DNA of 40,333 nt, from NCBI GenBank assembly GCA_016200355.1, contig JACQEY010000055.1:1-40333 (forward strand), read 5' to 3'. Shown piece by piece: positions 1 through 40,333 of this stretch. The notes below the pieces were generated by a model that did not search any database, was not told where the DNA came from, and worked only from the letters and a program-made list of their open reading frames with translations. The translations under genes and the position numbers were made by a program. The DNA is from Nitrospirota bacterium. GTDB lineage: Bacteria > Nitrospirota > Nitrospiria > Nitrospirales > Nitrospiraceae. How positions within the stretch are numbered: the first letter of the stretch is position 1; each line of letters begins with the position of its first letter.

Positions 1-27
1 ACCAGATCAACCGCCGCGCGCCGCCGG

Positions 28-408
28 CTATTTGAAAATCTTGTTCATTTTTTCCTGTAACACTTCGGCAGTAAACGGCTTTACAATGTAATTGCTCACG
101 CCCGCTTGAATCGCTTCGACAAGATTTTCCTTCTGTGCCTCCGCCGTCACCATCAAAAGAGGGATGGATTTCAACTTTTCGTCGGCGCGAACAGCCCGCA
201 ACAGCTCGATGCCGGTCATGACGGGCATATTCCAATCTGAGATGATGAATCCAAATGACTCAGCCCTGAGTTTCGTGAGCGCCTCTTGGCCATTTTCGGC
301 CTCTTCAACATTCGCAAACCCAAGCTGCTTCATGATGTTCTTGACGATCCTTCGCATGGTAGACATGTCGTCCACGACGAGAATTTTCATGTTCGGGTCG
401 GCCGGCAT
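28..408 (-). CDS. cheY: CheY-type single-domain response regulator
   Basis: 126 aa, one receiver domain and nothing else, the normal size of CheY. Visible residues are the acidic pair D13/D14, the phospho-acceptor D58 in SDWNMP, T88 in the VTAEA strand and K110 in VKPF. The start is the ATG at 408, because a strong AAGGAGG lies 8 nt upstream (417-423) and the conserved KILVVDD strand begins six residues later. The reading frame continues upstream but that part is non-receiver sequence over a repeat. By family, phospho-CheY binds the FliM switch and changes flagellar rotation. It is the last gene before the window edge on this strand, downstream of an HTH gene and a 262-nt gap filled with repeat sequence. 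No FliA-like promoter was found directly upstream. Confidence 0.95.
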
Positions 409-484
409 GGTCTGAACCTCCTTATTATTCTGGATCGTGACACGTAACGCGTCTCTCGTTATTCGCGCGAGACTTACGAGAAAA

Positions 485-584
485 GCGAGACGGGTGAGGC
501 AGGCTGAAGGCTGACATCTTCGGATCTTCGAACTCAGCACTCACAACCCAGAACTCAGCGCTTCGTTTCCCGCCTGTCTCGCGC
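485..584. repeat. Nested-palindrome heptamer repeat, copy 1
   Basis: The outer arms GCGAGACGGG and CCGCCTGTCTCGC are inverted complements. Inside lie AGGCTGAAGGCTGA on the left and ACTCAGC-type words on the right, around a CTTCGGATCTTCGAACTCAG loop. It occupies the gap between the HTH gene and cheY (409-670), in which I see no gene. The same words recur in the other copies described for this window. Confidence 0.75.
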
Positions 585-670
585 GTCATGCTCGTCTCGC
601 TCACAATCCACGACGGCGCACGTCGTCGCTCTTTCCAAACAGGCGACCACCTCACAGAGAGATTGGATCG

Positions 671-901
671 TCAGCCCTGATGGGAACGACTATGCATCCA
701 TTCATGGATGTCGCGACGGAGGAAGCGCCAATGCTTCCCGATCTTCGACGCCGGCAATTCTCCGACCCGAGCGAGCTTATACACGGTAGACTTGGGCACC
801 CGAAGAAACCGGGCCACATCCAAGACCGTCAAAATCTCGCCGTCCGTTGGTGGCGCTCCGTTCGGTTGAATCATCGTTGATGCTGAGACTGCGTTGTTCA
901 T
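671..901 (-). CDS. Excisionase/MerR-type small HTH DNA-binding protein
   Basis: 76 aa, or 67 aa if translation starts at Met10 (position 874). Residues about 24-72 match the excisionase-family helix-turn-helix (HTH_17): ILTVLDVARFLRVPKSTVYK followed by a short wing and WRFLRRDIHEWM. The protein has no other domain. Its position beside cheY and under a FliA-like promoter (912-939) suggests a flagellar or chemotaxis regulator rather than a phage excisionase, and no integrase is near. The start is unsure: neither ATG has a clear Shine-Dalgarno. With the promoter placed here the first ATG would sit only about 4 nt after the predicted transcript start, so either the message is near-leaderless or Met10 is used. 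The DNA target is unknown. Confidence 0.75.
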   Translation of the reverse strand: MNNAVSASTMIQPNGAPPTDGEILTVLDVARFLRVPKSTVYKLARVGELPASKIGKHWRFLRRDIHEWMHSRSHQG

Positions 902-911
902 CGTGAATGGA

Positions 912-939
912 ATATCGGCGCTGTCGATAGGAAACTTAA
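912..939 (-). promoter_or_regulatory. Putative FliA (sigma-28) promoter of the HTH gene
   Basis: Read on the minus strand: TTAAGTTT (939-932), 12-nt spacer, GCCGATAT (919-912). The enterobacterial FliA consensus is TAAAGTTT-N11-GCCGATAA. The form seen here matches the other sites in this window. The spacer is one base longer than the classical one, as at flagellin. Confidence 0.6.
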
Positions 940-965
940 GTCACGCATATGAGGGGGACGAGTGA

Positions 966-1041
966 GATGAGGGATACAGGCTGAAGGCTGAAGTGTTCGG
1001 ATCTTCAAACCCAACCTTCAGCCTTCGCGCATACCTGTCTT
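966..1041. repeat. Nested-palindrome heptamer repeat, copy 2
   Basis: ACAGGCTGAAGGCTGAAG on the left faces CTTCAGCCTTCGCGCATACCTGT on the right. The loop contains, in reverse orientation, the family core GAAGATCCGAACACTTCAGC that also occurs in the copies at 29.3 and 32.5 kb. Further GACTTCAGCC-like words continue to about 1142. The gap 902-1143 holds this repeat and the FliA-like promoter, and I see no gene in it. Confidence 0.8.
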
Positions 1042-1143
1042 ATGGAGTACAGACGATCATTAACCGGCAGGAAGCTATCTCAACGGTGGCTATCAGAACT
1101 CTCATCGCCGACCTTCATCCTTCGGACTTCAGCCTAGCCCGCA

Positions 1144-2154
1144 TTACTTCGGCTGCTGCACGACAGCCGCATACCATCCGAGGCCGTCATATTCCTGGTA
1201 ACCAAGAGTCTTTGCAAACGCGATCATCTCATACTCAGGAGTGAAATAATGGCCTTTTCGTAGTCCGTTATGCTCAAGCATGAACGGCACGAGAGTTTCA
1301 CTATCGTCGGATGCTGCAATAATGCGCATATTTTGATCCAGTAATAACACGCGACTGCGTTTCCATTCGTCTTCAGACAGTGCAGGCTCTGTCCGAACAA
1401 TAGTGTTGGATTGACTTTCCCAATCAAAAATTACGCCCAGGACACCGACTACCTTTCCATTGGCTTTCCCTCCTTGACGAACGGCGGCGGCGTACACCGC
1501 CACCAATTTATTGTCATGGAGCGGATCGTGGAAAATGTCATCAACCACGAACTGATCGCCGCTCGTCGTCGCCATTGCCTTCTTGAACCAAGGTAACCTG
1601 GAAACATTTTCGCCGATTACCCTACGGAAGTTAGCCGCCTGTGAGCAGGCAATGATTTTTCCGTCAACCCCAACTAATACAAGATTCAGATACACAGAAT
1701 AAAAACGATTGATCAGGGCAAGCCGTTCTACAGCATAATCGACGGAGGCTCGATCCGGAGATTCCAAACAGCGAAATAGCGCATCATCCGTCGCCCACCA
1801 ACGAACATCAGCGGTGCGTTCATACAAATTGCGTACGATGAGCTGCACCAGGGTCTGTGACATTTCTGAAAGACGGTCACACTCTTTTTCAGTGAACTGC
1901 CCCTGCAAGGCGCTCGTTTCAGACCGTATTGCACCTAACTCTTTAGAAGCGTTGGCGGCTTGCGCGGCAAGGTTTTTTACCTCGGAAGCCACCACGGCAA
2001 ATCCCCTGCCGGCGACGCCAGCTCGCGCTGCTTCGATGGTTGCATTTAGGGCAAGAAGATTGACTTGACTGGTTATTCTTTCATTCACGAACATATGGTC
2101 TTCGATCCGCTTTTCTATGCTACCGATGATGTCTTTGATGTTTAGACTGCTCAT
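1144..2154 (-). CDS. Soluble MCP-like chemoreceptor with N-terminal signalling tip and C-terminal Cache-like sensor
   Basis: 336 aa with no membrane segment or signal peptide. Residues about 28-75 hold the MCP hairpin tip ([15 protein letters not shown], then [15 protein letters not shown]), the part that binds CheA and CheW. Residues about 120-330 look like a Cache/PAS-type ligand-binding fold ([48 protein letters not shown]). This reverses the usual order of sensor, membrane segments, HAMP and signalling domain, and the coiled-coil bundle is cut to a minimum, with no obvious methylation helices. It is probably a cytoplasmic receptor joining chemoreceptor arrays; the ligand is unknown. A GGAAGG Shine-Dalgarno lies just upstream. 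Its neighbours are a PilZ protein upstream and HTH-cheY downstream, consistent with a motility role. Confidence 0.8.
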
Positions 2155-2171
2155 ACTTGGTCCTTCCTTTA

Positions 2172-2246
2172 GAAAGTTTCGAGTTTCAAGTTGTTCGTTT
2201 CGGATTACTGAAGTTCCGATGCCGAACTTAAAAATCGAAACTTCAC
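2172..2246. repeat. Heptamer inverted repeat, AGTTTCG type
   Basis: GAAAGTTTCGAGTTTCAAG on the left faces CGAACTTAAAAATCGAAACTTC on the right. The right arm read in reverse complement is GAAGTTTCGATTTTTAAGTTCG. The 7-nt words AGTTTCG and AGTTTCA follow one another directly. The architecture is the same as the GCTGAAG copies but with a different word. It fills the 104-nt gap between the PilZ gene and the MCP-like gene. Confidence 0.65.
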
Positions 2247-2258
2247 GGCTGTCGGGGA

Positions 2259-2867
2259 CTAGCCGGCTTGCTTGCGACGACCGCGCAATCGTTCTGCCTG
2301 TGCCTGAATAATATGTCGGATTAGGTGCTCCTGATCGTCGGGATTGAGTTGGATAAATTCCGTCGCAATGTCGTAATTGATGCCGTCTTTGGCTTGGATC
2401 GATCGAATCACTCGCGCCGTCGCGTGAATCGGTATAAAGGGCGGCAAAATTATTTTTAGCCTCAGCGTGTCGTCAACGGCAAAATGACGCGGCGAGAGAA
2501 AACCGATGCCGCCCCCGCTCAACGTCACATCGGCGACTTGTGCGATCGTCATTCCTTCCGGCTGCATTTTCGCAAGCTGCTTCACGAGGATTTCCAATAG
2601 CCAGTCTACTTTCATAATCCAGGGAAGGAGAGGCGATTCTGCCAGCTGTTCACCGCTGCGGAGCAATAAGTCGGACGTCGGCTTGGCGATGACAGCGGAG
2701 ATTGCCTCGTCGCTTACTGGTGGAATGCCTGGCGTGGGCCCCTCCGACTGGTCGGTCAGCAGCCGGTACTCGAGGAGCACTCGATCGTCGATTCGAATCC
2801 ACTCACGTCGCTCGTCCGACAAGCTATTGGTCGGTTTGGTTGATGCTGGCAGCATGGTTGTACTCAT
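2259..2867 (-). CDS. PilZ-domain protein with long helical insertion
   Basis: 202 aa, soluble. R21-EWI-R25 is the RxxxR arm of a PilZ c-di-GMP site. The beta-barrel motif comes about 90 residues later, at 113-123 ([11 protein letters not shown]), followed by [10 protein letters not shown] and ATARVIRSI strands. Two things differ from a textbook PilZ: the first residue of the (D/N)xSxxG motif is Thr, and a probably helical stretch (about 50-105) separates the arginines from the barrel. By family it would bind c-di-GMP, but the altered motif makes affinity uncertain. It sits directly downstream of a diguanylate cyclase on the same strand, separated by a 74-nt gap that contains a repeat hairpin, so cyclase and receptor may be co-expressed. 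The start ATG has only a weak Shine-Dalgarno. Confidence 0.75.
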
Positions 2868-2885
2868 TGCCTAAGAAGGCCGTTG

Positions 2886-2926
2886 TTTGGTTTGTCTGGT
2901 GAACGAAACTAACCAAACAAACCAAA
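2886..2926. repeat. Inverted repeat, TTTGGTTTGTCTGGT type, short copy
   Basis: TTTGGTTTGTCTGGT (2886-2900) faces AACCAAACAAACCAAA (2911-2926) across a 10-nt loop. The same 15-base left word occurs at 35752-35766, about 33 kb away, between flgN and flgK. The element lies in the transcribed gap between the cyclase and PilZ genes and would form a hairpin in the mRNA. Confidence 0.8.
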
Positions 2927-2941
2927 TAAACTTGGCTCCAT

Positions 2942-4114
2942 TTACGCCGCAAGCGTCAATACGGCTGATTCGGCTGACACCACCTGATCCAACACATGGA
3001 CCACCACACGGTTTCTTCCGAGGGCTTTGGCGTCGTACAGCGCCGAGTCGGCTGCCGCAATCCAGTCGAACACAGAGCAAATGGCCACATCAGGAATATG
3101 GGCAATGCCGATACTAGCGGTCATCCGCACGCCCCCTTCGCCTGCTTCAAACGCCTGACATTCAATCTGCCGACGCAGCCGCTCTGCCAATACCAGCGCG
3201 CGATCGAGATCGGTATGGGGAAGGACGATCCAGAACTCTTCCCCGCCATATCGCCCGACCGCATCGATATCGCGAACCGCCTTTCGCATTAAGGCTGCCA
3301 TACTCGTGAGCACCTGATCCCCCGCGAGATGCCCAAGCTGATCATTGACCACCTTGAAGTAGTCCAAGTCCACTAGAAGAAAGCAGGCAGGTGCGCTATA
3401 GCGGGAACCTGCTTTGAACTCACGCGCAAGGACCTCCTCAAGCGCCCGGCGGTTCAGCAATCCGGTTAAGCTATCTCGCGAGGCCAGTTCCTGGATCTGC
3501 CGATGGGTATCGGCATTTCGGAACGCCAATGCGAGAGATGTCCCCACGGTCGACAAGACATGGAATTCAGCCTCAGTAAACGTGCCCTGTCGGCGCTCGA
3601 GATGAAGCAATCCCTGTTTATCCTGGGTGATGGGTAATGGAATCGTCATGGTATGCCGGTCGTCGCCTAGTGTGGGAAATGATGACAGCGACGCGCAGTC
3701 TTCCCCCGACGCAACCCCAGCCTGGGCTAGGCGCAGAGACTGTTGGACATGCGCCCCGGACTTGGCGCCTGCCGGGAAATGACGGAGCAACCGCGCTCGA
3801 ACCTGCATTTCTTCGCATGTAAAAACTGACGAGCGAGACCAGGTCATGACCAGATGCGGCTCAGTGCGGGCGAGTCCAATAATATCCAAAGGGATGAATG
3901 TGGCGAGCCCGGTGAATAGAGACTGGACAATGGTCTCGCTGTCCAATGAACCGGTCAATACTTGTGTCAGATGATTGAGAGCCAAAAGATTCCGGCTCCA
4001 TTGCTTGAGCTCATCGCGCTCGCTGGCGAGCAGATCGTTCGATTGTGCGAGTTCCTGTGAAAGGTTGCGCACGGCGCGGAGTTCGGCCTCGAATTCGGAC
4101 GTCTTGTCCGTCAT
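2942..4114 (-). CDS. GAF-GGDEF diguanylate cyclase
   Basis: 390 aa, cytoplasmic. The N-terminal 45 residues are charged and likely coiled coil, residues about 46-205 look like a GAF domain, and 212-372 form the GGDEF domain with SRDSLTGLLNRR at its start. The catalytic motif is GGEEF (290-294). The inhibitory I-site RxxD is present as R281-DID, exactly five residues before GGEEF, so product inhibition is expected. The protein should make c-di-GMP from two GTP, tuned by a signal at the GAF domain. AAGGAG lies 10 nt upstream of the ATG. It is followed by a PilZ gene. A perfect TATAAT on the minus strand near 4149-4154 could be a housekeeping -10, but no good -35 was seen. Confidence 0.93.
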   Translation of the reverse strand: MTDKTSEFEAELRAVRNLSQELAQSNDLLASERDELKQWSRNLLALNHLTQVLTGSLDSETIVQSLFTGLATFIPLDIIGLARTEPHLVMTWSRSSVFTCEEMQVRARLLRHFPAGAKSGAHVQQSLRLAQAGVASGEDCASLSSFPTLGDDRHTMTIPLPITQDKQGLLHLERRQGTFTEAEFHVLSTVGTSLALAFRNADTHRQIQELASRDSLTGLLNRRALEEVLAREFKAGSRYSAPACFLLVDLDYFKVVNDQLGHLAGDQVLTSMAALMRKAVRDIDAVGRYGGEEFWIVLPHTDLDRALVLAERLRRQIECQAFEAGEGGVRMTASIGIAHIPDVAICSVFDWIAAADSALYDAKALGRNRVVVHVLDQVVSAESAVLTLAA

Positions 4115-4257
4115 AGTATTAGACGCTCCTTGTCTATCAGCTAGTTATGATTATAATATGATCTATTAAATGAGCGCTTTCTCTCGCTATTAGGGAAATT
4201 CAAATCTGAATCTCTCCCAGATGCCCGACTTGTTCAGCGTGGCGAAGCCGTTACCCT

Positions 4258-4302
4258 CCTTCGCCAAGGCTTCGGAGGTTTCTCCTCGCCTTGCGGCGAA
4301 GG
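4258..4302. repeat. GC-rich hairpin downstream of the fliT-like gene
   Basis: CCTTCGCCAAGGC (4258-4270) pairs with GCCTTGCGGCGAAGG (4288-4302), with an inner GGAG-GTTT-CTCC stem. It starts 4 nt after the fliT-like stop on the minus strand. No T-tract follows, so it is more likely an mRNA-stabilising or processing hairpin, or a dispersed repeat, than a classical terminator. Confidence 0.55.
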
Positions 4303-4306
4303 AAAA

Positions 4307-4636
4307 TCATGCCAGTTGGTCCATGCGAGGGTGCACTGTCTCACTCAGCCCTTGCCAGGACCGTACTCCTTGCAAGTTTTGGCGAATCTTCGCTGTCTCG
4401 ACCAGCTGTGATTGGACGGCTAAACGAGCATTTGCAATTCGGGCTGCAACCTCCCGATCGAATATGGTCAGATCCTTGGCGAGCGCCGGAAACATTGAAT
4501 GGTCAAGGAGATGCTCCCCGCGCAGTCGGTAACATTCCTCAACCTGATCCCACCGTCCAAGCTCTGCAGCCTGACCGGCTTGCACCGTCAAGGTTCGCAA
4601 GTTCTGCTCCCAAGCTGCTGCGTTCGCTAGACTCAT
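4307..4636 (-). CDS. FliT-like small flagellar protein
   Basis: 109 aa, mostly helical by eye, with no membrane segment. The start ATG is 1 nt after the fliS stop, so translation is probably coupled. A short helical protein directly after fliD-fliS is the usual place of FliT, the export chaperone for the cap protein FliD. Sequence similarity to FliT is not evident by eye (an MSLANAAAWEQNLRTLTVQA-type start and an RWDQVEECYRLRGEHL middle), so the call rests on position, size and helicity. It could instead be a lineage-specific flagellar helper. Confidence 0.6.
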   Translation of the reverse strand: MSLANAAAWEQNLRTLTVQAGQAAELGRWDQVEECYRLRGEHLLDHSMFPALAKDLTIFDREVAARIANARLAVQSQLVETAKIRQNLQGVRSWQGLSETVHPRMDQLA

Positions 4637-4637
4637 T

Positions 4638-5048
4638 CTATCCTCGCGGCAGGGACATCGGCTGGTTCTGCTGCTGAGCTACAATGTGCCAGGCCCCGCG
4701 CATTTCCTTCAGACATCGTAGCGGGCCCTCGAGATGGCGAGCATCGTTGCGCAGGTTGGCCTGCGTCAACTCCGAGAGCATGTATTCATAGAGACGGTAT
4801 AAGGATTTCGCGATCTCACCACCTCGTTCGAAGTCGAGGACGCTGGACAATTCACTGACAATCCCAACGGCTCGTCCAAGAAACCGAGCCTTGTCGGGCT
4901 GGTGCCGTCGGGTGATCCCGTCACTTGCGAGTTCGATCGCCTGAATGGCGGAATCATACAGCAGAACGACGAGTTGGACCCCAGATGCGGTCAATACCTG
5001 CGTTTGCCGGTAGTGCGTGGCGGCGGTTGTGGGTGAAAAGGTGTTCAT
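4638..5048 (-). CDS. fliS: Flagellin export chaperone FliS
   Basis: 136 aa. The family signature is clear: YRQTQVLTASGVQLVVLLYDSAIQ at the N-terminus, then helices ending YRLYEYMLSELTQANLRND. FliS binds the disordered C-terminus of flagellin in the cytoplasm, prevents early polymerisation and delivers it to the export gate. In other bacteria it also competes with FliW for flagellin, and fliW and csrA are present here as well. The ATG overlaps the fliD stop (ATGA, 5045-5048), so translation is coupled. Confidence 0.95.
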   Translation of the reverse strand: MNTFSPTTAATHYRQTQVLTASGVQLVVLLYDSAIQAIELASDGITRRHQPDKARFLGRAVGIVSELSSVLDFERGGEIAKSLYRLYEYMLSELTQANLRNDARHLEGPLRCLKEMRGAWHIVAQQQNQPMSLPRG

Positions 5049-6436
5049 TGTTTCCCCACTGTAGTTAGGAAGTTGCTCTGCCCTTGCAACTGGCGAAGTA
5101 AGCTGTCGAGTTTTGCGTATTGGATCTTGAGTCGTTCTTCATACGCTGATAAGGCCGTTTCTTTCCTACTGATCTGATCTGTCAGGCTACTGATTTGCCT
5201 CGTCAGTGAATTCTTGCGGCCCGTGAGCGAGCCTGAGACGACGTCATCGATCGCATCAATGGCCTGGTTGACCCGCTGGGCGACACCGGCCACGGTTGTC
5301 TGATTGATGAAGAGCGATTTGACGGCGTTGTAGTTGGTACTCAGTGCGCTATCGAGCTTGGCGTCCTCCAAGGTAATCGTGCCGTCGCGATTGGTTTTAA
5401 ACCCGATCTCACCCGCCGACCCGTAGGTGGTCAGCCCACCGACGGGAGCGGAGAGCGCCTGTCGGATTTGGGATACGAATCCTTTCACGGTGGACTCGTT
5501 GTACAGAAGCGCCCCTGTTTTCGTCGTCACATCGTAGGCCGTGTCCTTGTTCACGAGGGTCACGATGTCGTTGTAGGCCGTCACAAATTTCTTGATGTTG
5601 TCCTTCACCGCGCCGTTGTCGCGCGTCACATTGACGGAGACTGCGCTGGTTCCTGTTGTTTTGGTAAGCGACAGTGTGACGCCTGGAATCGCATCCGTGA
5701 TCACATTGCTGCTGCGTTGCAGGGTCACAGGGTTCTGCGTCGGATCGCCCAAGACGGCGATGGCATCCTGCGCAGCCTGCAACGTATCGACGCCTCCTGT
5801 GCCGCTGCCGTTGGCAAAATCCAATGTGGTACCGTCGGCCACGATTGTCACGCCATTGCTGGCCCCTGACGCGGTGGCCGTGAGAATCAAGCGGTATGCG
5901 GGAGTTGTATCGCTCCCGGTGTTGACGAGCGACGCCGTCACCCCGGCACCTAAGTCGTTAATCCCCGTTCTCAGGTCTTCAATGGTGGCCGAGTCACCTA
6001 ATGTGACAGTCTGGTTGGTTCCTGTTCCTACGCGGAAAGTAAACGTGGCCGACGCGCCGCTGACGATATCCGTGGTGGGGCTGGCAACGGCTGTGGCCGC
6101 CTTGTTGGTGATCTGATGCGACTGGGCCAATTGCGTTACCCGGATGAGATAGGACCCGGGCGACGCGGTCGATGATGCCGATGCGCTCAAGGCGGTCTGG
6201 TCTGATACGGTTGTGCTCGTTCGATCGAAGGCGGTCGGCAACCGCAAGGAGTCTCCTGCCGCTTGCAAGGCCAGAAGTTTGTCCGCCAGCGATCCGTACT
6301 CCGTCAGTTTGGACTGCAGCGTATTTTTGTCCGTATTGAGTTTGTCGATGGGAAAACGTCCGACTTTCACCAGTTGATCGACAACCTGGCCAAAGTCCAG
6401 TCCGTTCCCCAATCCCCCGAACGAAATCGATGCCAT
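5045..6436 (-). CDS. fliD: Flagellar filament cap protein FliD (HAP2)
   Basis: 463 aa, the usual length. The N-terminal FliD domain (about 8-105) begins ISFGGLGNGLDFGQVVDQLVK. A central variable region rich in Ser, Thr and Ala follows (about 110-235). The FliD_C domain (about 225-450) ends in coiled coil (KNSLTRQISSLTDQISRKET). By family it caps the filament tip and promotes flagellin insertion. An AGGAA sequence lies about 11 nt upstream of the ATG. It is followed by overlapping fliS and preceded by flaG with an 18-nt gap, so flaG-fliD-fliS-fliT form one unit. No FliA-like promoter was found just upstream of flaG, so read-through from flagellin is likely. Confidence 0.96.
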   Translation of the reverse strand: MASISFGGLGNGLDFGQVVDQLVKVGRFPIDKLNTDKNTLQSKLTEYGSLADKLLALQAAGDSLRLPTAFDRTSTTVSDQTALSASASSTASPGSYLIRVTQLAQSHQITNKAATAVASPTTDIVSGASATFTFRVGTGTNQTVTLGDSATIEDLRTGINDLGAGVTASLVNTGSDTTPAYRLILTATASGASNGVTIVADGTTLDFANGSGTGGVDTLQAAQDAIAVLGDPTQNPVTLQRSSNVITDAIPGVTLSLTKTTGTSAVSVNVTRDNGAVKDNIKKFVTAYNDIVTLVNKDTAYDVTTKTGALLYNESTVKGFVSQIRQALSAPVGGLTTYGSAGEIGFKTNRDGTITLEDAKLDSALSTNYNAVKSLFINQTTVAGVAQRVNQAIDAIDDVVSGSLTGRKNSLTRQISSLTDQISRKETALSAYEERLKIQYAKLDSLLRQLQGQSNFLTTVGKQ

Positions 6437-6454
6437 AGCTTCAACGTTCCTGTG

Positions 6455-6814
6455 TTACGCGCGTTCTCGAACCAAGAGACCTTTCGGCTCTTCGAGATTC
6501 TTGGCCAGGTCTAGAAGCTCCTGCGCGGGAATCTGGCGAATGATCTCTCCGGATTCCCCGTTGAGAATCTTGACCACCACCTTGTGCAAATCAGGATCGA
6601 TTTCGATCTCCAGGCGGGACGTGGTTCCACGAAGCAGATCCTTGACACGATCTGCAGCCTGCTCCACCTGCTCTTTTGTCGGCGTCGGTGCTGGAGTAGG
6701 AGTCCTGATGTTGGATTCCACCCTGCTGTCCGCGCCGCGGACCAACTTCGCGACGCTCTCGGACGGGTGCTGGACGACATAGGGACCTTGAGGTGGTCGA
6801 ATGTTTTGGACCAT
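6455..6814 (-). CDS. flaG: FlaG family flagellar protein
   Basis: 119 aa. Residues about 45-119 carry the FlaG fold: RLEIEIDPDLHKVVVKILNG, then GEIIRQIPAQELLDLAKNL. The N-terminal part is a Pro/Thr-rich linker (TPTPAPTPTKEQ). FlaG proteins influence filament length and are typically encoded between flagellin and fliD, as here. A GGGAGG Shine-Dalgarno sits 6 nt before the ATG. Upstream is a strong hairpin (6848-6899) that separates it from flagellin and may lower its expression relative to flagellin. Confidence 0.92.
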   Translation of the reverse strand: MVQNIRPPQGPYVVQHPSESVAKLVRGADSRVESNIRTPTPAPTPTKEQVEQAADRVKDLLRGTTSRLEIEIDPDLHKVVVKILNGESGEIIRQIPAQELLDLAKNLEEPKGLLVRERA

Positions 6815-6847
6815 AGATACCTCCCTGGAGGCGGTGCTCCCTCATCG

Positions 6848-6899
6848 TCCGCCGGAGGCCCAGCCGCCGATGCGGCGACTGGGTGATGACTCCGGCGGC
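6848..6899 (-). terminator. Strong two-tier hairpin after flagellin
   Basis: The outer stem TCCGCCGGAG (6848-6857) pairs with CTCCGGCGG (6890-6898). The inner stem is a 25-nt near-perfect palindrome (6859-6883) with an 11-bp arm, one G-U pair and a 3-nt loop. It begins about 14 nt after the flagellin stop. There is no U-tract, so it more likely attenuates read-through or protects the 3' end of the flagellin message than acts as a complete intrinsic terminator. Confidence 0.65.
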
Positions 6900-6912
6900 A
6901 CGAAGTGCAGGT

Positions 6913-7737
6913 CTACCGCAGCAACGCGAGTGCCTGTTGCGGAAGCGCGTTGGCTTGTGCCAATACTGCGATGCCCGATTGCACGAGAACCTGATTCTTC
7001 GTGAATTGCGACGTCTCGTAGGCGACGTCTGCGTCGCGGATCCGAGATTCAGCCGCTGTGAAGTTCTCACTCGTGACTTGAAGATTCGAGATGGCGGCCT
7101 CGAAGCGGTTTTGAATAGCGCCGTAATCCGCTCGGGCGGTGGCAACCGCACTGATCGCGCTGTCGATGTTGCTCAACGCGCTCTGGGCATTTGCCGACGT
7201 CGAGATGTTCACGGATGCCAAGCCGATACTCGTCAAGTCCAAATCCTTCAGATTGAGTGTGAGCGAGTTGCCCGCTCCGCTCTTGAACCCGACGAAGACT
7301 TCGAATGAATTGCTGGCCCCGCTCAACAGCGCCTGGCCATTGAACTCCGATACGGAGGCAATCCGGTCGATTTCGGACCGGAGTGCGCCGAACTCCTGAT
7401 CCAGATATGACCGTTCCGTGCTGCCGACCGTGCCGCTGCTTGACTGCGAAGACAGCTCGCGGAGACGGGAGAGCAAGTTCCCGATTGTGGACGCGGCGCC
7501 GTCGGCGACCTGCGTCAAGCTGATGCCATCGTTGGCATTCCTCGTCGCTTGATTGATGCTGCGGATGTGTGCGCGCAAGGTTTCGGACACGCCGAGTCCG
7601 GCGGCATCGTCAGCGGCGCGAGTGATCCGAAGGCCTGAAGACAACCGTTCAACCGACCGTTGCAACGAGTTCGTGTTGGCAGTTAAATTGCGCTGAGCCG
7701 CGATCGAAGCCGGGTTGTTGTTGATAATTAAAGACAT
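6913..7737 (-). CDS. fliC: Flagellin
   Basis: 274 aa, a short flagellin with conserved terminal D0/D1 regions and little or no D2/D3. The N-terminus is SLIINNNPASIAAQRNLTAN with SLQRSVERLSSGLRI; the C-terminus has the ENFTAAESRIRDADVAYETS helix and ends in ALALLR. By family the terminal helices form the filament core. The compact surface domain is notable beside a large glycosyltransferase block, because surface Ser/Thr in the D1 loops could be modified. AAGGAGG lies 9 nt before the ATG. A FliA-like promoter (7867-7894) and a CsrA-type hairpin lie in its leader. Only one flagellin gene is visible here. Confidence 0.97.
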   Translation of the reverse strand: MSLIINNNPASIAAQRNLTANTNSLQRSVERLSSGLRITRAADDAAGLGVSETLRAHIRSINQATRNANDGISLTQVADGAASTIGNLLSRLRELSSQSSSGTVGSTERSYLDQEFGALRSEIDRIASVSEFNGQALLSGASNSFEVFVGFKSGAGNSLTLNLKDLDLTSIGLASVNISTSANAQSALSNIDSAISAVATARADYGAIQNRFEAAISNLQVTSENFTAAESRIRDADVAYETSQFTKNQVLVQSGIAVLAQANALPQQALALLR

Positions 7738-7746
7738 GGACCTATT

Positions 7747-7801
7747 CCTCCTTGAAAACCGAACGAATCAACCACTCGCACTTCCCGGCATCCGTGCCAG
7801 G
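7747..7801 (-). promoter_or_regulatory. Predicted CsrA-binding leader of flagellin mRNA
   Basis: On the minus strand the leader carries CCTGGCA-CGGA-TGCCGGG (7801-7784): a 7-bp stem with one T-G wobble and GGA displayed in the tetraloop. About 40 nt downstream the Shine-Dalgarno AAGGAGG (7753-7747) supplies a second GGA. CsrA prefers GGA in hairpin loops and represses by covering the ribosome site. The upstream-hairpin-plus-SD pair is the layout known for the Bacillus subtilis hag leader. csrA and fliW are encoded in this window. Confidence 0.65.
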
Positions 7802-7866
7802 AATATTTTGACCTAAGACCCCGCCGATAGCATGCATACCGGCAAGATTCCCTGGTCGTGCATCCC

Positions 7867-7894
7867 TTATCGGCCCCATCGTGTCTACACTTGA
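7867..7894 (-). promoter_or_regulatory. FliA (sigma-28) promoter of flagellin
   Basis: Minus strand: TCAAGTGT (7894-7887), 12-nt spacer, GCCGATAA (7874-7867). The -10 element is an exact match to the FliA consensus. The predicted transcript has a leader of about 120 nt before the flagellin ATG. Confidence 0.85.
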
Positions 7895-7962
7895 GCGGGC
7901 CTGAGGGTCAGGACTCTGAGAGGCCAGAGTGGTAGACAACCGGCAGTATTCGACAAGGAGGT

Positions 7963-8493
7963 TCATCTAGAAGCCAAACACGGGAGAACTTCGAATTCTA
8001 AGATATCCGCCATACGAACTGGATCTTGAATCGACCGAGCGTCCAAGAGTTCCTGAATCCAGGAAGAAAGGGCTTGCAGATCACCTCTGGCGGGACTGTC
8101 CTGCCCAGCGGCCTGAAGAAGTTCCACATAATCGGCCAGCTGCCCGAACCATCGGTCCAAGGCTGAAGGAATGATACCGGTCATACGCAGCGGTGTGAGG
8201 AATCCCTGAGCCTCGGCTTTCAATGTCGAGGCAAACTTAGTGATGGCCGGCGCCGCGTTTGTCATGATCTCCGGAATATTTTGTGAGCACGCATCGATCG
8301 GTCCAACCTCTTTGATACGTTTACTTAACAGCATGGGCTGAAGATCGCGATCTGTAATCGGACACCCCCTAAGCTTCAGCGAAGTGACCAGCCGATGTCG
8401 CGCATAGGCGCGATCGCTGACCTGCGTCAGCACCTCGCTGACAGATTGATCGTCACTGACGTCCCACTGATCGTGATCGAGTGTAATACGCAT
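7963..8493 (-). CDS. Uncharacterised protein upstream of flagellin
   Basis: 176 aa. I do not recognise a named family. It is soluble, with no signal peptide or membrane segment. The N-terminal 60 residues look like a small alpha/beta domain (RITLDHDQWDV, RHRLVTSLKLRGCPITDRDL). The rest looks helical (PAITKFASTLKAEAQGFL, WFGQLADYVELLQAAG, MADILEFEVLPCL). AAGGAGC just upstream of the ATG supports the start. It lies between the glycosyltransferase block and flagellin on the same strand, and its stop is about 70 nt upstream of the flagellin promoter. A role in flagellin expression, assembly or modification is possible from position only. Confidence 0.8.
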   Translation of the reverse strand: MRITLDHDQWDVSDDQSVSEVLTQVSDRAYARHRLVTSLKLRGCPITDRDLQPMLLSKRIKEVGPIDACSQNIPEIMTNAAPAITKFASTLKAEAQGFLTPLRMTGIIPSALDRWFGQLADYVELLQAAGQDSPARGDLQALSSWIQELLDARSIQDPVRMADILEFEVLPCLASR

Positions 8494-8518
8494 GATTCAG
8501 CTCCTTGTGAAAATAAAT

Positions 8519-8602
8519 GCGAGACGAGTAGTCCGAAGACTGAAGGCTGAAGGCCGGAGTGCAAAAATCCGAACACTTCAGCCTTTAGCATTCAGCCTGT
8601 CT
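8519..8602. repeat. Nested-palindrome heptamer repeat, copy 3
   Basis: It starts with GCGAGACGAG, then ACTGAAGGCTGAAGG, and ends TTCAGCCTTTAGCATTCAGCCT-GTCT. The inner ATCCGAACACTTCAGCC is identical over 17 nt to the copies at 29.3 and 32.5 kb. It lies in the gap between the last glycosyltransferase gene and the 176-aa gene, at one border of the glycosylation block. Confidence 0.8.
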
Positions 8603-10274
8603 ATCCTGCTGCGGCATTCTGTACCATCGGCAACGGGCGCTGTCGTTTCTCAATCCGCACCGGTACGGCTGACAAGAATTTTCTGGTCCGAGCGATACGC
8701 TGCTGCCAACGTCGATAGGCCATCACGTGGCGATCGGCCAGCATTGTCAGACCGACAGCGTCATCGTTATGAATGTCTCTGATCATGGCAACAGTGGCCG
8801 GGCTTGTGGCCGAATGGGCCATCATCCGAGTCAGGAGTTCCTCTCGCTCCCGGCGAAGCAGCACCTGTTCCCGTTGCAGGATTGAGACCGGAAGTGGGTG
8901 CCGTCTGGTGAGCTCTGCGATATGCTGAGCGTGCTGTTCCAGCCGGCGCAGCGGCTGGACAGTTTCTTTTATCCAGGCCAGCGCATGGTCGTGGTCCGGC
9001 GCGGGCTCAGAGTTCGAAGTCAACTGACTCGGCTTGCCCGTGAAATCTTCGTACCAGAACCTCCTCCAAAAGGTGGCATACCACGCAACGCCGGCATCCA
9101 CATGTCCCGCGCGCAAGATGAAGGAGCCAAGTCCATCGGCATCAGCGCCGGATTGATACACACGCACACCTGTGCTCCAGGAGGGAAACGGAGCAAGCCC
9201 TATAGCATGAAGACACAGCGTCGCAACCTCTTCGGGAATTAATCGGTCTTTGCAAGCATGGTGGGCACAGATCTGGTCGAACCCACAGGGCGAGCAGGCG
9301 AGATCCGGCAGAATCACCCAATGGCCTGGTCCGTAAGGCCCTGTTTCATAGTGATCGACATGGCCGACTGATAGATCGATGACCGGGGTGCCGACGCCAA
9401 CCGCGAGATGCATCGGTCCTGTATCGTTCGTGAGGAGCAGTTGACAGCGAGAGAGCAGGCCGACGAGTTGATTAAGTGTCGTTTGACCGCTTGCATCGAG
9501 AATCGGCACAGCTCCTCCGTTTGCTCGATAGGTCGATTTGGCCAGCTCGATGGATTCCGCCTCAGCAGCCGTGCCGATCATGACAAATCCCACATCTGGG
9601 TGACGGCTCAACCGTGCCATCGTCCGGCCAAAGTACTCCGGTCTCCAGGCTTTCATGACATCGCTGGCTCCGGCCTGTACGGCGACCCATCGCCGGGCGG
9701 TCCGGTCCTGAGACTGAAGAAACACATCGGCCCAGGCTCGACCATCGGCTGGAACAGTGACCGACAGCGGCGAAAAGGCGCCGGGACCGCTGCCGCCCAT
9801 GGCATAGAGGTCCACCAGATTGAACCGGTTGAACCGTCGATGCCGATGCAGATCCGTAAAGTAGGACAGCCAGGGATTCTGGACGATGGGACTGCCATCC
9901 GGCCCTGCTGTAATCCCCCGCAAGTCCGGTGCGCCGATGTATGAGGCAAGCAAGCCGGTCTGGTGATTAAAGGTGAGATTGACGATGCGATCGTACCCCG
10001 CTTCTCGCAGTGGCACAGCCCAAGCTGTCATCTCTTGCATGAGCGTCACAAGACTCTTGGATTGCGTGCGGCAGTCATCGAGTAATCGAGTGAAGTCGTA
10101 ACTGATGACCTGTCGAAGTCCGGTCAGGAGTGCGGCAGTCGGCGCGAAACTGCAATCGACCACCAGATCGATCGCAACGTCGGGCCATTCCTCGCGCAAC
10201 CGGGACAACAAGGGACCGGTCTGAATCAGATCCCCCATGCGAGTCACATTGATGATCAGCACTTGTTTCGTCAC
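8601..10274 (-). CDS. Family 9 glycosyltransferase (heptosyltransferase-like) with C-terminal extension
   Basis: 557 aa. Residues 1-345 are a GT9 (GT-B fold) enzyme: VLIINVTRMGDLIQTGPLLSR at the N-terminus and TNDTGPMHLA (282-291) for the nucleotide-sugar site. A four-cysteine cluster (C327, C330, C336, C341) follows and may bind metal. Residues about 350-557 are an extension I cannot assign. GT9 enzymes usually add heptose to lipid A-core. The GT9 pair here, near flagellin and without LPS core genes, may modify flagellin or another surface glycan. The start is a GTG whose GTGA overlaps the stop of the preceding gene, so translation is coupled. It is the last gene of the block. Confidence 0.85.
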   Translation of the reverse strand: MTKQVLIINVTRMGDLIQTGPLLSRLREEWPDVAIDLVVDCSFAPTAALLTGLRQVISYDFTRLLDDCRTQSKSLVTLMQEMTAWAVPLREAGYDRIVNLTFNHQTGLLASYIGAPDLRGITAGPDGSPIVQNPWLSYFTDLHRHRRFNRFNLVDLYAMGGSGPGAFSPLSVTVPADGRAWADVFLQSQDRTARRWVAVQAGASDVMKAWRPEYFGRTMARLSRHPDVGFVMIGTAAEAESIELAKSTYRANGGAVPILDASGQTTLNQLVGLLSRCQLLLTNDTGPMHLAVGVGTPVIDLSVGHVDHYETGPYGPGHWVILPDLACSPCGFDQICAHHACKDRLIPEEVATLCLHAIGLAPFPSWSTGVRVYQSGADADGLGSFILRAGHVDAGVAWYATFWRRFWYEDFTGKPSQLTSNSEPAPDHDHALAWIKETVQPLRRLEQHAQHIAELTRRHPLPVSILQREQVLLRREREELLTRMMAHSATSPATVAMIRDIHNDDAVGLTMLADRHVMAYRRWQQRIARTRKFLSAVPVRIEKRQRPLPMVQNAAAG

Positions 10275-12085
10275 ACCAAGTCTTTCGTCTCGGATCGGTA
10301 CTCATCCAACATGAGCACCATCAGATCTTCACGGGACAGAGTGCCCATGGGGCCGCGTGAACGAATCTGTGCCGCAAGCTGCTTCAACTCCACCCGTTGG
10401 GTGGAGGGAAACGTGCGCAGGGTCGATGCTAGAGAAGGAAATGAATCGGTGGCTGTTGCGGCTAGAGCTTCTGCCTGACGGGCTCCCCGAAGAATCGCCC
10501 CGATGCGATCCGAACTGGCAACCCCGATCTGGGATAGTAGCTCGCGCATGCGGTGCGCATAGGTATGTTCGGCAAGCACCCGCTGACGGGCTTGCGCTGC
10601 CATGGCCACGCGCTGGGCTGGCTCGCGAAGCCAGCGGGCGATTTTGGCTGGAAGCTCATCTGAAGACGACACGGTGGCCACTTCCCTCTCGGTGAAGAGA
10701 TCCGCCATCAGTGATCGACGGTCAGTAAGCTGAAAGGCCCCGCATGCGGCCAGTTCAAAGGTGCGGGGATTGACAAAATCTCCGTCAGGATCGAGCCCGG
10801 TCCCGGCCCAAGAATGCAGGTTGAGGTTCACGGCGCTCGCATTAAATACTTTCTGACAGGTATCGGTATCGATCCGTGCACCGTTGCGTTGAAGCACAGA
10901 GGTCAGTTCGGTCGCGCCGTCCCATTCGTTGCCCCACAGCTTGAATGTCCAATCGTGACCGAGGAGTCGAGGAAAGATCTCGCGGCGATTGGCATACCCC
11001 GCGCCGACAAACGAGACATCCGATCCGTATTCCTCTCGTTCAGTCTGGGTCAATTCCAAGGGGCGGTGAACAGAAAGATCGGCCGCCATTGGAAGGTAGC
11101 GCACTTCTTTCGCGCCTGCCTGTTTGAGCGCGGCGATGCAAGGCTCTTGCTGAATCACAAACCAAAAATCGTAGCCCGCCGCCAACTGTTGCCAATAGGT
11201 CAGGTGCCGATAGTTTTCGACAAACCAGATCGCCGTCAGAAATCTTTTCCGCCGAAGATGCTCCAGCGCCGGAAGGATTAATGGAGCCTGTGCCAGCGAC
11301 AGCACAAGATCGGGTGGATCTTCTGCCAACTGGGCCATCGTGATCCGGCTCAGCATCTCCGCATACTTGCTCTGCAAGGCCAGCCGATGTTGAGAGTTCT
11401 TGAGTAACTCCAGCTGATGATAGCTCGTGGCATGGATACTGTGATCGAGCCAGCGGACGTCATGTCCGAGCGATTCAAGCGCGCTGACCGCATAACGAGT
11501 AATGGGCAGGGAGCCTCCGTAGATCGGCCCCACGACGGCAATGCGCAGTTGCCCGCTGGCCTGGGCTGAGACTCTCCGCTGCAAGGCCATTTCAATGGCA
11601 CGATGGTCGTCCGCATGTAATGCAGCAGCCGGGGCATAGGTGACGAGTCGTAGTGGATGGCCGGCAGCGGCGATCTGTTCACTGATCGCCGCTGTGGTGC
11701 CCCACGCCCAGGACACGCGCTCGATCCAGTCACCCCAAGTGCGAGCCGCCGCCGCATCGGCTATAATGCTCAGATCGGACACGACGAGGACGACCGGCGC
11801 AGCCCGAGGCAGCCGTGCGCACAACGCCTCGACGTGGTAGAGCAAGCCCATGCCGAAAACTATGAGCGTCTCGCCATCCTGATAGCTTTGGCTCTCTGCC
11901 CAAGCCTGCGCTTCTTTTATGGGATCGTAGGCGCTGTGAATCCAACGCCCATTTGCGCGCGCCGACGGCATACCGGTGCGTGCCGGCAGGATCTCCAATG
12001 TGCCTCCCCCACTCTGGCGGATTGCCGCTGCCAGAGCAGAGTCACTCAGTGCCAGCCGGCTGACATTGGCCTCGAAGAAGTTCAT
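10271..12085 (-). CDS. CgeB-like glycosyltransferase
   Basis: 604 aa from the ATG at 12085, which overlaps the upstream stop as ATGA and has AAGGTG just before it; the frame stays open 15 codons further up. The N-terminal 170 residues form an extra domain (GETLIVFGMGLLYHVEAL and a VVLVVSDLSI strand) resembling the non-catalytic N-terminal part of Maf/DUF115-type proteins. The CgeB-type GT-B part follows: RIAVVGPIYGGSLPITRYAV, DVSFVGAGYANRREIF, then FVNPRTFELAACGAFQLTD and a C-terminal YAHRMRELL helix. CgeB enzymes are poorly studied sugar transferases. Coupled to GT9 genes on both sides, it probably builds the same glycan. Confidence 0.82.
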   Translation of the reverse strand: MNFFEANVSRLALSDSALAAAIRQSGGGTLEILPARTGMPSARANGRWIHSAYDPIKEAQAWAESQSYQDGETLIVFGMGLLYHVEALCARLPRAAPVVLVVSDLSIIADAAAARTWGDWIERVSWAWGTTAAISEQIAAAGHPLRLVTYAPAAALHADDHRAIEMALQRRVSAQASGQLRIAVVGPIYGGSLPITRYAVSALESLGHDVRWLDHSIHATSYHQLELLKNSQHRLALQSKYAEMLSRITMAQLAEDPPDLVLSLAQAPLILPALEHLRRKRFLTAIWFVENYRHLTYWQQLAAGYDFWFVIQQEPCIAALKQAGAKEVRYLPMAADLSVHRPLELTQTEREEYGSDVSFVGAGYANRREIFPRLLGHDWTFKLWGNEWDGATELTSVLQRNGARIDTDTCQKVFNASAVNLNLHSWAGTGLDPDGDFVNPRTFELAACGAFQLTDRRSLMADLFTEREVATVSSSDELPAKIARWLREPAQRVAMAAQARQRVLAEHTYAHRMRELLSQIGVASSDRIGAILRGARQAEALAATATDSFPSLASTLRTFPSTQRVELKQLAAQIRSRGPMGTLSREDLMVLMLDEYRSETKDLV

Positions 12086-13272
12086 TGCACACCTTGCAGA
12101 GACAGCCTCTGTTCCGATAACTGGCGCCACACAGCAGCCCGCTGATCTTCATGTAAATCTTTGTCGCCCACTGGCCGGAAGATGGCTCCCCATTCGTCAT
12201 GGTGAGACTGCCACAAGGACCAGCCTGCGACTGGCTCTTGTTGTGGCGCTGTAGCGGACTCTCGAATCATCTTCACGCTGGCTTGGATTGGCCAGGCTTC
12301 CGGCTGGGCGCGATCCGCTTGCCACACCCAGTGGCCCTGTCCATAGGGTCCGGTTTCATGCACACGCGCGCGTGAGAAATAGAACCCCATCGCGCTAGCG
12401 CCGACAGCCGCGGCCAGATGCAGCGGACCAGTGTCGGCGCCGACGGCCCAGTGGCATCGCTTCAAGACGGTGGCAAGTTGCGGTAGGGTCGTGCGGCCTG
12501 TGGCATCCCATAGGCGCCCTGCGATCATCGGCGAAAGCCCATCCTGAATCGCAAGGGCGGTGGTCTGGTCTCGTTCGGCTCCGATCAGGACAACCGCACA
12601 GGGTGATTCGTGGGCGAGTACTGTTGAAATCCATTCTATCCAGACCGATACGGGAATCGATCGATCCGCGTCGCCGGCCCCCACCACAACGGCAATCCAT
12701 TGCCCTGCCGAGATGCCGACCTCAGCCAGGTCACCAGGAAGATCGATTGAGGGAAGTCGCAAGACGGGCGGCACCGGTGGAGGGGTCACTCCGCACAGTC
12801 CACAGAAGGTATCGGAGAGATGAATGCGATTGGAGCCCCGCGTCTGTGCGACGTGGCGCAGATATGATGCCCAGGGTGACAGCTCTTCGTCCAACGGCCC
12901 GCGCAGGTTGGGGCCTTGAACCTCCGTGGCCAACAGCGTGGCGAGCAGAATCGCCCGTGGGTGATGATTCAGCACGTAGGCCATCGTATAGGGCTCGGTC
13001 GTCAACTCTGCGAGGTACTGCTCGACTTCGCGCAACCATGACGACTGGAATTCTCCGACGAAGGACTCGGCCCACGCATGCCATTGTGCCCCGTTCCACT
13101 TCAAAATATGCCCCACTTCCGGAAAGAGTCGAGCAAGGTCCGCCAGAGGCGCAGGGCAGAGCAGGTCGAGAGATCGGTGTGGATGGCGAACCGTGAGTGA
13201 GGCGAAGGCCGGCAGGCTCTGGACAAGATCGCCTAGTCTGGCGAGTTGGATCATGAGAGCGCGTGTTGTCAT
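12082..13272 (-). CDS. Family 9 glycosyltransferase
   Basis: 396 aa, close to the usual GT9 size. The N-terminal signature ALMIQLARLGDLVQSLPAF and the donor-site motif GADTGPLHLAAAVG are both clear; between them lie WIAVVVGAGDADRSIPV and CAVVLIGAERDQT. It resembles the other GT9 gene of this block in N-terminus, donor motif and HETGPYGQGHWV segment, which suggests an old duplication within the island. It starts 6 nt after the stop of the large multidomain gene upstream and overlaps the next gene by ATGA, so it is fully embedded in the operon. Confidence 0.87.
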   Translation of the reverse strand: MTTRALMIQLARLGDLVQSLPAFASLTVRHPHRSLDLLCPAPLADLARLFPEVGHILKWNGAQWHAWAESFVGEFQSSWLREVEQYLAELTTEPYTMAYVLNHHPRAILLATLLATEVQGPNLRGPLDEELSPWASYLRHVAQTRGSNRIHLSDTFCGLCGVTPPPVPPVLRLPSIDLPGDLAEVGISAGQWIAVVVGAGDADRSIPVSVWIEWISTVLAHESPCAVVLIGAERDQTTALAIQDGLSPMIAGRLWDATGRTTLPQLATVLKRCHWAVGADTGPLHLAAAVGASAMGFYFSRARVHETGPYGQGHWVWQADRAQPEAWPIQASVKMIRESATAPQQEPVAGWSLWQSHHDEWGAIFRPVGDKDLHEDQRAAVWRQLSEQRLSLQGVQ

Positions 13273-13278
13273 GTGTGG

Positions 13279-16200
13279 TCAAAACCGTGGAGCAATTTCC
13301 GCCAACGTACCGTGCGTTGACAGCGCCCGCGCCAATTCCTCAAGGCCCTCGTAGGAAGGAGCCAGGGTGCACAGTGTCTGATATTCCTGTTGAGCCGTAT
13401 CGGTCTGCCCGTTTCGTAGGAGCACCCCTGCCAATGCGTATCGAACGGACAAATCAGCCGGGTTTCTCGATACAAAGCCTTGGAGTCGCTCGCTCAATTC
13501 TGCCCATGAGCCGCGTACGGTGCCCGCTCGTAGAAGCCAATGGATCGCATCGGCATCGTCCGGGTATTCGGTCAGTACAGAACAAAAATCGTCCCATGCC
13601 TGGTCAGACTCGTTGAGGCCCACTCGCGCCATCCCCAAACCCATCATGGACTTTCGCCTGTCTCCCTGATGGGTCAGGGCAGTCAGGAACGCCTGTTCCG
13701 CTTCGGCATATTGTGCCCGCTGCATGTCGAGGATGCCGCGCAAGACCCAGCCCTCGCCATCTTGTGGAAACCGCTTCAGCAATTCACCCAGAAGAACATC
13801 TGCCTCCGACAGATTCCCTTCTTCCAACGCCATGCGTGCCAGCGCCCTTCTAGCTGTCGGGTCGTCATGATACGGCAACAGCTTCTGGTAGAAGTGTCGG
13901 CTCACTGGCGATTGGCTGGTCTTGGTAGATAGCCAGGCACCCCAACTTAGGACATCTGCAACGGAAGGCCATACATCCCATCTGGCCAGAAGAGCCTCCA
14001 CCAGAGAGATGTCTTGACGAAGGGCCGCGCGTTCCGTATCGGCTACCAGTCTCCATGAAGTCTTCTCTCCATCGTGCCGAAGCGGGTGGAGTTCCAAGTG
14101 CTCCTTGCCCTGATCCTTTGTGTGGATGCACATGTAACCATCAGCATGATAGTACAGGTCTTCGTCTGCCAACCACCATCGCTGACCCCATCGGCTGATG
14201 AATCGGAGCGCGTTAGCTTGATCTTGAGTTTTCCGTCCTGGCGTTTGACTTTCGAGGTGATACAGCACGCTCAGAGGTTGGTAGACGATCTGCCACCCAT
14301 TATCCTTGACCTTCAAACATAGGTCGACATCTTCAAACCCGTTTTGAAATCCTTCATCGAATCCACCAGCCGCCTCAAATATCTCTCGTCTGATCAGCAT
14401 GCACGCTGCCGTAACGGATTGGAATGTTCGACGCTGGTTGACTGCTGGATGGTCCCGATGGACGTGGCGGTACAGATGGTATGGCATGAGCCCTTCCCGT
14501 GAGAAGACGACCCCTGCATGCTGAATCGTGTCATCCTCGTAGAGTAGTTTGCTTCCCACGATTCCGACATTCGGATGAGATGTGACCTCAGCAACCAGTG
14601 CAGTCAGCCAATTATCCAGCGGAATCGTATCGTTGTTCAAAAAGATGAGGAATCGTCCCCGTGCCGCCCGAGCGCCCTGGTTGCAGGCCTTGGCAAATCC
14701 AAGGTTCTCGCTGTTTCGGATGATCTGAACATCGCCGCTCAACTGATCGAGGAAATTCAGGGTATCGTCTGTTGAATGATTGTCCACGACAATGACTTCG
14801 TAGGAGATGCCGGACGTGACCCTGGCCAGTTCTGACAAACACTGCTCGGTCAGCTCCCGTTTATTCCATACCGGAATGACGATGGAACAGTCGAAGCGTG
14901 CAGTCGCAGAGACCGCTCTCGGTGCTGTCCCATGACCATAGCGCGCCCGCAGACGTGCTTCTTCGGGGTTGGCAATTTCCGGCTTATTGGACAGACCTTC
15001 TGAAGAGTGCCAGTAGAGTCCGGTGACTTCAGAAATATGGAGCAGCTGACGGCTGGCGCCCAGGCGGAGCCAAAAGTCCTGGTCTCCCAGGGCCACAAAA
15101 CTCTCGTCGAAGAAACCGACATCGTCGTGGACGGAGCGGCGCCACATAGGATGAGGGCCTACGAGACACCGTCGACGCAGATCACCATAGTTATACTCAG
15201 GCCATTTCCAGACCCCCTCGCGTTGATGATGTTCAAAGGTCTGATGTGGGTGTCTGGTCACGTAGGTATCGCCATAGACCAGCGCGACGTCAGGGTGTTC
15301 ATCGAGCGTTCGTGCCAGGATCTCGTACGCATCGTGACGGAGCCGGTCGTTTGTACTGAACGGAGTCACATAGGTGCCGGCCGCGAGCTTCAACGCCATA
15401 TTCCATGCGGCATACACGCCGATCCTGGTCGGGGTCCTGAGAAACGTGATGTTCTTGTATCGCGCCTGAAAGGCGGACACGATGGCTCGTTCGTTCTCGG
15501 GCGACGCGGCATCCACCACAATAATCTCCATGTGCCGGCTCATTGTCTGGCGTTCCAGATCTTCGAGACATTCCTGCATAAACGCCTCGGCGCGATAGGT
15601 TGAGACAATTACCGAGATCAGCGGAGTCTCCTCGGCAGCCTTGAGCCCGGCTGAAGCGACTCGTGACTCGTTCAGCCGGCGATTCGTAAACAACGCATTA
15701 CCATGCGTCGGCGATTGCGGTGACAAGGGTGCAAATGAGACGAGTTGATGGTCATCAGCGAGTACCGCCACGAGATCGTCGAGGCAGCGGGCCCCTTGAT
15801 AGACCTCCTCAAGACTTGCTTCGACATAGAGAACTTGGATGTGGCTCTTGAGCCCGGGAGACAACGAAGACAGGATTTGGTGCTCAGCTCCTTGCACGTC
15901 GAGGAGCAACATGTCGGGCTTCAACAAGCCGGCCTCCCGAATGACATGGTCGAGCGTCCGACATTCGACTCGAGTTGCACGTACTTCCCTGACGTGTGGA
16001 AAAATCTCCCGGTGCTTGCCCAGCCGCAGGAGGGAGCTGGACTCCCCGTCGTTATTGGTAATGAAAAAGTCTTGCGCTCCATTGTGGCCTGATAACGCAA
16101 ACGGGAACACACGGACACGGGCGTCGGTCACCTCAAACTGCTTCAACTGTCGAGCCAATTCCGGGATGGGCTCGAACAAGTACACGTGATCGAGATTTGG

Positions 16201-16311
16201 GAAGAGCTGATCAAAGAGTTGCCGCTCTTGGTAACGGTGGGCCCTTGTATGCGGCCAGCAGGACTGACAACGATTTCGTTCGGTCGATGACTTGTTCGGA
16301 GCAGTAGACAT
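13279..16311 (-). CDS. FkbM-like / GT2 / GT2 / TPR multidomain protein
   Basis: 1010 aa. Residues about 30-210 resemble an FkbM SAM-dependent methyltransferase (HVYLFEPIPE, then MLLLDVQGAEHQIL). GT2 domain A is at about 230-435 (ISVIVSTYRAEAF, VVDAASPE, STNDR in the DxD place, GDQDFWLRLG). GT2 domain B is at about 474-700 (CSIVIPVWNKRELTEQCL, VVDNHSTDDT, LNNDT, FEDVDLCLKVK). About 780-1005 is TPR-like. The glycine-rich SAM motif I expected before the FEP strand is absent in this frame. The first 101 nt overlap the preceding gene and the first 30 residues look unlike protein of the family. The true start, or a frameshift, is therefore in doubt. Likely role: glycan assembly with O-methylation. 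Confidence 0.85.
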   Translation of the reverse strand: MSTAPNKSSTERNRCQSCWPHTRAHRYQERQLFDQLFPNLDHVYLFEPIPELARQLKQFEVTDARVRVFPFALSGHNGAQDFFITNNDGESSSLLRLGKHREIFPHVREVRATRVECRTLDHVIREAGLLKPDMLLLDVQGAEHQILSSLSPGLKSHIQVLYVEASLEEVYQGARCLDDLVAVLADDHQLVSFAPLSPQSPTHGNALFTNRRLNESRVASAGLKAAEETPLISVIVSTYRAEAFMQECLEDLERQTMSRHMEIIVVDAASPENERAIVSAFQARYKNITFLRTPTRIGVYAAWNMALKLAAGTYVTPFSTNDRLRHDAYEILARTLDEHPDVALVYGDTYVTRHPHQTFEHHQREGVWKWPEYNYGDLRRRCLVGPHPMWRRSVHDDVGFFDESFVALGDQDFWLRLGASRQLLHISEVTGLYWHSSEGLSNKPEIANPEEARLRARYGHGTAPRAVSATARFDCSIVIPVWNKRELTEQCLSELARVTSGISYEVIVVDNHSTDDTLNFLDQLSGDVQIIRNSENLGFAKACNQGARAARGRFLIFLNNDTIPLDNWLTALVAEVTSHPNVGIVGSKLLYEDDTIQHAGVVFSREGLMPYHLYRHVHRDHPAVNQRRTFQSVTAACMLIRREIFEAAGGFDEGFQNGFEDVDLCLKVKDNGWQIVYQPLSVLYHLESQTPGRKTQDQANALRFISRWGQRWWLADEDLYYHADGYMCIHTKDQGKEHLELHPLRHDGEKTSWRLVADTERAALRQDISLVEALLARWDVWPSVADVLSWGAWLSTKTSQSPVSRHFYQKLLPYHDDPTARRALARMALEEGNLSEADVLLGELLKRFPQDGEGWVLRGILDMQRAQYAEAEQAFLTALTHQGDRRKSMMGLGMARVGLNESDQAWDDFCSVLTEYPDDADAIHWLLRAGTVRGSWAELSERLQGFVSRNPADLSVRYALAGVLLRNGQTDTAQQEYQTLCTLAPSYEGLEELARALSTHGTLAEIAPRF

Positions 16312-17320
16312 CCCATTCGTTGTTCAGAGCCACTCGCTGATAAGCCCCTGTGCGCGATGTGAGCCTGGCTGCGAGGGAGCGCCGCGCCATAAACGATAAC
16401 TGGAGAGGAACCTCCAGGGATGGTTCGAGACCCCAGCGCGCATCCGGTATGACCTGGGTGAGGTGGATATGGGCCCGTGTGAGAGCTTCGAGATACGGAA
16501 TGAAACAATGGGCCAAGCCGGGAATCGTCAGGCGATAGTGAGGGTGAGACACCGGGATGACCAAATCAGGACTGGCCAGTTTGAGTGAATGAAAGTGATA
16601 GAAAACGAGCGCGGCGTTCTCGACCAAGGTGTGGCCATCAATGGAGGCCCGTATGTCATACTGATCGTGATTCCATGGTCCAACACCTCCGCCAGGGTGT
16701 TGCAGAACAGTCACTCCCTCGAACCGTGTCGGCCAGTCTTCCAGATAGAGTTGATCGCCCATCTTTCCCTGCTCGTAGCGCGCAAAACACCATTCGAGAC
16801 AGCGCTCTCTCCACCAACGCAAGGCTTGTAATCCTTGCGTGTCCCGTCGAAAGCTCAGGAGGCCCACATTGAATCGGCCATTGTGCGGGGCCAGATGAGC
16901 CTGGCTTGGCGAGAACCGATGTTCATGGATGAGAATGGAATGCCGTCCAAGTTCCTCGAAGAGAGGTTGAGGCGATGAGAAGAAAAACAGATCCGCATCG
17001 AGGTATGTCAGGACATCAATGTTCGGATGTTGTTCGAGAATGCGAAGGATCACTGTGGGAGTGAGAGTCCAATAATATTCGACCAACGATCGCGTCTGTT
17101 TGGTGGCGAGCAAGGCACTGTCGCCCCGTTCGAGCTGATGCAGCGGGACGGTGATCACCTGGGGAATAGCCAACTTCGTGAGTAGGAGCCTGGTGAGTTC
17201 ATCCGCACACACCACGAACAACTTGAAGCCCTCGCCTGAATGTCGCTGGAGCGAATCAATGAGGGCAAGCCCCTTGATCAAATAATGGCGATCGAAGTAG
17301 GTGCAATAGTGGCGAGTCAT
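16211..17320 (-). CDS. Nucleotide-sugar glycosyltransferase, GT8-like
   Basis: 369 aa. A GT-A type fold is suggested by [20 protein letters not shown] at the N-terminus and [10 protein letters not shown] with the D108-A-D110 motif that binds metal and sugar-nucleotide. [21 protein letters not shown] and VFYHFHSL follow, as in GT8-related enzymes. The ATG overlaps the aminotransferase stop as ATGA, with AAAGGTGA just before it. The last 101 nt overlap the next gene in another frame, which is unusual for this otherwise ATGA-coupled operon. The terminal [13 protein letters not shown] faintly resembles a methyltransferase motif I, so the two genes may once have been read as one. Confidence 0.8.
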
Positions 17321-18483
17321 CCAGTCACCTTTTCCGCCGTGCGGCTAGTACCGTTTCTCTGTTTGGCCCAGCTTTGGCTGCTCCATCGTAGGAGCGTCTC
17401 CGAGATGTGTGCGACATCTTCATCCCGCAGCTCTGGATAACAGGGCAATGTCATCAGGTGTTCATAGAGCGCTTCGGTAATAGGGAGCGCCCGACTGCCA
17501 CGAATTCTTCCGGCATAGGCCGGCTGCTGGTGCACGGCGAGCGGGTAATGGCGACCGGTCGTAATCCCGGCGCCATTGAGGAATCGCTCAAATGCTGGAC
17601 GGTCGGTACATTCAACGACATAGAGATGCATCGCATGCTCTGTTCCTTCGATCGTGGCAGGAGCCACAAGGGTGGAATTTCGCAGGGCCTCCGTGTAGGC
17701 AGCGGCGACGAGGCGACGACGACTATTATTGCAGTCGAGGTACGGGAGTTTTACCCGTAGGATGGCGGCTTGGAGTTCATCGAGTCGTGAATTTCTGCCG
17801 GGCGTGAGGCTGACGTAGCGCTCGCGCCATCCATACTCCCGCAGCATCCTGACCGAGTCTGCCAGAACCGGATCGCTCGTGACGACCGCTCCAGCATCTC
17901 CGAGCGCGCCAAGATTCTTCGTGGGATAAAAGCTGAATGCGGCGGCATCGCCAAATGTGCCTACATATTGTCCGCCCACTGTCGCCCCATGGGCCTGCGC
18001 ACAATCTTCAACAACCTTGAGACCGTGCTTCTTCGCCACTGCCATGATGGTCCCCATCGGAGCCGGCTGGCCATAGATGTGCACAGGGACGATGGCCCGG
18101 GTGTTCTTCGAGATGAGTCCGGGCAAATGGGCGGGATTCATGCAGCGAGAGCGCGGGTCGATATCGGCAAAGACTGGGACGGCGCCGATCTGCTCAATAG
18201 CGGCAACGGTCGCCACGGCCGTGTGGGACACGGTGATCACTTCCTCTCCCGCTTTCACACCAACAGCCCACAGCGCCAACGCAAGGGCGTCGGTCCCATT
18301 CCCGACTCCGATGCAGTGCGGAGCGCCAAGAAAGGCAGCCCACTCCCGCTCAAAGGCCTTGACCTCATTGCCGAGGATGTACCGCCCGCTTGTCAGGACT
18401 CGATCAAGGGCCGATCGCACGGACGCCTCGCAGAGTCGCATCTGCGTCCCAGGATCAGCGAGAGGGATGGGTTCACGCTGCAT
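17317..18483 (-). CDS. DegT/DnrJ/EryC1/StrS sugar aminotransferase
   Basis: 388 aa from the ATG at 18483. I chose this start because AGGA lies 5 nt upstream and the family's IPLADP motif begins at once; an ATG two codons earlier and a longer open frame also exist. PLP enzyme signatures: [13 protein letters not shown] (59-71), [11 protein letters not shown] with D160, and [17 protein letters not shown] with the Schiff-base lysine K189. These enzymes transfer an amino group to a keto-sugar nucleotide. With the epimerase/dehydratase-like gene just upstream (11-nt overlap), the pair probably makes an activated amino sugar used by the glycosyltransferases downstream. Confidence 0.92.
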
Positions 18484-19477
18484 GGGCATCCTGCCAGTAG
18501 TGCATGGAGTACCGTCCGTAAAAAGCGAGTGTGTGCTCCAGCCCTGCACAAAACGACGTTTTCGGCTGCCAACCAAGCCGCGATTGAATCTTGTGATAGT
18601 TCGCGTAGTAATTGCCGATGTCGATGACTTGGCGCTCGGATGGAAAATGAATCAGCTCGTAGGAGCCCTTACCGTATATCTTAATGAGTAGTTTGGCCGT
18701 CTCCTCCAGGCTGAGGGGATCGCCGTCTCCCAGATTGAACACCGCGCCATTGGCCTCGTCTGTCGAGGCGACCAGGAGCAGTGCGTCAACAACATCTTCA
18801 ACATAGTTGAAGTCTCGAACTTGCTTCCCATCCCCATACACCAAGATGGGCTGGCCCTCGATGAGCCGGCGGATCCAGACACCAAGAAATGTTTGGCGAG
18901 CGTCTTTGACTCGCATCCGAGGCCCATAGGTGTTGGTCAGGCGAAGGACTGCGGTTCGAATCCCGTACACCCGGCAATAGAGAAGGTGGTACATCTCCCC
19001 TGCCATTTTGTTGATGCCGTTGACATCGACCGGCTGAATGGGGTGCAGTTCATCTACCGGCAAATACTGGGGGCGTCCGTAAATCTGCCTGGTGCTGGCA
19101 AACACGACTTTGATATGTGGGTTGTGGCGCCGGCAACCTTCGAGGATGGACAGCTGTGCACGGGCATTAATCTCGAGATCAGGTTGTGGGTTCTCCATGG
19201 AGTCCACATGACTCGTTTGTCCCGCAAGGTTGAACAGGTAATCGCAACCCTGAAGCAGATATTTCATCGAATGCTCGTCCCGCACGTCGGAGATGTTGAC
19301 CCGTACTTGATGTCGAATCTCTCGAATGTTCCACAGGTTGCCACCATACTCCGGAATCATGCTGTCTACCAGCGTGACCTCCGCACCCATGGACACAAGC
19401 CGATGTGCCAGGTTGGAGCCGATAAACCCCATCCCGCCCGTAATCAAGACCTTGGCCGAGCGAAACCCTTCATTCAT
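18473..19477 (-). CDS. NAD-dependent epimerase/dehydratase (extended SDR)
   Basis: 334 aa from the ATG at 19477, which places the Rossmann motif at the right distance and overlaps the upstream stop by 8 nt; the frame is open for 42 more codons upstream inside the preceding gene. Signatures: [15 protein letters not shown] (10-24), [37 protein letters not shown]. The catalytic YxxxK is replaced: the lysine is present (K157) but the tyrosine position reads Asn153 in [12 protein letters not shown]. As I recall, this VNGINK form is a recurrent subfamily, so it is probably not a random loss. The expected product is a modified sugar nucleotide passed to the adjacent aminotransferase. Confidence 0.88.
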
Positions 19478-22262
19478 GACTGCCAGCCTTTCGAAAGACA
19501 TAGGTTGCTTCAAATTCATCTCGCTCGGGGTGGCTGTCGTATTCCAATCGCTGGACCAGCTCCAGATTTTGATCGCGGCACAGGCTGAGGATCTCCGACT
19601 CATTCAATCGCAGTTCATGGGTTTCAATCCCATACGCAAATTTCTTGAAATGGCTTGTGGGATGCGCCCGACAGACGGGCGTTCGGTGCAGCACAACAAT
19701 CTGAGAAGAAACACGCGCCGCTTCCTGAATATGCTGCGGATAGTCGACGACGTGCAGGAGCACACAAGAAGAGATGGCAATGAGGAAGCTGTGATCGGGG
19801 AATGTGAGCGCCGCTCCATTCCCCACATGGAAACTCGCTCGTGGGTAATACTGTTGTGCCAACGCCACCATCGCGGGCGAGAAATCAACTCCAACATACG
19901 ATAACCTGGTATTGAGGAGATACTCCAGGGCTTCGTAGTAGTAGCCGCTCGCGCAACCGATTTCGAGCACACAACAGTCTGGAGCGATGAAGGGTCTCAT
20001 GGCGTCGGCCAAGACCCGATAGACAATGGGTGGGCGCCCTTGATACAGCGCGGCGAGCTCTTGCTGCACCAGCGCGCGCTGCTTGAGAGGAATCGCCGGT
20101 GATTGCCAGGATGTGGCCAAGGCTGTCGTGACGTCATTCGGCTGAATCGCTTCCTTGCCATACGACACATGTACAAGGTCAGGATCGGGAAGGCGATGAT
20201 GTCCTTGTCTCTCCTCCAGATGCCGGCTCAGAATCTCCGCTGTCTGGGCCATGCGTTTTGCATAGGTGTGGTCGCGGAATGTTCGGGCCTGTCCTCTCTC
20301 AGCAATCCGGCGCGCTTCCTCCGGATGAGCGAGGTAGTAGCGCACCAACTCCGCGCACTCCTCCAGCGAGCGGTACGCGATGACCTCTTCCCCGACAGTA
20401 AACAGATTGTCGAGATTGTCCTTGTGGTCTGTCACCAGCAACGCGCCACACCCAGTGGCTTCGAAGAGCCGCATGTTATTGGCATAGGTCTGCGCGACAT
20501 CAATGTGATGATTGATGGTGATCCGGGACCGACGAAGAGTGGAGAACATATCGCGCCCCCAGACTTCGCCGTGCAGCCGCGTCTCTTTGACACCGGAGGC
20601 ACGCAGAGAATCGACTCCGTATCCCCAACATTCAAGCGGAACGAGTTCGGCGAGCGAGGCCATAAATAGCCGTCGTTCCTTATGTGCGGGAGAGAGCCCG
20701 CCCACGAACGTGACGGCGTGTGAACGCTCCACTGGCGCGAGTGTCTGAGCAATACGTGGCTCAAAGGCCAGCGGCTGGTAGTAGGCCGTGATCCCCTGTT
20801 TTCGTAACTCTTCAACGAAATGAGGAAATGAAGAAAAGATAATGTCGAGCCCCTTCAGATCCGCATCGACGGGAACGGGGGATGCGATTTGCCCGACGAT
20901 GACCGTCACATGTGGACGGATGCGCGCAAGAAACTCTTTCGTGGCGAGTCCCAAGTCCTGAAGGTAGAGGACCTCAGGACGTTGCCGCCGAACCTGTTCG
21001 ATCGCGATATCCAGCAGCTGTCCTTGGCCACGGTAATCTTGTTCTCTCGCCCAGGCTTCCTGAAGAGGGGTGCAATTCACAATCACGTCTTCGGCCTGCC
21101 ATCCTGCCAGCGTCATCCCAAACGAGTAAAAGTCGCTGTCGCCGAAGCAGGCTTGTTGGAGTGCGAGCCGTTGCGCCTCATACGACTGCGATGCTCGCCC
21201 AGACATCACACGGTAGTGGTGTGTCAGAAAGCCTGGATAATAGGTATTGAGAAAGAGGCAGCTTGGCCCGCCGTCACGCGATGCTGCCGAAATTACCTGG
21301 GCCTTCTCTGACACGCCACTCGGTGCGACGCGCTCGCATGTGAATGGGGTGTACGCAAGCAATGCCGGCGGCGGCAGTTCGCGTGTGTGGTGATTCTGTC
21401 CTTGCTCAGATGGTTCGAGCAGCTGGCGCAGAGTGCCAACCGCAGGTTCGTGGGCCAACAACTCGCGCGAATTGAGCCGTGCGGTCAGGAGTCCCTTCCC
21501 CAACCAGAGCACGCCGCAATCCTTCACGTAGCCGAGTCGGTCCCACCAATCCGCGATGGAGAGTTCACTGTCCCGCAAGGCGTCGTCCATGTAAATCCAC
21601 GCATGATCGGACAGAAAATTCCTGACAAGTGGTATCGTTCCAAAACGACCTCCATGGTCCGCTGCTGGACCGTCGACGATCACGAGATCGGGTCTGCTTT
21701 GCCCGAAGAATCCGTGAAGATCCTGATCGTGTAATTGATAGCATTCTGTCCGCATATGTTGGATGACTTGGGATATCAACGGGGCCGTCATGAACCGTAC
21801 GCTCTCGTGCAGGCCATGGAATCGGAGGCGGGATTCGATCTGCTGCACATAGTGCGGAGACTGATCCACACTGAAAATATGCGGGGTCTTCGAGCCGCCG
21901 TGTAGTCGCCGCATCATGCAAGCCAAGGCCAGCGTACTGGCGCCGCTGCCGAACTCGAGAATGGTGTGCGGACGCATGCGCTCAATCTTGTTCAGCAGAA
22001 ATTCGATGGTGGCCAGGGTCATCGACCATTCGCCCAAAGGAAGGCCTTCCAGAACTGCTGCGATTTCTGGGCGAGAGGTTGACGGATATGTGTGGGGCAT
22101 GACTGCAGGCAGTGCAAGAGGATCTGCGCCAGGAGTACAGGCCGCCGCTCGCCTCCACAGCGCCAGGCAGGTAGCCAGTGGCATCGGGATATCTTGAAAG
22201 GACGCTCGTGCCGAATTGAGCAGAGCGCCTACGTCAGTTGACACGTCGATAGCCTGTGGCAC
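19470..22262 (-). CDS. Methyltransferase / CgeB-like glycosyltransferase / methyltransferase fusion
   Basis: 930 aa, three parts. Residues about 80-270 are a class I SAM methyltransferase (TILEFGSGASTLAL, HIFSVDQSPHY, PDLVIVDGPAAD). About 330-670 are a CgeB-like GT-B region (SCLFLNTYYPGFL, AVTFVGGLSPAHKERRLFM, MRLFEATGCGALLVTD, TYAKRMAQTAEILSRHLE). About 740-905 are a second class I methyltransferase (VLEIGCASGYYYEALEYL at 765, VGVDFSPAMVALA). The start is a GTG with AAGGAGG 4 nt upstream. It is the first gene of the coupled block. Two different methyltransferases flanking a glycosyltransferase suggest the sugar is transferred and methylated by one polypeptide. Confidence 0.85.
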   Translation of the reverse strand: MPQAIDVSTDVGALLNSARASFQDIPMPLATCLALWRRAAACTPGADPLALPAVMPHTYPSTSRPEIAAVLEGLPLGEWSMTLATIEFLLNKIERMRPHTILEFGSGASTLALACMMRRLHGGSKTPHIFSVDQSPHYVQQIESRLRFHGLHESVRFMTAPLISQVIQHMRTECYQLHDQDLHGFFGQSRPDLVIVDGPAADHGGRFGTIPLVRNFLSDHAWIYMDDALRDSELSIADWWDRLGYVKDCGVLWLGKGLLTARLNSRELLAHEPAVGTLRQLLEPSEQGQNHHTRELPPPALLAYTPFTCERVAPSGVSEKAQVISAASRDGGPSCLFLNTYYPGFLTHHYRVMSGRASQSYEAQRLALQQACFGDSDFYSFGMTLAGWQAEDVIVNCTPLQEAWAREQDYRGQGQLLDIAIEQVRRQRPEVLYLQDLGLATKEFLARIRPHVTVIVGQIASPVPVDADLKGLDIIFSSFPHFVEELRKQGITAYYQPLAFEPRIAQTLAPVERSHAVTFVGGLSPAHKERRLFMASLAELVPLECWGYGVDSLRASGVKETRLHGEVWGRDMFSTLRRSRITINHHIDVAQTYANNMRLFEATGCGALLVTDHKDNLDNLFTVGEEVIAYRSLEECAELVRYYLAHPEEARRIAERGQARTFRDHTYAKRMAQTAEILSRHLEERQGHHRLPDPDLVHVSYGKEAIQPNDVTTALATSWQSPAIPLKQRALVQQELAALYQGRPPIVYRVLADAMRPFIAPDCCVLEIGCASGYYYEALEYLLNTRLSYVGVDFSPAMVALAQQYYPRASFHVGNGAALTFPDHSFLIAISSCVLLHVVDYPQHIQEAARVSSQIVVLHRTPVCRAHPTSHFKKFAYGIETHELRLNESEILSLCRDQNLELVQRLEYDSHPERDEFEATYVFRKAGSHE

Positions 22263-22580
22263 CGACCCTCCTTCTTAGCAGCTGAATGCCTGTCGCGCAC
22301 TACACGACAGGGAATTCGTCTGCTGAGCGTTGCGCTCGCTCTCAAGCAATTGCTGCCGATGCGGGATGTCCGATTGGAAACCTAGCAAGGCCTGCGCCAC
22401 TCCTAGCAGGATAGCCACACCAGACACGCGAGACTGGCGGGAAAGGCTAGACACGCGAAATCAGGGGCGCGTCGCACGCTTGAGAGGCCGACGGCGTTTT
22501 TCAGCATCCTGATAAACGCCTTGCAGCCTGTATGAGAGAGACTCAGCCAGGCAAGAACTGCCTAGCACCCGGTAAATCCG
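22263..22580. other. 318-nt noncoding gap with hairpin, possible degenerate dispersed element
   Basis: No credible gene. It holds a near-perfect hairpin at 22493-22520 (GGCGTTT-T-TCAG, loop CATC, CTGA-T-AAACGCC) and a smaller one near 22290-22310 (CTGTCG...CGACAG). CCTAGCA words repeat at 22380-22406. The 12-mer TTCAGCATCCTG of the hairpin recurs at 35829-35840, beside the flgN stop. This gap borders the glycosylation block on the side opposite repeat copy 3 and must hold the promoter of the block, which I could not identify. Confidence 0.5.
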
Positions 22581-23315
22581 TCATGGTTCTGACGTCGGCG
22601 TCAAGAATCCCCAATCGCTTTGCCGCTGCATCACGGCATACTCAATGGCCTTCTGAACACTCCCGCCCCACCCGCGGTATTCGATGATTTCTTTTCCGTT
22701 AAAGCGGAACTCAACGCCAAGTGCGAGAGCCCCGTCACATTCGGCAATATTCTTGATCGTGCCGGCGAGATGCGTGACGTGCCCGATCCCGATCAGTTCG
22801 AATTCTAAATAGACCGTGGCGCCCATCACCACGTCGGCCCTCGAACTTTGTAGGATGATGCGGCATCCTGACAGGCTGAGGTCCTGCAAGAGACCGCCAA
22901 TGGGAGTAGCCCCATTCGACAGGGCTAACGTCGCGCCTCCATGGGTATCCTGCATCAGGAGCAACGGTTCATTGCTAGCGACACGCGCATCCTTACGAAG
23001 ATGGATTTCCTCGGTCTTCCGAGGAAATGCAAGATAGAGAAGAGGAAGCGGTGACATCTGTGCCATGCAGACTTCGCTTGGGTAGGCGACGAGCTTGCCT
23101 GCCACCATCGAGCGGACAAGACAAGGAGTTCCCGTTTCGCACGGAACCGCTTGCCCGAAATGAAACGGCCATTCGCAAATCAGCCAGACCCGCTCTTTCC
23201 AACCCAGTAATGTGGACCCGCAGTTGACTTTGTCTTGACCGGATCCGATGACCAGCTGGAGCGGCAATCCGACCTTGAGAATCGACGAATGTGCGGGGGC
23301 ATGCTCTGGTTCCAT
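22581..23315 (-). CDS. YcgR-like flagellar brake protein (PilZN-PilZ)
   Basis: 244 aa, soluble. Residues 10-100 form a beta-rich N-terminal domain as in YcgR (ILKVGLPLQLVIG, LLGWKERVWLICEWP). The PilZ domain (about 104-235) has both c-di-GMP motifs intact: R107-KDA-R111 (RxxxR) and D145-LSLSG (DxSxxG), then VYLEFELIG and VEFRFNGKEI. By family, c-di-GMP-loaded YcgR contacts the flagellar motor or stator and slows it. Its ATG overlaps the stop of the HD-GYP gene by one base (TGATG), so brake and phosphodiesterase are made together, giving a local circuit that lowers and reads the same messenger. Confidence 0.88.
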   Translation of the reverse strand: MEPEHAPAHSSILKVGLPLQLVIGSGQDKVNCGSTLLGWKERVWLICEWPFHFGQAVPCETGTPCLVRSMVAGKLVAYPSEVCMAQMSPLPLLYLAFPRKTEEIHLRKDARVASNEPLLLMQDTHGGATLALSNGATPIGGLLQDLSLSGCRIILQSSRADVVMGATVYLEFELIGIGHVTHLAGTIKNIAECDGALALGVEFRFNGKEIIEYRGWGGSVQKAIEYAVMQRQSDWGFLTPTSEP

Positions 23316-24541
23316 CAGGCAGCTTCTTTGTCAAGATAGGTTCGAGGATTGATCCCCAAGACGGACGGATCGAGGATCGATACGATCGTCTGCTCTGGCT
23401 CGCAAAACTGCGTTGCGAGGTCAAAGTCGACAGGAGTGGATCGCCGGTGCCCGGTTTCATCCGTGACCAGCACGACCAGGGGCCGTATTGGAGCCTGGTG
23501 ATTGAATTGCTTGACGATCGCCGTCTCCCCCGTACTGAGCGAGACACATGAACCGACTGGATAGACCCCCACGACCTGTACGAACTGCTGGACCAGCGTC
23601 CCGTCTACATGGCCTTGAGTTCCCAATTGATAGAGAAACTGAAGTGTATCGTGGGGTGTTTTACCTTTGTGATAACAACGGTCGCTCGTCACGGCATCAT
23701 AGATATCCACAACGGCGGCAATGAGGCCGAACTGACTGAGGTCTATTTTCGATCGATGATGGGGATATCCCGTCCCGTCAACGCGCTCATGATGCTCTAA
23801 TGTGGGCTTCAGAAACATATCGGTGAGACCGGTGGTGCTTGACAGTATCTCTGCGCCGCGCAAGACGTGTTGCTTCATGATCTCGAATTCATGGGCCTCA
23901 TAGCGCCCAGGCTTGTTCAGAATCTCAATCGGGATCAGCGTTTTCCCGATATCGTGCAATAGCATCCCGGTTCCAAGCTGAAGCAACGGCACCCGCTCAT
24001 AGCCGAGATGTTTTCCGACCGATAGAGCCAAGGCGGACGTATTAACGGAGTGGAAAAAGGTGTATTCGTCGAAGTTTTTGAGACGTGTCAGACTGGTAAG
24101 CGCATCAGGACTGCGCAGAATGCTGTCAGCCATGTTCTCGACCACTTCACTGACCGCCTCCATGTTCAACGCGCGGCCCATCCGGACGTCTTCCATGGCG
24201 CGTTGGACGACCAATTTTGCGGCTGTGTAGACTTGTTTTGCTGCCGGCAGCTCTTCGGCAAACGGAATGGCCACCGGTTCGAGCTCAGGGGTTGAAGATA
24301 TCGGTTGAGAAGTTTCAGCCTCCGCTGGCATAGCCGGCGCGTACCCGTCGGAATTCTGGCAGGCGTCGTCAGCATCGACTTCGAGCTGTTGGACACCGCT
24401 CGCATGCAGTTGCGCGATTTGCACTGAAGACGTAATCGTGAATCGGTGCCGCAAAAACGGCGTAGCCAGCCAGGAACGATCGAGCTTCTCGACCTTCATG
24501 CCGATTTTCAGCTGATCAATGGAAATTCGCTTGCGCATCAT
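23315..24541 (-). CDS. HD-GYP c-di-GMP phosphodiesterase with DUF3391
   Basis: 408 aa. An N-terminal DUF3391 domain (RISIDQLKIGMKVEKLDRSW, 5-60) and a linker precede the HD-GYP domain (about 150-345). Metal and catalytic residues are all visible: H164, HD at 196-197 in LLHDIGK, H225, HH at 250-251, D279, and HHERVDGTGYP (250-260). It should hydrolyse c-di-GMP. A further region follows (VGVYPVGSCVSLSTGETAIV). It has its own FliA-like promoter (24608-24634), so it is expected late in flagellar assembly, and is coupled to the YcgR-like gene. A paralogue with a degenerate HD-GYP motif is transcribed divergently. Confidence 0.95.
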   Translation of the reverse strand: MMRKRISIDQLKIGMKVEKLDRSWLATPFLRHRFTITSSVQIAQLHASGVQQLEVDADDACQNSDGYAPAMPAEAETSQPISSTPELEPVAIPFAEELPAAKQVYTAAKLVVQRAMEDVRMGRALNMEAVSEVVENMADSILRSPDALTSLTRLKNFDEYTFFHSVNTSALALSVGKHLGYERVPLLQLGTGMLLHDIGKTLIPIEILNKPGRYEAHEFEIMKQHVLRGAEILSSTTGLTDMFLKPTLEHHERVDGTGYPHHRSKIDLSQFGLIAAVVDIYDAVTSDRCYHKGKTPHDTLQFLYQLGTQGHVDGTLVQQFVQVVGVYPVGSCVSLSTGETAIVKQFNHQAPIRPLVVLVTDETGHRRSTPVDFDLATQFCEPEQTIVSILDPSVLGINPRTYLDKEAA

Positions 24542-24607
24542 CCTCCGAAAACCATGAGCCAGTGACGACCTCGATACTCATCGAACACCAATATGCCCTG
24601 ATGGACT

Positions 24608-24634
24608 CTATCGGCCTCTAAGGGAGAATCTTGA
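24608..24634 (-). promoter_or_regulatory. Putative FliA promoter of the HD-GYP / YcgR-like pair
   Basis: Minus strand: TCAAGATT (24634-24627), 11-nt spacer, GCCGATAG (24615-24608), about 67 nt upstream of the ATG. The spacing equals the classical FliA spacing. Confidence 0.75.
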
Positions 24635-24702
24635 GGGAAGATGTATGGCCGGCGTACCGAAAGCCGATACAACACATTGGGTCGGAGTTTCATTCGCTTG
24701 TG

Positions 24703-24730
24703 TCAAGTTCAGCTCGATTTTTCCCGATAG
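24703..24730 (+). promoter_or_regulatory. Putative FliA promoter of the degenerate HD-GYP / kinase genes
   Basis: Plus strand: TCAAGTTC (24703-24710), 12-nt spacer, CCCGATAG (24723-24730), 140 nt upstream of the ATG. It would place the large repeat hairpin (24753-24852) inside the mRNA leader. Confidence 0.6.
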
Positions 24731-24752
24731 AAGAGGACAGGTGAGACTGGCG

Positions 24753-24852
24753 AAGAAGTGCTGAGCGCTGAGTAAGTTTCGGACAACTCAGAACTTCCTA
24801 GCTCAGAGCTCAGAACTCAGCACTTCCCAGCAACTCAGCACTCAGCACTTCG
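24753..24852. repeat. Nested-palindrome heptamer repeat, ACTCAGC type
   Basis: The left arm CGAAGAAGTGCTGAGCGCTG pairs with the right arm ACTCAGCACTCAGCACTTCG, whose reverse complement is CGAAGTGCTGAGTGCTGAGT. Between them are further ACTCAGA and CTCAGAG words. The 7-nt unit ACTCAGC is repeated in tandem on the right. It ends 18 nt before the start of the downstream gene. The whole divergent gap 24542-24870 holds this repeat and two FliA-like promoters, and no gene. Confidence 0.85.
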
Positions 24853-24870
24853 ATGGCCTAGGCATTGTAG

Positions 24871-26148
24871 ATGAGACTTGTGAAAACGATCACAATCGAT
24901 CAACTCAAACCGGGGATGTTCATCGTTGGAATGGACCAAGCGTGGTTTCGAACTCCCTTTCTCCTTCATAAACGCCTCATCCGACATACAAAAGACATCG
25001 AACTCCTCCGACAGCATGGGATCAGAGAAGTGAAGATCGATCCCGGTCGTGGCCTCGATGTGGAGCCGGTTCCGTCAGGAGACCCGTCTCCGTCGTCGAA
25101 CGCACAGGACACAGCCACCCCCCCCCAACCGAGTCATGTGGCGCAACCGGCCTCGGCAGAACAGATTCCCCTGCCTATCTCCAGTGTAGAAATGAACGCA
25201 GCACAACCGTTGCCACCTGTCAGGCAGGAAACTGCGCCGAGGTCGTCGAACGCTCAAGACACAGCCGCCCACTCCCAACCGAGCCATGTGGCACAACTGG
25301 CCTCGACTGAACAGATTTCGCTGCCTGTCTCCAGCGTAGAAATGAACGCAGTACAATCGTTGCCATCCATGAGTCAGGAAACTGCGCCGAGATCATCGAA
25401 CACGCGGGAACAGGCCGCGGCCGCCCAAGAGACCTACAGAGAAGCGACCTCTTCGATGGAACGTATGTTTGAAGAGTTAGAAGCGGGAATCGTCCCTCGA
25501 CAGGATACGTTGCAAATAGTCGTCGGGAATGTACTCTCGCGTGTGCTGGACGATGACGCCTCCATGCTCAGTCTTCTCTCTCTCCAAAAAATGAAACGGT
25601 TCGACCGCACATTGGCCTCGCATGCACTTGATGTCTGTACCCTCTCGCTCATTGTGGCGCAGAACTTTGGGGTTGCGGAGGGAGACCTGGAAGCGCTCGG
25701 CGCCGGGGCCTTGCTGCACGACATCGGCTATGTCCGGTTGCCGCGGAATCTGTACCGGAGAAACCACGATCTTACGGAGCAAGAGCGCACGCTGATGCAG
25801 CAGCATTCTGCGCTGGGATTGGCGATCTTACGGGAGGCACAAGAGGACCGGGACGCCGTCGTGCGGATTGTTGCGGAACATCATGAGTATCTCAATGGGA
25901 ATGGGTTCCCGCACAAACTTGCGGGAGACTCCCTCTCGGTCTTGGCCCAGCTGGTCGGCCTGGTAGACGCCTATGACGGCATGGTGAGTCGCCATGGAGG
26001 CCGTCCTGCGATGCAGCCGCACGATGCCATTCGACAATTGTTCCGGCTTGGAGATATGGGACAGTTCGCAAAGGATTTGATCCGAGCCATGATCGGCAGT
26101 CTTGGCGTCTATCCGATCGGCAGCCTAGTCCTGTTGAACACGGCGTAG
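24871..26148 (+). CDS. Degenerate HD-GYP domain protein with DUF3391
   Basis: 425 aa. DUF3391 (TITIDQLKPGMFIVGMDQAW, 6-60) is followed by a low-complexity linker containing a 50-residue tandem duplication (75-174), then an HD-GYP-type domain (about 205-400). Likely metal ligands remain: H252, H284-D285, H313, H338-H339, D367. The signature is altered: LLHDIGY instead of HDIGK, and HHEYLNGNGFP (338-348) instead of HHExxDGxGYP. It may be a weak or non-hydrolysing c-di-GMP binder or a scaffold. It is the paralogue of the divergent intact HD-GYP gene. No clear Shine-Dalgarno is seen; the start was chosen because DUF3391 begins there. A nine-C run at 25118-25126 lies in the linker. Confidence 0.88.
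   Translation: MRLVKTITIDQLKPGMFIVGMDQAWFRTPFLLHKRLIRHTKDIELLRQHGIREVKIDPGRGLDVEPVPSGDPSPSSNAQDTATPPQPSHVAQPASAEQIPLPISSVEMNAAQPLPPVRQETAPRSSNAQDTAAHSQPSHVAQLASTEQISLPVSSVEMNAVQSLPSMSQETAPRSSNTREQAAAAQETYREATSSMERMFEELEAGIVPRQDTLQIVVGNVLSRVLDDDASMLSLLSLQKMKRFDRTLASHALDVCTLSLIVAQNFGVAEGDLEALGAGALLHDIGYVRLPRNLYRRNHDLTEQERTLMQQHSALGLAILREAQEDRDAVVRIVAEHHEYLNGNGFPHKLAGDSLSVLAQLVGLVDAYDGMVSRHGGRPAMQPHDAIRQLFRLGDMGQFAKDLIRAMIGSLGVYPIGSLVLLNTA
25093..25392 (+). repeat. In-frame tandem duplication of 150 bp
   Basis: Residues 75-124 and 125-174 of the degenerate HD-GYP protein are two copies of a 50-residue unit that starts SSNAQDTA, contains QPSHVAQ and SSVEMNA, and ends QETAPR. A third copy begins (SSNT) and stops. 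Protein identity by eye is roughly 75-80 %, so the event is not recent, or the linker evolves fast. Confidence 0.9.
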
Positions 26149-26160
26149 CAGGCGGTAGTC

Positions 26161-26370
26161 GTGGGGGTGAGTCACACACAGCGGCTCAAACCGGTCGTAA
26201 AAGTGATCACTGGGCCGCGTGGAGAATCCTATCCCACGCCGATTCGCATCGATCTTGGGGGCCAGGCAGCAGGGGATTCAGAGCGGATCATCAAGAAGGC
26301 GCTGGATCCCCTTCAAGAACGAGTGAACGTGGCCATGTTTCTTGACGGTATTCACGAAGAGGCGGCCTGA
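26161..26370 (+). CDS. Small uncharacterised protein between HD-GYP and hybrid kinase
   Basis: 69 aa with a GTG start at 26161 (or GTG at 26167), 12 nt after the HD-GYP stop. Its TGA overlaps the ATG of the kinase by one base (TGATG), the coupling pattern seen elsewhere in the window, which is the main argument that it is real. The sequence is charged and looks folded ([20 protein letters not shown], then [20 protein letters not shown]). I recognise no family. Position suggests a partner of the kinase or the HD-GYP protein. Confidence 0.6.
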
Positions 26371-29246
26371 TGAAACCTATCGCAAAGATTCGCGCGAAGA
26401 CATCTCGCCCTTCAGGGTCACCCGTGCCCCATAGCCCCATGCACCCTGCTCTGTTGGATACGCTCCCAATCGGAGTCGTGCGGCTCGATAGTCGGCTGCG
26501 CATTTTGTCTGTCAACGTTGAAGCCGCTCGCCTTTTGGGACAGTCAGCAGACTTCTGCTCATCAAAGCTTCTACGTGAAATAATGCCACCGCGCCCTGGG
26601 GCATCCAGCCATAATATCTCGACGCGCATCCAGGAGTCCCTTCCCGGTCGTCTCCCCATACAAGCAGCCCACACAATGCTCGTCGGCTCCGCGCATGAAT
26701 CGCGTCCGGTTGAATGGAGCTATGTTCCTCTAGATACCGGAGAAGATTCCGGCGGGGTGTTGACGCTACGCGACCTGACCAGCGAGCGAGAACTGCAGCA
26801 AGATTGCGACCGCCTGGCGCGCGTGGCAGAAGAAAGTCCGTCGCCCATTATCGAGTTGGACTCCGATGCGAATCTCGTCTATGCGAATCCCGCGATGACA
26901 CAGCTGCTGCAGCGGTTCGGCTATGCGACCGGCGGATTTCCAGCCGTGTGTCCTGGTGAGCTATTGCGGCTCGTTCAACGCTGCCTCGAATCGGGACAGG
27001 AGATACGGGTAGAAGAAGTCTGTTTAGCTCAGGCCAGCTTCGCGTGGATTTTCTGCCCGGTCACTTCGCATCGATTGGTTCGCGGTTATGCGGTCGATAT
27101 GACCGACATGAAGGCGGTCCAAGAGGAACTGCGCCAGTCTGTGGCGCAGCTTCAGAACAGCAATCGTCAATTGGATCAGGCACTTCAGGCAGCGCAGGAT
27201 GCCGCTCTCGTGAAGACGTCGTTTCTCGCGACCGTGAGCCACGAATTGCGGACGCCGATGAACGGAATCATTGGGATGACGGACCTATTGATGGATACGG
27301 AACCGTCGGAGGAACAACAATCCTATATCAACCCCATTCGACAATGCGGCGAGGCCTTACTGAGCTTGATCAACGACATTCTTGAGTACGGCAAGATCGA
27401 AGCGGGCAAACTGGAGCTGGAGTGTATTGACTTCAACCTTCGCACGACGGTGGAAGATGTTTTGGGTCAATTCGCGGCACAAGCACAGAACAAAGGGTTG
27501 GAAATCACCGGCCTGGTGCATGCCGCTGTACCGACCGGCCTACGCGGCGATCCGGGGCAGCTCCGTCAGATCCTCACGAACTTCGTCGGCAACGCGATCA
27601 AGTTCACTGAACAGGGTGACGTGACGGTTCAAGCCTTCCTTGAGCAGGATCTGGTCGATGCGGTGGTCGTCCGATTCGAAGTTACCGATAGCGGAATCGG
27701 CATCCCCCCTGACGTACAAGCTCGACTATTCCAACCGTTTACTCAGGCTGACAGCTCCACTTCACGCAAATACGGAGGGACCGGTCTCGGGCTCGCGATT
27801 TCGAAACAGCTCGCCGAGCAAATGGGCGGCACCGTCGGCATCACCAGTCAACCGGGACGCGGCAGTACATTCTGGTGTACCACCCGCTTCCTCAAACAGA
27901 CGACGTCGCCCTTGGCCATCATGCCGTCTGCCGAGTTGGCCGGACGCCGTGTCCTGATCGTAGACGATAATGAATCGAACAGGATCATTCTCCATCACCT
28001 TGTCACAGGATGGGGCATGGTCGACGATCAAGCCCAGGATGCCGCCTCAGCCATGGCACTGATCGAGCAGCAGGCGAGGAACGGCGTATCGTACGATGTG
28101 GCCATTGTCGATATGTTGATGCCGGGAAAGGATGGACTAGAATTCGCCAAGGACATGAAGGTTCATCCTGTTGGATCTCTCGTCCGTCTTGTCATCCTCA
28201 CCTCGCTCATTCAGAGAGGACATGCCGAACTGGCACGCCAGGCCGGCTTCGTCGCCTATCTCACCAAACCTGCCCGCCACGATCAACTCTCAACTTGTTT
28301 GAGAACCGTGCTTGGAATGCCGGAGCTTGTGGGCGAAGCGACAGTGACAACCGTGACTGCGCCTGCCCCGCCGCTCATTACGCGGCACACCCTTGCAGAG
28401 ACAGGGTCGACCGCGCGCATCCTGGTAGCTGAAGACAACCTGATCAATCAGAAACTGACCGTTCGCATGCTGGAAAAACTCGGCTATCAATCGGATGTCG
28501 TGGAAAACGGTCAAGAGGCACTGGCAGCATTGGCCAAAGTCTCCTATGCGATGATCCTGATGGACTGCCAGATGCCGCTCGTCGATGGATTAGAAGCCAC
28601 CAGGCTCATCCGGGAAAATGAACAACATCAATCGTCAATGGTCAATGGTCAATCGATGCCTTCTTCCCATGTTCCAATCGTCGCGTTGACGGCCAATGCC
28701 ATGAGCGGGGATCGAGACCGCTGTCTCGCTGCCGGCATGGACGATTATTTAACGAAGCCCGTCCGCAAGGACAACCTCCAGGGAGCCCTCGATCGCTGGA
28801 TTCCTCTGTCCATGCATCCACAAGCCGCACATGCCGGTGATGCAGAAGACAGCACGGGTGGAACAGATGCTGAGACTCTTCCTGCTGTCTTTGATGTGAC
28901 CGCGATGTTAAGAAACATCGGAGGCGATACTAGACTATTGGAGGAGCTAGTTAAACTGTTTCTTCAACGCTATCAAGCCATGTTGGAAGCAATCCGAGCC
29001 GCCCTAGCCAGCACAGATCAAGCAGCCGTCGAACAGGCTGCTCACACGATGAAAGGGACTGCCGGCAATCTCTGCGCATCGGAGGTGGTGTTGTACGCTG
29101 GACAATTAGAGGCGCTTGGAAGACTCGGCACGCTGGTTGAAGGCCCAATCATCTATGCTCAGCTCGAAAAAGCGGTACTCCGCCTCCTCCAACATCTGGA
29201 ACAACGAAACCAGCGCCAACGCGAGGTCAGAAGACCTGCCGCATAA
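26370..29246 (+). CDS. Soluble hybrid histidine kinase: PAS-PAS-HisKA-HATPase-REC-REC-Hpt
   Basis: 958 aa, no membrane segment. Two PAS-like regions (about 27-140 and 150-250) and a coiled coil lead to HisKA ([17 protein letters not shown]291). HATPase_c follows (FVGNAIKF with N408, [22 protein letters not shown]). REC1 is at about 527-645 (VDDNES, D581, K633) and REC2 at about 683-812 (AEDN, D732, K796). The C-terminal Hpt has H892 in [11 protein letters not shown]. All relay residues are present, so a full His-Asp-His relay is possible. REC2 contains an in-frame insertion (about 750-767) encoded by heptamer repeats. The convergent gene at 29318 is a paralogue with the same PLITRHxLAE linker between REC1 and REC2 but no Hpt. 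The output regulator is not in the window. Confidence 0.93.
28628..28654 (+). repeat. Heptamer array inside the REC2 coding sequence of the soluble kinase
   Basis: TCAATC is followed by GTCAATG, GTCAATG and GTCAATC: three consecutive 7-nt units, 21 nt, which keeps the frame. It encodes SSMVNGQS in the loop between alpha-3 and beta-4 of the second receiver domain. Confidence 0.8.
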
Positions 29247-29247
29247 G

Positions 29248-29354
29248 AGGTCGAAGGCTGAAGGAGTGCGGGCTGAAGATTGGAGATCGAAGGCCGAAGA
29301 TCCGAACACTTCAGCCCTCAGCCTTCAGCCTGTACTCCTTCAGCCTTCGGCCTT
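29248..29354. repeat. Nested-palindrome heptamer repeat, copy 4, between convergent kinases
   Basis: The left arm has CGAAGGCTGAAGGAGT and GGGCTGAAG. The right arm, 29309-29354, has CTTCAGCCCTCAGCC, TTCAGCCT, ACTCCTTCAGCCTTCG and is longer by one extra unit. It contains the 20-nt core GAAGATCCGAACACTTCAGC. The repeat spans the 71-nt convergent gap and runs into the 3' end of the minus-strand kinase, so it could act as a bidirectional terminator-like hairpin. It encodes that kinase's last residues. Confidence 0.85.
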
Positions 29355-31954
29355 GAGCCCGCCGAGACCAGCGGGACCCAGTGCGCGAGCACCTCGGCTA
29401 AGACTTTGGATTGCACGGGTTTGCTCATGTAGTCATCCATGCCGGCTGCGAGGCATCGAGCACGATCTTCCGGCATGGCATTCGCCGTCATGGCTATGAT
29501 TGGAATGCGCCTGGAAGGCGCGTCACTCGTGAAGCGTGAAGCGTGAAGCGTCGTTTGGATCTCGTCCGGCGTTTCACAGTTCACGTCTAACGCGTCACAG
29601 GTCTTCCGTATCTCATTCTGCACTTCACATGTCGTTCCCATCTCGTCTGACGCTTCACGCCGCCTGATTTCCGCCGTCGCGGCGAAACCATCCAGTTCCG
29701 GCATCTGGCAATCCATGAGGACCGCAGCATAGGCAATCCGCCCGAGCGCCTCGAGGGCCTCGTGGCCATTGGCCGCCACATCCACCCGATACCCCAGCTT
29801 TTCCAGCATCCGGACGGCGACCTTCTGGTTGATGACGTTATCCTCGGCAAGCAGAATCTTGGGAGTGACCTGGGTTTTGCGTTCGGCCAAACTGTGGCGC
29901 GTAATCAACGGAGCCGGTGTGGCCGGCACCGGCGGGGCCAGCACTGCGAGGAGGCATTCATACAGTTGCCTCTCATGCACCGGCTTGGTGAGATACGCGG
30001 CATAACCGGCCGTCTGCGCCAGCTTGGCATCGCCTCGCTGCCCCTGGGAGGTCAAGAGAATGAGCCGGGTGGGCGCCAACACCGCATCGGCCTTGATCAC
30101 CCGGGCCAGTTCCAGGCCGTCCATCCCGGGCATCTGCATGTCAATGATGGCAAACTCGCATGCGACGCCCTCCGCGGCGGCAGTCCGCAAGCAGGCTAAA
30201 GCCTCCGGGCCGTCCACGGCTAGCCGACACTGAAGACCCCATTTCGTCGCGTACGCCTCCAGAATGCGGCGGTTGGTGGCATGGTCATCTACGATACACA
30301 GGCTGCGCCCTTGCAAACTCTGCGCGGGCCAGTTGTCCACCGATGCGGTGCCCGGCGCTTGTGTCGCGAGGGACACCGTGAACCAGAACGTACTGCCCGC
30401 CCCGGGCTGACTCTCCACCCCGATCTGGCCCCCCATGAGTTCCGTGAGCTGTTTGCAGATGGCGAGTCCCAACCCCGTGCCACCGTATTTGCGCGTGGTC
30501 GAACTGTCGGCCTGGCTGAAGGCCTGAAATAGGTGTCCTTGCGCCTCAGGGGAGAGGCCGATGCCGGTGTCTTGGATCTCGAACCGCACCGTAACCCGGT
30601 CATCGGTGCCCTGTCCCAGCAACACCGAGAGCACGACTTCGCCCTGCGCCGTAAACTTGAAGGCATTCGACAGGAGGTTCAGCAGAATCTGCCGCAGCCG
30701 ACCGGGATCGCCCCGGAGAGCGGAGGGTACGTTCGCATGGATCAAGCAGGCCAGGTTCACCCCCTTGTCGGCGGCAGGCTTGGCTACCAGATCCAACGTT
30801 TCGTCGATGGTGGTGCGCAGATCAAAGTCGAGAATCTCCAACGACATCTTGCCGGCTTCAATTTTTGAAAAATCGAGGATGTCGTTGATGATCATGAGCA
30901 GGTGCTCCCCGCTACTGCGGACCGTCTCGGCATAGTCCCGCTGCTCGGGTGTGAGGTCGGTATCGAGCAAGAGGCCGGTCATGCCGATGACACCATTCAT
31001 GGGGGTGCGAATCTCGTGGCTCATGGTCGCAAGAAAGGCCGCCTTGGTTTTGACCGCTGCCAACGCCACGTCACGAGCCTCGACCAGTTGAGATGTCCGC
31101 TGGCGCACTTTTTCATCCAGGGAGACATTCACCTGTAATAGCTCCATGGACTGGGTTTTGAGGAGCCCAACCGTCACATGGGCCGCGGCCACGGTTTCTT
31201 CGAATTCTCCTCGGTCGAAGCTGCGCTTCTTCACGGTCACCTTCTCAGGGCTCTCTTGAAACAGCACCACGTCACCGGAAAGACTGAAGATCGAGAAGGC
31301 TTCTTCCAGTTGCGCCAGAATCGAATTGAAGGCCGCTCCCACCCGCCTCATGACAAACCGAATGACAAAGAAGCCGATCAGGATCGCAGCCAGCGTAATA
31401 GCAATCGTGCGCCACATGGCCAGCCGGGCTTCATGCTGAATCCGAGCCATGGAATATTCAATACGAATCCACCCAGAAATTACCTGTCCGTCACGCAATG
31501 GCGCCATGAAGGCAAGGGCTGGTTCACCGGCTTGGTTGGTAAACGCACGGAGCTGTTCACTTCCCGTCTGCGTGGAGGTCTCCCACAGCAGATCGCGTAG
31601 AACGGTTCCGATCCGTTCAGGATGCTTGGCTGCCACAATCAGGTTGTCCGGGTCGATCACCTCCAGTTCCCTGATGTCAGGATTGTTCTGATAGATCATC
31701 AACGCCTCTTGAAAACGAAACAGGTTGTCGAAGATCGCTGCCGATCCGATCACGACAAACGCGTGGCCGATCTCGCGCACCTGCTCTTCGGCGGCATGGT
31801 GGAGGGCCTGCATCTGCTGGTTGATTGTCCAAGCCGAACCGCCACCGATGACCAGCAGAATGAAGAGACAGAGCCCGAGCGTCAGTCGGGTCCGCAGACT
31901 GCCCGTCCATGTGCGCATGAACCATGTCCAGATAGGGAACGTTGGCGTCGGCAT
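29318..31954 (-). CDS. Membrane hybrid histidine kinase: sensor-HisKA-HATPase-REC-REC
   Basis: 878 aa. TM1 is at about 24-44 and TM2 at about 181-201, flanking a periplasmic sensor of about 135 residues. The linker, including coiled coil, leads to HisKA ([17 protein letters not shown]313) and HATPase_c ([30 protein letters not shown]). REC1 has D605 and K657; REC2 has D748 and K845. There is no Hpt domain, unlike the convergent paralogue, so phosphate would have to leave through a separate Hpt, possibly the paralogue's. REC2 carries a 48-residue insertion (about 767-814) from repeat DNA, and the tail KAEGVQAEG is also repeat-encoded. The gene is 19 nt downstream of the 131-aa gene and shares its FliA-like promoter. 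Confidence 0.93.
29529..29658. repeat. Heptamer inverted array inside the REC2 coding sequence of the membrane kinase
   Basis: Three tandem GTGAAGC units (29529-29549, 21 nt) are closed about 100 nt further by the inverted unit GCTTCAC (29652-29658), with TTCACAG, TTCACGT and CTTCACA words between. GTGAAGCGTCGTT is shared with the intergenic copy at 36.4 kb. It encodes an insertion of about 48 residues (767-814) between alpha-3 and beta-4 of REC2, rich in Cys, Thr, Asp and Glu. Confidence 0.85.
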
Positions 31955-31973
31955 AATTGGCTGTCTCGTGTTC

Positions 31974-32369
31974 CTATGGGTATTGGAACGTCACGGACAA
32001 CTCGCCATGCGGCGGGACAGTCACGTGCTTTGTGAGCGCGCCCAGTGTTTCGAGCCAGAGGCTGATCTCTTGCTTGCCGGGTGGAACGCCGGCGATCGAG
32101 AACCACCCCGGGGCATCGGTGGTCGCGACGAAGTCGTGATCGATCACCATGACAAAGCCCTGCATGAAGGGATGCGCGTCGCACGCCAGCCTCATGAGTC
32201 CAGAACTCTTCACCCTCTTCTGGACTGGCTTGCCTCCAGCGACTAGGGCCACATTCAAGAATGTCCTCAGCGTGACAAGGATAGTGACAAGCAGCCAGAC
32301 CGCAGATAGGCCAATCCATTTGCGGGCTACGCTGCAATCACGCATAAAATCGGGAATAGACCTAGCCAC
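31974..32369 (-). CDS. Membrane-anchored, truncated-looking CarboxypepD_reg/methylamine-utilisation-type protein
   Basis: 131 aa; the start is uncertain (GTG at 32369 or ATG at 32345, neither with a good Shine-Dalgarno). One membrane segment (about 17-42) precedes [20 protein letters not shown] and [24 protein letters not shown], a beta-sandwich typical of the C-terminal half of cupredoxin-like proteins with a carboxypeptidase regulatory-like domain. The usual N-terminal half with the first copper-type histidine is missing. It probably faces the periplasm. Being 19 nt upstream of the membrane kinase and under the same predicted promoter, it may be an accessory to the kinase's periplasmic sensor. 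Confidence 0.7.
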
Positions 32370-32406
32370 CTACCATTCTCTGAGTAGTCAGTACACTCTT
32401 ATGAAC

Positions 32407-32434
32407 CTATCGGTTCATTGCTGTTCATTCTTGA
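32407..32434 (-). promoter_or_regulatory. Putative FliA promoter of the sensor kinase operon, overlapped by a palindrome
   Basis: Minus strand: TCAAGAAT (32434-32427), 12-nt spacer, ACCGATAG (32414-32407). The -10 lies inside a perfect inverted repeat, ATGAACC-TATC-GGTTCAT (32401-32418), which could be an operator. It is about 38 nt upstream of the GTG start. Confidence 0.55.
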
Positions 32435-32460
32435 TCCGGCAATTGTAGGAAGGGCTACGC

Positions 32461-32575
32461 GTGAGCTGAAGGCTGAAGAGGTACAGGCTGAAAGTCAGAG
32501 GTCAGAGGTCAGAAGTCGGAGGCCGAAGATCCGAACACTTCAGCCTTCAACCTTCGGACCTCGCCCGTCTCACTC
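32461..32575. repeat. Nested-palindrome heptamer repeat, copy 5
   Basis: AGCTGAAGGCTGAAG on the left faces CTTCAGCCTTCAACCTTCGG on the right. The tandem units GTCAGAG, GTCAGAG and GTCAGAA lie in the middle, next to the core GAAGATCCGAACACTTCAGC. Identity with copy 4 extends to 26 nt around the core. It lies just downstream of the fliW stop. Confidence 0.85.
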
Positions 32576-32584
32576 GGCTATCTG

Positions 32585-33064
32585 CTAGGCCGGAATTGCC
32601 TCAGCAAGCGGAAGGATCTGGCTACCCTCAGCTTGTCTTGGAACGGTAAACACCGGATATCGAGTGGGATAGTCCTCGGTAAGCACGAGTTGCTTGCAGC
32701 GTCTCGTGCGAGGGTTCATGAGGAGAGGACCGCGAAGATTGGCGGTCATGGCAGACGGATCATCCGATGGAATGGTGAGGATAACCGCGAGGCTCAGTTC
32801 GTCAGTCTCATTCCCCTCCACCTCGAAACGCGCCTCCGGCGAAATCGTAACCTGGTAGTGCGGGTTGAACAACGCGGGATCGATGACCACAAACGCAAGG
32901 GACGCCTCTTCCGTACAGTGCAGCCATTTAAATGGAGCATCGGTATCATGATCGAGCATCACATAGCGGGTCCATTCTGGGAACCCGAGTACCCCTGACG
33001 GAAAGGTCAGCAACGCCTCAGCAGGAACATTCAAGATACCAAAGCGAGTTGACGCGACATTCAT
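32585..33064 (-). CDS. fliW: Flagellar assembly factor FliW
   Basis: 159 aa, the normal length. Family signatures: NVPAEALLTFPSGVLGFPEW near the N-terminus, FKWLHCTEEASLAFVVIDP, and MTANLRGPLLMNPRTRRCKQ towards the end. FliW binds free flagellin or CsrA: when flagellin is exported, FliW sequesters CsrA and relieves repression of flagellin translation. It lies 18 nt downstream of csrA, and a CsrA-type hairpin is present in the flagellin leader, so the whole feedback switch is encoded in the window. Confidence 0.96.
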   Translation of the reverse strand: MNVASTRFGILNVPAEALLTFPSGVLGFPEWTRYVMLDHDTDAPFKWLHCTEEASLAFVVIDPALFNPHYQVTISPEARFEVEGNETDELSLAVILTIPSDDPSAMTANLRGPLLMNPRTRRCKQLVLTEDYPTRYPVFTVPRQAEGSQILPLAEAIPA

Positions 33065-33082
33065 AATGACAGCTCCTTCTGT

Positions 33083-33319
33083 TCAAGCCGGTTTCGTTCG
33101 TATCAATCGTTGAAAGACATCGAGCGGGACGACTGGCGAACGCGCGGCAAGCTGGTTTTCATCTTGAATCCTGACGCAGACCTCATCACGGTGCACTTCA
33201 ATCGTTCGTGGCGCTTCGATGCCCAAGCGAACCTGTCCATTCTTAATCCCCAGCACCACGATCCGAATGTCCGGACCGATGGCCACGCCCTCACCGCGTC
33301 GTCGTGTCAGGACCAGCAT
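33083..33319 (-). CDS. csrA: Translational regulator CsrA
   Basis: 78 aa from the ATG at 33319, which gives the canonical MLVLTRRRGEGVAIG start; an in-frame TTG four codons earlier is possible but would lie on top of the AAGGA sequence. Key RNA-binding elements are visible: LTRR at the N-terminus and RTIEVHRDEV (about 38-47). The C-terminal tail is longer than in enterobacterial CsrA, as is common in FliW-containing bacteria. CsrA binds GGA motifs in mRNA leaders, here most likely the flagellin leader. A near-consensus FliA promoter lies 38 nt upstream. Confidence 0.95.
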   Translation of the reverse strand: MLVLTRRRGEGVAIGPDIRIVVLGIKNGQVRLGIEAPRTIEVHRDEVCVRIQDENQLAARSPVVPLDVFQRLIRTKPA

Positions 33320-33356
33320 CCGGGAGTTCAATCCTTTCCGAGCTATCCTCTAATTT

Positions 33357-33383
33357 GTATCGGCGTTGGCGTTTGAAACTTGA
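33357..33383 (-). promoter_or_regulatory. FliA promoter of csrA-fliW
   Basis: Minus strand: TCAAGTTT (33383-33376), 11-nt spacer, GCCGATAC (33364-33357). Fourteen of 16 positions match the FliA consensus, with classical spacing. It lies in the gap between flgL and csrA. Confidence 0.85.
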
Positions 33384-33392
33384 GAACCGTTA

Positions 33393-34292
33393 TTAGGCGG
33401 GGGGCAGAAACTTCAGAAGAGACGAATCAAACAATCGTGCGAACGTTTGGCTGGTCGCCTGGTACACTGTTTGCTGCTGCTGAAGTTCGGTCAGCGTCAT
33501 GGCAAGGTCGGTGCCCGTTTGATCTGAAAGTAGTTTCTGGACGGCCTCGGAGACAGACTGTGAGGTCTGTTGCGCCGCGTCCAGACGATTGGCGATGGCC
33601 CCAATCTGCCCTTGCGCTAAACCGATCTGCGCTGTCGCCTGATCGAGAGCTCCGATCCCCACTTCGATTCCAGCCCCGTTGTTGCTTTCCAAGGCGGTCA
33701 GTAGATTACTCAGGTCACCGAAAATATTCGTGGTTCCCCCGGTGAAGACCTGATCACCTGGGAGGACAATTTGCGTCGTTTGGTTTGGGCCGACAGCAAT
33801 GGATTGGCTCTCGCTATTACCCTGATAAGAAACCACGTCGCCAACGCCTAATACGAATGGCGGTGTATCGGTCTTGGTTCCGGCAAACACCGGTTGTCCG
33901 CCAACTTCTGTATTGGCGAGTTGGATCAATTGCCGATGCAGTTGGCGAACTTCCTGGGCGATCGTGACCCGCCCCTGCGCCGACGTCGTATCGCTCCTCG
34001 CTTGGACGGCCAGTTCCCGAACGCGACTGATCAGGTTTTGCGCCTGGCTTAATGTTTGGTCTGCCACAGCGACGCGCGCGCTTCCGAACTGAATATTCCT
34101 GAGCCATTGGTCGTTATCGGCAAGCACGGATTTTTCAAGGATGGCCTGTCCAAAAATGGCAGGGTCATCGGAAGGTTTGGCGATGCGTTGCTGAGTTGCG
34201 ATCTGCTCTTGAGCGGTAGCGATACGTTCCTTAATGCGCTGTAAGTTTCCCGCTGTCGAGCCATAAAATTGTTGGTCTGAGATTCGCATCAT
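33393..34292 (-). CDS. flgL: Hook-filament junction protein FlgL (HAP3)
   Basis: 299 aa. The N-terminus is flagellin-like (RISDQQFYGSTAGNLQRIKERI) with QRIAKPSDDPAIFGQAI, and the C-terminus has MTLTELQQQQTVYQATSQTFARLF. The FlgL-type RQLIQLANTEVGGQPVFAGT motif is present at about 121-140. By family it joins the hook to the filament after FlgK. AAGGAA lies upstream of a double ATG; either Met is possible. It is the last gene of the predicted flgM-flgN-flgK-flgL unit before the separate csrA promoter. Confidence 0.96.
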   Translation of the reverse strand: MMRISDQQFYGSTAGNLQRIKERIATAQEQIATQQRIAKPSDDPAIFGQAILEKSVLADNDQWLRNIQFGSARVAVADQTLSQAQNLISRVRELAVQARSDTTSAQGRVTIAQEVRQLHRQLIQLANTEVGGQPVFAGTKTDTPPFVLGVGDVVSYQGNSESQSIAVGPNQTTQIVLPGDQVFTGGTTNIFGDLSNLLTALESNNGAGIEVGIGALDQATAQIGLAQGQIGAIANRLDAAQQTSQSVSEAVQKLLSDQTGTDLAMTLTELQQQQTVYQATSQTFARLFDSSLLKFLPPA

Positions 34293-34334
34293 CCGGTTTC
34301 CTTTTCTCGTTGCCCCCAGGCAGTTCGAACAGTC

Positions 34335-35726
34335 TTATCTCTTCATGGCTAGAATGTCTTGAAATAACTGGTCTGCCGTGGTGATCATACGAGAAGCCGC
34401 TTCAAAGCTCCGTTGATATTGAAGGAGATTGGCGAGCTCTTCGTCCATCGATACACCGGAGACAGACGCGCGTTGGGATGTCAATTGATCGTGGAGAACC
34501 TGTTGCGACTGGAGATTGCTTTGAACTCCTTGTACAGTCGAACCGAAACTCCCTGCGATCGTACTGTAATAGTCTTGGTAGGTGACATTGCCGAGTGGAG
34601 CAAAGGCCGTACTGCGTAGACCGGCCAAAGCTAAGGCATTCGCATTGTTGCCAGGAACTCCTACAGCAGTAGACGATACCGCAATCTGGCGGACGTTGGT
34701 CAACGAGACGGCAATCGTACTGGCTGTCGTTCCGGTCGGCGCGAAGAAATCCTGGTTGGTGGAGCCATCCAATCCGAAACCCAGTCGATGTTGTTGATTG
34801 ACCTGGGTGACGAGTTCAGAGGCCAACGTGTCGAGAGAGGCCCGCAGGGAAGGGATGGTTTGATCGCGAGCGTCAAGGAGCCCTTTGAGCCGTCCGCTTT
34901 GAATGACAGGCCCCAGGCTCGTCGTCGCCCCTGCCCCTGCGTCGTATCGCACATCGAGCAGTCCATTATTGCTGAGATCAGGGACTCCGACCAGCTGGTA
35001 AGTCCTATCCTTATCGACAAGGACGTGTCCACGGCCAGCAAACACGGTCACTTGCCCCGTGGCATCTTCGATCGATGAAATCTTGATCCGCTCAGCTAAG
35101 TCGGCGAGCGCGACTCCGCGTTCATCCCGCAAGTCATTGGCTTGTTGTCCACTGGACTCAGCGTTGGCAATTTTTGTATTCAAGTCCGCAATATGGCTGG
35201 TCAGCTGGTTCACATCCGTGATGGTTTGCCCAACTTGATGGTCGATGGACTGCTGCGCATCAGTCAAGGCCGCGGAGGACTGATTGAATTGACCTGCGAG
35301 TGTCGTGGCTTTGGAGAGAAATACCGTCCGGGCAGACAAGTCGTTCGGGTTGGTCGCCACATCCTGAAGCGCGCCGAAAAAATTATTGAGGCTGGCCCCG
35401 ATGCCTAAATTATTGGCATCTCCAAACAGTGGATCCAGCCTGGCTAGGGCGTTGCTCGAGGCAGTATATTCTCCCAGCCGTTCACGGGAGGCGAGGAGTT
35501 GCTCTTCGACAAAGGAGTCGAACGCACGTCGGATGCTCTCGGCATGTACGCCCGTGCCGATCTGGCCAGGCGATCCATTCTCCGGCCTGTTCTCGACTAG
35601 GGTGACCTGTTGCCGGGAAAACCCAGGCGTATTGACATTGGCAATGTTGTGTCCCGCAACCGAGATGGCCTGCTGAGTGGTGAACAGGGCGGACTTTCCG
35701 ATCTCCATCAGTCTATTAATGGACAT
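34335..35726 (-). CDS. flgK: Hook-associated protein FlgK (HAP1)
   Basis: 463 aa. The N-terminal rod/hook signature INRLMEIGKSALFTTQQAIS with VAGHNIANVNTPGFSRQQV, and the C-terminal SMDEELANLLQYQRSFEAASRMI (about 430-452), are typical. The middle (about 110-400) is the variable hook-associated region. By family it is the first junction protein on the hook. AGAGGGG lies just before the ATG. It is separated from flgL by 42 nt and from flgN by a 114-nt gap that carries a long repeat hairpin. Confidence 0.97.
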   Translation of the reverse strand: MSINRLMEIGKSALFTTQQAISVAGHNIANVNTPGFSRQQVTLVENRPENGSPGQIGTGVHAESIRRAFDSFVEEQLLASRERLGEYTASSNALARLDPLFGDANNLGIGASLNNFFGALQDVATNPNDLSARTVFLSKATTLAGQFNQSSAALTDAQQSIDHQVGQTITDVNQLTSHIADLNTKIANAESSGQQANDLRDERGVALADLAERIKISSIEDATGQVTVFAGRGHVLVDKDRTYQLVGVPDLSNNGLLDVRYDAGAGATTSLGPVIQSGRLKGLLDARDQTIPSLRASLDTLASELVTQVNQQHRLGFGLDGSTNQDFFAPTGTTASTIAVSLTNVRQIAVSSTAVGVPGNNANALALAGLRSTAFAPLGNVTYQDYYSTIAGSFGSTVQGVQSNLQSQQVLHDQLTSQRASVSGVSMDEELANLLQYQRSFEAASRMITTADQLFQDILAMKR

Positions 35727-35750
35727 TTACCCCTCTATCAGGCTGCATAA

Positions 35751-35820
35751 ATTTGGTTTGTCTGGTTGATCTGGTTCGTTTCGTTCAACCAAATAGTCAG
35801 ACAGACCAGACAAACCAAAT
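35751..35820. repeat. Inverted repeat, TTTGGTTTGTCTGGT type, long copy
   Basis: ATTTGGTTTGTCTGGT (35751-35766) pairs perfectly over 16 bp with ACCAGACAAACCAAAT (35805-35820). Further CTGGTT and CAGACAG words sit inside. It lies between flgN and flgK in the transcribed operon and shares a 15-mer with the copy at 2.9 kb. The 12-mer TTCAGCATCCTG (35829-35840) follows at the flgN stop. Confidence 0.85.
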
Positions 35821-35840
35821 AAACTAAATTCAGCATCCTG

Positions 35841-36350
35841 CTAACCCTTCTGTCGAAACATCAAGGCGCCCATGCCACATTCTCGAGGCGCTCCGGATTC
35901 GGAATAGAGCCCCAGAGGGGCCGTGGCCTGGCGCACGACGTTCAACCCTTTTCTGATAAATGCCTGTAGGCTGTTCAGGATGCCGGCATTGATCGATATC
36001 TCGTGACGAAGCGCACGAATCTTTTCGGCCATCCCCGCATACAACATTTCCAGCCGCTGGGCATCGGTCGTTTCGAGCCGTTCAAGAATGACACTCAGGG
36101 ATATGGCTGACGGAGCGAGACTCCAACGATCAGCCAACCGCACGACCCAGGCCGTTCGCTCCGTTTCGAGCAGAAGAAGTTCATCCAGCAGCCCGGCGCG
36201 CTGACGATTGACCTCAGTCATATCTGTCAATGTCAGTGTTCGAAGGGCCTGCCGTTCTCGTTGAATATTGTCCGCCAGCGCATCGCACTGGGCTTCTTCA
36301 CGGCGTAGGATAAGATCCAGTTGCTGGAGGGATGTCACGATGTCCTGCAT
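35841..36350 (-). CDS. flgN: Flagellar export chaperone FlgN
   Basis: 169 aa, mostly helical. The N-terminal QQLDLILRREEAQCDALADN and LTDMTEVNRQRAGLLDELLLLE helices, and a C-terminal SLQAFIRKGLNVVRQATAPLGLYSESG segment, fit the FlgN family. It keeps FlgK and FlgL unfolded for export, and its genes lie next to theirs here. The Shine-Dalgarno is weak. A 74-nt gap with a repeat hairpin separates it from flgM. Confidence 0.9.
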   Translation of the reverse strand: MQDIVTSLQQLDLILRREEAQCDALADNIQRERQALRTLTLTDMTEVNRQRAGLLDELLLLETERTAWVVRLADRWSLAPSAISLSVILERLETTDAQRLEMLYAGMAEKIRALRHEISINAGILNSLQAFIRKGLNVVRQATAPLGLYSESGAPRECGMGALMFRQKG

Positions 36351-36370
36351 AGTTCTCGGTATCCATTACG

Positions 36371-36416
36371 CGTGAAGCGTCGTTCGTTTCCGGATTCGGA
36401 CGCTTCGCGCTTCACG
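36371..36416. repeat. Inverted repeat, GTGAAGC type
   Basis: CGTGAAGCGTCG on the left faces CGCTTCGCGCTTCACG (36401-36416) on the right. The left word GTGAAGCGTCGTT is shared with the array inside the membrane kinase gene at 29.5 kb. It lies between flgM and flgN within the operon. Confidence 0.75.
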
Positions 36417-36424
36417 GATTGCTG

Positions 36425-36727
36425 CTAGAGAATCGCGTCGGTGAGCGTCTGACGGATGAGTGCATCGGCAACCTGTTTCCCCGACACCATATACGTGCCG
36501 GCGTCTATCGATCGGCTAATTCGCTCAATCTGCGCTTCTCGTTCGGCATCTGGCTGATCGGCCAACACCTTGATCCGCTGGATCTCCTTGGCCCGATCCG
36601 AGATCTGTACCCGATCCTGGCGTCCATCCTGCTGTGTATTCGGCTTCGCACTGACACCACCGGTTCCTTGGATACCGAGTAGGATCTTGGCAAGATAATC
36701 TGGCTTACCATGACCGGAGATCTGCAT
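36425..36727 (-). CDS. flgM: Anti-sigma-28 factor FlgM
   Basis: 100 aa. The C-terminal FlgM signature runs from about 40 to 97: DRVQISDRAKEIQRIKVL, REAQIERISRSIDAGTYMVSGKQVADALI. The N-terminus is disordered and low in hydrophobic residues, as expected for a protein exported through the hook. FlgM holds FliA inactive until the hook is complete. AGAGGAGCC lies 9 nt before the ATG. A strong FliA-like promoter sits 85 nt upstream, inside flgJ, giving the autoregulated late flgM expression known in enterobacteria. Confidence 0.93.
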   Translation of the reverse strand: MQISGHGKPDYLAKILLGIQGTGGVSAKPNTQQDGRQDRVQISDRAKEIQRIKVLADQPDAEREAQIERISRSIDAGTYMVSGKQVADALIRQTLTDAIL

Positions 36728-36762
36728 GACGATGGCTCCTCTCTGTTCTTTCTTTTACGAAC

Positions 36763-37167
36763 TTACCCCGACACGCTCTTGAGGGTGGGGGGGCGATCCT
36801 TGTCGCCTACAGTATCGGCTATCGGTTCTGAAAACTTGAGGGAAGTGGCATTTTTTTCTGTGTATTCTTGAATCATTCTTGCGAATCCAATCCCTCCCGC
36901 TTCGGACGCCAACCGGCCAATTTCCTGGTCATAAAAGGAGTAAAAATAGGCCCCCCCCTTGTTCTCCAGCACTCCTTTTGGAACAGTTGCTCTCATCTCT
37001 TTCAACAGGTTAGAGATAAAATAGGCTTCGAATTCATGGGCTGCGTCCTTGAGGTCGGCCACCTTCCCCTGCCGACCTTGGGGATAACCTTGAGGAACTT
37101 GCGGCAAGCCTAGTTCTATTTCGGCTATATTACTGACCGAGCTGAGACTCTTGATATCCTGGTACAC
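36763..37167 (-). CDS. flgJ: FlgJ-type rod-binding protein without muramidase domain
   Basis: 134 aa with a GTG start. The rod-binding core (about 38-110) is clear: DAAHEFEAYFISNLLKEMR, then GGAYFYSFYDQEIGRLASEAGGIGFARMI. The C-terminal muramidase of enterobacterial FlgJ is absent, so peptidoglycan opening needs another enzyme; the single-domain form is common outside gamma-proteobacteria. A G8 run on the coding strand (C8 at 36951-36958) and a C7 run near the end (G7 at 36787-36793) are slippage-prone. The 3' part contains the flgM promoter. The AT-rich 45-nt gap to flgI holds nothing else visible. Confidence 0.9.
   Translation of the reverse strand: MYQDIKSLSSVSNIAEIELGLPQVPQGYPQGRQGKVADLKDAAHEFEAYFISNLLKEMRATVPKGVLENKGGAYFYSFYDQEIGRLASEAGGIGFARMIQEYTEKNATSLKFSEPIADTVGDKDRPPTLKSVSG
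36812..36839 (-). promoter_or_regulatory. FliA promoter of flgM, inside flgJ
   Basis: Minus strand: TCAAGTTT (36839-36832), 12-nt spacer, GCCGATAC (36819-36812). A second CCGATA lies in the spacer (ACCGATA). The site lies within the last 80 nt of flgJ and 85 nt before the flgM ATG. Confidence 0.85.
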
Positions 37168-37212
37168 GACATCACCATATATTTACTATACGTAATTTAA
37201 TCAATCTATTAA

Positions 37213-38346
37213 CTATATAATATCAAGATTTGCCTGAAGTGCTCCAGCTGCTCTGAGGGCTGACAGAATAGCTACCAAATCCCTGGGGGTAACCCCGACT
37301 GCATTCAGTGCTTGCACCACTTCCCCAAGCGTAACCGTTTCACCCACAACCATCAGTCTAGATTCCTGCTCCTTCGCCTCCGTATGAACATCTTCAGTCA
37401 CGGTCGTCTGTCCACCAGTGGACCCGATTATCGGAGCAGGCGGCTGCGACACATTGAGGGTATTCTTCACCGAAATCGTCAGATTGCCATGGGAAATGGC
37501 GCAGGTAGAGATACGGACATGTTCTCCCAACACCACGGTGCCGGTTCGTTCATTCACCACAACTTTCGCAGGCAGGTCGACATTGACATCCAATCCTTCG
37601 ATCATGGCAATGTATTCCACGACTCGGCCACGAAATGTTTCCGGAATCGACGCCCGAACAATTCCGGCATTCACCGCCATCGCGCTCCCCTTGCCGAACA
37701 CCCCATCGATCGCTTCCGTCGTCCGAATCGCCGTCGTAAAGTCCGGTTGGCGCAGAAGCAACGAAACAGTTTCCCACGATTCGATATCGATTCCTGCATC
37801 TTTTTCGATGATCGCACCGCCAGGGACGGTCCCGGCGGCTTGATGGTTCTTGGTGACAGTGGCTCCGCCCGGCCCTCCCGTTCCTCCCAGGAACCCTCCA
37901 ATTGAAACTGGTCCTTGCGCCACGGCATACACTTGCTGGTTCGCCGCCTTCAGCGGGGTGAGCAACAAGGTGCCACCTTGCAGGCTCCTCGCATTGGCCA
38001 TGGAGGAGACCAGCACATCGACCGTCGCGCCTGGTTTGGCGAAAGGTGGCAGTTTGGCCGTCACGATGACCGAGGCAATGTTGCGCGTCAGCAACTGGAT
38101 CGGATTGATCACGAGGTTGATGCCCATCTTATTTAACATCGACATCATGGCCTGGATCGTGAACTGTCCGCCGATGACCTGATCCCCGGTTCGATCCAAG
38201 CCGACGACAAGACCGTAGCCGATCAACTGGTTGTCTCGAACCCCTTCGAAGGATCCTACGTCTTTGATGCGGACCGCATCAGCCGGTATCGCCCAGAGCA
38301 AAATTCCCAATACCAACAGCCCGATGCTCATCCGTGTTCGTATCAT
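37213..38346 (-). CDS. flgI: Flagellar P-ring protein FlgI
   Basis: 377 aa from the ATG at 38346, chosen because a signal peptide (MIRTRMSIGLLVLGILLWAI, ending PADA) begins there and the upstream small ORF ends in an ATGA overlap; the frame is open 21 codons further. The mature part starts VRIKDVGSFEGVRDNQLIGY and has GLVVGLDRTGDQV, NIASVIVTAKLPPFAKPG and a conserved C-terminus (LNAVGVTPRDLVAILSALRA). By family it forms the P-ring bushing in the periplasm around the rod, which implies a Gram-negative envelope. Confidence 0.96.
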   Translation of the reverse strand: MIRTRMSIGLLVLGILLWAIPADAVRIKDVGSFEGVRDNQLIGYGLVVGLDRTGDQVIGGQFTIQAMMSMLNKMGINLVINPIQLLTRNIASVIVTAKLPPFAKPGATVDVLVSSMANARSLQGGTLLLTPLKAANQQVYAVAQGPVSIGGFLGGTGGPGGATVTKNHQAAGTVPGGAIIEKDAGIDIESWETVSLLLRQPDFTTAIRTTEAIDGVFGKGSAMAVNAGIVRASIPETFRGRVVEYIAMIEGLDVNVDLPAKVVVNERTGTVVLGEHVRISTCAISHGNLTISVKNTLNVSQPPAPIIGSTGGQTTVTEDVHTEAKEQESRLMVVGETVTLGEVVQALNAVGVTPRDLVAILSALRAAGALQANLDII

Positions 38347-38651
38347 ATCGTGTGTCTCTCGTGCGTAAAAAGTGAATATTCTCGTCGACGAAAGAAGCGG
38401 GTGAACCAACCCTCGTCATCAACGATACCGGGCGGCGTGGATATGGATAATGACGTCTCTGTATCCGTTTCAATGTCTGTACAATTGTCAAAGTGTTGAG
38501 GAGGATCTACCGCTGCACGGCGTATGACTCCGTTCATCACCATCAACTCCAATGATCGCATCGTGACCATGCGGTGCCAGCAGTCCCAACGGACGCCCTT
38601 CGTTCGTCTCATGGCGTTTTTCATAGGTCGTGCGTTCTTGACAATCACCAT
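38343..38651 (-). CDS. Possible small gene between flgH and flgI
   Basis: 102 codons from the ATG at 38651, which overlaps the end of flgH by 7 nt; the stop overlaps the flgI start as ATGA. Coupling at both ends, and the 298-nt hole it would otherwise leave in a compact operon, are the arguments for it. The protein is rich in Met and Arg at the N-terminus and acidic in the middle (CTDIETDTETSLSIS), ending GWFTRFFRRREYSLF. I recognise no family and codon use does not clearly look coding, so it may be untranslated spacer. Confidence 0.4.
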   Translation of the reverse strand: MVIVKNARPMKNAMRRTKGVRWDCWHRMVTMRSLELMVMNGVIRRAAVDPPQHFDNCTDIETDTETSLSISTPPGIVDDEGWFTRFFRRREYSLFTHERHTI

Positions 38652-39361
38652 GGACTGACCCAATCAAGCACCCGAACGAGCCATCCTGGACGTTGAACGT
38701 CATCCACAACTCCCAGCCCTGAATACACAATCTTTGCATCTGCGATGGAGGAAGAGAGCACGGTATTCTTCGTATCGACATCCACCCGCCGCACGATGCC
38801 TCCAATCGTCATCAATTGCTTCTCGCTATTCACCGTGACCTCCCGGCGTCCCTCGATCCGAAGATCGCCGTTTGGCAGCACTTCCGTGACGATGACAGAA
38901 ATGGTTCCCGTCAAGGTCCCTTGACGATTCGTCGCGCCCTTGCCACCAAACTTATTGGCTGCACTTGCATCAATGCCCAGTCCTCGCGTGGCTTCGGCGC
39001 CGAGGCGAATGCCGGGAATGCCGATGTATCCAAAGGCGCCACCGGTTAGGCTGTTATGGATGGTGGAGTCTCGCTCGGCTGAGGTCTCGGCAGACTTCGA
39101 TCCCTTATGGTTCTCAACAATTTTGATCGTCAGAATATCGCCGACGCGCATCGCCCGTAAATCTTCATAGAGGTAGGCGCGACCATTTTCTTCTTGCCAG
39201 AGTGAACCCAACGTTTTCGGTGGCGGCAAGGAAGGAACTGTGAGCGTGGAAACGACTTTCGGCGACGGTGAGGCACAGCCATAACTGAGAAATGCGACCG
39301 TCAACATGGTTGCCGCCATGGCTGTATGGAGAGGGAGAGTACCAGGCTTAGTATTCAACAC
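38645..39361 (-). CDS. flgH: Flagellar L-ring lipoprotein FlgH
   Basis: 238 aa from the GTG at 39361, preferred because AGGAG lies 6 nt upstream and the lipoprotein signal follows (AATMLTVAFLSYGC, lipobox LSYGC); an ATG 18 codons upstream lies inside flgA. FlgH signatures: SLWQEENGRAYLYEDLRAMRVGD, LTIKIVENHKGSKSAET, GTISVIVTEVLPNGDLRIEG and IVRRVDVDTKNTVLSSSIADAKI. By family it forms the L-ring in the outer membrane. It overlaps the flgA stop by 14 nt. Confidence 0.95.
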   Translation of the reverse strand: MLNTKPGTLPLHTAMAATMLTVAFLSYGCASPSPKVVSTLTVPSLPPPKTLGSLWQEENGRAYLYEDLRAMRVGDILTIKIVENHKGSKSAETSAERDSTIHNSLTGGAFGYIGIPGIRLGAEATRGLGIDASAANKFGGKGATNRQGTLTGTISVIVTEVLPNGDLRIEGRREVTVNSEKQLMTIGGIVRRVDVDTKNTVLSSSIADAKIVYSGLGVVDDVQRPGWLVRVLDWVSPW

Positions 39362-40154
39362 GAACAGCTCCTGGCCCAACAATCTTCGCGCGCAACTCTT
39401 TGCCTGAATCGACATTGACTACCGTGGCAGTCTGTCCTATCTCCCCACTCGACTTAGCCAGGCCAACTACCTGAATCGAGAGCCCCCCGTGTCTTGCCTC
39501 GATGGATACGCGATCCCCCTTGCGTATGGCATAGGGCTTCTTTATCATCCCTAGGCGAATCGGGTTATTGGTCTGCAATGGACGCACAGCGCTCTTCCCA
39601 ATGACATCCTTCACGTCAGTAATCAGCTGATGGTCCAAATCTGTGAGTTTGATACGATGAACGGTAACATCCTCTGCGTCGATCACGCTGTCGATTTGGA
39701 TGACTCGTGTAGGGACGACGGCATCGATGGACGCCGACACATCGGCGATGGCATCGATCGTCTGCCAGGGTTGTCCATTCATGTTGACCTGAACATGAAA
39801 CACCCGGCGGCCGAGCCCTTCTTCAAGTCCGTTCGAGGAGACCCTCAGTTCAATACTGCCGGAAGGGATCTTCATCGGATCAAGCGGATCTACCACGACA
39901 GCATGAATGGCCCGGACCTTCCCCACCATCTCTCGTTCAAGCACTTGTAGAATACTTCGTTGGATCTGATCCGGATGCAGCTGGTACACCGTCGGTCTGG
40001 ATTCAATCCCCTTCAAGACTGAACGATGTGCAGAACTGTCTTCCCCGGCGGGCATTGCTTGGACCTGTTGGAGCGATGCGGCCTCTGCCGTGAGCGGTCC
40101 GAGGCATATCACGGCTGCTAGGGCCGACTGCATCAATGAACGAGGTACGATCAT
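39348..40154 (-). CDS. flgA: P-ring assembly chaperone FlgA
   Basis: 268 aa from the ATG at 40154, because GGAGGAG lies 8 nt upstream and a signal peptide begins there (SLMQSALAAVICLGPLTAEA). The C-terminal SAF-like region (about 150-268) is typical: VVPTRVIQIDSVIDAEDV, VIGKSAVRPLQTNNPI, YAIRKGDRVSIEARHGGLSI, then GEIGQTATVVNVDSGKELRA. FlgA works in the periplasm to help FlgI form the P-ring, and the two genes share an operon here. It is 26 nt downstream of flgG. Confidence 0.94.
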   Translation of the reverse strand: MIVPRSLMQSALAAVICLGPLTAEAASLQQVQAMPAGEDSSAHRSVLKGIESRPTVYQLHPDQIQRSILQVLEREMVGKVRAIHAVVVDPLDPMKIPSGSIELRVSSNGLEEGLGRRVFHVQVNMNGQPWQTIDAIADVSASIDAVVPTRVIQIDSVIDAEDVTVHRIKLTDLDHQLITDVKDVIGKSAVRPLQTNNPIRLGMIKKPYAIRKGDRVSIEARHGGLSIQVVGLAKSSGEIGQTATVVNVDSGKELRAKIVGPGAVRVEY

Positions 40155-40180
40155 AGGAAAGGCTCCTCCGTGCAACGCAC

Positions 40181-40333
40181 TTACCGTTTCAGATTGTTGG
40201 CAATCGACATCATTTCGTCCGAGGCTTGTATGGTCTTAGAATTTATTTCGTAGCTGCGTTGCGCAATGATCATGTTGACCATTTCCTCGGCCAGGTTCAC
40301 GTTGGAACTTTCCAGGAACCCCTGCTGGATGGT
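40181..40333 (-). CDS. flgG: Distal rod protein FlgG, C-terminal 50 residues
   Basis: The gene runs off the window. The visible end reads [20 protein letters not shown], then [20 protein letters not shown] and a closing NNLKR with a TAA stop at 40181-40183. The [13 protein letters not shown] and [11 protein letters not shown] motifs are the conserved C-terminal rod/hook signature of FlgG. It lies directly before flgA, as usual. Confidence 0.95.

Follow-up and report, generated by a model that had tools for sequence, protein, structure and literature searches.

The window, a stretch of 40,333 nucleotides from a 2.94-Mb draft Nitrospirota genome (G000) that is 92.6% complete and Nitrospira-like in genus, carries two convergent genes for hybrid histidine kinases, P0001 and P0002 (Table 1). 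The Response_reg matches in Pfam of P0002 fall in three stretches. In both kinases the second receiver domain (REC2) carries heptamer repeats in the loop between alpha-3 and beta-4 and the reading frame is intact, as the first-pass annotation had described. The three GTCAATG/C heptamers of P0001 are found where they had been placed. Of the P0002 array, described as three GTGAAGC heptamers with an inverted copy, all parts are present, but the whole makes up the region of a palindromic element with several degenerate units. This loop had been thought to add about 48 residues; it is indeed longer, but by about 42 residues when its 52 are set against the 8–10 of the shortest hybrid-kinase loops. 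The heptamers of P0001, on the other hand, are not the net insertion they had been taken for. At 19 residues the loop has the plain length seen in 9 of 17 orthologues, and so its content has been swapped and the loop replaced, not lengthened. When exact runs of period 7 are counted in which 8 or more bases match, the window has seven, as against a mean of 0.55 and a maximum of 2 in 20 Markov-2 simulations, other periods from 4 to 12 giving 0–3 runs each at the same threshold; three of the period-7 runs in the window have at least 13 matched bases, a length not reached in any of 200 Markov-3 simulations.

Table 1. Kinase genes, receiver-domain loops and repeat features of the window (strand "." where none is given).
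Feature	Position	Strand	Basis
P0001, hybrid histidine kinase: PAS, HisKA, HATPase_c, two REC, Hpt	26370..29246	+	ORF, Pfam
P0002, hybrid histidine kinase, convergent: HisKA, HATPase_c, two REC	29318..31954	-	ORF, Pfam
P0001 REC2 alpha3-beta4 loop, 19 codons, residues 749-767	28614..28670	+	
Heptamers in P0001 loop: GTCAATG (28634), GTCAATG (28641), GTCAATC (28648)	28634..28654	+	TRF 28628-28653
P0002 REC2 alpha3-beta4 loop, 52 codons, residues 765-816	29507..29662	-	
Three GTGAAGC heptamers (29529, 29536, 29543); GCTTCAC on the coding strand	29529..29549	+	
Dispersed palindromic element, profile match in P0002 loop, E 8.9e-7	29526..29591	+	
Degenerate units of ~30 nt, with inverted heptamer arm at 29652-29658 (GCTTCAC, exact)	29584..29658	-	TRF
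GGCTGAA hairpin between the two kinases; supplies last codons and TGA stop of P0002	29256..29346	.	
GGCTGAA hairpin, intergenic	979..1024	.	
GGCTGAA hairpin, intergenic; G002 counterpart is a 9-mer TTTGGTTTG-type hairpin	8545..8598	.	
GTGCTGA hairpin, intergenic	24758..24849	.	
GGCTGAA hairpin, intergenic, with GTCAGAG array inside (32494-32513)	32471..32546	.	
9-mer TTTGGTTTG-type hairpin, intergenic, limits approximate; G002 counterpart is a GTGAAAC heptamer hairpin	35750..35830	.	by eye
Intergenic element copy with exact core CGTCGTTCGTTTCCGGATTCGGACG, profile E 1.7e-16; one of the 24 copies in the profile	36360..36420	+	pattern, profile

The alpha3-beta4 loop of receiver domains is distant from the phosphorylation site. 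In a model of the P0002 REC2, based on a 25-sequence alignment, the receiver fold is predicted to be kept despite the insert, with the core blocks mostly at a pLDDT of 90–98. Alpha-3 continues into the insert (model residues 65–97), the remainder of which is poorly determined (pLDDT 49–64). The best matches to the model among solved structures are receiver domains, several of them from hybrid kinases, and from Pfam (Response_reg), the model and the PDB matches the domain has the features that define a REC, namely the phospho-acceptor aspartate, the conserved threonine and lysine and the alpha/beta fold. The active-site lysine (K154) is invariant in all 25 aligned receiver domains. D57 and T132 are also invariant in 25 of 25, although both belong to the pattern by which most of the rows were picked.

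The heptamer periodicity extends to the loops of other kinases. In 35 loops from the genus the identity at lag 7 is 0.429, compared with 0.243 (SD 0.008) in control windows of equal size from these genes; there is also a rise at lags 14 and 21, hardly any at lag 6 and none at lag 8. In 18 loops from 13 other Nitrospirota contigs, a set that leaves out L042, L043, L044, L049 and L078 and in which two contig pairs share one assembly each, the value is 0.439. L042, L044 and L049 look like parts of G002, G031 and G018, so that an earlier group of 24 Nitrospirota loops was not independent. In the Nitrospirota kinases examined the 7-nt periodicity belongs to the loop and not to the remaining gene. 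For the genus, 89 loops were parsed from kinase loci, 60 further stretches and other sampled stretches, and after three that were misparsed had been dropped 86 were usable, a subset of the receiver domains of these genomes. At a lag-7 cut of 0.43, 27 of the 86 pass. The 49 loops of at least 14 residues contribute 25 of these; for that set, random windows gave 0.9 passes on average and at most 4 (200 draws). Some loops are not repetitive, a 10-residue ERERQTQAAR type and a 19-residue plain type being conserved. Outside the Nitrospirota (47 loops) the identity at lag 7 is 0.322 compared with 0.252 (SD 0.009) and at lag 14 it is 0.357, with lag 8 also up at 0.305; this weaker signal is not clean, being common to other lags, and may reflect common descent.

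The sampled Nitrospirota sequence, 882 kb in all, contains 27 strong period-7 arrays, against 0–1 at each of six other lags, two stretches of the window's own genome that read N having been left out of these counts. Nine of the arrays are intergenic, six lie near ORF starts and twelve are within ORFs. Of the twelve, nine are in REC loops and the other three in the linkers of a CheB and a CheA and in a XerC/D-like loop, proportions that give no genome-wide rate since the stretches were mostly chosen around kinases or GTGAAGC matches. As head-to-tail arrays of a 7-nt unit they are SSRs, and they are also two-armed, which goes beyond that definition.

A 25-nt core that is not built of heptamers, CGTCGTTCGTTTCCGGATTCGGACG, was found, up to 3 mismatches being allowed, in 27 of the 32 genomes of the genus (control 0), with eight copies in the genome of the window, 15 in G008 and 13 in G019. 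The column consensus of 30 copies, two of which are twins, runs CGTGAAGCGTATCTCGTGAAG, the core, TTTCACGCTTCACG and then a looser tail with ACGA. A profile of the element was made from 24 copies that lie in no open frame of at least 150 codons, L304, the twin of L285, being excluded, and was searched over 1.17 Mb; the reversed-sequence database gave no matches at E 0.01. Besides copies between genes, the profile matches the loop of P0002, the loops of two kinases of G008 (E 1.8e-13 and 3.4e-4), kinase loops of G006 (3.7e-10), G003 (1e-9) and G002 (2.8e-4), and the CheA linker of G002 (1.2e-6). In the P0002 loop the arms align well and the centre poorly, so that the match rests partly on the heptamers themselves, and this copy looks as an old copy of the element with a degraded core might. 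The P0001 loop, with GTCAATG, has no match to the profile and shares the word only. The repeats are thus a dispersed palindrome family and more than tandem heptamers; the earlier picture of inserted tandem heptamers misses the palindromes, with their conserved core and the constant order of their arms.

Individual heptamer words recur in the genus too. Three tandem copies of GTGAARC are found in 27 of the 32 genomes and of GTAAGGG in nine, and with one mismatch allowed three copies of GGCRAGR are found in 25 and of GGTCAAT in six, the reversed control being 0 in each case; a phylum-wide search gave two control matches, both in one genome (G154). The three genus genomes in which tandem CCCTTAC was seen in kinase loops, G002, G015 and G031, are all among the nine with GTAAGGG, which in these three also occurs at places outside the kinase loops. 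Similarly, the genome of the window, with GTCAATG in the P0001 loop, is one of the six with GGTCAAT, at three other places. This agreement between loop and genome words is suggestive, and not independent, because the genomes concerned are related.

The arms of the repeats have a constant order. In 47 loops, 48 of 51 forward heptamers lie in the 5' half and 43 of 46 inverted ones in the 3' half, and among the two-armed clusters of the sampled stretches 41 are forward-first, none is inverse-first and five are mixed, the families in this count having been defined by ourselves with "forward" denoting the G-rich arm that was noticed first. With the G-rich arm first, it is the TGA-bearing words that come first in the loops. 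In the same 47 loops, heptamer copies in the stop frame have TTA in nine cases, TCA in two and TGA in none; of the 45 copies in the two other frames, 35 have TGA and one has TTA. A recount over the 86 genus loops gave TTA seven times, TCA three times and TGA not at all in the stop frame, with TGA in 37 of 49 copies and TTA in one in the other frames. The telling point is the near-confinement of TTA to the stop frame, as an in-frame TGA is impossible in an open gene anyway. The frame differs across the loop in kinases of G006 and G003, the former also being without the phospho-acceptor aspartate. Such cases may reflect broken genes or errors of draft assembly, the latter being possible because most of the genomes are drafts. 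Folding of the loops as RNA is weak, with a mean z of −0.75 compared with −0.21 for controls and a z below −2 in 7 of 47 loops compared with 1 of 47, and hairpin energy of the coding RNA was set aside as an explanation.

Between genes the repeats form hairpins, and these turn over. When 15 repeat segments of the window were compared by eye with G002, one held the same family in both, four had switched family, six had a hairpin in one genome only and four could not be scored, while the DNA flanking the compared segments is mostly 77–89% identical. The 41 two-armed clusters lie between tandem (21), convergent (7) and divergent (7) genes, inside ORFs (4) and at edges (2), the adjacent gene pairs for comparison being 418 tandem, 74 convergent and 68 divergent. 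A terminator or 3'-UTR role was rejected, the clusters not being depleted between divergent genes. Rfam showed no family over the hairpins in five sources, where its matches are to tRNA and SRP RNA only, and PADLOC matches fall over kinase or receiver stretches only.

The fate of the loop can be followed among orthologues of P0001. A tree of 17 orthologues was calculated with the loop excluded; the P0001-like kinases with plain loops in G014, G018 and G021, and the one of G008 with a repeat loop, are not among the 17. Of the 15 inner branches of the tree, 8 are well supported. Nine of the orthologues have plain 19-residue loops, providing the insertion-free alleles that the first-pass annotation had proposed looking for, and eight bear repeats. 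The loop of G019 consists of 39 residues of repeats and that of G027 of 26, and their respective sisters, G017 and G007, have plain loops; G022, placed elsewhere in the G027/G007 group, has the same loop as G027. Sisters that both bear repeats differ in their words, GTCAATG in the window's genome and CCCTTAC in G031, GTGAAGC/CCCTTAC in G002 and GGAATGT in G015, in keeping with the earlier suggestion that different words mark separate events. In the four switched pairs (G000/G031, G002/G015, G019/G017 and G027/G007) the identity is 0.84–0.93 in the flanks and 0.21–0.43 in the loop, compared with a loop identity of 0.74–0.89 in three pairs with like loops. As the flanks are near-identical while the sister loops differ, a loop is exchanged as a unit. 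The switched loops have been replaced whole, and neither the target duplications for which a search had been suggested nor a clean empty site was found. A XerC/D-like gene of the window's own genome, which carries GCTGATG heptamers, was considered as a clean empty-site case and rejected, since several relatives have the same loop state and others an unrelated loop, with no repeat-free counterpart of the otherwise same loop. No single insertion sequence is common to the orthologues; a shared one would have been expected had this been ancestral protein sequence.

It is very likely that repeat DNA enters the alpha3-beta4 loop repeatedly, replaces its content and becomes protein while the enzyme core stays intact. 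The orthologue tree, the sister loops and the profile matches within loops bear out the earlier proposals that this loop tolerates the entry of repeats and that repeats in coding DNA make new protein. Nitrospira genomes carry families of short palindromic repeats made of 7-nt words (among them GTGAARC, GTRAGGG, GGCTGAA, GTGCTGA, GGTNAAT and GGCRAGR). The G-rich arm of these repeats usually precedes the C-rich one, and they lie mostly between genes and turn over quickly. Presumably they are a mobile or recombining palindrome family, copies of which land in coding DNA too. Hybrid kinases would tolerate an insert that keeps the frame in the alpha3-beta4 loop of their last receiver domain because this loop is distant from the phosphorylation site, and repeats have moved into the loop and displaced its content on several occasions. 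Copies out of frame would break the gene, and the survivors would carry other codons at the would-be stops. P0001 and P0002 would be two separate cases of entry. This we infer to be neutral tolerance and not selection for the insert.

Birth of the arrays in place, with polymerase slippage expanding a chance heptamer and template switching in a quasi-palindrome making the inverted arm, would need no mobility. The copy number of the words does vary, G031 having seven exact copies of CCCTTAC and two variants, the Arg-Glu-Ala at the start of the loop is itself written CGTGAAGC in several kinases and is a possible seed, and the available portions of PMC4692102 and PMC4679880 cite an older suggestion that units of 7 nt promote slippage. 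Such an origin is nevertheless unlikely. The 25-nt core is dispersed through 27 of the 32 genomes and recurs slightly changed in kinase loops, template switching should yield both arm orders and not 41 to 0, and loop words match words elsewhere in the same genome (GTAAGGG x3 in G002, G015 and G031). Slippage probably adds to the changes in copy number, but it explains neither the common core nor the one-sided arm order.

Selection for change in the loop, by which the repeats would keep paralogous receiver domains from cross-talk or form a new contact surface, might account for the presence of repeat loops in many kinases, their replacement between sisters and the preservation of the receiver core. 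It seems improbable, since the intergenic repeats turn over too, which fits neutral traffic, and plain loops of 19 and 10 residues persist in many genomes. Gene conversion between paralogous kinases could likewise spread loop sequences, and different kinase types do have loop endings in common, SSTPYPLPFTPRR in G002 (P0001 type) and SSTPYPLPLTPHR in G015 (P0002 type), several loops ending in SPLASRH. The flanks, however, are near-identical to those of the orthologue right up to the loop, and the same DNA is found between genes and in CheA; gene conversion may help to spread loops, but it does not explain their origin and as the main process it is very improbable. That the loops are ordinary ancestral protein sequence whose DNA looks repetitive by chance is scarcely credible, for while some loops are conserved and non-repetitive (the 10-residue ERERQTQAAR and 19-residue plain types), lags of 7, 14 and 21 nt show the periodicity and most others do not, sister loops are unrelated, and a profile from copies outside long open frames matches kinase loops.

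A search for PF01797 (Y1_Tnp) gave no match in the window's own genome, a 92.6% complete draft, and so the host Y1 HUH tyrosine transposase that marks REP/REPIN elements with a RAYT was not found there. Across the genus the family is present in 19 of 32 genomes and absent from 13, nine of which have GTGAARC arrays. CGTC-tagged REPs are single stems of 20–40 bp with an unpaired CGTC tag at one end; the core here starts with CGTC, within a conserved stretch of ~70 nt that allows more than one pairing. A MITE would have terminal inverted repeats, a target-site duplication and a matching transposase; inverted ends are present here, clearest by eye in the GGCTGAA family of G002, and no target duplication was seen.

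The closest known elements are in-frame palindromes of the REP type and the Rickettsia palindromic elements (RPEs). RPEs are described, in the available portions of PMC2229807 and PMC3733652, as short palindromes found between genes and also in frame inside protein genes, where they add peptide segments, with a length of 105–146 bp (PMC2229807). Judged by that description the likeness lies in the in-frame palindromes in genes. The difference lies in the heptamer arrays with a core, in the Nitrospirota, recurring in paralogues at a single loop of a single domain family, a heptamer build not being mentioned for RPEs in those portions. The part of PMC3733652 at hand describes GTAG- and CGTC-tagged REPs as dispersed palindromes, some inside genes and some supplying stop codons, the CGTC REPs being without a known transposase, and reports different REPs at about the same recB site in two Xanthomonas species. 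The REPs it describes are palindromes of 20–40 bp that carry an unpaired tag and lie mostly downstream of genes; the Nitrospira repeats, in contrast, are ~70 nt, have variable heptamer arms and are not depleted between divergent genes. Enterobacterial RU/ERIC elements are small mobile sequences that can be translated in frame as parts of genes, but they have other sequences and sizes, and no recurrent single-loop target is mentioned for them in the extracts seen of PMC2759123.

Heptameric intergenic repeats have been described before, GGGAATC in Xanthomonas, where inverted repeats are mentioned, and GGGGA(T/C)T in Nostoc (PMC4692102, in part), and in Beggiatoaceae 10 of 170 sets of TAACTGA heptamers lie inside ORFs (PMC4679880, in part). 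As far as these extracts go, they share with the present repeats 7-nt units, a mainly intergenic location and a variable copy number, and treat one or two words per genome. In Nitrospira, by contrast, a genome contains many different words, mostly in hairpins whose two arms keep a constant order, and in addition there are a dispersed core not built of heptamers and a coding site that recurs. Nitrospira moscoviensis has one table row in a REP survey (PMC12306157, in part), so REPs have been counted there before. Among the literature matches listed, no paper deals with heptamer palindromes in Nitrospira or with entry of repeats into receiver-domain loops, and none joins heptamer arrays with in-frame palindromes at one recurrent structural loop. 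What is unusual here is the heptamer build, the constant arm order and the repeated hits on one loop.

The kinase loops amount to a natural repeated experiment in which non-coding repeat DNA turns into protein at one structural site in many orthologues and paralogues, with plain and repeat alleles coexisting alongside apparently broken and surviving frames. Whether palindromes inside genes are carried along neutrally or serve as raw material is an old question that thereby becomes directly testable in a domain of simple biochemistry. In these nitrite-oxidising bacteria, moreover, the repeat family seems to spread with no recognised enzyme. A more speculative extension, which we hold to be doubtful, is that active heptamer palindromes with no known transposase favour the receiver loop as a landing or exchange site, rewriting the phosphorelay surface and separating paralogous pathways. 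If this were true, Nitrospira would have a genome-encoded source of the variation that separates its paralogous signalling pathways.

A XerC/D-like recombinase of the window's own genome carries heptamers within a loop, and the state of this loop varies from one group of relatives to another. In-frame palindromes of heptamers are also seen within the linkers of chemotaxis proteins in two relatives. Upstream of P0001, the plus-strand kinase, a 425-residue ORF (24871-26148) contains two internal copies of a 150-nt unit with 85% matches. In G006 and G003, two relatives of the same genus, the kinases of the type of P0002, the convergent minus-strand kinase, have reading frames that disagree on either side of the repeat-bearing loop. 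A kinase 41% identical to the query is found on L078, a contig titled as a Klebsiella pneumoniae MAG, a title that may be wrong.

Positions of the repeats and repeat-bearing genes in the window and in sampled stretches (L)
Feature	Location
Frame-differing P0002-type kinase, G006	L129 10578-10632
Frame-differing P0002-type kinase, G003	L026 3596-3668
GGCTGAA hairpins with TIR-like ends, G002	L123 8343-8419; L127 13900-13969; L122 5572-5631
Heptamer palindrome, CheB linker	L132 11965-12040
Heptamer palindrome, CheA linker	L122 3187-3271
GCTGATG heptamers, XerC/D-like recombinase loop, own genome	L151 10895-10932 (G000:C97)
Two-copy 150-nt unit, 425-residue ORF	window 25092-25401
9-nt-word hairpins of TTTGGTTTG type	window 35750-35830; L122 7643-7718; L129 14404-14497; L131 5529-5622
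Repeats bounded by CAGGATGCTGAAAA ... TTTTCAGCATCCTG	window 22498; L124 5346-5512; 7 of 29 core copies

A second, parallel family of two-armed hairpins is built from 9-nt words, and at two compared places one genome has such a hairpin where the other has a heptamer hairpin. Larger, bounded repeats enclose the heptamer element in some cases. Around the conserved 25-nt core of this element, L285 (G010:C19) and L304 (G002:C22), from two genomes of one genus, are identical over the printed stretch, which suggests recent exchange or a contaminant contig.

GGCTGAA hairpins of the relative G002 look MITE-like, with TIR-like ends that in several copies read CAGGTAGATAGGCTGAAG ... CTTCAGCCTATCTACCTGAG. 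When the phylum was surveyed for three GGCTGAA words, allowing one mismatch, the pattern was present in 27 of 148 Nitrospirota genomes and in none of 27 sampled genomes from other genera of the same family; the control gave two matches, both within one genome. The distribution of GGCTGAA across the Nitrospirota is one of patchy spread.
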